Origin: Catellatospora methionotrophica
Lineage (GTDB): Bacteria; Actinomycetota; Actinomycetes; Mycobacteriales; Micromonosporaceae
Direction of reading: 5' to 3'
Assembly (NCBI RefSeq): GCF_011297335.1
Contig: NZ_JAAOTJ010000001.1
Coordinates: forward strand, 744,001 to 808,000
Length of the DNA stretch: 64,000 nt
Position 1 is the stretch's first letter; each line of letters starts with the position of its first letter. Below are positions 1-64,000 of this stretch, piece after piece. The notes under the pieces were generated by a model. That model searched no databases. It was not told the DNA's origin and worked only from the letters and a program-made list of their open reading frames with translations. A program made the position numbers and the translations under genes.

Positions 1-1135
1 GCGGGTTCGCGCCGCCGCGGCCGTCGTCGCTCACCTCGATGCGCACGGCCAGCCGCTCGGCCGTGACGCGGGCGTCGATGCGACCGGCGTCGGCGTGTTT
101 GACGGCGTTGGTCAGCGCCTCCGCGATGACGAAGAAGGCCACCGCCTCGGTCGCCGGTGCGAACCGCTGCGCGGTGACCTCGACCCGGACGGAGTGCGGC
201 AGCTTCGACGCCAGGTCGTGCACGGCCGTGGCCAGGCCGTGGGTGCTCAGCAGGTCAGGTGCGCGGCCGGCGGCGATGCTGCGCAGGTCGTCCAGTGCGA
301 TCCGCAGATCCCGGACGGAGCCCTGCAGCAGCTCGCTGGTCGCGGTGTCGGCGACGGTCTGGCGTGCCAGCTGCAATTGGAGCGCGAGCGCCAGCAGGCG
401 GCCCTGGACACCGTCGTGCAGGTCGCGTTCCAGGCGGACGCGCTCGGCCAGCGCCGCCCGCTCGGCCCGTGCCCGTTCATGGACGATCCGTTCGGCCTGG
501 TCGCGTACGGTGGCGCCGAACACCGCCCGTTCGATCAGCACACGCAGTTCGTCGACCACACCGGCCGCGCCCGGCAGGCCTGCGGTGCTCGCGGAGCCGT
601 GCAGGACGTAGGCGATGACCTGCCCCCCTGAGCCCGCCACCAGTTCCACGTGCCCGTGGTGGTGTTCCAGCGGCGCGGGTGCGGGCCGGTCGTCGACGTC
701 GACCCAGCCCCGGCCATCGGGCAGGGCCAGCGTGAGAACCGCGGCAGGATCGTCGAAAGCGGCGCGGATCGTGTCCTGTGCCAGGTGTCCGGCGTTGCCC
801 GACGGCGGCTCGTAGGGGGTGTCGGCCATCAGCTGCCGGAGATGTCGCGTGGTGAGCGCGGCGGCGAGCTGGCGGCGTGGATCGGTGTGCCGCAGCAGCC
901 AGCGCTGTCCGCGTCTGCGCAGCGGATCGACGGCCACCGCGGCGGCCACGCCGACGACCATGGCGACTCCGGCGGACTCCCCCGCTGCCAGCACGGCCCC
1001 GAACCCGGCGGCGCCCACCGTCACCGTCGCGAGCCGTCCGGTCAGCACAGCGGCCGCTCGGCCGAGCAGACCGGCACGGCCGCGACCGGCTGGACCGCCG
1101 CCCCGCCGTGAAGAGCCGGGGTCCTCGGCCGTCAC
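1..1135 (-). CDS. NarL-type sensor histidine kinase, C-terminus cut by window edge
   Basis: A continuous minus-strand reading frame starts at a GTG (1133-1135) and runs off the left edge. About 378 residues are visible. The N-terminus has a hydrophobic, Ala/Val-rich stretch (about residues 35-65, probably a membrane anchor), then an uncharacterised sensor region. A HisKA_3 dimerisation box follows with the motif ERDLHDGVQGRL, whose His is the expected phosphoacceptor. The HATPase N-box reads EALTNAVKHA and the G1 region SDDGRGG, just before the edge. This is the architecture of two-component kinases that pair with LuxR-type response regulators; the partner gene is not in the window. The GTG start has no clear ribosome site, so the N-terminus is uncertain. 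Confidence 0.85.
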   Translation of the reverse strand, partial: MTAEDPGSSRRGGGPAGRGRAGLLGRAAAVLTGRLATVTVGAAGFGAVLAAGESAGVAMVVGVAAAVAVDPLRRRGQRWLLRHTDPRRQLAAALTTRHLRQLMADTPYEPPSGNAGHLAQDTIRAAFDDPAAVLTLALPDGRGWVDVDDRPAPAPLEHHHGHVELVAGSGGQVIAYVLHGSASTAGLPGAAGVVDELRVLIERAVFGATVRDQAERIVHERARAERAALAERVRLERDLHDGVQGRLLALALQLQLARQTVADTATSELLQGSVRDLRIALDDLRSIAAGRAPDLLSTHGLATAVHDLASKLPHSVRVEVTAQRFAPATEAVAFFVIAEALTNAVKHADAGRIDARVTAERLAVRIEVSDDGRGGANP

Positions 1136-1418
1136 GGGGCCCGTCCGTCGTGAATCCGATTCGCGTTGATCACCACGGCCGAGTCTGCCACTGCCGTGGA
1201 GAACACGGAATGCTCCGCTGATCACGGAACGGTGACGTCGGCGACGGACCGGCAGCGCCCTCGGCGAGCCCATGCCAGACCGGGTCGTAGTCGTTGATCG
1301 CTTTCGTCACCGCTGGACTATGTGCAGGTACGCTTTGCGCGCTCGCGCCGCGACATGTATCCGGCACCCTCACCGGCACCCGCTCGATGCGGGGATCGCC
1401 TCGACGGCAGGAGAACTG

Positions 1419-1838
1419 GTGGAACGAGGCGAGGTCTGGTGGGCGTGGATCGATGAACGACGCCCGGTCGTCCTGCTCTCGGGAGGCGACGAGCCTGAAC
1501 TGCGGGCGATGCAGATCGTGCGCCCTGCCACCGCCGAGGAGAAGCGCGGTTTCGTCGTGCTGTCGGGAGAGGAGGCGGCCGACTCGCGCCTGCTGCGACA
1601 GTTCGCCGACCCGGTGGACACCGGCATCAGAGGTGTCGGCATCGAGGTGGTGATCGGAGCCGCCGAAGGACTCTCATTCGCAGGGGTCATCCGGGTCGCG
1701 CTTGCCCGTGACGATCGCATCTTCTGCACCTGGCTGACGACCCTGACCGCAGAAAGCCTGCTTGAGCGGGCAGGTGCGCTGTCGGCCGCGAAACTCGGCC
1801 AGCTCGCCAACGCGCTGTGTCTGGCCCGCCTCGAGTGA
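1419..1838 (+). CDS. PemK/MazF-like protein, apparently without antitoxin
   Basis: A 139-residue protein starting VERGEVWWAWIDERRPVV, the usual N-terminus of PemK/MazF-type ribonuclease toxins. The GTG start is chosen because GGCAGGAG lies five bases upstream and the family alignment begins there, although the frame stays open to 1272. MazF-family proteins usually cleave mRNA and are paired with a small antitoxin encoded immediately upstream. No such gene is visible here: the 280 bases before the start hold only a weak opposite-strand frame. The protein is longer than classical MazF (about 110 residues) and resembles orphan actinomycete members, so toxic activity is not assured. Confidence 0.65.
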   Translation: MERGEVWWAWIDERRPVVLLSGGDEPELRAMQIVRPATAEEKRGFVVLSGEEAADSRLLRQFADPVDTGIRGVGIEVVIGAAEGLSFAGVIRVALARDDRIFCTWLTTLTAESLLERAGALSAAKLGQLANALCLARLE

Positions 1839-1899
1839 CGGCCGCCCGACTGGCGTGTCAAAGCCCGCTATGGTGACCTTGAGCAGGTAGAACTCTCCC

Positions 1900-2328
1900 A
1901 TGGAATGCACGGTGCTGCGTAAGTCGTCGGCTGGATATCGCGGAAAACAGGGTGGGTACTTCTTCCAGGGCATCTCGGCCGAGTCATGCGGCTCGCAACG
2001 GCTCTGCCTGCACGTGGTGACGGTGCCCCCGCACACGCAGGGTGCGCCCCACGTGCATGCCGGACACGAGTCGGGCATCTACGTCGTCAGGGGAACCCAC
2101 ACCATCCGGTACGGGCACGCGCTGGAGTTCAGCCAGGTGCTGCGCGCGGGCGACATGGTCTACATCCCTGCGGACGTGCCGCACATGCCGGTGACGACCG
2201 AGGATGAGGTCGTCGCGATCGTGGCCCGCACCGATCCCCACGAGCAGGAATCGGTCCACCTGCTGGACCGCGAGCCGTCGGGTGTCGAACTCGTGCTGAG
2301 CGACCTCACCGGCGCCGTCCGCAGCTGA
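1900..2328 (+). CDS. Small cupin-domain protein
   Basis: A 142-residue single-cupin protein. The first cupin motif is visible as PHVHAGHESGIYVVRG (two His and one Glu metal ligands) and the second as GDMVYIPADVPHMP (third His), so the metal site appears intact. Stand-alone cupins include dioxygenases, isomerases and sugar- or ligand-binding proteins, and the substrate cannot be read from the sequence. It lies 61 bases downstream of the MazF-like gene on the same strand. A weak ribosome-site-like AGCAGGT lies rather far upstream of the ATG. Confidence 0.8.
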   Translation: MECTVLRKSSAGYRGKQGGYFFQGISAESCGSQRLCLHVVTVPPHTQGAPHVHAGHESGIYVVRGTHTIRYGHALEFSQVLRAGDMVYIPADVPHMPVTTEDEVVAIVARTDPHEQESVHLLDREPSGVELVLSDLTGAVRS

Positions 2329-2355
2329 CCACCATCGCCGTGCGGGCGTCGTTGG

Positions 2356-3045
2356 TCAGGCGGTGCCGCCATCGGTGTGGTGGCCCTGCGTGACGTATCC
2401 GGTCTGGCTGCCGCGGAAGCCGGGACGGACCTGGTGGGCAAGCGTCGGGTCGGATGCGGTGAAGCCGTAGGCGTGCGGGTCGTACAGGGCGGTCAGGTAG
2501 TGCAGGCGGGTGCCGGGGTCGCCGTCCTCGAACCGCCACGTCGTGGGATCCACGTACAGCACCGGGCCGGAGGTCGGGCATTTCGCCAGGTCGAGCATGG
2601 AGACCAGCTGCTCGACCGTCGGCTTGGACAGGTCGATGCCCAGGTCTTTCAGTTCGGCTGCGAGCGCTTCGCGCATGCCGCCGCCGAGCGTCGGCAGCGG
2701 TGCCTGGAAGCTGCTCAGGGCCGCGCGGACCATGGCCGCCGGTACGTGGATCAGGCCACCCGTCCAGTTCCGGGTGATCTTGTGCCGTCGCTGCTCACCG
2801 ATGATGTGATCGAGCTATCCGGTGGTCGGCTTATCCGCGTGATTGGAACTGATCTCGTCCTCGAACTCGTCGGGAATCTCGATGTACGTCGCGATTCCGC
2901 GGCACACCATGGTGCGCTCGCGACCGAACGTCGTCTTGTGGCGGGTGTCGGCGAACTCACGCACTCCTGCGCCCACGGCGTCGTCGTAAGTCGTCACTTT
3001 GAGCGAGCCTTCCGCCCATTCGCCGTTGGCCAGGAAAATCGCCAT
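2356..3045 (-). pseudogene. Hypothetical gene interrupted by an in-frame TAG
   Basis: Translation starts at the ATG at 3045 (GGAGGAATT just upstream; product begins MAIFLANGEWAEGS). It reads 76 codons to a TAG at 2815-2817. The same frame then continues without another stop to 2356, beginning LDHIIGEQRRHK and reaching an ATG at 2733. The 27 codons between the TAG and that ATG keep strong third-position GC, as expected for coding sequence. The two halves therefore look like one gene of about 229 codons. Explanations are a recent nonsense mutation, a sequencing error, or two genes after a split. No known domain is recognised. The C-terminal half contains VLYVDPTTWRFEDGDPG and is hydrophilic. 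Confidence 0.6.
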
Positions 3046-3205
3046 AATTCCTCCGCGTAGGTCGTTCCGGAGTGCCGACGCCCGGCACATGACGATCACG
3101 CTATGTGACGACCGGTCGCTGCCTTGCCAGAACGGGCCAAACCCGTTCCCCGCAGGGCGGATGCGGTCAGCGCGCTAAGTGACTCCGGCATCCTGACCGG
3201 GCGGG

Positions 3206-4609
3206 TCAGCCGGCGTTCTGGAACGCCGGACCGGTGGTCACGCCGCCCTCGGGCTGGCTGGCCAGGCAGTACAGCAGCCAGGTGTCCTGGTCGACCTGGA
3301 TCGGCCAGGGCTCGCGCTGCCAGTTCGCGGTGGCGACGCCGTCGCGGGTGCGCTGCGCCACGGCCTGCGCCGAGCAGAGGGCCGCGATGTCGGCGCGTGC
3401 CATGAGCTCGTCCTGCCGGACGAACTCCGCTCCGGCCGGCAGAGCCGCCACGACGACCGTCTCCCAGGGGTGCGGCTGGTCGCAGGCGATCCGCTTCGGC
3501 CGGTGTGCCGTGCCGCCCGAGCTGGTCAGGCCGCCCCAGCACTCGGGCTCGGGCGGGCACGCGTACGCGCCACACGCCACATACCCGGCGGGAACCCGCT
3601 GATCGGCGGCGGGCGCGTCCGGCGACGTCCAGCGCGGGAACGTGTCCGACCCCCAGAACGCCCAGCCCGCCAGGCCGCCACCCGCGAGCACGACCAGCGC
3701 GACCGCCGCCGCGAGCACCCGGACGCGGCGGTTCCTCGCTCTCCCGCCGGTTCCACGGCCGACGCTCCTGCGTGGACTCGGGGCAGGGGCGTGCGAACCG
3801 TTCAGCACGCCGTGGGCGGCCTCGGCCAGTGCCGCGGCCGACGGCCACCGCTGTTCGGGATCTTCCGCCAGTGCCCGTTCGACCAGGGCGGCGACCGGGG
3901 CGGGAACGTCGGGGCCCAGCGGCGGCGGCAGCTGGCCCACCCGCTGCATGGCCACGGCGAACGGGTTGTCGCCGGTGAACGGGCGGTGTCCGGACAGGCA
4001 CTCGTAGGCGACGACGCCCAGCGCGTAGATGTCGCTGCGCGCGTCGGCGGGCTGGCCGAGCACCTGCTCCGGCGCGAGGTAGGACGGTGTGCCCAGGATT
4101 CCGCCGGGCGTGGTCAGTGAGGTGTCGTCCTGCGTACGGGCGATGCCGAAGTCGGTCAGCATGACGGTTCCGTCGAGGCGTACCAGCAGGTTGCCCGGTT
4201 TGACGTCGCGATGCACGATGCCCTGGTCGTGCACGGCCTGCAGTGCTTCGGCGGTCTGTGCGAGCAGGCCCAGGGTGGACTCGGCGGTCAGCCGGCCGTG
4301 CCGGGCGAGGGCGCGCGACAGCGGCTCGCCGTCGATGTGCTCCATCACCAGGTACGCGCCGCCGGTGTCGCCGTGGTAGTCGTGGATGGTGACCACGCCG
4401 CGGTGGCGTACGCCCGCCATCGCCCTTGCCTCGGTGAGGAACCGGCGGACGAACCCGGGGTCGTCGAGCAGGGCCGGCAGCACCGTCTTCACCGCGACGA
4501 CGCGCTTGAGGACCGTGTCGGTCGCCCGCCAGACCTCTCCCATGCCGCCGGCGCCGATCCGCTCATCGAGCCGGTAACGGCCGCCGAGCAGCGCTCCTGG
4601 ACTGTGCAT
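3206..4609 (-). CDS. Membrane Ser/Thr protein kinase of the PknB type
   Basis: A 467-residue protein with a complete Hanks-type kinase domain at about residues 10-275: glycine loop GAGGMGEV, VAVK with Lys41, HRDVKPGN with catalytic Asp135, DFG at 153-155, and an APEQ motif after the activation loop. A Pro/Arg-rich linker leads to one membrane segment near residues 300-325. An outside domain follows with several Cys residues and the motif ACDQPHPWETV. That domain resembles the Septum_form-type extracellular modules seen next to actinobacterial kinases, which is a tentative comparison. The frame is open further upstream, but the ATG at 4609 starts exactly where the family begins and avoids overlap with the upstream glycosyltransferase. 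Confidence 0.9.
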   Translation of the reverse strand: MHSPGALLGGRYRLDERIGAGGMGEVWRATDTVLKRVVAVKTVLPALLDDPGFVRRFLTEARAMAGVRHRGVVTIHDYHGDTGGAYLVMEHIDGEPLSRALARHGRLTAESTLGLLAQTAEALQAVHDQGIVHRDVKPGNLLVRLDGTVMLTDFGIARTQDDTSLTTPGGILGTPSYLAPEQVLGQPADARSDIYALGVVAYECLSGHRPFTGDNPFAVAMQRVGQLPPPLGPDVPAPVAALVERALAEDPEQRWPSAAALAEAAHGVLNGSHAPAPSPRRSVGRGTGGRARNRRVRVLAAAVALVVLAGGGLAGWAFWGSDTFPRWTSPDAPAADQRVPAGYVACGAYACPPEPECWGGLTSSGGTAHRPKRIACDQPHPWETVVVAALPAGAEFVRQDELMARADIAALCSAQAVAQRTRDGVATANWQREPWPIQVDQDTWLLYCLASQPEGGVTTGPAFQNAG

Positions 4610-4674
4610 GACCTGCCTCGTTCGTCCGCGGGATGGGGTCGCCGACGACGATAGCGTCGCGCCCCGACACGCGC

Positions 4675-5493
4675 TCAGCCGAAGGCTGCCACCCTGGCCG
4701 CGAGGGTGTGGTGGCGCTGCAGGCGAAAGCCCGGACGGAAGCCCTCGGTCCAGGGCTTGCGCGGTCCGGCGAAGTGCATGACGCGTACGTCCTGTTCGCC
4801 GCGTTGCGCCTCGTCCATGGGCTCCAGCAGGAAACTGGCCATGTTGTTCCAGCGCGGCGGCAGCCGCAGCCAGCGCTGGTACGCGACCAGGTTCAGCGCG
4901 TCCTGGTCGGGAAACCGCAGCCGGTCCGCGTTCGCGGCCAGGTAGTCCAGGCAGCGCTCGGTCACCTGGGTCGCGCGCCAGTGCGCCAGGTTCATCAGCA
5001 TGACGCCGGAGTTGAAGTACGGTGCGTCGGCCGGGTGTTCGGGTCCGGAGCCGGGGATGCCGCCGAAGGCGTCGAAGCGGTCGCCGAACGCGTCGCGGAC
5101 TGCCGCCAGCGGCACGCCGTCGAGCGGCACCTGCCACAGGGGGCTCAGATCGCCGCAGACGTGGATGTCGGAGTCCAGGTAGAGCAGGCGCGCCGGCCCG
5201 TCACCGATCAGCTCGGGCAGCAGCAGGCGCAGGTACATGCCGGGGCTGAGCCAGGCCAGGGCCTCGTGCTCGGCGACCGGCAGGGACCGGAACGCGTCAC
5301 CGGTGGTGAGCAGGCGCAGCGAGCCCCGTCCGGCGAGCTGGCGTCGCAGCGGCCGTTCGTACTCCTTGGCGACCTGGTCGGTGGTCAGTAGCCAGTAGGT
5401 GACGTCGTCGTGCTGACGGCTGTCGAGGATCGACTCCAGCGCGACCCGCGCATGGTCGGCGTAGGTCTCGTCGAAGGCGAAGGCGATGTCCAC
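4675..5493 (-). CDS. Glycosyltransferase family 8 protein
   Basis: A 272-residue LgtC/glycogenin-like GT8 protein. It starts VDIAFAFDETYADHA, matching the usual nucleotide-sugar-binding N-terminus. The metal-binding DxD motif appears in YLDSDIHV (about residues 107-109). Other family signatures are YFNSGVMLMNL, FPDQDALN and the C-terminal HFAGPRKPW. GT8 enzymes are retaining transferases that move hexoses from UDP- or similar donors; the acceptor is unknown here. The start is the GTG at 5493, because homology begins there and a TATACA hexamer lies six bases upstream, suggesting a leaderless mRNA. An in-frame GTG at 5520 is the alternative. It lies 65 bases upstream of the kinase gene on the same strand. 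Confidence 0.88.
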   Translation of the reverse strand: MDIAFAFDETYADHARVALESILDSRQHDDVTYWLLTTDQVAKEYERPLRRQLAGRGSLRLLTTGDAFRSLPVAEHEALAWLSPGMYLRLLLPELIGDGPARLLYLDSDIHVCGDLSPLWQVPLDGVPLAAVRDAFGDRFDAFGGIPGSGPEHPADAPYFNSGVMLMNLAHWRATQVTERCLDYLAANADRLRFPDQDALNLVAYQRWLRLPPRWNNMASFLLEPMDEAQRGEQDVRVMHFAGPRKPWTEGFRPGFRLQRHHTLAARVAAFG

Positions 5494-5499
5494 TGTGGC

Positions 5500-5505
5500 T
5501 GTATA
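5500..5505 (-). promoter_or_regulatory. Possible -10 element for a leaderless glycosyltransferase transcript
   Basis: On the minus strand the hexamer TATACA ends six bases before the GTG of the glycosyltransferase gene, the spacing expected if transcription starts at the start codon. No ribosome site is visible before that GTG. The -35 region is poor, so this remains tentative. Confidence 0.3.
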
Positions 5506-5601
5506 ACAGAAGACGATCACTTAGCTGAATAGTTCGATTGGATTCTGGCAGAGAAAACGTAGAAATATTACGATGGGTTTTCGAAAACTTGCACTGACCG
5601 G

Positions 5602-5642
5602 TTCGGGTCCCCGCGTGGCCGAGCGTGGCGCGGGGACCCGAA
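5602..5642 (-). terminator. Hairpin terminator after the lysozyme-like gene
   Basis: A perfect 14-bp inverted repeat (TTCGGGTCCCCGCG at 5602-5615 and its complement at 5629-5642) with a 13-base loop lies eight bases past the stop of the minus-strand gene ending at 5650. There is no U-tract, as usual for actinomycete terminators. Confidence 0.7.
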
Positions 5643-5649
5643 TACCGAC

Positions 5650-6897
5650 TCAGCAGCTGTAGAGGTATTTGACGCCGGAGACCGCCATGGCGGCCGTACG
5701 CGAACCGGGCACGCCGCTGTTGAGGTTGCGCCAGCCCGTGTTGCTGCTGGCCTCGTGGATGTAGCCGCCGGCCGAGGTGTAGATCAGCTTCTCGGCGCCG
5801 TTGGCGGTCGCGGCGATGGTGGCACTGGAGACGCCGGTGATGCCGGTCCCCCGGTTGGTCCAGCCCGCGTTGCTGGCCGCTTCGTACACCGCGCCGCCGT
5901 TGACCGAGTAGATGATCTTTGTGGTGCCCTGCGCGATCGCCGCCACCGCGGACGCGGGGACGCCCGTGTTGAGGTTGCGCCACCCGTTGGCGCTGTGCGC
6001 CTCGTGTACCCAACCGCCGACGATGCTGTAGATGTAGATCACGCCGTTGAGGGCGATGACCGAGATCGACGACGTGCCGACCCCGCCGATGCCGGTGTTG
6101 AGGTTGCGCCATCCGTTGGCGCTGTGCGCCTCGTGCACGTACCCGCCGACGACCGTGTAGATGTACTTGACGTTGTTGAGGGTCACCGCGGCCAGCGCCG
6201 TGCCCTGCGCGCCGCTGATCCCGGTCCACAGGTTGTTCCAGCCGGTGCTGCTGGCGGCCTCGAACACCTGGCCGCCCCGCAGGCTGTAGACGATCTTCGT
6301 ACCGGCGAGGGAGATCGCGGCCGTGGCCGAACCGGTCACGGGGCCACTGGGTCCGCCCACGGCCAGCGCCCGCCAGCCGTTGTTGCTGGCCGCCTCGTAC
6401 ACCTGCCGCGCCCCGGTGGCACGCGCCTGGGCCAGCAGCTGCTCGGCGACCGGCCGCGCCTCGTCGTAGCGGGTCGGGAACGCCGACCGCTGCACACCCT
6501 GGGCGACCTGCCCGGGCGACCAGGACGGATTCGCCGCGGCCAGCGGGATGGCCCGGCTGAAGAACGAATTGCTGGCGAACCGCACGTCCAGGATCTGCGC
6601 CGCGGTGCCCCAACCCTGCGAGGGCCGCTGCTGGAAGACGCCCAGGGAGTCCCGGTCACCGCAGTTCAGGTTGTTCATGTGCGACTCGACCCAGCCCGCC
6701 TCGAACCCGGCCAGCAGCACACGTTCGCTGGCCCCGAGTTCCGTGGCGACGGCGTAGACCGCACTCAGGACCGCCGGGTCGGCGGTGGAGGGGATGGAGC
6801 CGCAGGCGGCTTTCGCCGCGGTGGCCGGAGACATCGCCACCAGCCCGGCGGTGGCGGTGAACAGGCCGAGTGCGCTTCGGCGGGTGAGGGCAGACAT
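5650..6897 (-). CDS. Secreted lysozyme-like protein with six lectin-like repeats
   Basis: A 415-residue exported protein. The N-terminus LTRRSALGLF is a twin-arginine-type signal, with likely cleavage near the TAAKA at residue 30. Residues about 35-160 resemble actinomycete lysozyme/transglycosylase-fold domains, with AGWVESHMNNLNCGDRDS (candidate catalytic Glu71) and LGVFQQRPSQGWG. From residue 165 to the end there are six repeats of about 43 residues built on the pattern V-[YFH]-E-A-x-S-x-x-G-W-x-N-L, starting near 167, 211, 254, 297, 338 and 380. Such repeats suggest a beta-propeller or lectin that binds cell-wall or environmental glycans. GGAGGAA precedes the ATG. It is transcribed away from the CYTH gene. 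Confidence 0.75.
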   Translation of the reverse strand: MSALTRRSALGLFTATAGLVAMSPATAAKAACGSIPSTADPAVLSAVYAVATELGASERVLLAGFEAGWVESHMNNLNCGDRDSLGVFQQRPSQGWGTAAQILDVRFASNSFFSRAIPLAAANPSWSPGQVAQGVQRSAFPTRYDEARPVAEQLLAQARATGARQVYEAASNNGWRALAVGGPSGPVTGSATAAISLAGTKIVYSLRGGQVFEAASSTGWNNLWTGISGAQGTALAAVTLNNVKYIYTVVGGYVHEAHSANGWRNLNTGIGGVGTSSISVIALNGVIYIYSIVGGWVHEAHSANGWRNLNTGVPASAVAAIAQGTTKIIYSVNGGAVYEAASNAGWTNRGTGITGVSSATIAATANGAEKLIYTSAGGYIHEASSNTGWRNLNSGVPGSRTAAMAVSGVKYLYSC

Positions 6898-7198
6898 GGG
6901 GGTTCCTCCGCGAGGGGGCGACAGGGGTGTCGGACGTTGCGGCACGCCGAGTCGGCACCGGGTGGAGCGGTGCCGAACGCCGGCCGCGTGAGACACCGTA
7001 CATATCGGACCGTACAACGCAGGCACATTCAGGCGGCGGCTGCCGGAGCGCCAGGACGGCCGCACCGGCCCCGCGGCGTGCTGCCGCATGCTCCCGGTCG
7101 AGGTCGCAAACAGGACAGCATGTATTCGCGGCGCTCGCGGGCCCTCTGGTCGGGTACCCGCGGTGAGAGTCACCGCAGTGCGGGACGAGGAGTGGGCG
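6898..7198. other. Divergent intergenic region of 301 bases
   Basis: This spacer separates the divergent lysozyme-like and CYTH genes and should hold both promoters. The only pattern noted is a direct repeat of ACCGTACA at 6995-7002 and 7009-7016, 14 bases apart. No gene or RNA structure was recognised. Confidence 0.4.
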
Positions 7199-8953
7199 AT
7201 GCAGGCAGAGCGTACGGCGGGACAGCTGCGCTACGACCAGACGGTGACGATCAAGGCGCTGCCGCGGCCGAAGGAGGAGCCGGCGCGGCCGACCAAGAGC
7301 GAGAACCGGGTCTGCGGCGACAACCTGGTCTCGCCGCTGGAGCGGCAGATGTACAAGACGCCACTAGCCATGATCGACACCTGGGCGCGGGAGCAGGAGA
7401 TCTTCGGCACGCACGGCCCGGCGATCACGATCGAGAAGTCGTACCGCAAGTGGGAGGGCACCGCGCACCTGGAGATCGAGTCACCGGCCCTGCTGTCCAA
7501 CGACGGATTGACGCTGCACTTCAGCGTGACCGGCAACCCGGACTACATGGCCCAGCCGCAGGACCTGATCCCGATCTACCTGGAGACCCCGACCGCCGAG
7601 CCGAACAAGCCGGGCGAGCGGCAGCTGATGGTCGTGGTGATCGAGCCGACATGGGACTACAACCACTGGGAGATCCGGGTCGAGTACACGCTGGACCAGC
7701 TGGCCACGATCCTCAAGCTCAACCCGGGCGGTGCGGTGACCGCGAACACCATCACCCAGCGGTATCGCGAGCTGGGCCTGCGGGCGCAGTGGCTCGGCGT
7801 GGCCGACCAGCAGGAGGTCCAGATCAACGGGGTGCGGCACGAGAGCGGCGGGCTGGACCAGAAGGGCGGCTCGGGCAAGCTGCGGCTGGTCCCGTACACG
7901 CTGCTGGAGCTGGCCGGGACCGAGACCCGGCGCAACACGTCGTGGAACATGAGCGAGAAGCTCAACACCAGCCGCCCCGTGTTCGTCACCTTCGGCGAGA
8001 TCCTGCAGGGCGGCAAGGAGATGATGACGACCCTGGAGTGCGAGGCCGAGTACAAGCTGCCCCGCGAGGAGGACCTCGACCAGGTCATCATGGCCATGAA
8101 GAAACTGCACGGCGACGGAGAACTGCAGAAGGCGCTGGGCATCCTCAAGATGACCGGGGAGCAGAAGGAGTACGAGGACACCTACTTCGACCTGCCCGAC
8201 TCCTGCGACCTGCTGACCAACCAGATCGTGCTGCGCCGCCGGCACCGCGCCAAGGACGCCGAGGGCACGTTCCTGTTCGCGCTCAAGGGCGCGACCTACC
8301 ACAACGACAAGGACCGGCGGCTGCGCCTGGCCGCGCAGTGCCAGCTCAAGACGACTGCGCTGACGACCACAGCCGGGCAGGTGCTGCTGCGCCGGTTCCT
8401 GACCGACGACTCGGCAGACAACGCGGTCGGCCGTACGATGTGCCACGCGCTGAAGAACGCGCGGCCGGTGCTCGTGCGCCTGGCGCAGGAGGACGTCGTG
8501 CCGACGCTGACGATCGTGTCGAAGCGGGAGACGTTCACGATGACGCTGGCCAACGGTACGCAGATCGACTTCAGCGCGGACAAGGCCACCGGGCGGCTCG
8601 GCGACGGGCGGTCGGCGGCGGTCTACAGCTTCGAGTTCGGCGTCGGTCACCCGGCGCTGACCCAGGCCGCGACCTCCGGCGGCCCGACCACCGGCGGCGA
8701 CGGCGACGCGCCCAAGAAGACCTCGGTCAAGGACAGGATCAACCAGTTCGTGGGTGCCGCGCCGCAGATCGTGCGGCCCTACCACGTGCCGGCCGACCTG
8801 GAGAACCCTGCCGTGTTCGACCAGCCCGACTACCAGCAGTTCGTCCACCTGCTGAACGCCGTGGTCGGCAAGGTGTTCCAGCTCGACATCCAGCGCCTCG
8901 AACTGGGCGGCAACAAGGCCCACGACCTCGCCAAGCTGCTCAAGCTCATCTGA
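7199..8953 (+). CDS. CYTH/triphosphate-tunnel-like protein with a large N-terminal domain
   Basis: A 584-residue cytosolic protein with no signal or membrane segment. About residues 278-530 look like a CYTH (triphosphate tunnel) fold. The signature ExExK appears as EAEYK at 282-286 (in the context ECEAEYKL). It is followed by a strand pair YFDLPDSCDLL, LRRRHR and FLFALKG, and later the acidic strand YSFEFGVGHP. Family members hydrolyse or cyclise triphosphates (adenylate cyclase IV, thiamine triphosphatase, polyphosphate-related enzymes). Residues 1-275 form a domain I do not recognise; residues 530-584 include DRINQFVGAAPQIVR. The ATG is supported by GAGGAG seven bases upstream. The CYTH call rests on motif order only. 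Confidence 0.6.
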   Translation: MQAERTAGQLRYDQTVTIKALPRPKEEPARPTKSENRVCGDNLVSPLERQMYKTPLAMIDTWAREQEIFGTHGPAITIEKSYRKWEGTAHLEIESPALLSNDGLTLHFSVTGNPDYMAQPQDLIPIYLETPTAEPNKPGERQLMVVVIEPTWDYNHWEIRVEYTLDQLATILKLNPGGAVTANTITQRYRELGLRAQWLGVADQQEVQINGVRHESGGLDQKGGSGKLRLVPYTLLELAGTETRRNTSWNMSEKLNTSRPVFVTFGEILQGGKEMMTTLECEAEYKLPREEDLDQVIMAMKKLHGDGELQKALGILKMTGEQKEYEDTYFDLPDSCDLLTNQIVLRRRHRAKDAEGTFLFALKGATYHNDKDRRLRLAAQCQLKTTALTTTAGQVLLRRFLTDDSADNAVGRTMCHALKNARPVLVRLAQEDVVPTLTIVSKRETFTMTLANGTQIDFSADKATGRLGDGRSAAVYSFEFGVGHPALTQAATSGGPTTGGDGDAPKKTSVKDRINQFVGAAPQIVRPYHVPADLENPAVFDQPDYQQFVHLLNAVVGKVFQLDIQRLELGGNKAHDLAKLLKLI

Positions 8954-9114
8954 CCTCTCCCACGGCCGGGGCGGTGCGCGCGATACCCGCCGCGCCGCCC
9001 CGGCCGGGTGCCGGAGCGCGGCCTGGCGCATCCGGTGACTCTCCTCGATACCCCGCTGACACCCGGCAGGAAAGGCCTTGCCAAGGTGGACGTCCCCGGC
9101 GAACGATCAGTGCC

Positions 9115-9795
9115 GTGCCGATCGTAGGGATGGACGCCGCAATTGCGCCCGGCGGAGTCGTCGTCGTCATCGACGTCATCCGGGCCTTCACGACGGCGGC
9201 GGTCGCCTTTGAGCGTGGTGTGCCCGAGATCGCCTGCGCGCCGACCGCCGAGGCAGGCCGCGGCCTGCGGCGGCTGCACCCGGACCGCCTGCTGATCGGG
9301 GAGACCGGTGGGCTCAGGCCGGCGGACTTCGACTTCGGCAACTCGCCGTTCGAGATGTCGACGGCGCCGCTGCACGGCCGGCGGGTGATCCAGGCGACGT
9401 CGAACGGCACGCTCGGGCTCTCCCGGTGTCCGGCCCCGGCGGCGCTGCTGGCGGTGTCGGCGCGCAACGTCGGTGCCACCGCGCGGTGGATCGCCGGCAA
9501 CCACCCCGGGGTCGCGTGGACGCTCGTCTGCACCGGTCAGACCGCCGAGGACCGGGCCTGTGCGAAGCACCTGAACGCCCTGCTCGACGGGTCGGCACCG
9601 CGAACGGCGGAACTGGTCTCCGGCATCAGGGACGGCGCCGCGGAACATGATCGGCACTATGCGCGGCTACCCGCGGCCGAACGCGTCGACATCTCGCGCG
9701 ACCTGGGCTTCTGCTGCGATGTCGACAGCTCCGCATTCGCCATGGTCGGCGAGGTTCACAAAGATCACGTCGTACTCACCAAGGTGCCCTGCTGA
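9115..9795 (+). CDS. 2-phosphosulfolactate phosphatase-like (ComB family) protein
   Basis: A 226-residue ComB-family protein. Recognisable family blocks are VVVVIDVIRAFTTAAVA near the N-terminus, LIGETGG, DFGNSP and VIQATSNGT, followed by LVCTGQ. ComB hydrolyses 2-phosphosulfolactate in coenzyme M synthesis in methanogens. Many actinomycetes carry a homologue without that pathway, so the true substrate is unknown. GTG at 9115 and ATG at 9130 are both possible starts; neither has a strong ribosome site. It lies 161 bases after the CYTH gene on the same strand. Confidence 0.75.
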   Translation: MPIVGMDAAIAPGGVVVVIDVIRAFTTAAVAFERGVPEIACAPTAEAGRGLRRLHPDRLLIGETGGLRPADFDFGNSPFEMSTAPLHGRRVIQATSNGTLGLSRCPAPAALLAVSARNVGATARWIAGNHPGVAWTLVCTGQTAEDRACAKHLNALLDGSAPRTAELVSGIRDGAAEHDRHYARLPAAERVDISRDLGFCCDVDSSAFAMVGEVHKDHVVLTKVPC

Positions 9796-9836
9796 ATCGG
9801 CGGGTCCGACCTCACGGCGCTCGCGTACCTGCCCCG

Positions 9837-10307
9837 TCACCAGCCTGACGTCTCCGGGCCGCCCTTGAACGGGCCGATGACATCGCGGGTGATCCAGCCG
9901 CCGTAGAAGTCCCCGGCCTGCGGCACGACCGTCTCCCCGTCGACGGAGCAGGCGTCGAGTTTGGAAGGGTAGAAGGCGAGCATCCCGGCCAGGTCCTCGT
10001 AGCCGGGTGTGGGCGACTCGTAGGACCAGGCCGCCTCCGTGATGACGGCGCCGTCCACGACGAGGTCCCAATAGGATGCCGCCCCTTTGAACTCGCACCA
10101 GCTGCGGCGCCCGCCCGGCCGCAACGGCAGGAGCACCGCGTCGCGGGGCACGTAGTAGACGGGTGGATGTGACGTCTCCAGCACCCGCCATGCCTGCTCG
10201 GTGTCGAAGACCAGGTGCGCGCCGTGCCGTGCCGCGACCCGGCGCGGGCACCGCTCCAACCTCGGCGGGCGCGGATAGTCCCAGACGCTTTCCACCATGT
10301 CCGCCAT
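9837..10307 (-). CDS. DUF427 protein
   Basis: A 156-residue protein of the DUF427 family, recognised by WDYPRPPRLE, TSHPPVYYVPRDAVL, SWCEFKGAASYWDL and WSYESPTPGYEDLAGMLAFY. The family is a small beta-rich fold, common in actinomycetes, with no settled function. The conserved Cys-Glu-Phe-Lys-Gly segment and the Tyr-Tyr-Pro-rich loop may form a ligand pocket (inference). The start is the ATG at 10307; an in-frame start at 10352 would add only low-complexity Arg/Pro residues. It converges with the ComB-like gene. Confidence 0.85.
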   Translation of the reverse strand: MADMVESVWDYPRPPRLERCPRRVAARHGAHLVFDTEQAWRVLETSHPPVYYVPRDAVLLPLRPGGRRSWCEFKGAASYWDLVVDGAVITEAAWSYESPTPGYEDLAGMLAFYPSKLDACSVDGETVVPQAGDFYGGWITRDVIGPFKGGPETSGW

Positions 10308-10350
10308 CGTAGGCACGTCGACCCGGCCAGGCGACCTGGGCGAACGTCGC

Positions 10351-10402
10351 ACCAGGTTTGGGGTGATCAGCCCTTAACCAGGTTTGGGGTGATCAGCCCT
10401 TA
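10351..10402. repeat. Two tandem 26-bp units, each with hyphenated dyad symmetry
   Basis: The unit ACCAGGTTTGGGGTGATCAG plus CCCTTA occurs twice without a gap (10351-10376 and 10377-10402), followed by a further ACC. Across each unit and the next bases the pattern GGTT-N2-GGG-N7-CCC-N2-AACC is symmetric. It lies between the DUF427 start and the small gene at 10516 and could be a paired operator. Confidence 0.6.
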
Positions 10403-10515
10403 ACCGGGCAAATCAACGCACGAATCGACGCAGCATCGCCGAGCACACCCCACCGCACCGCATTCCGGCCCATGCTCGAGGTTGACGGCTTCCCGCACGA
10501 CCAGAGGAGAAGGCA

Positions 10516-10734
10516 ATGACGACAGCAGTACGCGACGACGTGCACTTCGCCGATTTCGGCAAGGAGATGTGGGACTTCCTCACGGGACGGCATGCGAGCA
10601 TCTCGTACCGGTTCCGGGACATGGAGGTCCAGGTCCCCCGGAGCACCGGGACCGACTCACCCCGCGCCATCTGGGTGCTCAACGGCGCGCTGGAGATCAC
10701 CACGAGCGACGGCGACGATGCTGCACGCCGGTAG
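10516..10734 (+). CDS. Small hypothetical protein
   Basis: A 72-residue protein, MTTAVRDDVHFADFGKEMWD at the N-terminus, without signal peptide or membrane segment. GAGGAGAAGGCA before the ATG is a strong ribosome site. It contains FLTGRHASISYRFRDMEVQV and VLNGALEITTSDGD, a two-strand pattern typical of a small beta-sheet protein. No family is assigned. Its 3' end overlaps the next gene by 17 bases in another frame, so the two are probably translated together. Confidence 0.6.
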   Translation: MTTAVRDDVHFADFGKEMWDFLTGRHASISYRFRDMEVQVPRSTGTDSPRAIWVLNGALEITTSDGDDAARR

Positions 10735-11092
10735 CCGGACCGCGGCCATTTCCGGTGCGGTCGACATCGTGGTGACCACGGGCGGCGGCGGCACCACGGG
10801 GCGGCTGCTGGCCGCCCCGGGCGCGCCCATCGTCGTCACCTTCGACGACACCGCCCTCGTGGTCGCGTCGCTGCCGCGGTCCGCAGCGCTGCGGACCACG
10901 GTCGGCAGGCTCGCCGCGCTGGGCCGGGTGGAGGTAAGGAGACCTGACGGCACCTGGCTGCTGCGGCTCTACTGGCACGCCGGACGACTGCGGCGCTGGT
11001 GGAGCCCCGCCGGTCTGCGCATGATCTCCCGAGCAGCCCTCCTGCGGGCAGGCGCGCCCCGCCGCAGCAGGGGCACAGCCGACCAGTACTGA
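10718..11092 (+). CDS. Hypothetical protein coupled to the preceding small gene
   Basis: A 124-residue basic protein starting at the ATG inside the end of the previous gene (17-base overlap, +1 frame). It contains VDIVVTTGGGGTTGRLLAAP, APIVVTFDDTALVVASLP and WLLRLYWHAGRLRRWWSP; the alternating pattern suggests a beta-rich domain. No known family was recognised. The overlap leaves open that the two frames were one gene before a frameshift, but each part reads as an independent protein with its own ends. Confidence 0.5.
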   Translation: MLHAGSRTAAISGAVDIVVTTGGGGTTGRLLAAPGAPIVVTFDDTALVVASLPRSAALRTTVGRLAALGRVEVRRPDGTWLLRLYWHAGRLRRWWSPAGLRMISRAALLRAGAPRRSRGTADQY

Positions 11093-11108
11093 CCGCGCCG
11101 GGCTTCAC

Positions 11109-11630
11109 TCATCCGTCGGTGACGCGCTTGGGCTGGACCGGCCCTTCCCGCCTGGCAGCCTCACGAGACTCGACGATGGCGGCGGTCATCCTCCTGATCA
11201 CGGCGGCGGCGATCACCAGGTCAGCCGTGGGCAGGCCATCGGCGGCGGCTTCCATCCGGCGGCCCAGCGGCTGGAAGAACTCCCTTGCCATCTGCAGCGC
11301 CCGTGGGCGCACCTGCAGCGTCACCCGGCGGCGATCGCGCGGGTCGCGCTGGCGCTCCAGATGGTCGGCGGCCTCCAGGCGGTCGATCAGCGACGTGGTC
11401 GCGGGCGCGCCCAGGCCCAGGCGAGCGGCGAGTTCGCCGGCGGTGAGCGGCTGGCCCTCCTGGCTGCCGGCGGCGATCCACATGATCGCGTTGAGGTCGT
11501 TGCGGCCGAGTCCATGCGCTCTGGCGAAGACGTCGACGAACACGTCGCTCTCGACCGAGCTCGCCTGCAGCGACCGGATCAGCTCGTCCAGTGCGGCCAC
11601 CCGCTCGGGGACCCCGTGTTGCTCGGCCAT
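11109..11630 (-). CDS. MarR-family transcriptional regulator
   Basis: A 173-residue winged-helix regulator. The recognition region AGELAARLGLGAPATTSLID and the wing motif RDPRDRRRVTLQV are typical of MarR. Family members bind short palindromes as dimers and release DNA when a small toxic ligand binds. It is divergent from the MMPL transporter gene, and a 43-bp AT-rich dyad fills the space right behind its start, so autoregulation and control of the exporter are likely. The start is ATG at 11630; a GTG at 11639 is the alternative and would touch the dyad. Confidence 0.9.
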   Translation of the reverse strand: MAEQHGVPERVAALDELIRSLQASSVESDVFVDVFARAHGLGRNDLNAIMWIAAGSQEGQPLTAGELAARLGLGAPATTSLIDRLEAADHLERQRDPRDRRRVTLQVRPRALQMAREFFQPLGRRMEAAADGLPTADLVIAAAVIRRMTAAIVESREAARREGPVQPKRVTDG

Positions 11631-11640
11631 GGCGGTCACT

Positions 11641-11683
11641 ATATCATTTCGACGATCGAATAATTCGATAGACGAAATAATAT
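11641..11683. promoter_or_regulatory. Large dyad operator between marR and the MMPL exporter
   Basis: A 43-base palindrome centred on 11662. The 21-base arms match at 18 positions: ATATCATTTCGACGATCGAA on the left against the complement of the right arm ending GACGAAATAATAT. It is the most AT-rich sequence for several kb, sits between divergent start codons, and is long enough for two MarR dimers or one wide site overlapping both promoters. Confidence 0.75.
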
Positions 11684-11719
11684 GGTACCGTCCGCCAGAA
11701 CGACAGGAGTCACCAGACC

Positions 11720-13861
11720 ATGGGCGCGCGCCTCGCCATATGGATCACCAGCCGGCTCGGGGCAGGCATCGTCCTGCTCACCACCCTGGCACTGTCCACG
11801 CTGGTATTCCTCACCAGCCCGGCCCAGCCTGAGGCCGGCCCCACCGACGGGCTCCCGGAAGGCAAGCAGTCCACCCGGGTGACCGAGCTGATGGACCGCT
11901 TCCCCAGCGGCCGGGCCGAGTCCGCGATCGTCGTGTTCGAACGCGCCGACGCCGCCCTCACCCCGGCCGACCGCCAGTCGCTGGACGCCACCCGCGACAC
12001 CATCGCCCGCCAGGCCCAGGTGACCGCGCCACCGCCGCTGCGCTACGCCACCGACGAACGCGCCGCGCTACTGGTCGTGCCCCTGGCACCCGGCCTCGAT
12101 GACGAGACCCGCAACGGCACCGTCGACAACCTGCGCGCGGTGCTGCGCGCGGACGCCGCCGCGCTGCCCGACGGGCTGACCGCCCAGGTCACCGGCGGTG
12201 CCGCCTTCGGCCGCGACATCTCCGCCGCATTCGCCGGAGCCGACGTCACGCTCCTGATCGCCACCGCGATCGTCGTGGCCGTGCTGCTGCTGGTCACCTA
12301 CCGCAGCCCCATTCTCTGGATCGTCCCGCTCGCCGTCGTCGGCCTCGGCGACCAGGTCGCCGCGAAACTGCTGCCCTGGATCGGCCGCCTGATCGGCGAA
12401 CCCACCGACGCCTCCATCGGCGGCATCGTCTCGGTGCTCGTCTTCGGCGCCGGCACCGACTACGCCCTGCTGCTCATCTCCCGCTACCGCGAGGAGCTGC
12501 GGCGCACTCCTGACCGCAGGGCCGCCCTGGCCACCGCCGTACGCGCCGCCGGCCCGGCGGTCATCGGCAGCGCGGGCACCGTCATCCTGGCCCTGCTGAC
12601 CCTCATCACCGCGGTGCTCACCAGCAACCGCACCCTCGGTATCGCCGCCGCGGCCGGAGTCGGCGTGGCCCTGCTGTTCGGGCTCATCGTGCTGCCCGCC
12701 GCGCTGGCCTTCCTGCCACGCGGGGCGTTCTGGCCGCTGGTGCCCACCGTCGGCAGCGCCGAGACCAGCGAATCAGGCATCTGGGCGCGCATCGCCGCAC
12801 TGGTCGCCCGACGACCCGTCGGCGTGCTCATCACCGCCGGGGTCGTGCTCGCCGCCCTCAGCGCGGGCCTGCTCACCACGAGCATCGGGCTGTCCCAGAC
12901 CGAGCAGTTCCGCACGAAGGTCGAATCGGTGGAGGCGCAGAAGGCACTGGCCGCGCACTTCCCCGCCGGGTCCGCCCAGCCGGTGCTCGTCGTGACCGAC
13001 GCCGCCACCGCCGGGCAGACCGCCGACGCCGCCCGGCAGACCGCCGGCGTGGCCGCCGTCGGCCGACCTGAGACCTCCACGGACGGCGCCCTCGCGCTGA
13101 TCAGCGTGCAGCTGACCGACAAGTCGGGCACCACCGGCGCCGACAGCACCGTCACGGCCCTGCGCGACCGGCTGACACCCGCGGGCACACTCGTCGGCGG
13201 CCAGCCCGCCGCAGACCTCGACCAGCGTGACGCCAACGCCCGCGACAACGCGGTGGTGGCCCCGCTCGTGCTGGCCGTCGTGCTGCTCGTGCTGATCGCG
13301 CTGCTGCGCTCGGTGGTCGGGCCGCTGCTGCTCCTGCTCACCGTGGTCATCAGCTTCGCCGCCAGCCTCGGGGCCGCCAGCCTGGTGTTCGCCGCGCTGG
13401 ACATCCCGGCCCTGGCCTCCAGCGTGCCCCTGCTGGCGTTCCTGTTCCTGGTCGCGCTCGGCGTCGACTACAACATCTTCCTCGTCAGCAGGGCAAAGGA
13501 GGAGACCACGGCACGCGGCGACACCCGCGTCGGCATGCTGCGGGCACTGTCGGCGACCGGCGGCGTCATCACCTCCGCCGGGGTCCTGCTCGCCGCGGTC
13601 TTCGCGGTGCTGGGCGTGCTGCCGGTCATCGTGCTCACCCAGCTCGGCATCATCGTCGGCATCGGCGTCCTGCTCGACACGCTGCTCGTCCGCACCCTGG
13701 TCGTGCCCGCCATCGCCGTGCTGCTGGGACGGCGGTTCTGGTGGCCGTCGAACCCCGGCACACCACCGGGCGCGATCAACCCGCCGCGCGAGAGCCACCC
13801 TGCGGACCTGCGCCAGACCGCGCGTGCCGTTCCGGCGGCCGAAAGCGCCACCCGCGGCTGA
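11720..13861 (+). CDS. MMPL/RND-type membrane transporter
   Basis: A 713-residue transporter of the MMPL group within the RND superfamily. It shows the duplicated RND plan: one helix, a large outer loop (about residues 40-160), five helices, a basic cytosolic loop, then a second copy. Key proton-relay motifs are FGAGTDYALLLISRYREE (first half, near residue 245) and LGVDYNIFLVSRAKEE (second half, near 580). These proteins export lipids, siderophores or drugs using proton motive force. ACAGGAG lies ten bases before the ATG. With the divergent MarR gene and shared operator this looks like a regulated efflux unit. A strong hairpin follows the stop. Confidence 0.92.
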   Translation: MGARLAIWITSRLGAGIVLLTTLALSTLVFLTSPAQPEAGPTDGLPEGKQSTRVTELMDRFPSGRAESAIVVFERADAALTPADRQSLDATRDTIARQAQVTAPPPLRYATDERAALLVVPLAPGLDDETRNGTVDNLRAVLRADAAALPDGLTAQVTGGAAFGRDISAAFAGADVTLLIATAIVVAVLLLVTYRSPILWIVPLAVVGLGDQVAAKLLPWIGRLIGEPTDASIGGIVSVLVFGAGTDYALLLISRYREELRRTPDRRAALATAVRAAGPAVIGSAGTVILALLTLITAVLTSNRTLGIAAAAGVGVALLFGLIVLPAALAFLPRGAFWPLVPTVGSAETSESGIWARIAALVARRPVGVLITAGVVLAALSAGLLTTSIGLSQTEQFRTKVESVEAQKALAAHFPAGSAQPVLVVTDAATAGQTADAARQTAGVAAVGRPETSTDGALALISVQLTDKSGTTGADSTVTALRDRLTPAGTLVGGQPAADLDQRDANARDNAVVAPLVLAVVLLVLIALLRSVVGPLLLLLTVVISFAASLGAASLVFAALDIPALASSVPLLAFLFLVALGVDYNIFLVSRAKEETTARGDTRVGMLRALSATGGVITSAGVLLAAVFAVLGVLPVIVLTQLGIIVGIGVLLDTLLVRTLVVPAIAVLLGRRFWWPSNPGTPPGAINPPRESHPADLRQTARAVPAAESATRG

Positions 13862-13864
13862 GCC

Positions 13865-13908
13865 GCGTCCTGCGGCGGCCGGCCGAGCCGACGGCCGCCG
13901 CAGGACGC
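13865..13908 (+). terminator. Terminator after the MMPL gene
   Basis: A perfect 17-bp inverted repeat (GCGTCCTGCGGCGGCCG at 13865-13881 with its complement at 13892-13908) and a 10-base loop start four bases after the MMPL stop. Confidence 0.8.
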
Positions 13909-14160
13909 ACAGCACGTCAGGGACCGGACAGGTCGAGGTCCCAAACCGAGCGGGTAGCAGAAGAACGACGGGGACTCATCGCACCCCCGCGCGGCCGCGG
14001 TGTCTGAACGCGCCGCGACCTGACCGGCGGCGGCGGGCCTGCGAACAACGCCAATGCCGCACATGGTCATAACTGCGACTACCTTCCGTTGCGCGGTGAT
14101 GATCTCTCCGTTATGGTCCACCTGCCTTGCACATGAAACACCTTCACGGGGGAAAACAAC

Positions 14161-15249
14161 GTGGCACGCATTCGCCGACGGCTGCCGCTGCGCGCCGCCG
14201 CCTTCCCGGGCGCACTGCTCGCGGCACTGATGGGCACCGCCGTCCTCGCGACCCCGGTCGCCGCGCACCAGGCCAACCCGAGTGTCCCCGTGATGGGTAT
14301 CCGGTCGATCGGCGACGTCGTGGCCACCCGCGACACCCTGCGCGTCGACAAGGTCGTCATGGAGATCGGCTTCGTCGGCACGCAGCAGATCACTTTCCGG
14401 TTCGACCTGGACACGAGCCAGGTCGGCGCTCCGGCCGGGTTCCTGGCCGACCAGGCGGACCCGGCCTGCCGGACGCTCGGCACCGCCCCGGCCGCCACCG
14501 TGGAATGCGCGTACACCAGGCAGATCACCGCGGGTAAGGACGAGGAGTTCACCTTCGGCCACCGGATCGGCCCGCCCGGCCCGCCCGGCAGGCCCGAGGT
14601 CGAGATGACCGTCACCGTCGGTGAGCTGTCGCAGCGCAGAACCCTCGTCGCCAACCGGGTCAAGCCGGAGTCCGACTTCGTGGTGACCACCGGCGCGCCG
14701 GCCCAGGGACACGTCGGCGAGACCGTCGAATTCACCTGGACGCTCACCAACGTCGGGCCGGACGCGGTGTGGGACTACCCGGGCATGATCAAGCTGACCG
14801 CACCCGCCGGCACCGAGTTCCCCCCGCTGGCGCAGATCACCAAGCCCGAAGGCCTCGGCTGTAACGACCGCACGGCGTCCAAGACCAACCTGGACTGCTG
14901 GTTCGTGGTCGTGAAGCCGGGCGCGGCCAACGCCCGCCGGGTCACCTGGCCACTGAAGATCGTGTCAGCGACCGTCGGTGAAGGACGGGTCACCGCGACG
15001 CTGTCCAACACGACCGGCCAGCACCCCGAGGCTGACTACGAGGACCCGACCCCCGCCGACAACACCGCCCCGATCCGGGTGTCGGTGCTGGGCACCGGCG
15101 AGACGGGCACCGCCAGCCCCTCACCCGGCACCGACGGCCAGTTGCCCACCACCGGCTCCAAGACGGGCCTGATCATCGGGGTGGGCCTGGCCGCGGCCCT
15201 GGGCGGCGCGCTGCTGGTGTTCGCCACGCGACGGCGCTTCGCCGCCTGA
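14161..15249 (+). CDS. LPXTG-type cell-surface protein
   Basis: A 362-residue exported protein. The N-terminus has a signal peptide ending near PVAAHQA. The C-terminus has a classic sorting signal: LPTTG at residues 328-332, a hydrophobic helix, and the basic tail RRRFAA. A sortase would therefore link it to peptidoglycan. The body contains two beta-sandwich-like regions; the second (about 180-310) has the DUF11/CARDB-like pattern VGETVEFTWTLTNVGPDAVW and ends in an acidic, Pro/Thr-rich spacer. A structural or adhesive role is likely; no enzyme motif was seen. GTG start with GGGGGAAAACAAC just upstream. Confidence 0.8.
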   Translation: MARIRRRLPLRAAAFPGALLAALMGTAVLATPVAAHQANPSVPVMGIRSIGDVVATRDTLRVDKVVMEIGFVGTQQITFRFDLDTSQVGAPAGFLADQADPACRTLGTAPAATVECAYTRQITAGKDEEFTFGHRIGPPGPPGRPEVEMTVTVGELSQRRTLVANRVKPESDFVVTTGAPAQGHVGETVEFTWTLTNVGPDAVWDYPGMIKLTAPAGTEFPPLAQITKPEGLGCNDRTASKTNLDCWFVVVKPGAANARRVTWPLKIVSATVGEGRVTATLSNTTGQHPEADYEDPTPADNTAPIRVSVLGTGETGTASPSPGTDGQLPTTGSKTGLIIGVGLAAALGGALLVFATRRRFAA

Positions 15250-15253
15250 GCGC

Positions 15254-15289
15254 CACCGGCACGGCGCGCAGCAGCGCGCCGTGCCGGTG
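15254..15289 (+). terminator. Terminator after the LPXTG gene
   Basis: A perfect 16-bp inverted repeat (CACCGGCACGGCGCGC and its complement) with a four-base loop AGCA begins four bases past the stop. Confidence 0.85.
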
Positions 15290-15345
15290 CCATTCGCGGT
15301 TCACGAACGGCCGGGGCCTGGACACTTCTCTGGGAGGATGGGCTC

Positions 15346-15435
15346 GTGGACGACTGCCGACGCGCGGTGCCGGGCGGTGCGGTGGCGACGCTCACCGCGC
15401 CGGTCGTCATGGCGAAGCCCGATGGAACCCGCTGA
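15346..15435 (+). CDS. Possible 29-residue leader ORF overlapping the DUF3253 start
   Basis: A GTG with GGGAGG eight bases upstream opens a 29-codon frame (product MDDCRRAVPGG to AKPDGTR). Its stop at 15433-15435 lies inside the DUF3253 gene, 11 bases past that ATG. The good ribosome site and the overlap suggest translational coupling, but the peptide matches nothing known and may not be real. Confidence 0.3.
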   Translation: MDDCRRAVPGGAVATLTAPVVMAKPDGTR

Positions 15436-15922
15436 CCCGCGCGATCACGGCGCGCTGACGCCGGACGGCCGGTATCTGATCGTGTCCGGCCGGCGGTGGC
15501 GGGCCACCGACCCGGCCATCCCCGAGCCACTGCGCCAGGAACTGGTGGACGAGCTGATGGCCGCCCGCCGGCTCGTCCGCACCGATCCGCAGGCCGCCCG
15601 CCCACGGGTGCGCGACGCCAAGGTGGCCCTCGGCGAACGCGGCGACCCGTGGTGGAAGCCCACGCCCGACGGCCGCCGTGAGCGCCTGGCCGCAGCGATG
15701 CGCGCCCTGTTGTGGCACCGCCGCCCCGACGCCACCATCTGCCCGAGCGACGCGGCCCGGGTCGCCGGGGGCGACGCGTGGCGCAGCCTGATGACGGCGG
15801 CGCGGGAGGTGGCGGGGGAACTGTCGCGGCAGGGGGTCCTGACCGTTCGCCAGCACGGCGTCGATGTCGACGCGGCCACGGCGGTGGGACCGGTCCGCCT
15901 CGCGCGCGGCCCCGGGTGGTGA
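15422..15922 (+). CDS. DUF3253 protein
   Basis: A 166-residue protein with the DUF3253 winged-helix-like region LAAAMRALLWHRRPDATICP, SDAARVAGGDAWRSLM and VRQHGVDVD near the C-terminus. The N-terminal half has GRYLIVSGRRWRATDPAIP and a charged helix ARPRVRDAKVALGERGDPWW, which commonly accompanies DUF3253 in bacteria. The function is unknown; the fold suggests nucleic-acid or ligand binding. The ATG at 15422 was chosen because family similarity starts there. The upstream extension is a mixture of Arg/Ser/Trp typical of non-coding frames. Confidence 0.75.
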   Translation: MEPADPRDHGALTPDGRYLIVSGRRWRATDPAIPEPLRQELVDELMAARRLVRTDPQAARPRVRDAKVALGERGDPWWKPTPDGRRERLAAAMRALLWHRRPDATICPSDAARVAGGDAWRSLMTAAREVAGELSRQGVLTVRQHGVDVDAATAVGPVRLARGPGW

Positions 15923-15960
15923 TGTCCCGCTGGGCCCGAACCGCGTTCGAGCCCAGCGGG
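15922..15960. terminator. Bidirectional terminator between convergent genes
   Basis: A 12-bp perfect stem (GTCCCGCTGGGC at 15922-15933, complement at 15949-15960) with a 15-base loop, between the DUF3253 stop and the stop of the minus-strand cyclophilin gene. It can serve both. Confidence 0.7.
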
Positions 15961-15977
15961 ACGTCTTCCGTGCCGGG

Positions 15978-16715
15978 TCAGCAGATCGGCAGCGGGAACA
16001 GGTGTACGCAGGCCCGCTGGATGTCGGCGCTCAGCACGGGTGCGCCGTCGACGGGCGCCGGGTCCTCGGGCGTCGGCTGGATCCCACCGGCGGCGATGGC
16101 GTCCAGGGCCACCATCCCGGCTTCGTCGATGGTGCCGAAGACGGTGTAGTTGGGCCGCAGGATCGAGTCGGCGTAGACCAGGAAGAACTGGCTGCCGTTG
16201 GTGTCGGGCCCGGCGTTGGCCATGGCCAGCGTGCCGCGCGGGTAGTAGACCCGGTCCGGCCGGTCCGGCACCGGAGGCAGGTCGGTGGGCAGTTCGTCCT
16301 TGTACTGGTAACCCGGGCCGCCGCTGCCGGTGCCGGACGGGTCACCGCACTGCAGCACCTTCAGCGTCGGGTACGCCGTCAGCCGGTGACAGCTGGTGTT
16401 GTTGTAGAACCGGTGCAGGATCAGGTGTTCGAAGCTCTGCACCGTGCAGGGCGCCTTGGCGGCGTCCAGCTTCATCGTGATCTTGCCGTGGCTGGTGCGG
16501 AGTACGACATGGGTGTTCCAGGTCTGCTGACGCCGCGGGTCGAACGGCAGCCCGACCGGCCGGGCGGGCGGATCGTCAGGAGTCTCGGCGTACCGGCAGG
16601 GGCCGTTCGTGGTCCGGGGTGCCGGATCGGCGGCGGCAGGGGTGGCGGTGGCCACGGCGCACAGCAGCCCGGCGACGAGTCCGGTCACGGTGAACCGGAT
16701 CAGATGGGTTCGCAT
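15978..16715 (-). CDS. Secreted cyclophilin-type peptidyl-prolyl isomerase
   Basis: A 245-residue exported protein: a signal peptide with likely cleavage in TPAAADPAP, then a cyclophilin domain. Family blocks seen are SHGKITMKLDAAKAPCTVQS, FYNNTSCHRL, LQCGDPSGTGSGGPGYQYKD, LAMANAGPDTNGSQFFLVY and YTVFGTIDEAGM. The catalytic Arg that usually occurs in the FxRxI motif appears as His-Arg-Leu after Ser-Cys. Cys pairs suggest disulfides outside the cell, where it may assist folding of exported proteins. No ribosome site precedes the ATG at 16715. A TATACC hexamer seven bases upstream hints at a leaderless mRNA; an ATG at 16736 is the alternative. Confidence 0.88.
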   Translation of the reverse strand: MRTHLIRFTVTGLVAGLLCAVATATPAAADPAPRTTNGPCRYAETPDDPPARPVGLPFDPRRQQTWNTHVVLRTSHGKITMKLDAAKAPCTVQSFEHLILHRFYNNTSCHRLTAYPTLKVLQCGDPSGTGSGGPGYQYKDELPTDLPPVPDRPDRVYYPRGTLAMANAGPDTNGSQFFLVYADSILRPNYTVFGTIDEAGMVALDAIAAGGIQPTPEDPAPVDGAPVLSADIQRACVHLFPLPIC

Positions 16716-16834
16716 ATTGAAGGGTATACATGACATTCGTCATCTCGGCAGTCTGAGGGCCCGGCCATGATCGGCGTCGCGCCGAGATGGCAGGGAACCG
16801 ATCCACCTCCTCGCGCGCCATGCAGGATGTGCAG

Positions 16835-17323
16835 GTGAACGAGGCGCGACAGCGTGCCCCCGGCGAGGTGTACGCCCACGAGTATGCGGGGCTGGTCCGC
16901 CTCGCCTACGTGACGACGGGCAGCCTCGCCGCCGCCGAGGACGTCGTCCAGGACGTCTTCGCCGACTGGTTCCGGCTCGACGGCGACCGCCGCGACGAGA
17001 TCCGCGAACCGGCGGCCTACCTGCGCCGGGCGGTGCTCTCACGGTGCACGTCGTGGGTGCGGCGACGGGTCCTGGAACGCCGCCACGCCGCGGCCCCGGC
17101 GCTGACACCACCGGCCTCCGACGCCCCGTCCCAGGCTGACATCGCGGCGGTGCGAGCCGCGCTGCGGCGCCTGACCCCGCGCCAGCGCGCGGCGGTGTTC
17201 CTGCGCTACTACCTGGATCTGCCCGAGGCGCAGGTCGCCGCCGAACTCGCCTGCCGCCCCGGCACCGTGAAGTCGCTGCTGCACCGGTCGCTGACCAGGA
17301 TGAAGGACGTGCTCGGTGAGTGA
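16835..17323 (+). CDS. ECF sigma factor, SigE-like family
   Basis: A 162-residue extracytoplasmic-function sigma factor. Region 2 is visible as YAGLVRLAYVTTGSLAAAED and VVQDVFADWFRL; region 4 as LRRLTPRQRAAVFLRYYLDL and a helix-turn-helix ending VKSLLHRSLTRM. The GTG start at 16835 has AGGA seven bases upstream; in-frame ATGs at 16787 and 16820 lack a ribosome site. It is translationally coupled (8-base overlap) to a membrane protein gene. In this sigma-factor group such partners usually serve as regulator or sensor in place of a classical zinc anti-sigma factor. It is divergent from the cyclophilin gene. Confidence 0.9.
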   Translation: MNEARQRAPGEVYAHEYAGLVRLAYVTTGSLAAAEDVVQDVFADWFRLDGDRRDEIREPAAYLRRAVLSRCTSWVRRRVLERRHAAAPALTPPASDAPSQADIAAVRAALRRLTPRQRAAVFLRYYLDLPEAQVAAELACRPGTVKSLLHRSLTRMKDVLGE

Positions 17324-18641
17324 CCTCGAACAGCGGCTGCGCGCCGCGATCCGCGCCATCGCCGACGAACCCGACGTGCCCGTGCCACCCCGGCCCGCCG
17401 TCACCGCCCGCCGCCCCTGGCTGATCCGGTATGCCGTACCCGCACTCGCGGCACTCGCGGTACTGGTGGCGGTCTTCGCCATCGGGCTGCCACCGGTGGA
17501 CCACCGCCCCGCGGCGGGCGCCGACGCGGCGTTCCTGCCGGACGAACTCGCCGGGCTGTCCCTGCTCACCGCGACCGTGTCGGACGCACCTCTCGGACAG
17601 CCCGCCATGGCGGTGCTGGATCAGGGCAACCTCGGCTCGACCTGGGGCAGCAGCCAGGTCGTGGTGATCGCCGCCGACGGCCGGACCTACCGTCGGCTCG
17701 ACCTGGCCGAGCAGCGCGGCACGGTCGGGGACGACAGCGAGTGGCTCCACGCGCCGACCAGCCTCTCCCCCGACGGGCGTCTCGTGGCGATCGGCGACCG
17801 CCGCCGCAGTAGCACGCCCGACATCGTCGTGCTGGATCTCGTCACCGGGCAGCGCCGTGCATATCCCCTGGCCCAGCCGTCGACGTACCGCCTGCTGGGA
17901 TGGTCGCCGAACGGCAGGACCCTGGCCATTCTCACCAGCGCGGGCGCCGACCCCGACAGCTACGGGACAGCGCCGGGCAGCGAAGCCGACCTGGTCCTGC
18001 TCGATCTGGCGACCGGCTTGTTCGCCACGGTCCAGAAGGCACTGACGGAATCCGACGGGCACCACTGCTTCACCGGTGACGGCAGGACGATCGCTGCCGG
18101 CACCTACACCGATCAGGGACCGGCGGTCGCCCTGTATCCGGTCGACGGCTCGGCCCCGCGCACCCTGCCGCTCACCGGCGAATGGCACCTGATCGGCTGC
18201 GCACCCGATGGATCGCTGCTGGTGACGACCAGTCCTGAGGTGGACCCGGAACTACGGCTGGTCTCGGCCACCGACGGTGCCGTTCTTCGCGATACGCGAC
18301 TGCCCCAGCCTGTCAGCAACGCCCTCGCGTGGCGCTCCGCGAACGGCCCCATCCTCTACGCGCCGTCCTGGCTCACCGAGGGCGGGACCGGGCGGGTGCT
18401 GGCCGCGCCGTTCGACGGGCCGGTGACGACGCTCAGCACGGCCGACGAGGGCTGGTTCAGCAGGGTCACCGTCCTGGAACTGGCCGCCGACCTGGCCGGG
18501 GATGCCGTGCCTACCAGTGCGGGTCCCGAGCGCGGTCTCTGGCCGCTGTGGGCACGGGTCGTCGCGGGTGTCATCGCCATGCTGGCCGCCGCAGTGTCGG
18601 TGCTGCGGCGGCGCATCGCATCGAACGGGCGCGCGGGGTGA
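17316..18641 (+). CDS. Membrane protein partner of the ECF sigma factor, with beta-propeller-like outer domain
   Basis: A 441-residue protein with a short cytosolic N-terminus (DLEQRLRAAIRAIADEPDV), one helix at about 38-60, a long outer region (60-395) and a second helix at about 405-425 with the basic tail RRRIASN. The outer region has WD/TolB-like blade patterns such as SLSPDGRLVAIGDR, GWSPNGRTLAILT and FTGDGRTIAAGTY, so it is probably a beta-propeller that could sense a periplasmic or cell-wall cue. The overlapping GTG start within the sigma gene means equal-dose translation. A role as anti-sigma factor is inferred from gene order and topology only. Confidence 0.7.
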   Translation: MSDLEQRLRAAIRAIADEPDVPVPPRPAVTARRPWLIRYAVPALAALAVLVAVFAIGLPPVDHRPAAGADAAFLPDELAGLSLLTATVSDAPLGQPAMAVLDQGNLGSTWGSSQVVVIAADGRTYRRLDLAEQRGTVGDDSEWLHAPTSLSPDGRLVAIGDRRRSSTPDIVVLDLVTGQRRAYPLAQPSTYRLLGWSPNGRTLAILTSAGADPDSYGTAPGSEADLVLLDLATGLFATVQKALTESDGHHCFTGDGRTIAAGTYTDQGPAVALYPVDGSAPRTLPLTGEWHLIGCAPDGSLLVTTSPEVDPELRLVSATDGAVLRDTRLPQPVSNALAWRSANGPILYAPSWLTEGGTGRVLAAPFDGPVTTLSTADEGWFSRVTVLELAADLAGDAVPTSAGPERGLWPLWARVVAGVIAMLAAAVSVLRRRIASNGRAG

Positions 18642-18657
18642 CCTGACGTTCGCCGTC

Positions 18658-18810
18658 CTACGCGGCGCAGGTGGCGTACGCCTCGGCGGCCCAGACGTCG
18701 GGGTTGCCGAACTCGTCTTCGTAGCCGGTCACGACCACCGTGCTCGGCTGGGCGACCCGGAAGTCGTCGATGACCGGGAACGGAAAGGTCAGGGATGGTC
18801 GGGACCCGCG
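18658..18810 (-). pseudogene. C-terminal remnant of a secreted protein
   Basis: The minus strand reads an open stretch of about 50 codons ending at a TAG (18658-18660): FPVIDDFRVAQPSTVVV, then TGYEDEFGNPDVWAAEAYAT and CAA-stop. It lacks any start codon with a ribosome site and is bounded upstream by a TGA. The style (Val-rich strand, Trp, terminal Ala-Tyr-Ala-x-Cys) is that of the last domain of small exported actinomycete proteins, so it is probably a leftover gene end. Confidence 0.35.
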
Positions 18811-18890
18811 GTCAGCGGCTCGGCCCGGTCACCTAGGGCACGATGCGGGCATTTTTCGCATATGGTTGATGGGAGACCGGAGGAGTGATC

Positions 18891-19304
18891 ATGACGACCT
18901 ACCATGCCGAGAAACGCGTCAACCATGACGTGACCGATGCCTTCGCCTACCTGGCCGACCCCGCCAACCTCCCCGACTACTTCCCACGGATCACCTCGGC
19001 CAGAAAGGTCGGACCCGATCTGGTGCAGACGACGGCAGCGGTCGACACCGACGGCGACGGCAAGCCGGAGCGGGTATCCGGCGAGGCGTGGTTCCACGCC
19101 GACGAGGCCGCACACGAGATCACCTGGGGCTCGCCGGAGCACAGCGAGTACCACGGCTCGCTGAAGGTCACACCCGCAGGAGACGACACCACCCTGCTCA
19201 GCCTGCAACTCGACGCGGCCGACGAGCACCCCGGCATACAGCACGCGCTCGACGAGGCGCTGGACTCGATCGCGCACGAACTCGCGGCGCACTCCGGCGG
19301 CTGA
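18891..19304 (+). CDS. SRPBCC (START-like) domain protein
   Basis: A 137-residue protein with the polyketide-cyclase/START-like pattern: an N-terminal strand YHAEKRVNHDVTDAFAYLAD, then NLPDYFPRITSARKV, a long curved sheet and the C-terminal helix IQHALDEALDSIAHELAAH that closes a hydrophobic cavity. Members bind lipids or small hydrophobic ligands or act as toxin/stress proteins; no ligand can be inferred. GGAGGAG five bases before the ATG fixes the start. Confidence 0.82.
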   Translation: MTTYHAEKRVNHDVTDAFAYLADPANLPDYFPRITSARKVGPDLVQTTAAVDTDGDGKPERVSGEAWFHADEAAHEITWGSPEHSEYHGSLKVTPAGDDTTLLSLQLDAADEHPGIQHALDEALDSIAHELAAHSGG

Positions 19305-19425
19305 CCCTCGTCGCCCGGCTCCCACCGAAGAGTCGCCCGATCTGCGTCACACTGCGCTTCAGCGATGATTTCGCGCGCCGCCGGCCGTCATATCCGGTGA
19401 TGGACCATCAACCGGAAGGAGAGCC

Positions 19426-20166
19426 ATGACGGCTGACATCGTGCAGGGTGCTGCGACGCCGCAGATCGTCGACCGGCAGACCTGGTCGCGCGCCCGTGAC
19501 GCATTGCTGGCCAGAGAGAAGGCGCACACCCGCGAGGGCGATGCCATCGCCGCGGCACGCCGGCGGCTGCCGATGACGCTCGTGCCGCCGGTCACCGTGC
19601 AGGGCCCGGGCGGCGAGACCTCGCTGGTAGACGTGTTCGAGGGCCGCCGACAGCTGATCGTGTACTACCACATGTGGCACGACGGGCAGCCCTGGGAGAA
19701 CCAGTGTGAGGGCTGCACGTTCGCCACCTGCCACATGGACATGCTGGACTACCTGCACGCCAGGGACGTCACCTACGCCGTGTTCTGCGAGGGCACGTAC
19801 GCCGAGAGCGCCCCGTTCCCCGAGTTCATGGGTTACCGGTTTCCGTGGTACTCGGCCCGGGACGCGGATCCGGTGCTGCTCGACGGGCGGGGCTTCGGCA
19901 TGATCGCCTGCTACCTGCGCGACGACGCCGACCAGGTGTACGAGACCTATTGGACCACCGACCGTGGTGTTGAGGCGCTGACGACCAGCTACCACGCGCT
20001 GGACCTGACCGTGTATGGCCGCCAGGAGCGGTGGGAGGACTCACCCGAGGGCTGGCCGAGAATCGACGGGCACCAGTGGCGCGTCGACGGCCGCCCGACC
20101 GCGCAGTGGAGCCGGCCCGGGGTCGCGCCGACCGGATCCGCCGTGTCCTGCTGCGCTGGGCACTGA
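19426..20166 (+). CDS. DUF899 thioredoxin-fold protein
   Basis: A 246-residue DUF899 protein. The usual blocks are present: ARDALLAREKAHTREGDAIA, ARRRLPMTLV, LVDVFEGRRQLIVYYHMW, NQCEGCTFATCHMD and YLHARDVTYAVFCEGTYAE. The fold is thioredoxin-like, and the Cys-Glu-Gly-Cys pair sits where a redox centre would be. The C-terminus has a further Cys pair (VSCCAGH). The function is unknown, but it is probably a cytosolic oxidoreductase. GGAAGGAGAGCC before the ATG is a strong ribosome site. A perfect hairpin ends the transcript. Confidence 0.85.
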   Translation: MTADIVQGAATPQIVDRQTWSRARDALLAREKAHTREGDAIAAARRRLPMTLVPPVTVQGPGGETSLVDVFEGRRQLIVYYHMWHDGQPWENQCEGCTFATCHMDMLDYLHARDVTYAVFCEGTYAESAPFPEFMGYRFPWYSARDADPVLLDGRGFGMIACYLRDDADQVYETYWTTDRGVEALTTSYHALDLTVYGRQERWEDSPEGWPRIDGHQWRVDGRPTAQWSRPGVAPTGSAVSCCAGH

Positions 20167-20180
20167 CGCCGGACGGGTGA

Positions 20181-20225
20181 GCGGCCTTGCCTGGCCGTGG
20201 GGTGCTGAGCTCCAGGCAAGGCCGC
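20181..20225 (+). terminator. Terminator after the DUF899 gene
   Basis: A perfect 14-bp inverted repeat (GCGGCCTTGCCTGG at 20181-20194 with its complement at 20212-20225) with a 17-base loop. Confidence 0.8.
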
Positions 20226-20280
20226 ACCGGTCCGCCCGCCACGCCGCTGTGCTGGCGTGAATGGACTACGCTCCCGACGC

Positions 20281-20757
20281 ATGAGCGATCTTGGTGTTGC
20301 GCCGGAGACCCTCGCCCGCGCCGGGCATGAGCGATACCTGGCCGAGCAGACGGCCGCGGGTGTGCCGATGGGCGAGACCCCGGCCATGGCCACCTGGGAG
20401 GCGTTGCCCGACGACCTCAGGCAGGCCAACCTCGACCAGGTCGCCGACATCCCGGCCAAGCTCGCCATGGTGGGGTGCGCCGCCGCGCCCGCGGCCTCCG
20501 GCGACGCGGAGACCGCCTTCTCCGACGCCGAGCTGGAACTGCTGTCGGTGCACGAGCACGACCGCTGGTGCGCGCAGCGCGTCGCGGCGGGCTGGACGTA
20601 CGCCCCGGTCCGCGACGACGCTGCGAAGCATCATCCGTCCCTGACACCGTGGTCGGAGCTGTCCGAGTCGGAGAAGGACAAGGACCGCTCCGTCGTACGC
20701 CGCATTCCACTGTTGCTGGCCCTCGGGGGTCTGCGCATGGTGCGCCGCCAGGGCTGA
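20281..20757 (+). CDS. Stand-alone RyR-domain protein
   Basis: A 158-residue protein with a RyR (ryanodine receptor) domain in its C-terminal half: HEHDRWCAQRVAAGWTYAPV, KHHPSLTPWSELSESEKDKD and RSVVRRIPLLLALGG. The N-terminal half (ATWEALPDDLRQANLDQVAD, IPAKLAMVGCAAAP) matches the segment before the RyR domain in the TrkA-N protein at 24004-25725, so the whole protein is a paralogue of that C-terminal module. RyR domains in bacteria are small ligand-sensor candidates of unproven function. The ATG has no ribosome site; a TACGCT hexamer eight bases upstream suggests a leaderless mRNA. It is convergent with the TIR-WD40 gene. Confidence 0.8.
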   Translation: MSDLGVAPETLARAGHERYLAEQTAAGVPMGETPAMATWEALPDDLRQANLDQVADIPAKLAMVGCAAAPAASGDAETAFSDAELELLSVHEHDRWCAQRVAAGWTYAPVRDDAAKHHPSLTPWSELSESEKDKDRSVVRRIPLLLALGGLRMVRRQG

Positions 20758-20785
20758 GGGCGCACGACGGCCGTAGGCCGTGACG

Positions 20786-23704
20786 TCAACCGGCGGACGG
20801 GCACGTCTGCCGGTAGGCGACGCCCGGCCCCGCCTCGGCCCACTCCTGTTCGGTCAGCCCCCGCCCGACGATCGCGCAGGCCGCCGACGGCGCGGAGACG
20901 AGCTCACGAACCGGCGTCAGGTCCCACAGCCGCACGATGCGGTCGTCACCGCCGGACAGCAGCCTGCCCGACCCGGCGTCGAATGCCACCGTGGTGACGG
21001 CTTCGGCCGAGGCGGGGATCGTCAGCAGGGGCTCGGGCCGGCCCGTGGTGGTGTCCCACACGGCGACGGTGCCGTCGACGGCGCCGCCGGCCAGCAGCGG
21101 CTGCGGCCCGGCGGCGAGCTGGACGACACCCGCGCGGGGCACCTGCAACGTCGTCAGCCGCTGCGGCCGTGCCGGGTCGGACAGGTCCCACAGCACCGGC
21201 ATGCCCTTGCCCGCCACGGCGAGGGTCGCCCCGCCGGGCGTCCAGGCCACGGCCCACACCGGTTGCGGCTGACCGGGCACGGTCGCCACGACCCGCGGCG
21301 CGGCGGGGTCGGCGACGTCCCACACCGCGGCGGTCTGGTCGGTGCTGCCCGTGGCCAGCAGCCTGCCGTCGGCGGAGAACGCCGCCGACTGGACGCTGCC
21401 GGTGTGCGCGCCGAGGGTCGCGAGCCGCCGCGGCCGGGCCGGGTCGGCGACGTCCCACAGCGCCGCGGAACGGTCCCGGCTGGCGGTGACGGCGATACGG
21501 CCGTCGGGGGCGAAGGCGGCGTCCCATACGACGTCGGTGTGACCGGACAGGGTGGACAGCCGCCGTGGTGCGGCCCGGTCGCTCACGTCCCACAGCGCGG
21601 AGGTGCGGTCGTCGGACGCGGTGAGCAGGGTGCGCCCGTCCGGGCTGAACCTGACCGCGGTGACGGTGCCGGTGTGGCCGCGCAGGGTGGCGGTCGTGGT
21701 CGGCGCGGACGGGACGCTGAGGTCGTACAGCACGGTCAGGCCGTCCGCTCCCCCGACGGCGGCGGTCCGGCCGTCTGGGTGCAACGCCGTCGACGTGATC
21801 TGGTCGGCGCGCGGAGGAAGTCTCGCCACGGCGACGCCGTCGGCGGGCTGGTCGAGGTTCCACACGATCGCGGTCTGGTCGGCGCTGCCCGATACGACGG
21901 CGGTGCCCGCCGCGTCGAATCCGAGGTCCCACACGGCGTCCGTGTGGCCGGTGAGGGTGGCCGCCTTCACCGGGTCACCGGCGTCGGGCAGCCGCCACAG
22001 GTCGATCGTCCCGGACGCCCCGCCGATGGCCAGGCGGGTGCCGTCGGGGCTGAACGCCAGGCCCGCCGAGGACGTGTCGATGACCGTCTTGGACTTTTTC
22101 GGCGCGGCGGGGTCGGTGGTGTCGTACAGGTTCGTGCGGCCGTCGCGCCCGAGAACTGCCAGGCGCCTGCCGCCCGGGCCGAACGCGACTCGCGCGGCCC
22201 AGTCCGACCGGCCCGTCACGACGGCGACGCGGCGGGCGGCCTTCGGCTCGCTGACGTCCACGAGCAGCACGTTCTTCGTCGCCGCGCCGATCGCGAGCAG
22301 CCTGCCGCCGGGCGCGAACGCGATCGACAGCATCGGCGTGTCCGGATTGCCGAACGCCCCGCGCCGCTGCGGGGTGCCGGGGTCGGCCAGGTCCCAGAAC
22401 ACCGCCGACCCGTCCGCGGACGCGACGGCCAGCAGCCGCCCGTCGGACGTGAACGCGAGGCTCGTGGCGGGGCCGGTGTGCCCGGCCAGGGTCGCCAGCT
22501 GCCGGGGCCGGGCCGGATCGCCGACGTCGAACAGCATCGCGGTCGTGTCGGCGGAGGCGGTGGCCAGCAGTTTCCCGTCGGGGCTGAACGCCACGTCGAT
22601 GATCGCGCCGGAGTGCCCGCTGATGGTGGCCAGTGCGCGGTGGCGGCTGCCGGCCGCGGTGTCCCACAGGGTGACGGTCTGGTCGCCGCTGCCACCGGTG
22701 GCGGCCACCTGGCCGTCGGGACGGAGCGCGGCGGCGCTGACGATGTCGTCGTGCCCTGCCAGCACGGCGCGGATGCGGCTGGCCGCCGTCGTGGCCACCA
22801 GCGGCTGCCCCACCGAGGGCTGCGGGTGCAGCGCGTACGCGGCCAGGCCCAGCCGCATCGCCCGGACCGGGTCACTGCCGCGGACCTTGGCGGCCAGCTC
22901 GGTCAGGGTCCCGGCGGCGGCGATGTCCCGCTGGTCCTGCGCGGCCTGGGCCTGCTGCTCGGCGCGCGCGGACTGGCGCAGCGCGTACACGGTGGCGACG
23001 GCGGCCGCCACGAGCAGCACCGCCAGCGCGGTTCCCCCGGCCCCTGCGGCCCTGATGGCCTGCCGGTGCCGCCGCAGATGCGTGCTGAGCAGCTCCTCCT
23101 TCGCGACCCGGTGCAGCGGTGCGGCGATGTCGCCGACGGCGGCGAGCAGCTGCGGCTGGCCCAGGGTCAGCGGCCCGGCGTCGCGGATGCCGCGCAGGTC
23201 CACCCAGCGCGGCTCGTCGTCGTGGATGCCGGCGAGCATCGGCGTCCCGTCCGGGCCGGGCGTCTGCCGCCACAGCGCCGGTGGCAGGGCCGTGGTCTGC
23301 TCGGGGTCGAAGCGGCGCAGGTGCTCGTCCCAGACGAGTTCACCGCCGGTCAGCGCGATGATGATCGACGATGGTGAGCGGTGTCGCAGCCAGTGCCGCA
23401 CTTCCCGGTCGACGTAGGCCGACTCGGCCGCGCCGGGAGAGGCGAGCAGGATCAGGTGGCCGGAGTCGTCCATCGCCTGCTGCAGCGACGGCCACAGTGC
23501 CGGGTTGGCCGACAGGTCGGTGTCGTCGCGGAACACCCGCAGGGCGCGCGGCCGGTACCACGGCTTGCCGAGCACCTGGAGGCCGTGTTGCAGGCTGGTC
23601 GCCAGGTCGCGGTCGGCTGATCGGCGGTAGGAGATGAAGGCCGCGTAGCGGGTCGCCAAGGGATGCTCCCGTGTCGAGGTCGACGTGGTGGCGCAAGGGA
23701 CCAT
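20786..23704 (-). CDS. TIR domain, membrane helix and WD40 propeller protein
   Basis: A 972-residue protein. A TIR domain occupies about residues 18-130 (YAAFISYRRSADRDLATSL, RALRVFRDDTDLSANPALW, LILLASPGAAESAYVDREV). A linker leads to a membrane helix near 222-242, a short helical region, then WD40 repeats from about 314 to 945 with blades such as AFSPDGKLLATASAD and RFSPDGRTLLTASDD; roughly 13-14 blades fit, enough for two propellers. At the TIR position where NAD-cleaving TIRs carry the catalytic Glu (by comparison with SARM1) this protein has Pro72 in ALWPSLQ, so it may not be an NADase. A TTG at 23656 with GGGAG upstream is an alternative start. Confidence 0.88.
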   Translation of the reverse strand: MVPCATTSTSTREHPLATRYAAFISYRRSADRDLATSLQHGLQVLGKPWYRPRALRVFRDDTDLSANPALWPSLQQAMDDSGHLILLASPGAAESAYVDREVRHWLRHRSPSSIIIALTGGELVWDEHLRRFDPEQTTALPPALWRQTPGPDGTPMLAGIHDDEPRWVDLRGIRDAGPLTLGQPQLLAAVGDIAAPLHRVAKEELLSTHLRRHRQAIRAAGAGGTALAVLLVAAAVATVYALRQSARAEQQAQAAQDQRDIAAAGTLTELAAKVRGSDPVRAMRLGLAAYALHPQPSVGQPLVATTAASRIRAVLAGHDDIVSAAALRPDGQVAATGGSGDQTVTLWDTAAGSRHRALATISGHSGAIIDVAFSPDGKLLATASADTTAMLFDVGDPARPRQLATLAGHTGPATSLAFTSDGRLLAVASADGSAVFWDLADPGTPQRRGAFGNPDTPMLSIAFAPGGRLLAIGAATKNVLLVDVSEPKAARRVAVVTGRSDWAARVAFGPGGRRLAVLGRDGRTNLYDTTDPAAPKKSKTVIDTSSAGLAFSPDGTRLAIGGASGTIDLWRLPDAGDPVKAATLTGHTDAVWDLGFDAAGTAVVSGSADQTAIVWNLDQPADGVAVARLPPRADQITSTALHPDGRTAAVGGADGLTVLYDLSVPSAPTTTATLRGHTGTVTAVRFSPDGRTLLTASDDRTSALWDVSDRAAPRRLSTLSGHTDVVWDAAFAPDGRIAVTASRDRSAALWDVADPARPRRLATLGAHTGSVQSAAFSADGRLLATGSTDQTAAVWDVADPAAPRVVATVPGQPQPVWAVAWTPGGATLAVAGKGMPVLWDLSDPARPQRLTTLQVPRAGVVQLAAGPQPLLAGGAVDGTVAVWDTTTGRPEPLLTIPASAEAVTTVAFDAGSGRLLSGGDDRIVRLWDLTPVRELVSAPSAACAIVGRGLTEQEWAEAGPGVAYRQTCPSAG

Positions 23705-24003
23705 GGTGGCACAGCGCTTGCCCTCGGGACACTCTGTGTAACCGTGCGTGGCGGGGCGCGTGCCCCCGGAGCAGCAGGACTTCGCCGCTCAGGGGCGCGG
23801 CTGTCGCCGATGCGACACCGGCCGTGCCGGTCCCTCTACAGCCGACATGCCAGCTCAGACCTGCCCGTTACCCCGCGCCGGGACGCGGAGGCGATCTCCG
23901 GCGATTGACGTCATCAGTTCTGCAGTCCAGCGGCGTACCGGGTGTCCTAGCCTGACTGTCGACAAAGGTCAGTAGATCATCGTGGTAAAGGAACGGGACG
24001 CGT
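23705..24003. other. Divergent promoter region between the TIR-WD40 and TrkA-N/RyR genes
   Basis: A 299-base spacer between divergent genes. It carries no frame with convincing coding character, and I found no clear inverted repeat. It must hold both promoters. Confidence 0.4.
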
Positions 24004-25725
24004 ATGCGGACGACACCACCGGCCGGCCGTCGCGGCCGTGCACTGCCCGCGGCCCGATGGGGTTTCGCGCTGACCGTGGTGGCCTCGGTCGTGCTGGGCC
24101 TGTGGGGGCTGGAGCTCTACACCCGCGATCCACGCCATCCGATCGACCTCAGCCTGCTCGATCTCGTCTATCACGACCTGCAGTTGTTCGTGCTCGACTC
24201 CAGTCCGCTGGAGGCGGGCGGGCCCTTCCCGTGGCAGCTGGAGATCGCCCGGTTCCTCGCCCCCGCCGCCACCGTCTACGCCCTGTTCGAGGCCGGCCGG
24301 GCGATCTTCGCCGTCGAGTGGCAGCGCCGTCGCCGTCGCCGCCGCCACGGTCACGCCATCGTCGTCGGTGACACACCCACCGCCACCGCCATCTCCGCCG
24401 AGCTGCGCTCCACCGGCCGGTACGTGGTCCACGCCGACACCGGCGACGCCGCCGCCCTGCACGATGCGGGTGTGGCCGGAGCCGCCGTGGTGTACGCCTG
24501 CGCCGACGACCGCACCGACAGCAGCGTCAACGTGCTCACGGTGGCCACCGCGAGCCAGGCCCGCCGCTCCGGCAAGGCTGGCCCGCTAGCGGTGTACGCC
24601 CACGTCAGCGACCCCGCCTACGCCCTGTCGCTGCGGGCACGGCACCTCAGCCAGCCCCACGTCGGCGCGGACTTCTTCAACATCGACGAGCTCGCCGCCC
24701 GGGAGTTGGTGCGCCGCGACGCCGCGACGTTCGAGCACGGCCCCGCGCACGTGGTGATCGCGGGCCTCGGCGCGTTCGGGCAGGCGATGGTCGTCGAGCT
24801 GGCGCGGATGTGGCAGCTGCGGGGCCGTGGCGACCAGCTGACGGTGACGCTGGTCGACCCGGCAGCCGCTGACCTCGCCGAGCAGCTGCGACGGCGCTGG
24901 CCCGCGGTGGCGGAGTCCTGCCGCCTGCGCCCGATGCCCGGCCACCTCGGCGACATGGCCGGGCAGGCGGTGTCGCCGCCGCCGCACCGCACGTACCTGT
25001 GCCACGAGGACGAGGACGCCGCGGTGCTCGCGGCGCTGACGGTGACAGCCCTGTGGCACGGCGGCCCCCGGTCGCTGGTGTTGCGCCTGGACCGGCTGTC
25101 CCGGCTGGCCGATACCTTCGGCAGCGACCCGGCCAGTCTGCTCGACGACTTCGAGGGTGTCCTGTGGCCGGTCAGCGTCGGCAGCTTGATCGTCAACACG
25201 GTCCAGAGCGACGACGGCACCATCCATGAGGACACCTACCAGCGTCTGGCCCAATCCATCCACCACCTCTATCTGCGTCGCCAGCAGGACCGGGGCGGTC
25301 GATTCGGTGAGACGGCGGCGCTGGTGCCGTGGGAGCAGCTGGACCCCGCCTACCGTCTGGCCAACGTGAGGCAGGCGCGTGACATCGGCGCGAAGCTCAC
25401 CCGGTTGGGGTGCACCGTCGCGCCCCGCACCGGCGACGGCATCGAGACCGCCGACGACGTGCAGGTGGAGTCCCTCGCCGTGACCGAGCACGAACGGTGG
25501 ATGGACGAACGCGTCCGGCAGGGCTGGACGTATGGCGACGTGCGTGACGAGCATGCCAAGACCCACCCGAGCATCAAGCCCTGGGATCAGCTGCCCGAGT
25601 CCGAACGTGAGAAGGACCGCGACGTGGTACGCGACATCCCGCTGATCCTGGCCGACTTCGGGCTGCAGGTCGTCCGGCTGCCGCAGCGCACCGCCACGGG
25701 CGTGCCGCAACCGCGCGGCGCGTGA
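24004..25725 (+). CDS. Membrane protein with two TrkA-N/RCK-like domains and a C-terminal RyR domain
   Basis: A 573-residue protein. Two hydrophobic segments (about 18-40 and 84-105) anchor it; the loop between has no potassium selectivity filter, so it is not an obvious channel pore. A first Rossmann (TrkA-N) domain starts at HAIVVGDTPTATAIS (near 117). A second starts at HVVIAGLGAFGQAM, with the nucleotide-binding GLGAFG at 254-259. The C-terminal 130 residues hold the RyR module: WEQLDPAYRLANVRQARDIG, HERWMDERVRQGWTYGDVRD and HPSIKPWDQLPESEREKD. TrkA-N domains bind NAD(H) or nucleotides and gate transport. A nucleotide-sensing role is inferred. GGAACGGGA precedes the ATG. Confidence 0.85.
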   Translation: MRTTPPAGRRGRALPAARWGFALTVVASVVLGLWGLELYTRDPRHPIDLSLLDLVYHDLQLFVLDSSPLEAGGPFPWQLEIARFLAPAATVYALFEAGRAIFAVEWQRRRRRRRHGHAIVVGDTPTATAISAELRSTGRYVVHADTGDAAALHDAGVAGAAVVYACADDRTDSSVNVLTVATASQARRSGKAGPLAVYAHVSDPAYALSLRARHLSQPHVGADFFNIDELAARELVRRDAATFEHGPAHVVIAGLGAFGQAMVVELARMWQLRGRGDQLTVTLVDPAAADLAEQLRRRWPAVAESCRLRPMPGHLGDMAGQAVSPPPHRTYLCHEDEDAAVLAALTVTALWHGGPRSLVLRLDRLSRLADTFGSDPASLLDDFEGVLWPVSVGSLIVNTVQSDDGTIHEDTYQRLAQSIHHLYLRRQQDRGGRFGETAALVPWEQLDPAYRLANVRQARDIGAKLTRLGCTVAPRTGDGIETADDVQVESLAVTEHERWMDERVRQGWTYGDVRDEHAKTHPSIKPWDQLPESEREKDRDVVRDIPLILADFGLQVVRLPQRTATGVPQPRGA

Positions 25726-25740
25726 GGCCCCGGCGGCCGG

Positions 25741-26871
25741 TCACCGCCGCCCGACCTCGGCGATCGCGCGGCGCAGCGCCCCGGCGAAGTGCCGGACGTC
25801 GTCGGGGCCGGGTCCGTAGGCGAGGATCCGCTCACCGTCGAGCATCTTCGCCAGCAGGCCCTGGGGCGTGCCCGTCAGCGCGACCCGCTCGTCGGCCAGC
25901 ACGGCGACCCGGTCGCGCGCGCCGACGAGGATCCACCGGCCGGCGAACATCGGCTTGATGTTGCGGACCTCCCACAGCAGCGCGTCGGTCGGGTTCGACA
26001 CGTCGATCACGACGATGTCGCATACCCCCGCCAGGCCTCTGATCGCCTGCTGCCAGAACGCCGTCGGCACCGCCACCACCATCAGGCGCGGCGCGAAGGT
26101 CTTGCGCGCGGCCGCCGCCAGCTGCCGCGCCGCGCCGCCGACCTCGTGCTGGCTGGTCAGTGCCCGGCTCGCCGCACGTTCGGCGCGACGAGCGGCGCGG
26201 TGCGCGCCCAGCGCCACCGCCATGATCACAACCACCAGGCACACGAAGAACACGGCGACCGCGAAGGCTAACGCGTTGATGATGGCGATCATGGGACCGG
26301 CGAGGAAACGTTCCGCGGTCGAGTCGGCGCTGTTGATCGCCTCGTCGAGGTTGCGCTGTGCGTCGGCGTCGTATCCGCCGCCGCACAGGTAGAAGATCAC
26401 GATCGCGGCGAGCCCGCCCATCAGGATCCAGACTCCGGCCGCCACGCGCCGCTTGCCCGCACCCGCGCCGATCGGGACGACCATCGCGTCGTCGAGCGTG
26501 ACCAGCCGCAGCGAACGGCCGGCGGCCGACTTCAACGCGAAACTCACCGTCCGGGTGGTGTCGCCGAAACCGAACTTGCGCAGGTACAGCCCGAGCAGGC
26601 GGCGACCGCGGATGACACGCAGGCCGACCACCGGGAACACCACTGCCACTGCGGCGAGCAGCAGCAACTGCCCCAGGCCGGTGGCGGACGGCGGAGTGTT
26701 CTCGACTCCCTCCACGATGTTCGAGCCGTAGAGCACCAACGCGCCCAGCGGCAGGACAGCCGCCAGGGCTCCGGTCACGAGCAGTGCCACGCCGATGCAC
26801 ACGGCCAGGAACCGGCCCAGGGAGCTCCAGCCGTGCCCGCCCGGCACGTCCTCGATGATCGTTACTGCCAT
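25741..26871 (-). CDS. Four-helix membrane protein with a Rossmann-like cytosolic tail
   Basis: A 376-residue protein of a family I cannot name. Hydrophobic helices lie at about 19-45, 66-86, 142-163 and 195-222. The first cytosolic loop has the block LLGLYLRKFGFGDTTRTVSF and LVTLDDAMVVPIG. The tail (about 245-376) alternates strands and helices: LMVVAVPTAFWQQAIRGL, VCDIVVIDVSNPTDALLWEV and WILVGARDRVAVLA, a pattern seen in TIR-like or other flavodoxin-like folds of conflict systems. GAGGAG precedes the ATG. It converges with the TrkA-N/RyR gene (15 bases between stops) and lies divergently beside the second TIR gene, which suggests membership of the same system. Confidence 0.6.
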   Translation of the reverse strand: MAVTIIEDVPGGHGWSSLGRFLAVCIGVALLVTGALAAVLPLGALVLYGSNIVEGVENTPPSATGLGQLLLLAAVAVVFPVVGLRVIRGRRLLGLYLRKFGFGDTTRTVSFALKSAAGRSLRLVTLDDAMVVPIGAGAGKRRVAAGVWILMGGLAAIVIFYLCGGGYDADAQRNLDEAINSADSTAERFLAGPMIAIINALAFAVAVFFVCLVVVIMAVALGAHRAARRAERAASRALTSQHEVGGAARQLAAAARKTFAPRLMVVAVPTAFWQQAIRGLAGVCDIVVIDVSNPTDALLWEVRNIKPMFAGRWILVGARDRVAVLADERVALTGTPQGLLAKMLDGERILAYGPGPDDVRHFAGALRRAIAEVGRR

Positions 26872-27048
26872 GGCGTACTCCTCATGAAGAACCGACCGCC
26901 CGCAACAGCATCCGGTGCCTCAGACGACGGTACTGTCGGCTGCGCGACAGGCCGACTGAGCCGTTATCCGCGTCAAGGCCCTCGGGTCAGAGGCGTGCGG
27001 CCGGGTCAGTCGCGGTCAGGCGTCGCCGGCCGGTTGTAGGGTGCCCGT

Positions 27049-28353
27049 GTGAGCGGGTACGTGTTCATCAGCTACAGCCGGGCAGATCGCTCCTATGTAG
27101 AGCAACTCGCAGCCCAATTCGCCGCAGCGGGCATAGCGTGTTGGTACGACCACGCGCTCGCGCCGGGCGATCAGTGGGAGGACGTGATCCGCACCCAGGT
27201 CGAGGGCTGCGCGGCGCTCGTGGTGGTGATGACGCCCGACTCGGACGGTTCACGCTGGGTCAAGCGGGAACTGAACCACGCCGAGAACCACGGTAAACCG
27301 ATTCTCCCGCTGCTACTGCAGGGCAGCGGCTTCTTCAGCCTGTCTGATCTCCACTTCGCGAACGTGACCGGCGGCCGCATGCCCGAGCTTGAGGTCCTGG
27401 ACCGCCTCCGGCGGCTGGCGTCCTCTGGAGGACCGGACACGGTCCGGTACGAGGTGAGCCTCGTCCTCACCGGCCATGACAAACACGTATGGGTGGTCGC
27501 GTACGCGCCGGACGGACGCCAACTCGCGACAGCCGACGCAGCCGGCACGGTCCGGCTCTGGGACACGGCCGCCGGTACACCGCTCCACACCCTCGCCGGA
27601 CATCGCGGCGCGGTGTTCTCGGTGGCGTACTCACCCGACGGGAGCCGGCTCGCCACGACCGGCGCGGACGGCACCGTCCGGGTCTGGAGCACAGCCGACA
27701 GCGCTCCCCTGCAGACCCTCCACGGCCATGACGATTCCGTATGGTCCGTCACGTACTCGCCGGACGGACGCCACCTGGCCACCGCGAGCGGCGACTCCCT
27801 CTTCGCTCCGCATCCCGGCACGGCCAGGATCTGGGACCCCGTCACCGGCAGTCAGGTGGCCGTCCTCACCGGTCACACCGACTGGGTCCGCATGGCGGTG
27901 TACTCGCCGGACGGACGCTACCTGGCGACGACGGGGGACGACGCGACGATTCGGCTCTGGAATCCCGACACCGGCCGGCTTGAGCGCACCATCGCCGCAC
28001 ATACGGCGGCGAGGTGCCTGGCGTACTCCCCTGGCGGGCTTGAACTCGCGGCAGCCGACGAGAACGGGGTCATCCGCCTGTGGAACCTCGACGCCGACGG
28101 CCGTCAACGCACCCTCACCGGCCACCCTGGCGGCACGACGTCACTGGCGTATTCCCCTGACGGACGTCGCATCGCCACCTGGGGCACGGACATGCTCGCG
28201 CGGTTCTGGAACGCGACCACCGGCAGCCTGGAGTACACCCTGCCCAGCCACGGTGGCGGCGTGGTGTCACTGTCCCACTCACCCGATGGCCGTCATCTCG
28301 CCACGACGAATCTCGACTTCACGGTGACCGTCTGGCGGGCGACGGCGCAGTAG
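27049..28353 (+). CDS. TIR-WD40 protein with intact candidate catalytic Glu
   Basis: A 434-residue cytosolic protein. The TIR domain (about 1-135) begins GYVFISYSRADRSYVEQLAA and continues CWYDHALAPGDQWEDVIRTQ and WVKRELNHAENHGKPILPLL. Glu44 in DQWEDVI aligns by eye with the catalytic Glu of SARM1 (its FED motif), so NAD cleavage or cyclisation is plausible. Seven WD40 blades follow (for example AYSPDGSRLATTGADGTVRV and YSPDGRYLATTGDDATIRLW), ending at the last residue, enough for one propeller. There is no membrane helix. The GTG start has only a weak ribosome site. It is divergent from the four-helix membrane protein gene. Confidence 0.88.
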   Translation: MSGYVFISYSRADRSYVEQLAAQFAAAGIACWYDHALAPGDQWEDVIRTQVEGCAALVVVMTPDSDGSRWVKRELNHAENHGKPILPLLLQGSGFFSLSDLHFANVTGGRMPELEVLDRLRRLASSGGPDTVRYEVSLVLTGHDKHVWVVAYAPDGRQLATADAAGTVRLWDTAAGTPLHTLAGHRGAVFSVAYSPDGSRLATTGADGTVRVWSTADSAPLQTLHGHDDSVWSVTYSPDGRHLATASGDSLFAPHPGTARIWDPVTGSQVAVLTGHTDWVRMAVYSPDGRYLATTGDDATIRLWNPDTGRLERTIAAHTAARCLAYSPGGLELAAADENGVIRLWNLDADGRQRTLTGHPGGTTSLAYSPDGRRIATWGTDMLARFWNATTGSLEYTLPSHGGGVVSLSHSPDGRHLATTNLDFTVTVWRATAQ

Positions 28354-28470
28354 ATCACCCTCCCGGCCATAGCGTTCGTTCTCTCCGGATCGGTGAGTTC
28401 ACGCCGCGCCCGGCGATCTGGCAGGAGCGGGTCACCACGTCGTCGCGTTCGGCGCGCAGGCTCCGCTCCG

Positions 28471-29028
28471 TCAGGCCGATGACGGCTGCCACTCCCGCCT
28501 GAGCAGCCCGTAGACCCACGAGTCGGAGACCTCGCCGTTCACGACGCAGTCTTCCCGCAGCGTTCCTTCCCGTACGAACCCGAGCTTCTCCAGCACGCGG
28601 GCCGATGCGACGTTGCGGGTGTCGGTCTCCGCCTGGACGCGGTTGAGGTCCAGCGTGTCGAACGCCCACAGCAGCAGGGCACGCGCGGACTCCGTCGCGT
28701 GGCCGTGGCCCCACGCCGCCTCCTGGAAGCAGTAGCCCAGCGACGCGCTGCGGTAGACCGGATTCCACCGGTTCAGGCTGCACCATCCGAGGAACATCCC
28801 GTCGGACACGCGCTCGACGGCCAGCCGGGCACCGGTGCCCTCCTGCGCCATGTGGCCGCATGCCGCGATGAACCGCTCGGCGCGGTCGCGCTCGCTCCAG
28901 GGCGGCGCGTCCCAGAAGCGCAACACATGGGCACTGCTGTGCAGCGCGAACAGGTCGTCGGCGTCCGCGTCCCCGAAGGGACGCAGTCGAAGGCGCTCGC
29001 TGTGCAGGGTCGGGGTGGGCAGCGACAT
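28471..29028 (-). CDS. GNAT acetyltransferase of the RimJ/RimL type
   Basis: A 185-residue N-acetyltransferase. The start region TPTLHSERLRLRPFGDADAD, the acetyl-CoA-binding motif EAAWGHGHATESARALLLWA and the closing block RVLEKLGFVREGTLREDCVV are diagnostic of the RimJ/RimL group, which acetylates protein N-termini or small amines. GGGGAG lies ten bases before the chosen ATG at 29028; an ATG at 29037 is too close to it. The neighbouring gene downstream of the shared hairpin is unrelated. Confidence 0.88.
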   Translation of the reverse strand: MSLPTPTLHSERLRLRPFGDADADDLFALHSSAHVLRFWDAPPWSERDRAERFIAACGHMAQEGTGARLAVERVSDGMFLGWCSLNRWNPVYRSASLGYCFQEAAWGHGHATESARALLLWAFDTLDLNRVQAETDTRNVASARVLEKLGFVREGTLREDCVVNGEVSDSWVYGLLRREWQPSSA

Positions 29029-29080
29029 GCGCGTCATGCTCCCCGCGGTGCCGATCGCCCGCAACGCGATATCCAACAGA

Positions 29081-29113
29081 ACGTGGGCCCCGGGAGACTC
29101 CCGGGGCCCACGT
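29081..29113 (-). terminator. Terminator after the ThuA/oxidase/LamG gene
   Basis: A 16-bp perfect palindrome (ACGTGGGCCCCGGGAG, one central base, then the complement) about 65 bases past the stop of the minus-strand gene ending at 29178 and before the GNAT start. Confidence 0.75.
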
Positions 29114-29177
29114 CGTCATGTCATCCGTCTCGCTCGGACCGCAGACTCACGGCCCGGCGAGAGAGGTGACTCATCGC

Positions 29178-32100
29178 CTACCGGCGACCCTGGTTCAGCT
29201 GCGTCACCTGGTCGGCGGTGAGTTCGTACCCGTACAACCGGAAGTCGTCGATCAGTCCGTCGAACCTCGAATCCCCCCAGCTCGTGCCACCGATGAAGTT
29301 GGCCGTGGTGGTGCCGCCCACGCCTACGTCACCGATACCGATGGTGAAATCGGTACGGGTGGCCTGCAGGACCCCGTTGAAGTAGATCTTTCCGGTCGAT
29401 CCGTTCATCGTGAACACCACGTGCGTCCACTCGTTGAGCGGCAGGTCCCTGCCCGCACCGAGCAGCAGCCGTTCCTGGTTGGCGACTCCGGCCGCCTTGA
29501 ACGTCGCCCCGAGCCCGGTCGTCGTGCCGTTCGTCGACGACTGGATCAGGAAGAACGTGTCGGTGCTGCTGCCGATCTGGACCAGCGGCACCCAGCTCGG
29601 CAGCGTGTCCGGGCGGGCCCAGAACGACACGGTGAACTGCTCGTCGAGTCCGGCCGCGATGTTGTCGGCCATCTTGACGTGGTTGTTCGTGCTGGCGGCA
29701 CCGCCGGGCAGCGAGACCGCGCTGCCGTACTTGCCGGCTGCGCTCCAGCCGGTCGTGCCCAGGAAGGAGGCCGCCCCGATCGACGACTTCGCTCCCGTGT
29801 TCGCGGCGGAGGTGCCCGTGTTCTCGTCGAAGGTGTAGCGGACGGCGACGCCCTCGTTGTACACCTTGGCGATGTCCGCGGCGGACAGCGTGGAGGTGTA
29901 CAGGCGTACGTCGTCCATCAGACCGTCGAACGGTGCGTCGCCGTATCCGTTGCGGCCCAGCCAGTTGTTGGCCGTCGGCCCGACCTCGGTCATGCCGACG
30001 GTCAGGTCGGTACGGGTCGCGATCACCACGCCGTTGAGGTACAGCGTGCCGATCGAGCCCTGCCGGGTGAAGGCCACGTGGCTCCACTGGTTGACGGCCA
30101 CGTCCTGCGCCGGGGTGGCGAAGACGCGCTCCTCGGGGCCGGTCTTGCCCTTGAAGGTGACGGCGAGTCCGGTGCTGCCACCGGCCTGTGTCTGCATCTG
30201 GATCTGGTAGTAGCTGCCCGCGGAGCCGAGCCCGTCACCGATGTGGAACAGGCCGGTCCAGTTCGACTTGGTGTCGGGGCGGACCCAGAAGGACGTGGAG
30301 AAGTTCGCCGCGCCCTGCAGCAGGTTGTCCGGCAGGTCGACCGCGTTGGTGTTGGCGCCGCCGGGCAGGTTGATCGCCTTGCCGAGCACACCGTTGGTGG
30401 ACCAGCTGGTGGTCCCGGTCAGCACGGCCGAGCCCACGTTGACGGAGCCGGTGTTGGCGGCCGTGGTGCCCTGGCCCTCCTCGAACTCGTAACGCACCGG
30501 GATGCCCGTGGCGGGCGGCGGGGCGTTGTCGCCGACGATCACCAGGTCGTCGACCATCAGGCCGGTGCCGGTCCCGGTCAGGGTGAGCACCTGCGAGGCG
30601 GTCGCGGCGGTGAAGGTGCCGGAGTAGGTGGCGTAGGCGGCTGTCGACGGCTGCGCTGTCGTGGCGGTGAGCGTGGTGCTCAGGCTGCCGATCGACAGGT
30701 TGGCCGTCGCCGCGGCGGTCCCGGAGACCCGGGCGTCGCGGGCATAGCGCAGCGATATCCGGTATGTGGCACCGGGGGTGAGATCGCTGACGGTGCGCCG
30801 GAGGCTGCCCGAGGCACCCAGCGACAGCTGGTAGCCGGTGTAGCCGAGGCCGCCCTGACCGGTGGCGTTACCGCGCACGAGCTGGACCTGGCTGGTGACC
30901 GTCCACGGCACCATCCGGCTGTTGCCGGCGGCGACGTCGACCGTCGCGGGCGGGTTGTTGGTGCGCCACTCGGCGGGCAGGCGCGGGTACTCGAACTGGT
31001 CGACGACCCGCGGGTTGAGGTTGGTCATGATGACCGCGGGGTCGATCTTGATGATCTTCGCGACCGACGGGGTGCCGGCGGCGTCGAAGGCGAACAGCAT
31101 GTACGCACCGGCCGGGGCGTAGTTGCCGTTGACCGGCGAGTTGATGGTCACCGTGCCACCGGACTGGGTGAACGCCAGGTTCTGGAAGTTCTGGTCGTTG
31201 TTGAACCCGTGCGTCACGGAGCCGTTGCGGAGCAGCGCGATCTTGGAGATGGTGCCGGTCGCGGTGATCTGGAAGGTGCCGTTGTAGCCGATCTTCGCCG
31301 GTGCCGTGTTGATCACCGGGCGAGGTGCGGGGTTGTTGCCGTCGAACAGGTACGACGGGGAGTAGTACTCCACATCGGTGTAGTTGCGCGGACCGGGAGC
31401 ACCGCCACCGCCGGCCATCACCCGGCCGTCCGGCAGGAGCAGCGCGGTGGAGTGGTAGAGCCGGGCGCGCTCGTTCGGGATGACGACCTCGGTCCAGGCG
31501 CCGGTGTCCGGGTTCCAGATCTCGGGGTTGGTGACGTAGCCGCCGTTGCCGTTGTTCTCCCGGCCACCGCCGGTGACCAGCACGCGGCCGTCGGGCAGCA
31601 GCGTCGAGGTCGCCCAGTGGCGCTGGTACTTCATCGGCTGGGTCGCCGTGACGACCGGGTTGGCGGTGCCGCCGGTGATGTCGATGATGAAACCGGCACG
31701 GGCGCCGTCGGGGCCGCCGCCGTTGCCCCACCAGCCGCCGCCGACCTGCAGGATCTTGCCAGGGCGGTACATCGTGGCGGTGGAGGTGGCGCCGACCGGG
31801 TTGCCGTTGGCGCCCTGGTTGGAGATGTTGGTGGGCAGGGTGCCGCGCAGCGTCAGCTGGCCGGTGCCGCCGTTGCCGTACGGGTTGAGCTCGTACATCT
31901 GGGTGCCGGTGACGTTGAACAGCGTCCCGGTGGTCGGGGACACGAACGCCCGCGGGTACCACCAGCGGTTCTCGTCGTTGCCGGCGTGGTCGGACCCGCC
32001 GTCGCCGTACGCGGCCGAGTTCGTCGCGCCGGTGAGCTTCTTCCAGCCCGAGCCCTGCTCCGGGGTGTAGATCTCCGGGGTGAGCACACCGCGCCCGCCC

Positions 32101-33461
32101 GGTCCACCGGAGAGGCTGCCACCCTGCACGACGACGTCGCCGTTGGGCATGGTGGTGCCCGTCGGGTACCACCGGGGGTAGTTCATGGGCGCTTCGTTCT
32201 GCAGCCCGTTGTTCGTGGTGTAGCTGGTGACGCCGACCGCGCCGTCATTGGGGGCGTTGCCGCCCATGCCGTCGTCGCCGCCGACCGTCATCGTGGAGTG
32301 GTCGTGCGGGGACTGCACCTGCATGGCGCAGAACAGGTCGGTGTAGGTGGTGTTGGGCAGGATGCCGTTACGCAGGTTCGCCAGGGTCCGTGGCTGTGCC
32401 GGGTCCCAGATGTCGACCTCCATCTGGCCGCCCTGCGTCACCCCGTCGTTGCCGGTCCAGTCGTACGGCGTGGTGTCGTTGGCCCAGCCGCCGACGCTGC
32501 CGAACGACTGCACGCGGCCGTCGGAGGTCAGCGCCATGTTGATCGGCACCAGCGGCCACGGGGTGACCCCGCTCCAGGAACCGGCCTGGTCCTTGACCGG
32601 CGGGGAGCAGTCGCCGGCCAGCAGCTTCGCCGCGTAGGCGAGGCCGTTCTTCATCTGGGCGAGCATGTAGGACTCGCTGTAGGCGGTGCCCTCGTGGCCC
32701 ATGGAGGTGTACCAGGACCGGCCGGAATCGATCGTCTGGCACCAGGTGACCGGGTGCGTCGAGCCCTGACGGCCCATGCCGTAGGAGGACTCGTCGGCCT
32801 GGATGAGGGTGCGTACCCACGGCGCCGGGTTGACGACCCAGTCGTACCACTCGTCGCTGCGGGTGAGGCTGGCCGTCACGCCCTGGGTGAGCGGGTGGCT
32901 GGTGTTCGTCACGAACACCCGGCCCGGCCGCACGCCCGGGTTCTCCGGGTGGCCTTCGGACACGGCGCCGACGAGGCGGGCGTAGAACGGGTTGACGTCG
33001 TGCTCGCTCTCGCCGACCGACCATCCGGTGTAGTGCAGGCCCATGAAGCCGCCGCCACCGCGGATGTAGGTCTCCAGCGCGGAGCGCTGCGAAGCGTTGA
33101 ACAGCACGCCACCGGTCTGGGCGAAGACGACCGTGTCGCGGATGGCGAGGTTGGCGGTGTTGAACGCCGCCGGGTCGTCGGTCTCCTGGATGTCGACCGG
33201 CTGGCCGTACTGCGTGCCGAGCTGGTTGGCCAGGTCGCGCACGGCCTGGCGGGCCTGCACGTTGGAGGCGTGGAAGTTGGGCTTGTAGAACAGCAGGACG
33301 CTGAGCCGGCCGTCGTTGTCGGGGGCTGCGTGCGCCGCGACGGGGATGGACAGTCCGGTGAGGACCAGGGCCAGCGCGGCGACGGTGGCGACGGCTCTGC
33401 GGGACAGACCTCCCAGCATGCGGTCGAGATGGGAGCGGGCAGACCTGCGGGGCACTTTCAT
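29178..33461 (-). CDS. Secreted ThuA / copper-radical oxidase / LamG fusion protein
   Basis: A 1427-residue exported protein. A signal peptide ends near residue 46. A ThuA-like domain (about 52-285) contains VLLFYKPNFHASNVQA and GGGGFMGLHYTGWSVG. A galactose/glyoxal-oxidase-type Kelch domain with its DUF1929 end (about 295-790) follows. All copper-radical ligands appear present: Cys378 (LFCAM), Tyr432 (PRWYPTG), Tyr669-His670 (RLYHS) and His751 (VTHGFN). A carbohydrate-binding-like sandwich (800-975) and two LamG domains (about 985-1190 and 1195-1420) complete it. It probably oxidises an extracellular sugar or aldehyde to produce hydrogen peroxide; the substrate is unknown. GGGA precedes the ATG, and a clear promoter lies upstream. 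Confidence 0.88.
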   Translation of the reverse strand: MKVPRRSARSHLDRMLGGLSRRAVATVAALALVLTGLSIPVAAHAAPDNDGRLSVLLFYKPNFHASNVQARQAVRDLANQLGTQYGQPVDIQETDDPAAFNTANLAIRDTVVFAQTGGVLFNASQRSALETYIRGGGGFMGLHYTGWSVGESEHDVNPFYARLVGAVSEGHPENPGVRPGRVFVTNTSHPLTQGVTASLTRSDEWYDWVVNPAPWVRTLIQADESSYGMGRQGSTHPVTWCQTIDSGRSWYTSMGHEGTAYSESYMLAQMKNGLAYAAKLLAGDCSPPVKDQAGSWSGVTPWPLVPINMALTSDGRVQSFGSVGGWANDTTPYDWTGNDGVTQGGQMEVDIWDPAQPRTLANLRNGILPNTTYTDLFCAMQVQSPHDHSTMTVGGDDGMGGNAPNDGAVGVTSYTTNNGLQNEAPMNYPRWYPTGTTMPNGDVVVQGGSLSGGPGGRGVLTPEIYTPEQGSGWKKLTGATNSAAYGDGGSDHAGNDENRWWYPRAFVSPTTGTLFNVTGTQMYELNPYGNGGTGQLTLRGTLPTNISNQGANGNPVGATSTATMYRPGKILQVGGGWWGNGGGPDGARAGFIIDITGGTANPVVTATQPMKYQRHWATSTLLPDGRVLVTGGGRENNGNGGYVTNPEIWNPDTGAWTEVVIPNERARLYHSTALLLPDGRVMAGGGGAPGPRNYTDVEYYSPSYLFDGNNPAPRPVINTAPAKIGYNGTFQITATGTISKIALLRNGSVTHGFNNDQNFQNLAFTQSGGTVTINSPVNGNYAPAGAYMLFAFDAAGTPSVAKIIKIDPAVIMTNLNPRVVDQFEYPRLPAEWRTNNPPATVDVAAGNSRMVPWTVTSQVQLVRGNATGQGGLGYTGYQLSLGASGSLRRTVSDLTPGATYRISLRYARDARVSGTAAATANLSIGSLSTTLTATTAQPSTAAYATYSGTFTAATASQVLTLTGTGTGLMVDDLVIVGDNAPPPATGIPVRYEFEEGQGTTAANTGSVNVGSAVLTGTTSWSTNGVLGKAINLPGGANTNAVDLPDNLLQGAANFSTSFWVRPDTKSNWTGLFHIGDGLGSAGSYYQIQMQTQAGGSTGLAVTFKGKTGPEERVFATPAQDVAVNQWSHVAFTRQGSIGTLYLNGVVIATRTDLTVGMTEVGPTANNWLGRNGYGDAPFDGLMDDVRLYTSTLSAADIAKVYNEGVAVRYTFDENTGTSAANTGAKSSIGAASFLGTTGWSAAGKYGSAVSLPGGAASTNNHVKMADNIAAGLDEQFTVSFWARPDTLPSWVPLVQIGSSTDTFFLIQSSTNGTTTGLGATFKAAGVANQERLLLGAGRDLPLNEWTHVVFTMNGSTGKIYFNGVLQATRTDFTIGIGDVGVGGTTTANFIGGTSWGDSRFDGLIDDFRLYGYELTADQVTQLNQGRR

Positions 33462-33522
33462 AAGAGATCCCTTGAGGTTCGGCGGCGTGGCGGCGAGAGG
33501 ACGGACTCCGCCACGGAGCCTG

Positions 33523-33552
33523 AAGGTAAGACACTCGTGAATCGACTGTCAA
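33523..33552 (-). promoter_or_regulatory. Housekeeping-type promoter of the ThuA/oxidase gene
   Basis: On the minus strand TTGACA (33547-33552) is followed after 18 bases by TACCTT (33523-33528), giving a predicted start of transcription about 55 bases before the ATG at 33461. The TTGACA is a perfect -35. Confidence 0.6.
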
Positions 33553-33690
33553 GAACTGGGTCTACATACATGAACCCTTGATTTGATCCGTTCGCATATG
33601 AGAACCAAGATTCGCATGCCGATCTCGTATCGCCGGACAGTTGCCTCGCTGTCTGACGAATCGGGCGCACCGCAGGCGGCGTTGGATACG

Positions 33691-33729
33691 CAGGTAGGCC
33701 CGCCGGAGGCGTCTCCGGGGGCCTACCTG
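33691..33729 (-). terminator. Terminator of the uronate operon
   Basis: A near-perfect stem (CAGGTAGGCCCGCCGGAG at 33691-33708 against CTCCGGGGGCCTACCTG at 33713-33729, four-base loop) 43 bases past the aldehyde dehydrogenase stop. It closes the minus-strand operon that starts at kduI. Confidence 0.75.
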
Positions 33730-33771
33730 ATCAGGTCGTGCCTGCCGCTCACCGCGACAGTGAGCGGTCGG

Positions 33772-35268
33772 TCAGCGCAGTTCGGCGATGACGGTCTTGA
33801 GCTCGGTGTAGTCGTCCAGGCCGAACGAGCCCAGCTCGCGTCCCCAGCCCGACTGCTTGAAACCGCCGCGCGGCAGGGTGACGTCGTCGGCGTGCCACGT
33901 GTTCAGCCACACCGTGCCGGCGCGCAGGCGCGCGCCCACGCGGTGCGCGGTGCCGATGTTGTTCGACCAGACACCCGCGGCGAGCCCGTACACCGTGTTG
34001 TTGGCCGCCGCGACGGCCTCGTCCTCGGTGTCGAACGGGATCGCCGTCACGACCGGGCCGAAGATCTCGTCGGTCTGCACGGCCATCTGCTCGTTCACCG
34101 ACGTGATCAGCGTCGGCGCGACGAAGAAGCCGCGGTCGCCGACCGCGTCGGCACTGCCGGCGTTCAGCACCGCGCCGTCGGCCACCGCGCCACGGATGTA
34201 GCCCAGCACCTTCTCGTGCTGCTCCCGCGAGACCAGCGGGCCCATCTGCGAGGCCGCGTCGAAGCCGTCGCCCACCCGGATCGCCCGCGCGGCCGCCGCC
34301 ACCCCCTCGACGACCTGGTCGAAGACGCCGCGCTGGACGTACAGGCGCGAGCCGTTGACGCAGCACTGCCCCTCGTTGAAGTAGCCGCCCAGCACCGCAC
34401 CGGCGATCGCGGCGTCGATGTCGGCGTCGTTGAAGATGATGTTGGGCGCCTTGCCGCCGAGCTCCAGGGAAACCTTCTTGAGGTTGCCCGACGCCGCGGC
34501 GGCGATCTTCTTGCCGACCTCGGTGCTGCCGGTGAAGGCGACCTTGTCGACGCCGTGGTGGTCGACCAGCGCGGCCCCGGTGTCACCGAAGCCGGGCAGG
34601 ATGTTCACCACCCCAGCGGGCACGCCGGCCTCCAGCAGCAGCTCGCCGAGGCGCAGGGCGGTCAGCGGCGTCTGCTCGGCCGGCTTGAGGATGACCGTGT
34701 TACCCGCGGTGATCGCCGGGACGATCTTGAAACAGGCCATCAGCAGCGGGAAGTTCCACGGCACGATGCCCGCCACGACACCGACCGGCTCACGGCGGGT
34801 GTAGGCGTGGAACTGCTTACCCGGCACCGACATCGGGATGGAGGTGCCCTCCATCTTGGTCGCCCAGCCCGCGAAGTAGCGGAACAGCTCGGCGGAGATC
34901 GCGACGTCACCGTCGCGGGCCGCCTCGACGCGCTTGCCGTTGTCGAGCGCCTCCAGCTGGGCGAACTCCTCCGCGTGGGCGTCGATGAGGTCGCCGATGC
35001 GCCACAGCAGGTGCGAGCGCTCGCGCGGGGTCATCCGCGACCACGGCGACGGCGACTCGAACGCCGTACGCGCCGCCACGACCGCGCGGTCCACGTCGAC
35101 CGCGGACGCGTGCGCGACCTGGACCAGCACCTCCTCGGTCGACGGGTTGATCGTGTCGAACGTCCTGCCGTCCTTGGCGTCCACCCACTCGCCGCCGATG
35201 AGCAGCTGCTTGGGCGAGGACAGGAACGAGCGGACGGCGGGCAGGAGCGTGGAGTTCTCGTGGGACAT
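33772..35268 (-). CDS. NAD(P)-dependent aldehyde dehydrogenase
   Basis: A 498-residue ALDH of the classical betaine/retinal aldehyde type. The NAD-binding block GIVPWNFPLLMACFKIVPA, the general-base region VSLELGGKAPNII and the catalytic Cys in EGQCCVNGSRL are intact, as is QTDEIFGPVV. The start is the ATG at 35268 (GGAAGGCCACC upstream). As the last gene of the operon with kduI, kduD and an ABC sugar importer, it may oxidise a semialdehyde or lactaldehyde arising from the imported sugar; alpha-ketoglutaric semialdehyde is one candidate, but no dehydratase of that pathway is in the window. Confidence 0.88.
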   Translation of the reverse strand: MSHENSTLLPAVRSFLSSPKQLLIGGEWVDAKDGRTFDTINPSTEEVLVQVAHASAVDVDRAVVAARTAFESPSPWSRMTPRERSHLLWRIGDLIDAHAEEFAQLEALDNGKRVEAARDGDVAISAELFRYFAGWATKMEGTSIPMSVPGKQFHAYTRREPVGVVAGIVPWNFPLLMACFKIVPAITAGNTVILKPAEQTPLTALRLGELLLEAGVPAGVVNILPGFGDTGAALVDHHGVDKVAFTGSTEVGKKIAAAASGNLKKVSLELGGKAPNIIFNDADIDAAIAGAVLGGYFNEGQCCVNGSRLYVQRGVFDQVVEGVAAAARAIRVGDGFDAASQMGPLVSREQHEKVLGYIRGAVADGAVLNAGSADAVGDRGFFVAPTLITSVNEQMAVQTDEIFGPVVTAIPFDTEDEAVAAANNTVYGLAAGVWSNNIGTAHRVGARLRAGTVWLNTWHADDVTLPRGGFKQSGWGRELGSFGLDDYTELKTVIAELR

Positions 35269-35308
35269 GGTGGCCTTCCATATGTGCGGATACACGGGGG
35301 TCGAACGG

Positions 35309-36304
35309 TTATTTGATGATCGATACCTTCGACCAGTCGAGGGTGAGTGCGACGGCGACGATGATGATCGCGCCGTACAGGATCTGCTCGTAGGCGGACG
35401 GCACGCCGACGATCGGCAGGCCGACCCGCAGCAGCGTCACCACGAGCGCGCCCGCCAGGCTCCGCCACAGGCTGCCGTGGCCGCCGGTGATGGCGGTGCC
35501 GCCGACGACGATCGCGGCGACCGCCGGCAGCAGCAGGTTGTCGGCCATGGTGGGGCCGCCGCTGAACTGCCGGGAGACCAGCATGACCGCGGCGAGCCCG
35601 GCGCACGCGCCGGAGACGCAGAACGCACCGATCTTGACCAGGTCGACGGGTGTGCCCGCGAGCCGCGCGGCCGACTCGGAGTAGCCGGTGGCCGAGATCC
35701 AGCTGTGCAGCGGGGTCGCCTTGACGACGGCGGCGATCAGGGCGACGACGAGCAGCGCCGTCGCCGCCGACATCGGCACGTAACCGGCGAGGTACAGCTC
35801 CAGCCACGCGACCGGCGTGTCGTCGACGACCCGTACGGTGCCCGCGCCGGACACGACGAGGGCGACCGCGGACAGGATGCTCATCCCGCCCAGGGTGACG
35901 ATGAACGACGGTATCCGCAGCAGCACGTGGGCCACGCCCTGTACCGCGCCGATCGCGGCCGCGACGGCGATGACGACCGGGGTGGCCAGGCCGCCGAGGT
36001 CCGGCAGCCACAGGGCCAGCAGGACGGTCGACAGCGAGGCCAGCGCCGCGATGGACAGGTCGATGCCGCCGCACAGGACGATGAGCGTCGCCCCCGCCGC
36101 GAGCACGATGAGCGGCGCGGCGGTGCGCGCGACAGCGGTCAGGCTGCGCTGGGTCAGGAAGTCCGGGTCGGCGATCGTCAGCGCGGCCACCAGCGCCACC
36201 AGGGCGATGAGCGGCATGAACCCGGTGATCCGCTGGGCGCGGCGGGGGCCGCTCTTGGCGGTCGCGGGTTCGGCGACCGGCGTCACGGCGACGGGAGTGC
36301 TCAT
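35309..36304 (-). CDS. Sugar ABC transporter permease (RbsC type), second copy
   Basis: A 331-residue membrane permease of the ribose/xylose group. Signature blocks are LIVLAAGATLIVLCGGIDLS, VLLRIPSFIVTLGGMSILS and VGGTAITGGHGSLWRSLAGA. Eight to ten hydrophobic helices fit the usual topology. The ATG overlaps the TGA of the ATPase gene (ATGA), so translation is coupled. With the other permease (37851-38849) it likely forms a heterodimeric channel for an aldose or uronate. Confidence 0.92.
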   Translation of the reverse strand: MSTPVAVTPVAEPATAKSGPRRAQRITGFMPLIALVALVAALTIADPDFLTQRSLTAVARTAAPLIVLAAGATLIVLCGGIDLSIAALASLSTVLLALWLPDLGGLATPVVIAVAAAIGAVQGVAHVLLRIPSFIVTLGGMSILSAVALVVSGAGTVRVVDDTPVAWLELYLAGYVPMSAATALLVVALIAAVVKATPLHSWISATGYSESAARLAGTPVDLVKIGAFCVSGACAGLAAVMLVSRQFSGGPTMADNLLLPAVAAIVVGGTAITGGHGSLWRSLAGALVVTLLRVGLPIVGVPSAYEQILYGAIIIVAVALTLDWSKVSIIK

Positions 36305-37854
36305 ACCATCTCTTTCACGAGGTCCAGGGGGCTCGGCTTGCCGCCGTTGGGGCAGGCGACCTCGGTCACGACCCGGCCGTCGTTCATGACCAGGATGCGG
36401 TCGGCCATGCCGATGGCCTCCTCGAGGCTGTCGGCCAGCAGCACGGTGGCGACGCCGCTGGCGGCGAGTTCGCGCATCAGCCGGTACACCTCGGAGCGGG
36501 CGCCGATGTCCAGGCCGCGGGTCGGGTGGTCCAGCAGCAGCAGCCGGATGTCGCCGGCGACCAGCCAGCGGGCCAGGACCACCTTCTGCTGGTTGCCGCC
36601 GGACAGCCGCTGGATCGGGGTGTCGCGGGTCGGGGTGCGGATGGACAGCCGCTCGATCCAGCGGTCCACCAGCCCGGCCTGCTTCGCGGGGGCCACGAAC
36701 GGGCCCGCGCAGCGGGCCTTCTGCTTGGTCAGGGTCATGTTCTCGGCGACCGACATCGGGCCGACCATGCCCTCGGTCTTGCGCTCGGCGGGCACGTAGC
36801 CGATACCGGCGGCGCACGCGGCGCGGGTGTTGGGCAGGCTGATCCGCTTGCCGTCCATCCGGATCTCGCCTGCGGTCGTCGGCTCGATGCCGAACAGGGC
36901 CCGGCAGACGTCCTCGCGGCCCGAGCCGTGCACACCGACGATCGCCACGACCTCACCCGCCGCGACGTCCAGGTCGACGTCGCGGAACGACGCGCCCGAC
37001 AGGCCGCGTACGGACAGCCGAGGCTCGGCGGCCCCGACGGGCGTGGCGGCGTTGGAGTGGTAGTGGTCGTCGGACCCGGTGGAGCCGATCATCATGCGGT
37101 GCAGCTCGCGCGGGACGGCCCCGGCCGTGGCGACCTCGCCGACCGACTGGCCGCCGCGCAGCACGGTCACCCGGTCGCACACGTCGAGCACCTCGTCCAG
37201 GCGGTGCGAGACGAAAACGACGGACGCGAACTCGCGCAGCCGGCGGATCTGCGCGAACAGGGTGTCGATCTCCTTGGACTCCAGCACCGAGGTCGGCTCG
37301 TCCAGGATGATGACCGGCGGGTGCTGGCTGCGCTGCTCGATGCGCAGCACCTTCGCGATCTCGACCATCTGCCGGTCGGCGAAGGAGAGGCTGTCGGTAC
37401 GCGCCAGGGGGTCGATCTTCGAACCGATCTTGTCGAGCTGCTCCTGGGCCAGCCGCCGCATGACGTCCCAGCGGTAGACGCCACGGCGGACCGCGCCGCC
37501 TTCGCTGCCGAGCAGGATGTTCTCCGCCGCGGTCAGGTTGGGCACCAGGGACTGCTCCTGGAACACCATGCCGATGCCGTGGTCGGCGGCCTCGACGACG
37601 CTGCGCAGCTTGACCGGCTCACCCCGGACGTAGATCTCACCGGCGTCGGGGGTGACCAGGCCGACCAGGGCTTTGAGCAGCGTGGACTTGCCCGCGCCGT
37701 TCTCCCCGGCCAGACCCAGCACCTCGTGCTGGTGGACGACCAGGTCGACGCCGTCGAGGGCCTTCACCCCCGGGTAGTGCTTGACGAGGCCGCGGACCTC
37801 CAGCGCCGGCACCGGCGCGGACGTCGCGGGCTCCCGCTCGGCTGGGACGCTCAC
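36301..37854 (-). CDS. Sugar ABC transporter ATP-binding protein (double cassette)
   Basis: A 517-residue protein with two ABC cassettes, as in RbsA/XylG. The first has an intact Walker A (GENGAGKST) and Walker B (VIILDEPTSV); its signature motif is degenerate (LSFADRQ). The second has a weakened P-loop (GVHGSGRED), an intact signature LSGGNQQK and LLLLDHPTRGLD, in which His replaces the usual catalytic Glu after Asp. This asymmetry is normal for sugar importers of this class. The GTG start overlaps the upstream permease stop by four bases. Confidence 0.92.
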   Translation of the reverse strand: MSVPAEREPATSAPVPALEVRGLVKHYPGVKALDGVDLVVHQHEVLGLAGENGAGKSTLLKALVGLVTPDAGEIYVRGEPVKLRSVVEAADHGIGMVFQEQSLVPNLTAAENILLGSEGGAVRRGVYRWDVMRRLAQEQLDKIGSKIDPLARTDSLSFADRQMVEIAKVLRIEQRSQHPPVIILDEPTSVLESKEIDTLFAQIRRLREFASVVFVSHRLDEVLDVCDRVTVLRGGQSVGEVATAGAVPRELHRMMIGSTGSDDHYHSNAATPVGAAEPRLSVRGLSGASFRDVDLDVAAGEVVAIVGVHGSGREDVCRALFGIEPTTAGEIRMDGKRISLPNTRAACAAGIGYVPAERKTEGMVGPMSVAENMTLTKQKARCAGPFVAPAKQAGLVDRWIERLSIRTPTRDTPIQRLSGGNQQKVVLARWLVAGDIRLLLLDHPTRGLDIGARSEVYRLMRELAASGVATVLLADSLEEAIGMADRILVMNDGRVVTEVACPNGGKPSPLDLVKEMV

Positions 37855-38849
37855 TTGACCACCTGGTTCCTTCGACGCTGCGGGATGACCGCGGCGGCGA
37901 CCGCGGCCACGACGATGAGACCCTCGACGCCACCCTGCCAGTACGGGCTGACCCCGACCTGGACGAGACCGTTGGTGAGCACCATGACGAGCAGGACACC
38001 CACGGCGGAGTGCAGGATGCCGCCCCGGCCGCCGGTGAGCAGGGTGCCGCCGACGACGGCGGCGGTGATGGCCGAGAAGTCGTATCCGTTGCCGGCCTGC
38101 ACGAGACCGGCGCCGAGCTGGCTGGTCACCATGACCCCGGCCAGCCCGTAGAACGCCCCGGCGAGGGTGAAGACCGCGACCTTGTACGGCTTGACCCGGA
38201 CCCCGGACAGCGTCAGCACCTCCTCGGCCCCGCCGATCGCGTACGCGTACCGGCCGAGCCTGGTGTAGCGCTGGATGAGCCAGCCCGCCAGGATGCACGC
38301 GGCGGCGATCCAGGTGAGGTAGGACAGGCCCAGGAAGCGCTCGATCGCCCAGCTCTTGAGCATGACGTCGGAGATGTTGGGCTGGACCCCGGCGAACATG
38401 AGGGTCGCGACGCCGAGCCCGATGGCCGACACCCCGAGCGTGGCCATGAACGACGGCACCTTCAAAGTGACCAGCGCGAGCCCGCTCAGGAAACCGAACG
38501 CGCAGCCCATCGCGACGGCGACGGCGATGCCGAGCAGCCCGAGGTCGTTGTCGTTGCGGTTGTTGGCCACGAGCAGTGACACGGTCAGCGCGGAGGCGCC
38601 CATCACCCCCGCCGACGACAGGTCGATGGACCCCATCATCAGCACGAAGGTGATGCCGCAGGTGACTACGGCGAGCACGGCGGCGGCGTCGACGATGTTC
38701 TGGACGTTGGCGATGCTGCGGAACTGCGGGCTCAGGGCCGCGAACACCGCGAAGATGACGACCAGCGCGACCGGTGGGCCGGCGTCGCGAAACGCCGTGC
38801 CCCGCCGAATGATCCGGCGGGGCACGGCGGCCCCGGTGGTGACCGTCAC
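37851..38849 (-). CDS. Sugar ABC transporter permease (RbsC type), first copy
   Basis: A 332-residue permease similar in plan to the other one, with the blocks VTCGITFVLMMGSIDLSSAG, TLKVPSFMATLGVSAIGLG and VGGTLLTGGRGGILHSAVG. The GTG start overlaps the stop of the binding-protein gene (GTGA), indicating coupled translation. The partner permease shares the same fold but is clearly divergent in sequence, so the pair arose by old duplication rather than recent copying. Confidence 0.92.
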   Translation of the reverse strand: MTVTTGAAVPRRIIRRGTAFRDAGPPVALVVIFAVFAALSPQFRSIANVQNIVDAAAVLAVVTCGITFVLMMGSIDLSSAGVMGASALTVSLLVANNRNDNDLGLLGIAVAVAMGCAFGFLSGLALVTLKVPSFMATLGVSAIGLGVATLMFAGVQPNISDVMLKSWAIERFLGLSYLTWIAAACILAGWLIQRYTRLGRYAYAIGGAEEVLTLSGVRVKPYKVAVFTLAGAFYGLAGVMVTSQLGAGLVQAGNGYDFSAITAAVVGGTLLTGGRGGILHSAVGVLLVMVLTNGLVQVGVSPYWQGGVEGLIVVAAVAAAVIPQRRRNQVVK

Positions 38850-39931
38850 TTCAGGGGCCCGGCCACACGCTTGAAGACGTTGGCGCAGTCGAAGTCCGCG
38901 GGGTCGGTCTTCGGAGCGGCGAACTGGGCGGCGTTGTCCTTGGTGATGAGGAACTGCTCGGCGAAGAACGCCCGGTTGTCCGCGGCGATGTCGGCGACCT
39001 TGATCTTGCCGGTGGCGGCGCAGAAGCCGATCGCCAGGCCGATGCCGCCCTGCCAGGTGCCGTCGCTGGAGACGGTGGCGGTCATGGTGCCGTTCTGGAC
39101 CGCGGTGACGGCGTCGGGCACGGCGTCGATGCCGACGACCGCGACCTTGCCGGACTTGCCCGCCTGCTGGAGGGCTTCCAGAGCGCCGAGCGCCATGTCG
39201 TCGTTGGCGGTCCAGATGCCCTTGATCTTGTCACCGTGCTTGGTCAGCAGCGTCTTGGTGACCGTCAGCGCCTCGGCGCGGGAGAAGTTGGCGGTCTGCT
39301 GGTCGAGCAGCTGCACGCCCGGGTTCGCCTTCAGCGACTCCTGCAGGCCGGCGAACCGGTCCTTGGCGGCCGCGGTGTCCAGCACGCCCTGCAGCGCGAT
39401 GATGCCGCCCGAGCCGCCGATCGACTTGGCGAGCGCGTCACCGATCTGCTTGCCCGACTCGACACCGTTGTAGGTGATGTGGCTGATCCACGTCTTGTAG
39501 TCCGACGGCTTCAGGTCGGCCGGCTTGTTCCACTGGGTGACCAGGAATGCGCCGGCCTTGTCGGCTCCCTTGACGATCGGCGCGGTGTCCGAGTCGCCGT
39601 TGGGGAGCACGTTCATGACCAGGCACTTGGTGTCACCGGCGAGGATCTGGCTGATCTGCTCCTGCTGCTTGGTCGAGTCACCGCCGTAGGTGAGGCGCTG
39701 CTGGGTGAGGCCGACCGACTTGGCGAAGGCGTCGCCGCCGTTCAGCCACGAGGCCTCGTACGGGTTCGACTCGTTGCGGACCTGGCCGACCAGCTTGACG
39801 TCGGCCGGCTTGCAGGCGCCCGCGGCGTTGGGGTCGGCCTCGCCGGCCGGCGCCTCGCTGCACGCGGTCAGGCCTGCGACTGCCAGGGACAGGGTCAATA
39901 AGACTGCGGTGGGACGGAATTCGATCTTCAC
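38846..39931 (-). CDS. Sugar-binding lipoprotein of the ABC importer
   Basis: A 361-residue periplasmic-binding-protein homologue (RbsB/XylF group). The N-terminus is a lipoprotein signal with the lipobox LTAC followed by Ser-Glu-Ala. Fold blocks are QVRNESNPYEASWLNGGDAF, LAGDTKCLVMNVLPNGD, KIKGIWTANDDMALGALEAL and VAVVGIDAVPDAVTAV. It would capture the sugar outside and deliver it to the two permeases. The GTG start at 39931 has GAGGATCAAC upstream; an ATG at 39982 would place a charged stretch before the signal and is less likely. Confidence 0.92.
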   Translation of the reverse strand: MKIEFRPTAVLLTLSLAVAGLTACSEAPAGEADPNAAGACKPADVKLVGQVRNESNPYEASWLNGGDAFAKSVGLTQQRLTYGGDSTKQQEQISQILAGDTKCLVMNVLPNGDSDTAPIVKGADKAGAFLVTQWNKPADLKPSDYKTWISHITYNGVESGKQIGDALAKSIGGSGGIIALQGVLDTAAAKDRFAGLQESLKANPGVQLLDQQTANFSRAEALTVTKTLLTKHGDKIKGIWTANDDMALGALEALQQAGKSGKVAVVGIDAVPDAVTAVQNGTMTATVSSDGTWQGGIGLAIGFCAATGKIKVADIAADNRAFFAEQFLITKDNAAQFAAPKTDPADFDCANVFKRVAGPLK

Positions 39932-40060
39932 GTTGATCCTCGATCTCTTCAGTGCCGGAACATCCGGCTGGGGGTGACGCAAATCGAGCGAGAAAACCTG
40001 CCGCCGGTGGGCTGGTGGCGGTCGGCGGATCGTACGGGTTTGGTGCGCTGGAGGCCAGGG

Positions 40061-40822
40061 TCAGCGGGCCATCCAGCCTCCGTCGACGACCAGGACATGG
40101 CCGTTGACGTAGTCGGCGGCGGCGGAACTCAGGAAGACGGCCGCTCCGGCGATGTCGGAGGCGTCTCCCCAGCGGCCCGCCGGGATGCGCTCGAGGATGG
40201 ACCGGGAGCGGTCCGGGTCGTTACGCAGCGCGGTGGTGTTGTCGGTGTTCATGTAGCCGGGTGCGATGGCGTTGACCTGCACGCCGTGCGGGCCCCACTC
40301 GTTGGCCAGGGCCTTGGTGACCCCGGCGACGCCGTGCTTGCTGGCCGCGTACGCCGCCACCCGCAGGCCGCCCTGGAAGGACAGCAGGCTGGCCACGTTG
40401 ACGATCTTGCCGTGGCCGCGCTCGGTCATCGGTGCCCCGAACTGCTGGCAGAGCAGGAACAGGCCGTTGAGGTTGACGTCGACCACGCGGTTCCACGACT
40501 CGCGGCTCACGTCCACCGAGTCCGCGCGGTCGATGATCCCGGCGTTGTTGACCAGGATGTCGACCTGGTGGTCGCTGTTGACCTGCGCGGCGACCCGCTC
40601 GACGGCGTCGTGGTCGCTGACGTCGAGCTCGACGATCCGCACGTCACGGCCGAGGTCGGCCAGCTGGTCGCGGGTCGCGGTCTGGCTGCCCGGCCGGCCC
40701 AGCAGGACCAGGTCGGCTCCGGCCTGGGCGAGCCCGCGGGCGATGGCCTGCCCCAGGCCGCGGCCCGCACCGGTCACCACGGCGCGTCGGCCGGTCAGGT
40801 CGAACGGGGAAGCGGCGTTCAC
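40061..40822 (-). CDS. kduD: 2-deoxy-D-gluconate 3-dehydrogenase (KduD-like)
   Basis: A 253-residue short-chain dehydrogenase. The NAD(P) motif is VTGAGRGLGQAIA, the active-site Tyr and Lys appear in YAASKHGVAG, and the product-binding region WNRVVDVNLNGLFLLCQ and IAPGYMNTDNT match KduD. The enzyme reduces 3-deoxy-hexulosonate (DKII) to 2-keto-3-deoxygluconate in pectin and other uronate breakdown. GGAGGATCT precedes the GTG start, which overlaps the kduI stop (GTGA). A 129-base gap separates it from the binding-protein gene, without a terminator. Confidence 0.88.
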   Translation of the reverse strand: MNAASPFDLTGRRAVVTGAGRGLGQAIARGLAQAGADLVLLGRPGSQTATRDQLADLGRDVRIVELDVSDHDAVERVAAQVNSDHQVDILVNNAGIIDRADSVDVSRESWNRVVDVNLNGLFLLCQQFGAPMTERGHGKIVNVASLLSFQGGLRVAAYAASKHGVAGVTKALANEWGPHGVQVNAIAPGYMNTDNTTALRNDPDRSRSILERIPAGRWGDASDIAGAAVFLSSAAADYVNGHVLVVDGGWMAR

Positions 40823-41634
40823 AGATCCTCCAGCGCCACTGGCTGCAGATCGGTGTAGTCGTTGTTCTCCCCGCCCATCGCCCAGATGAAGGCGTACGAG
40901 CCGGTGCCGACGCCCGAGTGGATCGACCACGGCGGCGAGATGACGGCCTCGCGGTCGCGCACGACGAGGTGGCGGGCGGCGCCCGGCTGGCCCATCAGGT
41001 GGAAGATCCGGTCGTTGTCGGCCAGGTCGACGTACATGTAGACCTCGGTGCGCCGGTCGTGCAGGTGCGGCGGGAACGTGTTCCAGACCGAGCCCTCGGC
41101 GATCACGGTCACGCCGAACTGGAGCACCGCGGTCTGCAGCTCCTGGCCCCAGGCGTAGCGGTAGAGGCTGCGCTGGCTCGCGCCCTGCGCCGTGCCGAGC
41201 TTCACCGGCTCGATCGCGGCGTGGCTCAGCAGGGCGGTGGGGTAGGTCGCGTGCGCCGGGGAGGAGACGAAGTAGAACGCGGCGTCGGCACCGGCGAACA
41301 CGACCTCGCTGCCGCGGCCGACGTACAGCCCGTCGAGGTGGCCCAGTTCGAACTTCTCGCCGTCGACCAGCACGTGGCCCGACTGGCCGACGTTGATGAT
41401 GCCCAGCTCCCGGCGGGTCAGGTGGGAGGGTGTGCCGAGCACGTCCCAGGCGGGCAGTTCGAGCCGGCCCGCACCGGGCACCGCACCGCCGACGACCAGC
41501 CGGTCGTCGTGGGTGTAGACCCCGTGCACCTCGCCGGTGCTGAACAGGTTCTCGACGAGAAAGTTCTTTCGCAGGTCCGCATTCGTCGCCGTCTCCACGC
41601 TGGACGGCGATGCGGAGTGCCTAACCTCGATCAA
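40819..41634 (-). CDS. kduI: 5-dehydro-4-deoxy-D-glucuronate isomerase
   Basis: A 271-residue KduI. The zinc site is visible as PPHLHDRRTEVYMY (two His and a Glu) and SIHSGVG (third His); FLVENLFSTGEVHGVYTHDD and YVGRGSEVVFAGADAAFYF are family blocks. It isomerises 4-deoxy-5-ketouronate to DKII, the step before KduD. The start is a TTG with GAGGAG five bases upstream and no better alternative. It is the first gene of the operon and is divergent from the IclR gene across a spacer with several GTTCAC-type boxes. Confidence 0.93.
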   Translation of the reverse strand: MIEVRHSASPSSVETATNADLRKNFLVENLFSTGEVHGVYTHDDRLVVGGAVPGAGRLELPAWDVLGTPSHLTRRELGIINVGQSGHVLVDGEKFELGHLDGLYVGRGSEVVFAGADAAFYFVSSPAHATYPTALLSHAAIEPVKLGTAQGASQRSLYRYAWGQELQTAVLQFGVTVIAEGSVWNTFPPHLHDRRTEVYMYVDLADNDRIFHLMGQPGAARHLVVRDREAVISPPWSIHSGVGTGSYAFIWAMGGENNDYTDLQPVALEDL

Positions 41635-41649
41635 AACTTCTCCTCGTTT

Positions 41650-41743
41650 GTGAACCCGGTTCCGCTATGTGAACTGACCGCGACCATACCTATGGCCCCG
41701 ATCACGAGTCAAGGGGCCGAAGTCGGTCCCTCCATGTGAACTG
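41650..41743. promoter_or_regulatory. Candidate IclR operators between kduI and iclR
   Basis: The word GTTCAC (read on the minus strand) occurs three times: 41650-41655, 41669-41674 and 41736-41741. The last two lie within a common ten-base word CAGTTCACAT (41667-41676 and 41734-41743). The same ten-base word and a perfect palindromic form recur near 43002-43078. The position between divergent starts suits an IclR repressor. Confidence 0.6.
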
Positions 41744-41802
41744 TGGTTTAGTGTTGTACGCCGGGTACGTGCGAACATGGTTGATTGATGAGGAGGCCCG
41801 CG

Positions 41803-42594
41803 GTGGACGCGGACAAAACGGTCAACGGCAGCTCCGGCACCTCGGAGGTCAAATCAGCCGCGCGTGTCCTCGACGTCCTGGACGACATAGCCGCCAACGG
41901 CCCCGGCACCCAGCTGCAGCTGGCCACCCGCCTCGGCATCCCCAAGAGCAGCCTGCACGCGCTGCTGCGCACCATGTGCGCGCGCGGATGGCTCGACACC
42001 GACCAGACCGGCAGCGTCTACCGGCTGGGCGTGCACACGCTGACGGTCAGCTCCGCCTACATCGACGGCGACCCGGTCCTGGCCCGCGCAAGCGCCGTGA
42101 TGGACGAGATCGCGGCGGCCACCGAGGAGACGGTCCACCTGGGCCGCCTGGAGGGCGCCGAGGTCATCTACACGGCCAAGCGCGAGTCCAAGCACCCGCT
42201 GCGCATGTACTCCGCCGTCGGCCGCCGACTGCCCGCCTACAGCACCGCGCTCGGCCGGGCGATGCTCGCCGAGATGCCCGAGGACGTGCGCGGCACGTTC
42301 GTCCCGCACCAGATCAAGGCCATCACGTCCCAGACGATCACGAACCGCGACGTCCTCATCGCGACCATCGACAAGGCCGCCCAGCTCGGCTACGCGGAGG
42401 AGACCGAGGAATCCTGCCTGGGCGTACGCTGCTTCGGCGTCGCGCTGCCCCTGTCGCACCAGTCGGTCGACGCCCTGAGCATCGCGGTCCCGATCAGCCG
42501 GCTCAAGAAGGGCCGGGAGGACTTCATCATCGAGACCCTGCTGAGCGTCAAGGCCCGCCTGACGGCGATGCGCGACAACCGCCTCGCGCGCTGA
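41803..42594 (+). CDS. IclR-family regulator of the uronate operon
   Basis: A 263-residue IclR regulator: N-terminal winged helix (SAARVLDVLDDIAANGPGTQ, LATRLGIPKSSLHALLRTM) and C-terminal effector domain (VHLGRLEGAEVIYTAKRESK, YSTALGRAMLAEMP, CLGVRCFGVALPL). The IclR group includes KdgR, the repressor of pectin and uronate genes, which fits the neighbouring kduI/kduD. The GTG start at 41803 follows AGGAGG by six bases. It is divergent from kduI, so it probably represses the operon and itself, being released by a sugar acid such as 2-keto-3-deoxygluconate (inference). Confidence 0.92.
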   Translation: MDADKTVNGSSGTSEVKSAARVLDVLDDIAANGPGTQLQLATRLGIPKSSLHALLRTMCARGWLDTDQTGSVYRLGVHTLTVSSAYIDGDPVLARASAVMDEIAAATEETVHLGRLEGAEVIYTAKRESKHPLRMYSAVGRRLPAYSTALGRAMLAEMPEDVRGTFVPHQIKAITSQTITNRDVLIATIDKAAQLGYAEETEESCLGVRCFGVALPLSHQSVDALSIAVPISRLKKGREDFIIETLLSVKARLTAMRDNRLAR

Positions 42595-42737
42595 CGCGCC
42601 CTCTTCACGGCGGTGGGGCCGACCACCCACCGGTCGACCCCACCGCGCCACCCGTCCAGGCCGCTGCCGACAGGCGTCGGTAGCCGCGCGTGCGCACCGC
42701 CCGGCCGCGCCGAGCCACGCGCACCCCGACGGCGGTG

Positions 42738-42962
42738 TCAGCCCTTGTCGAGCGCGGCGATCACACCGGCGCGACTGGCGTCCTCACTGGCCAGCACGCC
42801 GCCGTTGGCGACGACGTCGGGCGTGATCTCGGTGAACACCATGCGGACGTCCTGCGCACGGGCCCCCAGGATCTCGACGGCATTGTCGGTCACGGCCCGC
42901 GCGAACGCCCTGCGCTGCTCGACTGACCTGCCCGCGAGCAGTTCGACGGTGATGTTAGGCAT
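42738..42962 (-). CDS. 4-oxalocrotonate tautomerase-family protein
   Basis: A 74-residue tautomerase beginning MPNITVELLAGRSVEQRRAF. After Met removal the catalytic N-terminal Pro is exposed. The helix VEQRRAFARAVTDNAVEILG and strand VRMVFTEITPD match the family. GGGGAGGGCGCA before the ATG fixes the start and excludes an upstream extension. Although small and separate, it carries in front of its start the same operator words found at kduI, which suggests a role in the same sugar-acid pathway, perhaps keto-enol tautomerisation of an intermediate (inference). Confidence 0.88.
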   Translation of the reverse strand: MPNITVELLAGRSVEQRRAFARAVTDNAVEILGARAQDVRMVFTEITPDVVANGGVLASEDASRAGVIAALDKG

Positions 42963-43001
42963 TGCGCCCTCCCCAAATGGCTGTCCACGTGATGGACCTG
43001 A

Positions 43002-43078
43002 GTTCACTGATGTGAACGCACGCTACCGCGCCGCCTGGTGCGTCGCAACGCAGGACAGCACCCCGGTCCAGTTCACAT
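43002..43078. promoter_or_regulatory. Palindromic GTTCAC boxes upstream of the tautomerase gene
   Basis: GTTCACTGATGTGAAC at 43002-43017 is a perfect 6-4-6 palindrome 40 bases upstream of the tautomerase ATG. CAGTTCACAT at 43069-43078 is identical to two words in the kduI/iclR spacer. The copies point to a shared regulator. Confidence 0.6.
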
Positions 43079-43186
43079 ACTTGACATTGGTTCGACCTGT
43101 TGGTCGAATCACTGCGACCCCCGCGGCGGCGAGCCCGCGCACGGACCCCCGGCGAGCCGACTCGTCCTGAGGCACGAGGATGCGAC

Positions 43187-43957
43187 ATGCGGCGCAACGA
43201 CATCGGATCCGCCCTGGTCCCGGCCGTCCGGCACCACCGCCGCTCGGCCCGGACCCTGACCTGGCGCGTCACGCGGGTCAGCGCCGCGGCGCTGACCGTC
43301 GGCGTGTTCGGCTTCGCCTCCCCGGCCGCCGCCCACGTCAGCGTCACCCCGTCGACGACCGCGGCCGGGGCGCACGCCGTCCTGCAGTTCAGCATCGGGC
43401 ACGGCTGCGGGGACTCGCCGACCACCAAGGTCACCATTCAGATCCCCGCGCAGATCACCGCGGTCACCCCCACCCGCACAGCGCTGTGGACGATCGCCAA
43501 GCAGACCGCGACCGTCGACCCGCCCGCCGTGGACGCCCACGGCAACAAGATCACCCAACGGGTCGCCTCGGTCACGTTCACCACGCAGACCCCGCTCCCG
43601 GACGGCTACCGCGAGGTCCTCGAACTCACCGTCCAGCTACCCGAAGCCGCCGGAACCGCGCTCGTCTTCCCGACCATCCAGACCTGCGAGCAGGGCGAAT
43701 CGGCCTGGATCGAGGTCCCGCAGGACGGGCGGAACGTCGCGGAACTCGAACTGCCCGCGCCGAGCTTCACCACCACCGCCCCCACGGCGGGCACCGCCCA
43801 CCACCCGGCCACCGGTGACGCCCACGCCATGCAGCCGCCCGCCACCGCGGCTGCCCCGGCGACCGATCGCGCGCTGACGCTCGCCGCGCTGGCGGCCGGC
43901 ATCCTCGGCTCGATCCTCGGCGGTGCCGCGCTAGTACGACAGCGCCGCAGGCCATGA
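43187..43957 (+). CDS. YcnI-type copper-associated membrane protein
   Basis: A 256-residue exported protein of the YcnI (DUF1775) family. The signal peptide ends at SPAAAHV; the mature N-terminal His (HVSVTPST) is the known copper-binding residue in YcnI, together with a conserved Trp/Glu area. The domain blocks GCGDSPTTKVTIQIPAQITA and QTPLPDGYREVLELTVQLP are diagnostic. A C-terminal helix (about 229-250) anchors it in the membrane. GAGGA precedes the ATG at 43187. Its stop overlaps the CopC-CopD gene by four bases, the arrangement known from Bacillus ycnI-ycnJ. Confidence 0.92.
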   Translation: MRRNDIGSALVPAVRHHRRSARTLTWRVTRVSAAALTVGVFGFASPAAAHVSVTPSTTAAGAHAVLQFSIGHGCGDSPTTKVTIQIPAQITAVTPTRTALWTIAKQTATVDPPAVDAHGNKITQRVASVTFTTQTPLPDGYREVLELTVQLPEAAGTALVFPTIQTCEQGESAWIEVPQDGRNVAELELPAPSFTTTAPTAGTAHHPATGDAHAMQPPATAAAPATDRALTLAALAAGILGSILGGAALVRQRRRP

Positions 43958-45618
43958 CCGGACGGCGGTCACGGCGCATCAGGGCGACGACACTGCTGGT
44001 GCTGGTCTTCGTACCCGCGATCCTGCTCGGCTTCCCGCAGCCCGCCCAAGCCCACGCGCACCTGCTCAGCAGCACCCCTGCCGAAGGCGCGGTGCTGCCC
44101 AGCCCGCCCGACCGGGTCCTGTTCACCTTCGACGAAGCGGTCCGCGGCGTCCCCGGTGGCGTCCAGGTCTACGGACCACAGGGGGAACAGGTCGAGGCGC
44201 GTCCGGCCGTCACCGGGACCGAGCTGGAGGTCGCGCTGCCCGCCCGGCTGAACAACGGCACGACCGTGATCACCTGGCGGGTCGTCTCCGAGGACGGCCA
44301 CCCCATCAGCGGCGCGCTCACCTTCTCCGTCGGCGCGCCCACCCCCGTCAAGACCCCGGCCGCGAACGGCTCCGACAGCACCCCCGCAGTGCCCTGGACG
44401 CTGACCGTGTCCCGCGTGTTCGGCTATCTCGGCCTCCTGCTCGCCGCCGGGCTCGTCGCGTTCGCCACCCTGTTCCTGCCCGCCGACCCCGGCCTCGACC
44501 AGCCCCGGCGCCGCCTGGCCAGGCTCGCCCGCGCCGCCGCGGCCGTCGCCGCCGTGGCCTGGCTCGCCGCGCTGCCGATCACCGCGGTGTACCTGCTCGG
44601 CGGCGGACCTTCGCTGCTCGGCGAGGGAGCCACCTGGTCCTCCGTGCCGCTGACCGAGTACACCGTCACCGCGGCCGTCGTCGGCGGACTGGCGCTGGCC
44701 GTGACCCTGCTCGGCCCCGGCCCGGCACCCCGGCGCACTGCGGCGGTGGTCGCCGCCGCGCTGGCGGTCACGGCTCCCGCGCTGGTCGGGCACGCCCGCG
44801 CGGCGAGCCCCGAACTGCTCGTCGTCGGCGCGGATGTGCTGCACCTGCTCGCGGGCGGCGTCTGGCTCGGCGGGCTGGCCGGCCTGGCGCTGACCCTGCC
44901 GACGATGTCCGGTCAGGGCACCGTCGCGGCCGGGGTGCTCGCCCGGTTCTCCAGCGCCGCCGCCGGCGTCCTCGCGGCCCTGGTCGCCACCGGCACGCTG
45001 CTCGTCTGGCGGATCCTCGGTTCGTGGACCGCGCTGGCCGACACCGGCTACGGCCGCCTCGTGGTGGCCAAGATCGCCATCGCGCTGGCCGCCATCGCCA
45101 TCGCGGCATGGAACAGGTGGTCGCTGCTCCCCCGGCTCCAGCACGCGGCGAGCAGGACCCGTCAGGCGCACGTGCGACCGGTGGCCCGCGCCACCGCGAT
45201 CGAGGGCGTGCTGCTCGCCGTCGCCCTGCTGGTCACCGGATTCCTCGTCGACACGAGCCCCGAGGGCGGCACCCGGCCCGCGAGCGCGTCGACCGAGGCC
45301 AATCCCGACACCCGTGACACGACCCTGGGCGACATCAGGGTGCGGGCCTCGCTCACCCCGCTCACCCGCGGCCCCAACACCATCACCCTGCGGCTGAGCA
45401 CCGCGACCGGCGAGCCCACCGAGGGTGTCGCACCACCGGTGGTACGCCTGACCGCCGACGGGGCGGCACTGGGCGCCATCCCGCTGACACAGGTGTCGGC
45501 GGGCCACTACACCGCGCAGGTCATGCTCCCGGTGGCCGGAACGTGGCGGATGCAGGTGTCGCTTCGCGTCAGCCAGTTCGCCAACCCCGTGGGTGAGCTG
45601 GAGTTCACCGTCAGCTGA
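43954..45618 (+). CDS. CopC-CopD fusion copper transport protein (YcnJ-like)
   Basis: A 554-residue protein. After a signal peptide the CopC domain (about 34-127) starts with HAHLLSSTPAEGAVL, whose first His binds copper, and includes SEDGHPISGALTFSV. CopD follows as eight or so helices (about 145-430) with LLVVGADVLHLLAGGVWLGG. A soluble outer domain (445-554, YtkA-like pattern) ends it. The complex with YcnI is thought to import or handle copper. ATGA overlap with ycnI gives coupled translation. No CsoR- or YcnK-type regulator is adjacent. Copper supply could matter for the copper-radical oxidase 10 kb away (speculative). Confidence 0.92.
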   Translation: MTGRRSRRIRATTLLVLVFVPAILLGFPQPAQAHAHLLSSTPAEGAVLPSPPDRVLFTFDEAVRGVPGGVQVYGPQGEQVEARPAVTGTELEVALPARLNNGTTVITWRVVSEDGHPISGALTFSVGAPTPVKTPAANGSDSTPAVPWTLTVSRVFGYLGLLLAAGLVAFATLFLPADPGLDQPRRRLARLARAAAAVAAVAWLAALPITAVYLLGGGPSLLGEGATWSSVPLTEYTVTAAVVGGLALAVTLLGPGPAPRRTAAVVAAALAVTAPALVGHARAASPELLVVGADVLHLLAGGVWLGGLAGLALTLPTMSGQGTVAAGVLARFSSAAAGVLAALVATGTLLVWRILGSWTALADTGYGRLVVAKIAIALAAIAIAAWNRWSLLPRLQHAASRTRQAHVRPVARATAIEGVLLAVALLVTGFLVDTSPEGGTRPASASTEANPDTRDTTLGDIRVRASLTPLTRGPNTITLRLSTATGEPTEGVAPPVVRLTADGAALGAIPLTQVSAGHYTAQVMLPVAGTWRMQVSLRVSQFANPVGELEFTVS

Positions 45619-45623
45619 CAGCC

Positions 45624-45663
45624 GCCGCTGACCTGCCCGTTCAGGGGTGGGCAGGTCAGCGGC
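45624..45663. terminator. Terminator between CopC-CopD and GH97 genes
   Basis: A 15-bp perfect inverted repeat (GCCGCTGACCTGCCC at 45624-45638 and its complement at 45649-45663) with a 10-base loop between convergent genes. Confidence 0.8.
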
Positions 45664-45675
45664 GTGGGCGGGACC

Positions 45676-47946
<2,271 letters not shown>

Positions 47947-48007
47947 TCACGCATCGCCGAAGGACGTGAACAGGAGCGGGTCCATGCGGCCCTGGCCGTG
48001 CTGAGGG

Positions 48008-48039
48008 TCGCTCAGCCAGGGTCGACCCCGGCTGAGCGA
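48008..48039 (-). terminator. Terminator after the small secreted protein gene
   Basis: TCGCTCAGCC (48008-48017) pairs with GGCTGAGCGA (48030-48039); the loop itself contains the palindrome GGTCGACC. It lies just past the stop of the minus-strand gene ending at 48056. Confidence 0.7.
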
Positions 48040-48055
48040 TGGGGAGAGTCTGTGG

Positions 48056-48481
48056 TCAGCAGAGCACCGGCCACCCACCGAGCGAGCAGGTCGCCGGGAT
48101 GAAGGCATCGGAGTAGGCGTAGCTCGTCTGACCGCTCAGACTCAGCCCCACTGTCGCCGACAGGACCCGGTCGCCCTGCACGGCAGGGATGTATTTGGTG
48201 CAGAACGGATCGGTACTGCCGCAGCCGTAGGAGTTGCTCGCGGTCGCTCCGCTCACCGACCAGGAGAACGTGGTGCCCGGTGCGGCACCGGTGACCTGGA
48301 ACGAGACGACGTAGGTGAAGGCTGCGGTGCTCGTGCCACAGGAACTGGTGTAGCCACTCGGGCCGGGCTGGACGCGGCAGGCCGCGCTTCCGGTGACGGC
48401 GTACGCCGGAGAGGTGAGGGCGAGGGACCCTGCGACAGCGGTGAGCAGGGCGACGGTCAGGGCTGCTAGTCGTGCGCGCAT
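48056..48481 (-). CDS. Small secreted Cys-rich protein of unknown function
   Basis: A 141-residue exported protein: signal peptide to SPAYA (about residue 28), then about 113 residues with six Cys (in AACRVQ, SSCGTS, YGCGSTDPFCTK, ATCSLGG and the final VLC), probably three disulfides. The pattern of Ser/Thr-rich strands suggests a compact beta fold. No family is assigned. GGAG six bases before the ATG at 48481 and the position of the signal peptide exclude the longer frame from 48568. Confidence 0.65.
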   Translation of the reverse strand: MRARLAALTVALLTAVAGSLALTSPAYAVTGSAACRVQPGPSGYTSSCGTSTAAFTYVVSFQVTGAAPGTTFSWSVSGATASNSYGCGSTDPFCTKYIPAVQGDRVLSATVGLSLSGQTSYAYSDAFIPATCSLGGWPVLC

Positions 48482-48968
48482 CAGTGACTCCAGGATCGGG
48501 GACCGGATAGGACGGAACATCATTGTACTTAAATGTCTCGACATCTTGGGATCCTGGATTTTGCTCACCGGCGCGCGCGTCGCCTGGAGACGCGGGAGCG
48601 GTTCGCGAGTGAGCCAGCATGATCACGCCCCGCATGTCTGGTCGCCGCCTGGAGCCGCACACCGCCGCAAGCGCCGAACCGTGACTCACCTTCGGCGATC
48701 TCGCCGCGCGGCGGCCGGACGGCCGTGGTGCCGACTGCCCGGCCACTCGTCATCAACCGGCGCGACAGCGGATTTCCATACACGCATGCTGAATTCGCAA
48801 TAATCACTACAACAGTGAATGATGCGAGAATCACTCCCATCTCTCATCAGATCCTATTGCAGCCAAACAATCTCTCCCGAGAGACGCATCCCCCCACATA
48901 CATTGACGCATAGGGATGTTCCAATAAGGATGGACGCACATCGCTCCCCCCAACCGAAGGGAAGTCTT
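48482..48968. other. Long AT-richer divergent spacer of 487 bases
   Basis: The spacer between the small secreted protein and the protease gene. The part from about 48770 to 48930 is clearly poorer in GC than the surroundings, with stretches such as CAATAATCACTACAACAGTG. It must hold the protease promoter, but I could not pick convincing -35/-10 boxes. No RNA gene or frame with coding character was seen. Confidence 0.4.
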
Positions 48969-49979
48969 GTGAGTCCCATCTCGAAATGGTCAGCAGTGAC
49001 CGGCCTGGCGGCCGCACTCGTGCTGACCAGCGCGACGGCAGCCCTGGCTGACCAGCCGACCACCGTCGCCGACCGCAACGGAAACATCACCGCGGTCAAC
49101 CGCACCATCGACGGCCGGCCCGTCACCAATGAGGCGGCCGCGAAAGAGGTCGTCGCCTATTGGACGCCCGAGCGCATGGCCGCCGCCGTCGACCTCGACT
49201 TCGCCCGGCCCAAGGCGACCGGCAAGGAAACGAACACCACGTCCAAGCCGAACGGGAAAGCCGGCACGATCGCGCCGGTGGCACCGCGCATGAGCGTCGA
49301 CCGCGGCGCGAATCTGCTCAACGAGTCGCTGGCCATCGGCAAGCTGTACTTCAACACGCCCTGGGGCGGCTCGTCGTGCTCGGCCAGCACCGTCTCCAGC
49401 GGCAAGCGCCGCCTGGTGATGACCGCCGGGCACTGCGTGCACAGCGGCGGGGCCGGCGGGTCCTGGTACGGCAACTGGGTGTTCGTCCCGCAGTACCGCA
49501 GCGGCAGCCAGCCGTACGGCTCGTTCGCGGCCTACACCGTGGCGACCCGCTCCGCGTGGGTCAACAGCGGCAGCTACCCCGAGGACATGGCCATCGTCAT
49601 CATGAACAACGGCGGCTACTGGGGCCTGAAGGTCGTCGACACGGTCGGCGGGCACGGCCTGCGCTGGAACTGGGGCTACGGGCCGTACATGACCGCGATC
49701 GGCTACCCGTCCAACCTCGGCGGCGGTGAGATCCAGTGGTTCTGCCAGAGCGGCACATGGCAGGGCCACGACCAGGTGATCCGCATGTACTGCCCGATGA
49801 CGTACGGCTCCAGCGGCGGCCCCTGGCTGCAGGAGTACAACGACGCCACCGGCTACGGGTACATCAACAGCGTCGTGAGCCACGGTGACAACCCCGGCAA
49901 CGGCGAGTTCGACGGCCCCTACTTCGACAACGACATCAAGAGCCTCTACGACTACGCGGAGGCCCTGTCCCCCGCGTGA
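48969..49979 (+). CDS. Secreted trypsin/V8-like serine protease
   Basis: A 336-residue exported protease. The signal peptide ends at TAALA (about residue 27), followed by a propeptide-like region to about 110 and then a chymotrypsin-fold domain. The triad is visible: His155 in TAGHC, Asp206 in PEDMAIV and Ser282 in YGSSGGPW. Cys137 and Cys156 probably form the usual disulfide near the active site. Similarity is to the V8/glutamyl-endopeptidase type common in Streptomyces and relatives. The GTG start at 48969 has AAGGGAAG upstream; earlier in-frame starts (48930, 48819) lack a good site and misplace the signal peptide. Confidence 0.88.
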   Translation: MSPISKWSAVTGLAAALVLTSATAALADQPTTVADRNGNITAVNRTIDGRPVTNEAAAKEVVAYWTPERMAAAVDLDFARPKATGKETNTTSKPNGKAGTIAPVAPRMSVDRGANLLNESLAIGKLYFNTPWGGSSCSASTVSSGKRRLVMTAGHCVHSGGAGGSWYGNWVFVPQYRSGSQPYGSFAAYTVATRSAWVNSGSYPEDMAIVIMNNGGYWGLKVVDTVGGHGLRWNWGYGPYMTAIGYPSNLGGGEIQWFCQSGTWQGHDQVIRMYCPMTYGSSGGPWLQEYNDATGYGYINSVVSHGDNPGNGEFDGPYFDNDIKSLYDYAEALSPA

Positions 49980-50009
49980 CCGGTGAGCTGACGCTTCGCA
50001 CCTGAACCA

Positions 50010-50043
50010 CCGGTGAGCCCTGGCCCAGGCCGGGGCTCACCGG
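50010..50043. terminator. Hairpin between protease and unknown operon
   Basis: CCGGTGAGCCC (50010-50020) pairs with GGGCTCACCGG (50033-50043). It lies between convergent genes and overlaps the last codons of the minus-strand gene ending at 50037. Confidence 0.6.
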
Positions 50044-51296
50044 GCGTCGCGCCGCCGGCGTGCGCTCTCGAAGTCGGCGACGTCAGACATCCAGGGACCG
50101 TACGGTTCGAGTGCGGCGCAGCCGCCGCCGACGAAGGCGCTCAGCAGCTTCCGGTATCCGCCGATCCCGTCGACCAGGCCGTACTCGACCAGGTATTCCG
50201 GTTCCGATCCGGCTTCGCCCTGTCGCACGGTGGTGATCCGGGCGACGGAGTCCGCGTAGAGGTGAAGCTGGATCCCTTCGCCCATCGCCTCGTCCTCGAT
50301 GGTGAACACCTCGTTGTCCCCGGCGTGGCGATCGGTGACGAACTCCCAGAACGCGGCCGAGGCGGTGCGGGAACCGTCCCGCACCCACTTCTTCTCCCCG
50401 CCCTTGTCATCGGTGAACGTCAGCGCCGTCTTGCGCGCACCCTCACCGAGGTCGGCAGCCTCGTCCTCATCCTCGACGGGCGTGTTCCTGGAGCGGCCCG
50501 CGGCCTCCGAGCACATCAGGAAGCTCACCGTACGCACCGCGTCGTCGGCGAGTGCGGGGTGTTCACGGCGTACGGCCGTCTCGACCGCCGCCGCCATCCG
50601 GTCCCAGTCGCGCTTGTCCGTGGCCCGCTTTCCGCGCCGTGGATCGAGTCCGATCCGCATCCCGGCGCACGCCTGCTCCGCGGTGGCGATCACGGCCAGG
50701 ACCTCGGGCAGCAGCGCGGGGTCGACGGCGTCAGGCAGCCGCTTCGGGATCGTCGAACCGTGCACGTACTGGCCTGTGTACCGCAGCAGCGCGGCGTCGA
50801 GCGGGCCGAGGACGATTCCGCGCTCGGCGCGACGGCGGTCCGCGAGATACTCCTGCGCCCGCTTCTGGTCCGCCTCCGCTGTCGCGGTGCGCATCGCCGC
50901 GCAGACCTGACCGCGCTCGAGCAGTGCGATGTCGGCCCCGTGGGTGATGAGCCGGCTCTTTTCCCAGGGTATGCGCCGAAAGAGCGCGTCGACGTCCGCG
51001 GGCGCACCGAGCAGGATCGGGTCCAGGAGCGCGACGGCGGCGTTCTCGTCGAGCGCGCCCCGGGTTCCGGCGGCCTCGCACAGCGGCAGGACCGCGCTCC
51101 ACAGCAGCAGGTGTCTGGCCAGGTCGTCCTGGATCACCGCGAGATGGGCCGGCCCGATCGGGAAGGTGAACGTGCGGGGATCATGGTTGGCGTCGGCCCC
51201 GGCGCCGAGCATCAGCCTCAGCTCGCCGTCCTCGCGGATCACCTGCGGGATCCAGCCGCTGCGGCGCGTGAAGACGACGTCGTGTCGCCCTGTCAT
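50037..51296 (-). CDS. Hypothetical protein, second gene of an unknown two-gene operon
   Basis: A 419-residue soluble protein that I do not recognise. It begins TGRHDVVFTRRSGWIPQVIR and has a Leu/Asp-rich centre with FTFPIGPAHLAVIQDDLARH, an Arg/Glu-rich helix QKRAQEYLADRRRAERG and an acidic linker EDEDEAADLGEG. The last third looks like a separate alpha-beta domain (FWEFVTDRHAGDNEVFTIED). No signal or membrane helix. Its ATG overlaps the TGA of the upstream gene (ATGA), so both are made together. The GTG at 51302 is a less likely start. Confidence 0.6.
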   Translation of the reverse strand: MTGRHDVVFTRRSGWIPQVIREDGELRLMLGAGADANHDPRTFTFPIGPAHLAVIQDDLARHLLLWSAVLPLCEAAGTRGALDENAAVALLDPILLGAPADVDALFRRIPWEKSRLITHGADIALLERGQVCAAMRTATAEADQKRAQEYLADRRRAERGIVLGPLDAALLRYTGQYVHGSTIPKRLPDAVDPALLPEVLAVIATAEQACAGMRIGLDPRRGKRATDKRDWDRMAAAVETAVRREHPALADDAVRTVSFLMCSEAAGRSRNTPVEDEDEAADLGEGARKTALTFTDDKGGEKKWVRDGSRTASAAFWEFVTDRHAGDNEVFTIEDEAMGEGIQLHLYADSVARITTVRQGEAGSEPEYLVEYGLVDGIGGYRKLLSAFVGGGCAALEPYGPWMSDVADFESARRRRDAR

Positions 51297-51946
51297 GACC
51301 ACCGCGCGAATTCGGTGTCCAGACGCGGGTCGGTGCGCACCCAGACCTCGCCCCCGGCGCCCTCGACGGGAGCCTCGACGCGGCTCAGGCCGAGGAATTC
51401 GATCAGTTTGAGCAGCTCGGCCCGTTCGGCGCGGTCGTCGTCGGCATCATGGGAGTCGAAGAAGATGTAGTACTGGTCAGTCGGGTCGACGATGCCGGAA
51501 TTGGACCAGATCCGAGCGACCTCCTCGATCGCCGCCGCTTCCGTCGTGAAGGTGGCGGCGCGGGCGGTGCCGCGGGTCTCCGGTGACGCGTCGAGGTCGT
51601 CGAGGTCGCCGAACCACTGGCCGAAGCGGTCGAGTCCGCCGAATCCGTTCTCGAAGAACAGCATCGCGCTCGGAAGGTAGCGATTGGGCCTGTCGACCTT
51701 GAGGTACTCCGACCGGGGCTGGTCGCCATCCTTGCTCCGGGAGATCACCCCGGCACCGGGCATGAGCACCAGGCGCTGTCCGGCCGGCTCGTCCGTGACG
51801 GTGTATGTGTCGGACTCGCGGCCCCGGAAGAAGTCAGAGAACGCCATGTAGGCCTCTTGCGCGTCGCCCACGGTGACCTGCTGGTCGTTGCCGTCACCGA
51901 CGGCGAAGACGAACTGTTTCGGGCCGGGTTTGTAGGGACGCGCCAT
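51293..51946 (-). CDS. Hypothetical protein, first gene of an unknown two-gene operon
   Basis: A 217-residue soluble, acidic protein of no recognised family. It starts ARPYKPGPKQFVFAVGDGND and includes EAYMAFSDFFRGRESDTYTV, MLFFENGFGGLDRFGQWFG and DQYYIFFDSHDADDDRAERA. Aromatic and Asp-rich strands suggest an alpha-beta fold. GAAGGAAGCAC precedes the ATG. Coupling by ATGA to the next gene suggests that the two products interact, but nothing shows in what process. Confidence 0.6.
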   Translation of the reverse strand: MARPYKPGPKQFVFAVGDGNDQQVTVGDAQEAYMAFSDFFRGRESDTYTVTDEPAGQRLVLMPGAGVISRSKDGDQPRSEYLKVDRPNRYLPSAMLFFENGFGGLDRFGQWFGDLDDLDASPETRGTARAATFTTEAAAIEEVARIWSNSGIVDPTDQYYIFFDSHDADDDRAERAELLKLIEFLGLSRVEAPVEGAGGEVWVRTDPRLDTEFARWS

Positions 51947-52063
51947 GTGCTTCCTTCGTTCGGATGTGAGAGATCCACTAGTGTAGTCGGAACCAGTGCC
52001 GACCTGCCGTGATCCTGATCATGGGCCTGCCCTGCGCACCGACGCTGACCGATCCGTGGGCAC

Positions 52064-52363
52064 TCAGCCCGCCGGTGCCTCGCGCACGGAGATCAGCTCG
52101 GTGAGTCCCGACACGGTCAGCACGGGAAGGAGCATCCTGTTCGCCACGAGTTCTATGCGGTCGGCCTGGGCGAACAGGACTGCCAGCCCCGCGCTGTCGA
52201 GGTATTCGACTGCGGCGAAGTCGAGCAGCACAGGCGCGGACGCGCTGCTGATGGCCTCGGCGAGCCGGGCGCTGTTGGTCATGTCGATCTCACCGCAGAT
52301 GGTCAGCCGGGTGCTGCCGTCCTCGGTGCGGGCTGTGCTGACGTCCAGTGGCGTGGCGGTCAT
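52064..52363 (-). CDS. STAS-domain anti-sigma factor antagonist
   Basis: A 99-residue single STAS domain. LTICGEIDMTNSARLAEAIS, LLDFAAVEYLDSAGLAVLFA (with the regulatory Ser after Asp) and the final strand LTVSGLTELISV fit RsbV/SpoIIAA antagonists, which release sigma factors by binding anti-sigma kinases when dephosphorylated. Its ATG overlaps the stop of the large kinase/phosphatase gene (TGATG), so that protein's SpoIIE phosphatase and HATPase domains are the natural partners. Confidence 0.9.
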   Translation of the reverse strand: MTATPLDVSTARTEDGSTRLTICGEIDMTNSARLAEAISSASAPVLLDFAAVEYLDSAGLAVLFAQADRIELVANRMLLPVLTVSGLTELISVREAPAG

Positions 52364-55300
52364 CAGGGGATCCTCGCGTACATGTCGACGGTCGTGCCGG
52401 CGCTGCCGGAGTTGATGTTGACGTGCTGCATCATAGTGCGCATCAGGCCCACGCCTCGGCCACGAGCGGGGTTCGGCGTCGGGCTCTTCCACCGTCCCGT
52501 GTCGGCGACGACGAGCCTGAGCCGGTCGGCGAACGCTTCGGCGCGCAGTTCGATGGGTTCTCCCGGATTGTCGCGGTGTCCGTGCTCGATGGCGTTGGCG
52601 CAGGCTTCACCGGCGGCCAGCAGGACCCCGTGGGCGGTGTCGCCCGGTAGTTCACACCGGCGAAGCCAGTCGCGCAGGGCACTGCGGACGGGGGCAAGCT
52701 GGCCAGCATCGGCGGGGAAGGTCATCTGCAGCGGACCTGGATGCCGGTAGACCAGGAACGCGACGTCGTCCTCGAAGCCGCCTTCCGGGGTCAGCTGATC
52801 CATGACATGCGTCGCCAGCTGGTCGACGTCGGCGTCGCGACCTTCGTGCAGCGTCGTCGTGGCGCTGGCGATGCCCTGATCCAGGGGGCGGCGGCGTCTT
52901 TCGACGAGGCCGTCGGTGTAGAGCATCATCGTCGCTCGCGCCGGCATGACGTGCTCGGCCTGGCCGCGAATCCTGCCCGGTGCGGCGGCCAGCGGCAGGG
53001 ACCGGCCCCCGTCGAGCAGGTCGGTCCGCCCGTCGCGGTGGGCGATGATGCCCGGCGGGTGTCCGGCGCTGGCGTAGGTGAGGTGACCGGTCCGGGGGTC
53101 GAGCACGCCGCAGAACACCGTCGTGCAGACGGCTCCGGTCGTCGCCGCGGCGAAGTGGTCCATGGCCATCAGGGTGCGGGCGGGACTGGGGTCCTGCAGG
53201 AGCAGCGCCCGGCAGGCGCTGCGCAGCTGCCCCATCACCGCTGCCGCGGGCAGGCCGCGGCCCACGCAGTCGCCGACCACGATGCCGATCCGGCCGTCGG
53301 GCAGGGCGATGGTGTCGTACCAGTCGCCGCCGACCTCCAGGGGTGTGGCGGCGGGTTCGTAGCGTACGGCGAAACCGTGCGGCAGTTGTGCGGGACCGAG
53401 GATGGCGCGCTGGAGGGCCAGGGCCGTCTCCCGCTGCTGGTCGATCTGGTGGGCGCGGGCCAGTCCCTGCGCGAGACTCGCCGCGAGCAGGGACAGCAGG
53501 AGCCGGTCGTGCTCGGCGAAGGGGCGGTCCGGACCGAGGTCGAGCCAGATCACCATGGTGCCGTGCGGGTGTTCCAGCCGGATGCCGGCCCGGTCGGCGC
53601 CCGAGGCCGTCGCGGTGAGGTTGGGGCCGTCGCGCAGGGCGGTGATGGCGTCGCGGTGGTCCTCGGGCAGCTGTGCCCAGTCCAGCGGCGCTCCGTCGGC
53701 GCCGGTGACCGCCGGTGGGGTGGCCGCGCGGAAGACGACGCCCCATGCCTGAGCGCCGCGCCAGATCCGCTGCAGTTCGGTGAGCGCGCCGGTGGCGGCA
53801 TGGGCGAGGTCGGCCGCCTGCGTCAGCCGGACGTTGAGGGCGGCTATCGCGGAGTCACGTTGTATCGCGTGATGCTCGGCTGTCACGTCGCGGAAGGTGC
53901 CGACGGTGACGGTGCGGCCGCTGTCGGGGTCCTGGGCCTTGTTGAAGGTGGCGTTGACCCATACCCGGTGACCCTGGCGGTGCACGACGGGGATCGTGTA
54001 GCTGCCCCGCGCGTCGTGCAGGAGCGTGTCGAACGCGGTCGCCACCTCGTGGTGCGCGTGGGGGTCGGTGTCGGCGTCGGGCCACCACGGGTGTGTCGGC
54101 TGGTAGGGCAGCCCCTGCGGGCCGTAGCCGAGGATGTCGGTGAACGCGGTGTTGATCTCGATGACCGCGCCGTCGCCGTCGCAGACGAAGAACGCCTCCT
54201 GCAGCGAGTCGATCAGCGCGGTTCGCCAGCGGGCGTGGTGGTTGCGGGTCCGGGCCAGTTCGACGTTGGCCCGCACCCGCGCGAGCAGTTCCGCCGCGGC
54301 GAAGGGTTTGATGAGGTAGTCGTCGGCTCCGGCGTGCAGGCCCTCGATGGACGCCTCCTGCTCGGCCCGTGCCGACAGCAGGACCACGGGCACGGCCTCG
54401 GTGCGCGGGTCGGCGCGCAGCGCCTTGAGCAGTTGCATGCCGTCGAGCTGGGGCATCATGACGTCGCTGATGATCAGCTCCGGCGGCGTGGCGCGGGCCT
54501 GGGCAAGGGCCTGCCGGCCGTCGACGGCGGTGCTGACGTGGTAGCCGGCGGCGGTCAGCAGCCGGGCGAGGTAGTCGCGCATGTCGGCGTTGTCGTCGGC
54601 GATGAGCACGCTGGCCGGCCTGGACAGCTGGGGGGTGAGCAACGGCGTCGCCTGCTCGGCGGCGCTGACCGACTCCGCCGACAGGTGGCCGGGCCCCCAG
54701 CGCAGCGCTTCCTGCACGTAGGGTTCGGCGGCGACCGAGGGACCCGCGGCGCTGGTCGCGGCGGTCAGCGCGGCGGCCGGCAGGTGTCCGCTGCCAAAGG
54801 GGATGCTGATGGTGAAGCGGGTGCCTTCGCCTTCGGTGCTGTCGGCGACGATGGTTCCGCCGTGCAGGGCGACCAGTTCCTTCACCAGCGCCAGGCCGAT
54901 GCCGCTGCCCTCGTTGGACCGGGAGCGTGCGTTCTCGATGCGGTGGAAACGTTCGAAGAGCCGGGGGATCTCCTCGGCGGCGACGCCGATGCCGGTGTCG
55001 GTCACCTCGACGACCGCGTGGTCGCCGGATCCGCGGACGGTGACCGTGACCGAGCCGTCGAAGGTGAACTTCAGGGCGTTGCTGAGCAGGTTGAGGATCA
55101 CCTTCTCCCACATGCCGCGGTCGAGGTGAACAGGCCTGCCCAGAGGCGGGCAGTCCACGACCAGGCGCAGGCCGGCCTTCTCCACCGCCGACCGGAAGAT
55201 GCTGGCCAGGTCGGCGGTGACGGCGGCGAGGTCGACCGGCTCGTAGCTGGCCTGCATCCGCCCGGCCTCCAGCCGGGAGAAGTCCAGCAGGCTGTTGACC

Positions 55301-56505
55301 AGCTTCCCCAGCCGCAGGCCGTTGCGGTGAATGACGTCCAGTTCCGCCCGCACCGCCGGACCGGTGTCCGGATGGCGCCGCAGGTCCTCGATCGGTCCCA
55401 TGATCAGCGTCAGCGGGGTGCGGAACTCGTGGCTGATGTTGGAGAAGAACACCGTCTTCGCCCGGTCGAGCTCGGCGAGTTCCTCGGCCCGCCGCTGCTG
55501 CGCCTGGTAGCTGCGGGCACTGGCGATCCCGGTCGCGACATGTCCGGCCACGAGTTCCAGGAAGGACCGGTATCCGTCGTCGAGGGGGCGGTAGCGGTTC
55601 AGCCCGGCGACGATGAACCCGTACGCCGCTCCGCCATGGCGCAGCAGCGGCACGATCATGGCCTGCGCCGGTGGCAGCGGCCATACTCCGGCCGGCAGCT
55701 CGGCATATCGGGGTGAGTTCAGGTCCACGAGCTGGTCATCGACGCCGGTCGCGACCGGCCACACCTGATCCGGCCCGCCCAGGGCGATCGCCGGCGCGGC
55801 GGCCGGATGCCCGGTGCGGACGCCGGTCGATCCGGCCAGTCGTGCCGTCGTGCCGTCGATGAGATAGGTGAGCGTGAAGGGCAGGTCCCACCGGTTGCGA
55901 TCCAGCTGGCGGCTGGTGAACGTCAGCAGCTCCTGCTGGGTGCGCACGATGCTGAAATCGGATCCGAGGTCGCGCAGGGTGGCCATCCGCCGTTCGCTGA
56001 TGACCCGGGTGGTGTCCTCGCTGACGACGCAGAGCATGCCCACGGCCGTGCCGGACTCGTCCCGCAGCGGGCTGTAGGAGAAGGTGTGGTAGGTCTCCTC
56101 CTGGTAGCCGGACCGTTCCAGGAACAGCAGCAGCGCCTCGTCCCAGGTCGCCCTGCCGGTGGTCAGCACCGTCTCGATGCGCGGGCCGATGTCGTCCCAG
56201 ATCTCGGCCCAGACCTGGCTGGCCGGCCTCCCGAGAGCCCACGGGTACTTGTGCCCGAGCGTGTCGCGGCGGTACGCGTCGTTGCAGAAGAAGGTCAGCT
56301 GCGGACCCCAGGCCATCCACATCGGGAATCGTGACGACAGCAGGATGCCCACCGCGGTCCGCAGGCTCTGCGGCCAGTCGCCCACCGCGCCCAGCGGCGT
56401 CGCCGCCCAGTCGACCGCACGCATGTCAGCAGCGACGGCAGGGTCGGCGGAGAACACGTCGTCGTTGAGACCGTCACCCGAAGCTGTCACCTGGCACCCG
56501 CCCAC
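52363..56505 (-). CDS. Hybrid kinase / SpoIIE phosphatase / anti-sigma kinase signalling protein
   Basis: A 1380-residue cytosolic protein, by position: PAS (about 30-165), GAF (175-335), HisKA with His359 (FSNISHEFRTPL), HATPase (465-570, LNLLSNALKF and DTGIGV), receiver (630-750) with Asp681 (SDVMMPQLDG), second PAS (763-880), second GAF (890-1030), PP2C/SpoIIE phosphatase (about 1045-1240, VGGDWYD and GDCVGRG) and a final HATPase_c_2 anti-sigma domain (1255-1380, EACANAIEHGH). It unites a two-component phosphorelay with the partner-switching module. It reads into the coupled STAS gene. The start is a GTG; V6 (GTG at 56490) is the alternative. Confidence 0.9.
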   Translation of the reverse strand: MGGCQVTASGDGLNDDVFSADPAVAADMRAVDWAATPLGAVGDWPQSLRTAVGILLSSRFPMWMAWGPQLTFFCNDAYRRDTLGHKYPWALGRPASQVWAEIWDDIGPRIETVLTTGRATWDEALLLFLERSGYQEETYHTFSYSPLRDESGTAVGMLCVVSEDTTRVISERRMATLRDLGSDFSIVRTQQELLTFTSRQLDRNRWDLPFTLTYLIDGTTARLAGSTGVRTGHPAAAPAIALGGPDQVWPVATGVDDQLVDLNSPRYAELPAGVWPLPPAQAMIVPLLRHGGAAYGFIVAGLNRYRPLDDGYRSFLELVAGHVATGIASARSYQAQQRRAEELAELDRAKTVFFSNISHEFRTPLTLIMGPIEDLRRHPDTGPAVRAELDVIHRNGLRLGKLVNSLLDFSRLEAGRMQASYEPVDLAAVTADLASIFRSAVEKAGLRLVVDCPPLGRPVHLDRGMWEKVILNLLSNALKFTFDGSVTVTVRGSGDHAVVEVTDTGIGVAAEEIPRLFERFHRIENARSRSNEGSGIGLALVKELVALHGGTIVADSTEGEGTRFTISIPFGSGHLPAAALTAATSAAGPSVAAEPYVQEALRWGPGHLSAESVSAAEQATPLLTPQLSRPASVLIADDNADMRDYLARLLTAAGYHVSTAVDGRQALAQARATPPELIISDVMMPQLDGMQLLKALRADPRTEAVPVVLLSARAEQEASIEGLHAGADDYLIKPFAAAELLARVRANVELARTRNHHARWRTALIDSLQEAFFVCDGDGAVIEINTAFTDILGYGPQGLPYQPTHPWWPDADTDPHAHHEVATAFDTLLHDARGSYTIPVVHRQGHRVWVNATFNKAQDPDSGRTVTVGTFRDVTAEHHAIQRDSAIAALNVRLTQAADLAHAATGALTELQRIWRGAQAWGVVFRAATPPAVTGADGAPLDWAQLPEDHRDAITALRDGPNLTATASGADRAGIRLEHPHGTMVIWLDLGPDRPFAEHDRLLLSLLAASLAQGLARAHQIDQQRETALALQRAILGPAQLPHGFAVRYEPAATPLEVGGDWYDTIALPDGRIGIVVGDCVGRGLPAAAVMGQLRSACRALLLQDPSPARTLMAMDHFAAATTGAVCTTVFCGVLDPRTGHLTYASAGHPPGIIAHRDGRTDLLDGGRSLPLAAAPGRIRGQAEHVMPARATMMLYTDGLVERRRRPLDQGIASATTTLHEGRDADVDQLATHVMDQLTPEGGFEDDVAFLVYRHPGPLQMTFPADAGQLAPVRSALRDWLRRCELPGDTAHGVLLAAGEACANAIEHGHRDNPGEPIELRAEAFADRLRLVVADTGRWKSPTPNPARGRGVGLMRTMMQHVNINSGSAGTTVDMYARIP

Positions 56506-56738
56506 ATGTGCTCACCTTGCCATCCGTCCACGGTCATCTGCCAGCGGCCGAACGCCTGGACACTGGCCGCTGACGAAGCCCGGTGCGCCGACGTGGCCAC
56601 GCACCCGGTACCCCGATTGCCGTCGTTCATGCCGCAGCCGCACGTCGTCACGTATCGGTGGCAGCCCGACCACGGAACCGGCGATCCCGACGTCGCCGAC
56701 AGCCTGGCGGCATCGGCCCGACCCGGCGACGAAGCGCC

Positions 56739-57137
56739 CTAGCTGATCATGCCGAGCCAGGCGCTCCCCGGCTGCGTGTCGGACAGCAGCCGCCGCAGCA
56801 CCTGAGCTTCGGCGTCGTCGAGGGTCTCCGCGAAGCGCTGCAGGGTCAGGTGGCGATCGCCGACACCGCTGAGTGTCGCGCGCAGCTGCGCGGCGGCGGC
56901 GTCGGCCTCACTGCGCACCGGTTCGTACGCGTGGGCACGGCCCGCGCGGCTGCGGCGTACCAGCTGCTTGTCCACGAGGCGGATCAGGATCGTCTGCACG
57001 GTGTTGTACGCGGGCGCCGGGTCGAGCCGTGCCTGAACCTCGGCCGGGGTCATCGACCGGCCCCCGGACCACAGGACGGTCATCACCTGGCCTTCGAGTT
57101 CGCCCGCGGCACGGCGGCGACCGGCGCTGTCATTCAT
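56739..57137 (-). CDS. BlaI/MecI-type repressor
   Basis: A 132-residue winged-helix regulator of the BlaI/CopY group: LEGQVMTVLWSGGRSMTPAE, PAYNTVQTILIRLVDKQLVR and RAGRAHAYEPVRS. Family members repress beta-lactamase, copper or respiratory genes and are often cleaved by a BlaR1 protease, which is not present here. The next gene downstream of its own promoter region is DUF1206 on the same strand, with an inverted repeat CCTAC-N5-GTAGG before it. The start is the ATG at 57137, with CAGGGG close before it; the ATG at 57149 is the alternative. Confidence 0.88.
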   Translation of the reverse strand: MNDSAGRRRAAGELEGQVMTVLWSGGRSMTPAEVQARLDPAPAYNTVQTILIRLVDKQLVRRSRAGRAHAYEPVRSEADAAAAQLRATLSGVGDRHLTLQRFAETLDDAEAQVLRRLLSDTQPGSAWLGMIS

Positions 57138-57238
57138 CCCCTGAACCATATCTACGCGGTGGTATCGCCCGGTTCGGCTGCGTGGCCCACCGGGGTCGAC
57201 GAGCGTGCCCGGAGACTGTTATGCGCCGGGCGCGGCCG

Positions 57239-58057
57239 TCACACCTTCCGGTAGCGGGCCTGGAAGTAGCAGTACACCCCGAACAGCGCGAAACCGGCCG
57301 CCGCGACGAGCAGCAGCGCGTATCCGAACGGCTGCTGCGCCAGGGTGTGCAGCGCCCCGTCGAGCCCGGCCGACTTGGCGGGGTCGAAGGTGGCGGCCGC
57401 GATCGTGACGAGCACCCCGGCGACGGCGTACACCGCGCCTTTGCCGGCATAGCCGAGCTGACCGGTGCGAACCGCCGCTTGGAACTCCCCCGCGCTCATC
57501 AGGTTCCGCCGCAGGTTTCGCACGAAGCCCTTCCTGATGCCGTGGACGACCAGGACCAGTCCCACCACGGTGACCGCGATGCCCGCGGCGCCGACCAGCC
57601 ACTGCCCGCCCGGCTGGCCGAGCACTCCGGATGTGGCCTCGCGCTGCTGGCTGCCGGTGGCCGGGTCGCCGCCGTCGGCCACCTGGATGGCGGTCGCGCC
57701 CAGCGCGCCGTAGGCGATGGTGCGCCCGGCGGAGACGACCCGTTCCAGCACGCGCCTGCCACCCTGCTCGTCGAGGTGGCCGACCGCCGCCTCGAACAGC
57801 TGCCAGATCGCCATCGCGACCAGCCCGGCGGCGATGGCCCAGACCAGGACCCTGCCGAACGGCTGCCCGGCCAGCAGCCGGAACGCACCCGACTGGTCAC
57901 CGCGGGCCGACCGGCCGTGGGCGATCTGCAGGGCGAGCCAGCCGACCGCCAGATGCAGCAGGCCGTAGCCGAGCAGACCGGCTCGGGTCAGTTTCTCCAG
58001 TGCGGGGCTGTCGCCGGCCGTCCGCGCCTTACGACGGGCCGTGGTGGTGAGGCTCAT
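57239..58057 (-). CDS. DUF1206 integral membrane protein
   Basis: A 272-residue protein made of three repeated two-helix units, the DUF1206 plan: LLGYGLLHLAVGWLALQIAH, RTIAYGALGATAIQV and GKGAVYAVAGVLVTIAAATF, each preceded by a charged turn. The function is unknown. It sits between a BlaI regulator and an anti-sigma kinase gene, on the same strand as both. AGGA lies almost adjacent to the ATG at 58057, a poor spacing; no better start was found. Confidence 0.85.
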   Translation of the reverse strand: MSLTTTARRKARTAGDSPALEKLTRAGLLGYGLLHLAVGWLALQIAHGRSARGDQSGAFRLLAGQPFGRVLVWAIAAGLVAMAIWQLFEAAVGHLDEQGGRRVLERVVSAGRTIAYGALGATAIQVADGGDPATGSQQREATSGVLGQPGGQWLVGAAGIAVTVVGLVLVVHGIRKGFVRNLRRNLMSAGEFQAAVRTGQLGYAGKGAVYAVAGVLVTIAAATFDPAKSAGLDGALHTLAQQPFGYALLLVAAAGFALFGVYCYFQARYRKV

Positions 58058-58143
58058 GTCCTGCCGATACCAACCGACGGGCTCCGGCAAACTCCATCCA
58101 CCTACACCACGTAGGAGGCCCTGCGCCGCAGGTCGGCCCCGGC

Positions 58144-58593
58144 CTATCGCCGGTGGGTGATCGTCGCGGTCACCGTCGTGCCGCCACCGTCGCCGGTGCC
58201 GATCTCCATCCCGTCGGCGAGCGTGCGGACCAGCCACAGGCCCCGGCTGTCGGGCGTGCCGGGCTCAGGGCGCACCTGTCCATCGATGCCGGCCGGGATG
58301 CCCGGGCCGCTGTCGGAGACGCTGCAGTAGACGGCGTCGGTTCCGGCCCACAGCCGTATCCGGCCCTCGCCGCCGCCGTGTCGCACGACGTTGGTGGCCA
58401 GCTCGTACGCGACGAAGACGAGCGCGTCGACACGGTCCGCGGGCAGACCGGCCGCGTCGGCGTGGGCGGCCACCGCCGGGCGCAGGCTGGCCAGCTCCGC
58501 CTCGGCGAACGGCAGCTCGACCAGCAGCACCGCGTCGGCAGGCAGGCCCTCGGCCGGGGCCTGGGCGGAGCGGCTTCCGGGTTCAGTCGTCAT
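58144..58593 (-). CDS. Anti-sigma regulatory ATP-binding protein (RsbW-like)
   Basis: A 149-residue HATPase_c_2 protein: DRVDALVFVAYELATNVVRH (N-box with Glu and Asn), SVSDSGPGIPAG (G1 box) and SRGLWLVRTLADGMEIG. These proteins phosphorylate STAS antagonists and bind sigma factors. Its ATG lies inside the end of the MEDS-STAS gene (11-base overlap), so the two form a sensor/kinase pair parallel to the fused system at 52-56 kb. Confidence 0.9.
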   Translation of the reverse strand: MTTEPGSRSAQAPAEGLPADAVLLVELPFAEAELASLRPAVAAHADAAGLPADRVDALVFVAYELATNVVRHGGGEGRIRLWAGTDAVYCSVSDSGPGIPAGIDGQVRPEPGTPDSRGLWLVRTLADGMEIGTGDGGGTTVTATITHRR

Positions 58594-59452
58594 GGCGGAC
58601 CGTCGTCATGGTGACCCGCGCCAGGCCCTGTAGTCCGAGCGCGGCGAGCACCTGGGCCGAGATCGGTGTGCAGCGCACGGTCATGGTCTGCTGACCGGTC
58701 AGGCCGAACGCGGTCTGAACGATCACCCCGGCGGTGCTGGTGTCCATGAACCTGAGCCGGGTCAGGTTGACGTCGAGGTGGTCGTCGAGCGCGAGCGCCT
58801 CGGACAGGGCGAGGGTGAGCGGCTCGATCGCCCGGTAGTCGATCTCACCGGCGACGCGCACGCCGGTCGGCACGTACTGGCGGCAGATCCGCAGCATGGC
58901 GTCGTCGTGGTAGGTGACGGCGGTGACGTTCATGCCGTGGGCGTCGGCTGCCGAGGCCATCGTCACGGTGTCGAAGCACTGGCGGTCGTACTGGCATGCC
59001 GCGGTGGCGTTCTGCCCGGCGAGCAGCCGGGTCAGCCGCGACTCGTACTCCATCAGTCCCGCCACGCCGTTGACCGGGCGCAGCGCCCAGCACATGTCGC
59101 CGGTCACCCGCAGGCCGCCGTACCCGTCCCGGTGGGCCAGGTCGATCTGCTCCTGCAGGCTGTCTATCGTGCTGGTGGGGTCGAACGATCCCTGCGGCGT
59201 GAAGAACTCGCCGCTGGGGCCGACCTGTAGCTGCCCGGACCGGGTGGCCGACGCTACGCCCAGGCCGCGACCGGCGAGTTCGTCGGCCAGTGCCGTCTGG
59301 CTGACCGCCTCGGTAAGGCACAGGACCTTCTCGCCGAGTCGGAGGCCGTCGCGCACGAACGCCGCGACGATGTCCAGGCGCTCGTCGTTGTCGGAGAATG
59401 TCAGACAGGCATGATCACCTGGCTTCAGGTCCTCCACCGACGTACCGCTCAC
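58583..59452 (-). CDS. MEDS sensor plus STAS domain protein
   Basis: A 289-residue protein. The N-terminal MEDS (DcmR-type sensory) domain begins LKPGDHACLTFSDNDERLDI and includes RDGLRLGEKVLCLTEA, YGGLRVTGDMCWALRPVNG and AACQYDRQCFDT. A STAS-like domain closes the protein (about 200-289: AGEIDYRAIEPLTLALSEAL, TRLRFMDTSTAGVIVQTA). It probably passes a chemical or hydrocarbon-type signal to the coupled anti-sigma kinase. GGAGGA six bases before the GTG at 59452 fixes the start; earlier ATGs overlap this site. Confidence 0.88.
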   Translation of the reverse strand: MSGTSVEDLKPGDHACLTFSDNDERLDIVAAFVRDGLRLGEKVLCLTEAVSQTALADELAGRGLGVASATRSGQLQVGPSGEFFTPQGSFDPTSTIDSLQEQIDLAHRDGYGGLRVTGDMCWALRPVNGVAGLMEYESRLTRLLAGQNATAACQYDRQCFDTVTMASAADAHGMNVTAVTYHDDAMLRICRQYVPTGVRVAGEIDYRAIEPLTLALSEALALDDHLDVNLTRLRFMDTSTAGVIVQTAFGLTGQQTMTVRCTPISAQVLAALGLQGLARVTMTTVRHDD

Positions 59453-59765
59453 TGCGACTCCTCCAACCGACATGGCGAGCACCACCGTAGCGTCTCTGCC
59501 GGCTCGCGCAGCGCGTACCCGGGACCCGACGGGGCAAACCGGTTGCGTAGGCATCCCGGCGCGTCGTGTCGTTCCCGGCCGTGGGCTGTTCGGCGCAGGT
59601 TGCCGGTTTGGCAGGTCAGAGCGGCCGCACGGCTGGCGGCGAGGCTCTGCGAGGAGTCAGCCGAACCTGGCTCAAGGAAAGTTCGGTGCAGATGACTATA
59701 CCCGCGTCGGGCGGGTGAGCCTGCCTGGTGAGGTCAGCGGCGGCGCTGACCTCACCAGGGCCGCA
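59453..59765. other. Spacer between MEDS-STAS and GH54 genes
   Basis: A 313-base spacer. It contains the GH54 terminator at 59724-59759 and upstream sequence for the MEDS-STAS gene. No further gene or structured RNA was recognised. Confidence 0.4.
59724..59759 (-). terminator. Terminator after the GH54 gene
   Basis: A perfect 16-bp inverted repeat (CCTGGTGAGGTCAGCG at 59724-59739, complement at 59744-59759) with a four-base loop, six bases past the stop. Confidence 0.85.
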
Positions 59766-61283
59766 TCAGCGGTACCCGGCGGCGACGATGTTCGCCTGGA
59801 CCGCGTTCTCGGTGACGTCGGTCGGATAGCCCGCGACCATGGCCCCCTCGTAGAAGGTGCCCGCGCTGGCGTTGGCGCCGCCGTCGGGCTTGCAGCAGTC
59901 ACCGCCGCTGCCCAGCACGATGGCCCCCTGCTTCTTCATGGGGCTGTATCCGCTGGGCAGAGCGCCGTCCCAGAGCGTGTAGAGGCTGCCGGACTGGGCG
60001 TTGCTGCCCTTGATGGCGAATCGCGAGACGCCGTTGTTCTTGAGCGTGGCGGTGACGAACTTGCTGGTGAACGCCCGCTGGTTCGGGTTCCAGGTGCTGC
60101 TGCCGCCGGGGAACAGGCCCCATTCGAGATCGGCCTGCACCCACGGTCCCGAACCCGAGCAGCCGCCGAACCAGCAGCTGGTGCCGAAGTAGATGGCGTC
60201 CATCGCGCCGGCCGCGTCGGCTTTGCGGGTGGTCTCGCTGTTGCCGTAGTCGAAGCAGCAGCCGCTGTTGACGTGCGTGCCGCTGGTGACCATGTACATG
60301 CCTTCGGGCGCGCTGCCGGTCGGGACACCGGTCAGGTGGCCGTCGCGCCAGTAGCTGTTGCCGGGGTTGATGTACAGCGAGTACGCCTTGCTGCCGCCGA
60401 CCGTCAGCGACTCGGTGGTCGCCACGGCCGGCCGGCTCTGCGGTGATCCGGGGACCACGCTCGAACCCTGGTACCAGAGGTCGTTGCCGCGCCCGGACTG
60501 GTCGAACAGCACCGTGATGACGCACGTGGTGTTCGCGCAGAACGTGTCCTGCGCCGCCGCGTTGGCCGTACCGCCGGTGCTCAGCACCCCGATGTTGCGG
60601 GTGGTGCCGTCCGAGGAGCGCCTGACCTGGTACAGGTTTCCGGTGTAGGAGCGGTACAGGGCTCGGGTGGTGCTGTGCGCGGCAACGCAGGGGGTTCCGC
60701 CCGCGGCGTAGATGTCGCATGGTCCGCCCCCGGCGGGTGGTGTCGAGGTCGGGGTCGGGCTGGGCGAGCCCGGCACCGACTGCGCCCACTGCTGGTTGGC
60801 GCCGCCGTTGCAGGCCCAGAGCTGGACCTTCGTGCCGTTGGCGGTCGCCGCGGCGTTGGCGTCCAGGCACAGGCCCGACTGCGCGCCGGTGATGGTGCCG
60901 TTGGTGTTGAGGTTCCACTGCTGGTTGTTCTGGCCATTGCAGTCCCAGATGATGGCCTGTGTGCCGTTGGCGGTGCCCCGGCCGGAGGCGTCGAGGCATT
61001 TGCTGCCGTAGACCGTCAGCTGGCCGCCCGTGGTGAGCGTCCAGGCCTGTCCGGTGCTGCCGTTGCAGTCCCACAGCTGGGTCTGCGGGCCGTTGGCGGT
61101 GCTGGAGTTCGGCACCTCCAGGCACCGGCCGGACTGGCCGCCCACGATCCGCGTGGGCGTGCCGACCGTCGCGGCCAGTGCGACGTCGGCCTGGACGGCG
61201 ACGGCCAGACCAGCGACGACCAGGGCCGCCGCCACGGTGGCGGCCGCCAGCCGGCGGGGACGGCGGGTTGTCGGGGTGATCAT
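59766..61283 (-). CDS. Secreted GH54-type alpha-L-arabinofuranosidase with ricin lectin domain
   Basis: A 505-residue exported enzyme. After a signal peptide (ends near VALAATV) comes a ricin-B/CBM13 trefoil (about 45-170; GQAWTL, NQQWNL, NQQWAQ), a Pro/Ser/Thr linker and the AbfB catalytic domain from residue 189 (CDIYAAGGTPCVAAHSTTRA). DYGNSETTRKADAAG carries the candidate nucleophile Glu; many Cys pairs (SGCCFDYG, GDCCKP) match GH54 disulfides. It would release arabinose from plant arabinan or arabinoxylan. GGGAGGTGGCCCG precedes the ATG, which excludes the longer upstream frame. Confidence 0.92.
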   Translation of the reverse strand: MITPTTRRPRRLAAATVAAALVVAGLAVAVQADVALAATVGTPTRIVGGQSGRCLEVPNSSTANGPQTQLWDCNGSTGQAWTLTTGGQLTVYGSKCLDASGRGTANGTQAIIWDCNGQNNQQWNLNTNGTITGAQSGLCLDANAAATANGTKVQLWACNGGANQQWAQSVPGSPSPTPTSTPPAGGGPCDIYAAGGTPCVAAHSTTRALYRSYTGNLYQVRRSSDGTTRNIGVLSTGGTANAAAQDTFCANTTCVITVLFDQSGRGNDLWYQGSSVVPGSPQSRPAVATTESLTVGGSKAYSLYINPGNSYWRDGHLTGVPTGSAPEGMYMVTSGTHVNSGCCFDYGNSETTRKADAAGAMDAIYFGTSCWFGGCSGSGPWVQADLEWGLFPGGSSTWNPNQRAFTSKFVTATLKNNGVSRFAIKGSNAQSGSLYTLWDGALPSGYSPMKKQGAIVLGSGGDCCKPDGGANASAGTFYEGAMVAGYPTDVTENAVQANIVAAGYR

Positions 61284-61327
61284 CGGGCCACCTCCCGGGG
61301 TGCGGATCGCGGGGCACTCGGGGCCGG

Positions 61328-63433
61328 TCACGGCAGGGTCCACTTCTGGTTGGCGCCGCCGTTGCAGGTCCACAGGGCCACGACAGTGCCGTCGGCCGAG
61401 TTGTTGCCGGACACGTCCAGGCACTTGCCCGACTGCGGGTTACGCAGCGACCCGTCGGACTGCGCCGCCCAGACCTGCGCCGCACCGCCGGTGCAGGTCC
61501 ACAGCTGGATCTTCGTGCCGTTCGCCGTGCCGCCGCCGCTGACGTCCAGGCACTTGCCCAGTGCGCGCAGCGTCGCACCGGACACCGTCCACGTCTGCGC
61601 AGAGGTCCCGTTGCAGCTCAGTAGCTGGATCTGCGTGCCGTCGGCCGACGAGCCGCTGCGCACGTCCAGGCACTTGCCCGCCAGGCCCTTGACCGGACCG
61701 ACACCCGTGCTCGCGGTGCCCTTGACCAGGACGAACTCATCCACGTCGAAGAGGAAGCCGCTCGGCCCGGTGAAGGTCAGGTACAGGGTCTGGGTGCTGG
61801 ACGGGACACCGGACAGGCTGGTGGTGACGTTCTGGAAGTTCGTCCAGCTGCCGGTGTTGGGCACGGTGACGGTGCCCAGCACTGTTCCGCCGGCCGAGCC
61901 GGTCCGGACCTGGATCGTGCCACCGGCGCCCGCGGAGGCCACCCGGGCCCGGAACGAGGTGCTGCCGGTCAGATCGAGGCCGTTGTACGCCGCCCAGTCG
62001 CCGGATTCGATGTTGCCCAGCACCTGCCCCCCGTTGGCGCCCGACTTGGCCAGCGCCGAGACTCCGGCGGCCGAGGAGTACGACTCGGCCTGGCGGGTGA
62101 TGTCGCCGGTCGGCGGGGTGCCGCCGAGGTCCTTGATCCGGATGTTGCGGTAGCCGACGTCGTCGCCGGTGCCGTGGTTCTGGATACCGACGTATCCGGC
62201 CATCGACCGGGCCGCGTTGGTGTTCGTGTAGTCGTTGATCTTCGAGCCGTTCAGGAAGACCTGCAGCCGCTCCCCTTCGACGAGCAGTTCGAAGGTGTTC
62301 CACTCCCCTGGCGGGTTGAGGGCCGCGTCGCGGGCGGTCAGGTCGGCCGACTGCAGGCCGTAGATCGCGCCGGTGGTCTTGTCGGCGGAGTCGGTGGCGT
62401 CGATCTGGACCTCGTAGCCGCTGTCCAGCGCTCCCTGCGCGCTGCTGGGGGTGGGGAACCCGATGACGACACCGGAGTTGTCGTCGCCCGGCACCCGCCA
62501 GTCGAGCTTGAGCGAGTAGTTGACGTACTCGCGGGTGGTGTACCAGAGCATGCCCATGCCACCGGAGGACGTGAGTGTCCCGTCGGAGTTGGCGAAGCTG
62601 CCCGGCCCGACCTGCGACCAGCCGCTGGTCGAACCGTTGTAGAGGGCGGTGTAGCCGGTCTCCGGGCGGCAGTCGGCCTTGGCCCGGCCGGCGGCGTAAC
62701 GGATGCCGCCGAGCAGGTGGCCGCGGAACGCCGTCTCGGAGTAGGCCGACGGCGAGTGCCCGCCGCCGGTGTAGAAGGCCCGGCCGCCGCTGTAGGTCTT
62801 GCACCAGGCGTGCGGGTGGTCGGTGCCCATGGAGCCGCCGGAGTATGAGGACTCGTCGACGGTGGCCAGCACCCGTGCGGTGGAGCGGGCGTTGGTCTGG
62901 TAGTTGTACCACTCCTCGGTGCGGGTCCAGGTCGGCGACAGGTGGGCGGTGGCCGGGTGGGACCGGTTCTCGACCTTGATGTTGGCCTGCTGGATCGCCG
63001 GGTGGGAGGCGAAGTACGCCCCGACGAGGTTGCCGTAGAACGGCCAGCTGTACTCGGTGTCGGCGGCGGCGTGCACGCCGACGAAGCCGCCCCCTGAGCC
63101 GATGTAGGACTCGAACGCGGTCTGCTGGCTGGAGTTCAGGACGTCGCCGGTGGTGTTGAGGAAGACGACCGCTTCGTACTGGGCGAGGTTGCCGGTGGTG
63201 AAGGCGGTGGCGTCCTCGGTGGCGGTGACGGTGAAGCTGTTGGCCGCGCCGAGGGACTGGATCGCGGCGATGCCGGCGGCGATCGAGTCGTGTCGGAAGC
63301 CGGCGGTCTTGGAGAAGACGAGCACGTCGTAGGGGGTGTCGGCGGCGCTGGCGGGGCTGGCCGCAGCGGTCGCGGCGAGGGCGGCGAGGACGGCGGTGGC
63401 CGCGCCGAGGGCGGGTCGCAGGAGTCTGCGCAT
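61328..63433 (-). CDS. Secreted ThuA - DUF1080 - CBM6 - ricin lectin protein
   Basis: A 701-residue exported protein: signal peptide to about residue 31, ThuA-like domain (34-265; VLVFSKTAGFRHDSIAAGIA, GGGFVGVHAAADTEYSWPFY), DUF1080 (about 275-450; YEVQIDATDSADKTTGAIYG and VFLNGSKINDYTNT), a CBM6-like sandwich (455-590; ESGDWAAYNGLDLTGSTSF) and a ricin-B trefoil (600-701). DUF1080 proteins include 3-keto-glycoside hydrolases, so it may act on oxidised sugars. AGGAGAGCCCCC before the ATG fixes the start. It lies 44 bases upstream of the GH54 gene on the same strand, with no terminator between. Confidence 0.9.
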   Translation of the reverse strand: MRRLLRPALGAATAVLAALAATAAASPASAADTPYDVLVFSKTAGFRHDSIAAGIAAIQSLGAANSFTVTATEDATAFTTGNLAQYEAVVFLNTTGDVLNSSQQTAFESYIGSGGGFVGVHAAADTEYSWPFYGNLVGAYFASHPAIQQANIKVENRSHPATAHLSPTWTRTEEWYNYQTNARSTARVLATVDESSYSGGSMGTDHPHAWCKTYSGGRAFYTGGGHSPSAYSETAFRGHLLGGIRYAAGRAKADCRPETGYTALYNGSTSGWSQVGPGSFANSDGTLTSSGGMGMLWYTTREYVNYSLKLDWRVPGDDNSGVVIGFPTPSSAQGALDSGYEVQIDATDSADKTTGAIYGLQSADLTARDAALNPPGEWNTFELLVEGERLQVFLNGSKINDYTNTNAARSMAGYVGIQNHGTGDDVGYRNIRIKDLGGTPPTGDITRQAESYSSAAGVSALAKSGANGGQVLGNIESGDWAAYNGLDLTGSTSFRARVASAGAGGTIQVRTGSAGGTVLGTVTVPNTGSWTNFQNVTTSLSGVPSSTQTLYLTFTGPSGFLFDVDEFVLVKGTASTGVGPVKGLAGKCLDVRSGSSADGTQIQLLSCNGTSAQTWTVSGATLRALGKCLDVSGGGTANGTKIQLWTCTGGAAQVWAAQSDGSLRNPQSGKCLDVSGNNSADGTVVALWTCNGGANQKWTLP
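61332..61700. repeat. Copy 1 of a near-identical lectin-coding module
   Basis: A 369-bp segment encoding most of the ricin domain of the ThuA-DUF1080 protein. It matches 63512-63880 base for base except for about ten substitutions and has no gaps, so the offset stays 2180 bases throughout. Confidence 0.85.
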
Positions 63434-63465
63434 GGGGGCTCTCCTTGGTCGGGAAGGGGACGCGA

Positions 63466-63501
63466 GGCCCCTCACCGGTGCGGGACCACCGGTGAGGGGC
63501 C
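63466..63501 (-). terminator. Terminator of the edge-truncated lectin gene
   Basis: GGCCCCTCACCGGT (63466-63479) pairs perfectly with ACCGGTGAGGGGCC (63488-63501), eight-base loop, seven bases past the stop of the minus-strand gene ending at 63508. Confidence 0.8.
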
Positions 63502-63507
63502 GTCGCG

Positions 63508-64000
63508 TCAGGGCAGGGTCCATTTCTGGTTGGCGCCGCCGTTGCAGGTCCACAGGGCCACGACAGTGCCGTCGGCCGAGTTGTTGCCGGACACGTCCAG
63601 GCACTTGCCCGACTGCGGGTTACGCAGCGACCCGTCGGACTGCGCCGCCCAGACCTGCGCCGCACCGCCGGTGCAGGTCCACAGCTGGATCTTCGTGCCG
63701 TTCGCGGTGCCGCCGCCGCTGACGTCCAGGCACTTGCCCAGCGCACGCAGCGTCGACCCCGACACCGTCCACGTCTGCGCAGAGGTCCCGTTGCAGGTCA
63801 GTAGCTGGATCTGCGTGCCGTCGGCCGACGAGCCGCTGCGCACGTCCAGGCACTTGCCCGCCAGGCCCTTGACCGGACCGGTCCCGGGGGAGGTTCCGCC
63901 GGTGGACAGGGTGAACGAGTCGAGGTCGTACAGGAAGCCGGTCCCCGACCCGGCGAAGGTCAGGTACAGGGTGGTGGCGCCGCTCGGCGGGCCGCTGATC
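63508..64000 (-). CDS. Secreted carbohydrate-binding protein, N-terminus beyond window
   Basis: The last 164 codons of a minus-strand gene that continues past the right edge. The visible part is the end of a CBM6-like sandwich (TLYLTFAGSGTGFLYDLDSF), a short Gly/Thr/Pro linker and a complete ricin-B trefoil ending NQKWTLP. The trefoil is almost identical to that of the ThuA-DUF1080-CBM6 protein next door. The enzymatic part is not visible, but the same module order suggests another secreted carbohydrate-active enzyme. Confidence 0.8.
   Translation of the reverse strand, partial: ISGPPSGATTLYLTFAGSGTGFLYDLDSFTLSTGGTSPGTGPVKGLAGKCLDVRSGSSADGTQIQLLTCNGTSAQTWTVSGSTLRALGKCLDVSGGGTANGTKIQLWTCTGGAAQVWAAQSDGSLRNPQSGKCLDVSGNNSADGTVVALWTCNGGANQKWTLP
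63512..63880. repeat. Copy 2 of the near-identical lectin-coding module
   Basis: Second copy of the 369-bp ricin-domain coding segment (see 61332-61700). The differences are scattered point changes, several of them silent. Confidence 0.85.

What the first reader, a model, noticed from the sequence alone, without database searches (positions are those of the whole stretch)
20281..28353. TIR / WD40 / TrkA-N / RyR island that may be an NAD-messenger signalling or defence system
Seen: five neighbouring genes encode a stand-alone RyR protein, a TIR-TM-WD40 protein, a membrane protein with two TrkA-N domains and a C-terminal RyR domain, a membrane protein with a Rossmann-like tail, and a cytosolic TIR-WD40 protein. 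Known: TIR domains of bacterial defence systems and SARM1 cleave NAD and can make cyclic ADP-ribose variants; cADPR is linked to ryanodine receptors in animals; TrkA-N domains bind NAD-type nucleotides and gate membrane proteins. Inference: TIR proteins sense a trigger through the WD40 propeller and make a messenger bound by RyR and/or TrkA-N domains, which then alter membrane flux. I know of no described system with exactly this gene set.
Basis: partly seen in the sequence, partly recalled or inferred. Interest (0 to 1): 0.88.

Follow-up and report, generated by a model that had tools for sequence, protein, structure and literature searches.

The report
TIR enzymes beside RyR-domain channel-like proteins
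A soil actinomycete carries a small gene island that joins TIR enzymes, which can turn NAD into signal molecules, with a channel-like membrane protein bearing the ryanodine-receptor domain now known to bind such signals; the pairing recurs in other genomes and may be an undescribed bacterial signalling or defence system.

Summary
Window 20257-28353 encodes a stand-alone RyR protein, a TIR-TM-WD40 protein, a 2TM-RCK-RCK-RyR protein, an orphan membrane protein (MP) and a TIR-WD40 protein, on alternating strands. Both Pfam RyR matches of the genome and two of its three TIR_2 matches over the cut-off lie here.

The set recurs: a same-genus genome (G557) carries all five families within 25 kb; Dactylosporangium sucinum, Micromonospora avicenniae, G027 and Catelliglobosispora koreensis carry subsets. 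MP occurs in 6 of 300 family genomes, all 6 with a channel homolog. TIR proximity exceeds expectation when FxsC-type TIRs count; without them, and without this genome, it is weak (P 0.12 and 0.013).

A 2026 preprint (PMC13232231) shows that phage RyR proteins bind or cleave 2'/3'cADPR. Its four site residues are kept in both window RyR domains. The AlphaFold model (pLDDT 85) shows TM1, pore-like helix, TM2, tandem RCK (GsuK-like) and a two-repeat RyR module. The K+ filter is missing.

Best reading: TIR enzymes, one probably a transmembrane receptor, make an ADPR-type signal that binds the channel's RyR module; the stand-alone RyR may remove it. No biochemistry was done; most relatives lack a nearby TIR. 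Not Thoeris by gene content; works-like is plausible.

The parts
20257..20757 (+). Stand-alone RyR (R12-like) protein; start GTG 20257 or ATG 20281
   Evidence: Pfam RyR 60.5 bits; H75/W78/H100/D117 of RyDEP conserved; matches channel residues 413-560, i.e. both repeats
20786..23704 (-). TIR-TM-WD40 protein, 972 aa; TIR near the N terminus, one TM helix at 224-242, WD40 repeats, C-terminal Cys pair
   Evidence: TIR_2 32.5 bits; best solved match SARM1, E 0.007; TM, Lys/Arg bias, Cys pair
24004..25725 (+). Channel-like protein, 573 aa: TM1, pore-like helix, TM2, two RCK/TrkA-N domains, two-repeat RyR module at the C terminus
25741..26871 (-). MP: orphan membrane protein of 376 aa with an alpha/beta C-terminal tail (motif VIDVSxPTDxLLWE)
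   Evidence: no Pfam/NCBIfam match over a cut-off
27049..28353 (+). TIR-WD40 protein, 434 aa, no TM helix seen in the sequence (my reading)
   Evidence: TIR_2 81.1 bits, WD40; Glu in WVKREL

Best explanation
The island encodes a TIR-to-RyR signalling module. Shown by sequence: two TIR proteins with the conserved TIR glutamate, a 2TM-RCK-RCK protein carrying a tandem RyR (R12-like) module whose ligand-site residues match those of cADPR-binding phage RyR proteins, a stand-alone RyR protein of the same kind, and recurrence of the set. Inferred: the membrane TIR protein senses something outside the membrane through its WD40 propeller and the soluble TIR-WD40 senses something inside; on triggering they convert NAD+ to an ADPR-type signal (cADPR variant); the signal binds the channel's RyR module and, with NAD/ADP at the RCK domains, changes membrane permeability, stopping growth or killing an infected or stressed cell; the stand-alone RyR protein removes the signal by hydrolysis or sequestration. 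The MP role is unknown.
For: Ligand: phage RyDEP cleaves 2'/3'cADPR through a site of H75, W78, H100, D117, and six of eight tested homologs bind the signals (PMC13232231, outline, first two of six parts and passages); all four residues are kept in both window RyR domains aligned to gp78 itself. Receptor: AlphaFold model pLDDT 85.2, pTM 0.80; Foldseek finds human RyR3 Repeat12 and the GsuK channel; the profile finds RyR1-3, GsuK, TrkA. Linkage: the five families again in G557, subsets in D. sucinum, M. avicenniae, G027, C. koreensis; MP in 6 of 300 family genomes, all with a channel homolog (in G009 the channel and RyR are separate neighbouring genes and MP is on another contig). Another TIR type: Mycolicibacillus koreensis, whose only TIR_2 match lies about 55 bp downstream of its channel. 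A TIR of any type within 10 kb of the channel: 5 of 35 family genomes without this one (0.61 expected, P 0.0003) and 10 of 33 named genomes (0.52 expected, none of 200,000 draws). Topology: 7 of 7 TIR-TM-WD40 proteins have one strong TM, more Lys/Arg on the TIR side and a C-terminal Cys pair. Stand-alone RyR keep H75 and D117 in 7 of 7 read (window, G027, G557, G009, G003, G098, G084).
Against: No activity was measured. Most channel relatives have no TIR nearby (30 of 36 family genomes, 23 of 33 named). Without FxsC/FxsT-type TIRs the excess is weak: 2 of 35 without this genome (P 0.12) and 3 of 33 (P 0.013). The island is not an operon. None of 31 sequences has the K+ filter motif, so the pore is unproven; whole-chain fold scores are low (TM-score by query 0.2-0.3, GsuK rmsd 11.6 or more). 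Channel RyR keep H75 in 61 of 66 scored, so a clean receptor/hydrolase split is not seen, and in the preprint well-conserved homologs did not cleave. Animal R12 structures hold ADP or ATP analogues (titles), so an adenylate ligand is possible.
Confidence: 0.45

Rival explanations
1. The RyR/RCK protein is a housekeeping channel or transporter gate that senses adenylates or NAD (GsuK-like); TIR proteins are separate NADase effectors that happen to share variable regions with it. No messenger passes between them.
For: Many family members sit beside a SLOG-like gene without a TIR (28 loci; 42 of 68 named loci hold the gene, 39 directly downstream); solved RyR R12 entries are with ADP or ATP analogues and GsuK entries with ADP or NAD (titles); the non-Fxs TIR excess is weak.
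Against: TIR linkage of all types is above expectation; the five-family set recurs in G557; patchy presence, 2 of 11 in the genus, does not suit housekeeping.
Confidence: 0.28
2. The RyR proteins here are all signal erasers (RyDEP-like glycosidases or sponges) that restrain the TIR enzymes; the 2TM-RCK part only tethers the eraser to the membrane near the TIR-TM receptor and conducts nothing.
For: H75 and D117, the RyDEP catalytic pair, are kept in both window RyR domains, and H75 in 61 of 66 channel RyR scored; no K+ filter in any of 31 sequences.
Against: Channel RyR of G027 (Q) and G557 (K) lack H75, and the D117 place is N in 30 of 66, which suits binding rather than cleavage; a pore-like helix and a long TM2 run into tandem RCK as in gated channels.
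Confidence: 0.13
3. Chance or hitch-hiking: an accessory region collects TIR, WD40 and RyR genes independently.
For: Alternating strands; a transposase-like gene (my reading) inside the G557 stretch; genomes in the set hold up to 28 TIR_2 matches; 2 of 35 family genomes for non-Fxs TIRs is not significant (P 0.12).
Against: Both RyR and 2 of 3 TIR_2 matches of this genome are here; a genome with a single TIR_2 match has it next to the channel (L163); the set recurs with MP, which is rare (6 of 300).
Confidence: 0.08

Closest known systems
Thoeris (ThsB TIR plus ThsA-type effector)
   Same: TIR proteins next to a protein with a domain that can bind TIR-made ADPR signals
   Different: No ThsA-type, SIR2, SLOG or Macro match in the lists shown for the island proteins; receptor is a RyR module on a 2TM-RCK protein; genes not in an operon; TIRs carry WD40. 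The Thoeris definition is recalled, with the preprint for the signals
RyDEP, phage RyR-domain anti-Thoeris proteins (PMC13232231)
   Same: PF02026 and all four ligand-site residues
   Different: Chromosomal, tandem two-repeat module, one copy fused to a channel-like protein, next to TIR genes; activity untested
Animal ryanodine receptors, Repeat12 domain
   Same: Two-repeat RyR module on an ion-channel-like protein; sequence and Foldseek match
   Different: 573 aa instead of about 5000; the 2TM-RCK part resembles GsuK, and Pfam finds only RyR and TrkA_N
GsuK-type RCK channels
   Same: TM1, pore-like helix, TM2 and two RCK domains; profile and fold match to GsuK
   Different: No TVG[YF]G filter in 31 of 31 sequences; added RyR module
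Oomycete PKDRR channels (PMC7399828, passages read)
   Same: An ion channel of another family that carries two RyR domains of unknown function
   Different: PKD-type pore, eukaryotic; no TIR link in the passages read

Membership tests
Thoeris | TIR protein with the catalytic-type glutamate | tested here: met
   Glu in both window TIRs at the place shared by the TIR-TM-WD40 and TIR-WD40 relatives; TIR_2 over the cut-off; activity not tested
Thoeris | ThsA-type effector (SLOG or Macro sensor with SIR2 or TM) beside it | tested here: not met
   No SLOG, Macro or SIR2 match in the Pfam lists shown (25 of 47 and 25 of 49 families shown for the WD40 proteins); no ThsA model in PADLOC
Thoeris | anti-phage activity through a cADPR signal | not testable with these tools
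   needs biochemistry and phage assays
RyR domain family PF02026 | Pfam match over the curated cut-off | tested here: met
   60.5 and 67.9 bits against 27.4
cADPR-binding RyR proteins (RyDEP-like) | H75, W78, H100, D117 of gp78 | tested here: met
   all four in both window domains
cADPR-binding RyR proteins (RyDEP-like) | binding or cleavage of 2'/3'cADPR | not testable with these tools
   in the preprint RyDEP cleaves, six of eight tested homologs bind and the other tested homologs did not cleave; not tested for this protein
RCK-gated K+ channels (GsuK) | 2TM plus pore helix plus RCK domains | tested here: met
   AlphaFold monomer model, TM region pLDDT about 58-88; GsuK match
RCK-gated K+ channels (GsuK) | K+ selectivity filter TVG[YF]G (motif recalled) | tested here: not met
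   0 of 31 sequences
Animal-type ryanodine receptor | two-repeat R12 module | tested here: met
   repeat A versus repeat B hhalign probability 98.3, E 1.2e-14; Foldseek to human RyR3 R12
Animal-type ryanodine receptor | RyR pore and MIR/RIH regions | tested here: not met
   only RyR and TrkA_N found in the channel protein

The most novel reading that the evidence does not exclude
A bacterial counterpart of cADPR-to-ryanodine-receptor signalling: a TIR receptor with an outward-facing WD40 propeller makes a cADPR variant inside the cell, which opens a small RCK channel through a two-repeat RyR module, while a stand-alone RyR glycosidase switches the signal off. It would mean that RyR modules on ion channels read TIR-made NAD messengers in bacteria, and it would give a possible chromosomal source for the phage RyDEP proteins.
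Probability: 0.32. Interest if true: 0.94.

Novelty: new variant of a known kind. Interest (0 to 1): 0.81.

Why it matters
Whether RyR domains read cADPR-type messengers is an old question in animal physiology, and the 2026 RyDEP preprint shows that phage RyR proteins bind such messengers but describes no bacterial receptor in the parts I read. This island offers a small, expressible protein that puts that domain on a channel-like membrane protein beside the enzymes that could make the ligand, so the question becomes directly testable. It would also add an effector class to TIR-based immunity.

Tried and rejected
Operon or single cassette: rejected, the genes alternate in strand.

Thoeris membership: rejected on gene content.

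Random neighbourhood: disfavoured, mainly by the recurrence of the set with MP. The proximity counts are weaker than I first took them for. One search included this genome, which was chosen because of its TIRs, and counted L160, whose TIR lies in an FxsT-like gene, as non-Fxs. One search mends both: all TIR types 5 of 35 (P 0.0003) and 10 of 33; non-Fxs 2 of 35 (P 0.12) and 3 of 33 (P 0.013). The two sets overlap, relatives are not independent, and background counts use Pfam TIR_2 while observed counts use my own HMM. One more family genome (G079) has a TIR_2 match 3.3 kb away in a 1314-aa frame that my HMM did not report. I lowered the best explanation from 0.48 to 0.45 and raised chance from 0.06 to 0.08 for this.

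D117 as a marker of TIR linkage: not claimed. The place is D in the TIR-linked window-type channels but also in Streptosporangiaceae channels without a nearby TIR, and N in many Micromonosporaceae ones (24 D, 30 N, 12 other of 66 scored with fixed spacing, 2 not matched); it looks more like descent. In four Promicromonosporaceae rows a one-residue insertion shifts the place.

H75 as a receptor/eraser marker: weak. It is lost in the channels of G027 and G557 but kept in 61 of 66 scored.

MP fold: poor model, nothing at E 0.001 in the fold search, nothing in the profile search of solved structures. A TIR- or deoxyribosyltransferase-like tail is my guess from the LLWE motif, recalled and not tested.

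SLOG identity of the neighbour gene: only sub-threshold matches to YpsA (E 0.23) and YAcAr (E 0.044) and YpsA at E 1.9; the name SLOG-like rests on those and on recalled motifs.

Plasmid copies: one partial match in 72,556 records. Promoter and terminator scan: nothing useful.

Clean empty site: not shown. The left neighbour DUF899 has a match in 11 of 11 genus genomes and the right neighbour in 6 of 11, this genome included, but in the genomes listed their best matches are not adjacent.

Literature: eight topic searches (of only 20 of 256 and 15 of 122 papers were listed) showed no paper on a bacterial RyR-TrkA protein or TIR-RyR gene pair. Passages of PMC7016017, PMC9503650 and PMC7159879 were seen by term look-up only; the last two hold no RyR mention. 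The 2015 Nucleic Acids Research paper on nucleotide-centric conflict systems, recalled, is not held, so prior mention there cannot be excluded.

Full report
What is there. The window stretch 20257-28353 holds five genes on alternating strands: RyR (+), TIR-TM-WD40 (-), TM-TrkA_N-RyR (+), orphan membrane protein MP (-), TIR-WD40 (+). The host genome has 8,391,523 bases. It has two Pfam RyR matches, both here, and three TIR_2 matches over the cut-off, two of them here. The third lies in a stretch with a TIR gene, an FxsC-like gene and an FxsT-like gene (L184).

The channel-like protein. The 573-residue protein was modelled with 31 sequences: the window protein and 30 of the 31 relatives left from 66 after removal of near-copies (L166 left out). 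The model has mean pLDDT 85.2 and pTM 0.80: helices 14-41, 51-63 and 77-113, then two alpha/beta domains, then a helical C-terminal module. The TM region is less sure (pLDDT about 58-88). Foldseek matches the C-terminal part to human RyR3 Repeat12 and most of the chain to GsuK bound to ADP or NAD; E-values are 3.9e-7 to about 1e-4 in the rows shown and TM-scores by query only 0.2-0.3, with rmsd of 11.6 or more for GsuK (50 rows shown of 91 at E 0.001). A profile search of solved structures gives RyR1-3, a putative bacterial-type RyR, TrkA and GsuK. The C-terminal part holds two RyR repeats: profiles of the two halves match each other (probability 98.3, E 1.2e-14). None of the 31 sequences has a TVG[YF]G filter, so a K+ pore is not shown and ion conduction is inference.

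The ligand site. A 2026 preprint (PMC13232231; outline and abstract, the first two of six parts of the text, and passages) reports that phage RyDEP cleaves 2'- and 3'cADPR, that six of eight tested homologs bind these signals while the other tested homologs did not cleave, and that H75, W78, H100 and D117 belong to the site. I fetched gp78 and checked the four residues. In an alignment of eight RyR proteins H75, W78 and D117 are invariant, and H100 is present in both window domains. Stand-alone bacterial RyR proteins keep H75 and D117 in 7 of 7 read (window, G027, G557, G009, G003, G098, G084), though G027 has Q for H100 and the last two look phage-like. Channel RyR keep H75 in 61 of 66 scored (named loci and window); G027 has Q and G557 has K.

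The TIR proteins. Both window TIRs carry the glutamate in the S-x-x-x-x-x-E place of the TIR-TM-WD40 and TIR-WD40 relatives; some FxsC copies (second copies in L127 and L153) have H there (by reading). The membrane TIR domain's best solved match is SARM1 (E 0.007). Seven TIR-TM-WD40 proteins (window, three of D. sucinum, one of M. avicenniae, two of G557) each have one strong TM helix after the TIR domain, more Lys/Arg in the 15 residues on the TIR side (by one residue in four of seven) and a C-terminal Cys pair. This suits a cytosolic TIR and an outward-facing WD40; it is an inference from composition.

Conservation of the set. In G557, a genome of the same genus, one 25-kb stretch holds the channel, two TIR-TM-WD40 genes, a stand-alone RyR, two further TIR genes (one with WD40) and MP. 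D. sucinum (L033/L103/L182) has two channels, three TIR-TM-WD40, two TIR-WD40 and MP. M. avicenniae has a TIR-TM-WD40 frame directly upstream of its channel, missed by my gene caller and found by frame listing. G027 has stand-alone RyR, channel, TIR-WD40 and, about 8 kb off, MP. C. koreensis has channel and MP side by side but no TIR within 10 kb. Microbispora sp. H13382 (L104) has a close channel and no TIR within 10 kb. MP occurs in 6 of 300 family genomes at E 1e-10, and all six have a channel homolog, against 42 of 121 family genomes with any match to the channel. In G009 channel and RyR are separate genes and MP is on another contig. Within the genus 2 of 11 genomes have the channel.

Other TIR links. 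Mycolicibacillus koreensis has one TIR_2 match in the genome, about 55 bp downstream of its channel, in a protein with a PknH_C domain and an apparent TM stretch. FxsC, the TIR-like protein of FxSxx-COOH systems, sits near channels in L054, L058, L066/L127, L117, L119, L124, L125 and L153 by my profiles; NCBIfam was run on two of these copies and matched both. In G003 a stand-alone RyR gene overlaps a TIR gene on the same strand; that TIR protein has a phosphorylase match below the cut-off.

Counts. Within 10 kb a TIR of any type was found for 5 of 35 family genomes with a channel, this genome left out (0.61 expected from TIR_2 counts, P 0.0003), and for 10 of 33 named genomes (0.52 expected; none of 200,000 draws). 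Leaving out Fxs-type TIRs: 2 of 35 (P 0.12) and 3 of 33 (P 0.013) (which mends). The 33 are those of 34 handles asked that were held, out of 68 named loci. The sets overlap and relatives are not independent. A tree of 88 channel proteins needs 4 changes for the non-Fxs TIR label and 6 for the Fxs-TIR label, and puts the window channel with M. avicenniae (support 99) and then with D. sucinum and Microbispora sp. H13382 (98) (quick method, several long branches).

The SLOG-like partner. A gene of about 160 residues lies in 42 of 68 named loci, in 39 directly downstream of the channel. In a gammaproteobacterial MAG (L166) one 769-residue protein matches my channel, RyR (two stretches) and SLOG-like profiles together, although Pfam sees only TrkA_N there. 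SLOG-like is a weak assignment. It matters because some SLOG domains sense cADPR variants (PMC9503650, passages).

Mechanism. Shown: domains, residues, model, recurrence. Inferred: NAD conversion by the TIRs, binding of the product by the RyR modules, a change of membrane flux, removal of the signal by the stand-alone RyR, and a role in defence or stress. I give the whole chain 0.45, a housekeeping adenylate or NAD sensor 0.28, a tethered eraser 0.13 and chance 0.08.

Novelty. It is not Thoeris by gene content. It would work like a TIR-messenger-effector system with a RyR channel as the effector; I found no description in eight topic searches of the held library (listed in Tried and rejected).

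Noticed in passing
L111, L115, L117, L119, L124, L125, L127, L128, L130, L133, L136, L138, L139, L149, L153, L158, L161: FxSxx-COOH system genes (FxsB radical SAM, HExxH hydroxylase, FxsT, TIR-like FxsC) recur near the RyR channel: two or more components in 17 of 68 named loci. The one relevant paper found (PMC7159879, term look-up) does not mention RyR.
   Followed up: partly
L166:5006-7315: Gammaproteobacterial MAG protein that matches my channel, RyR and SLOG-like profiles in one chain.
   Followed up: partly
L070:9826-12232: Stand-alone RyR gene overlapping by 23 bp a TIR gene with a sub-threshold nucleoside-phosphorylase match, same strand.
   Followed up: partly
L191:8819-12466: 1215-residue unannotated protein between the channel and a TIR-TM-WD40 gene in the G557 island.
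   Followed up: no
L033:8360-10198 and L182:4884-6650: Two related proteins of about 600 residues that start with an Hsp70/actin-like glycine motif (my reading) inside the D. sucinum island.
   Followed up: no
window 36301-38298: 665-residue protein matches PADLOC mad3 (E 1.9e-37) and weakly mad8 and AriA models; may be a generic ATPase.
   Followed up: no
phage collection: RyR-like proteins are common in phages: 205 of 50,697 records match the stand-alone RyR at E 0.01.
   Followed up: partly
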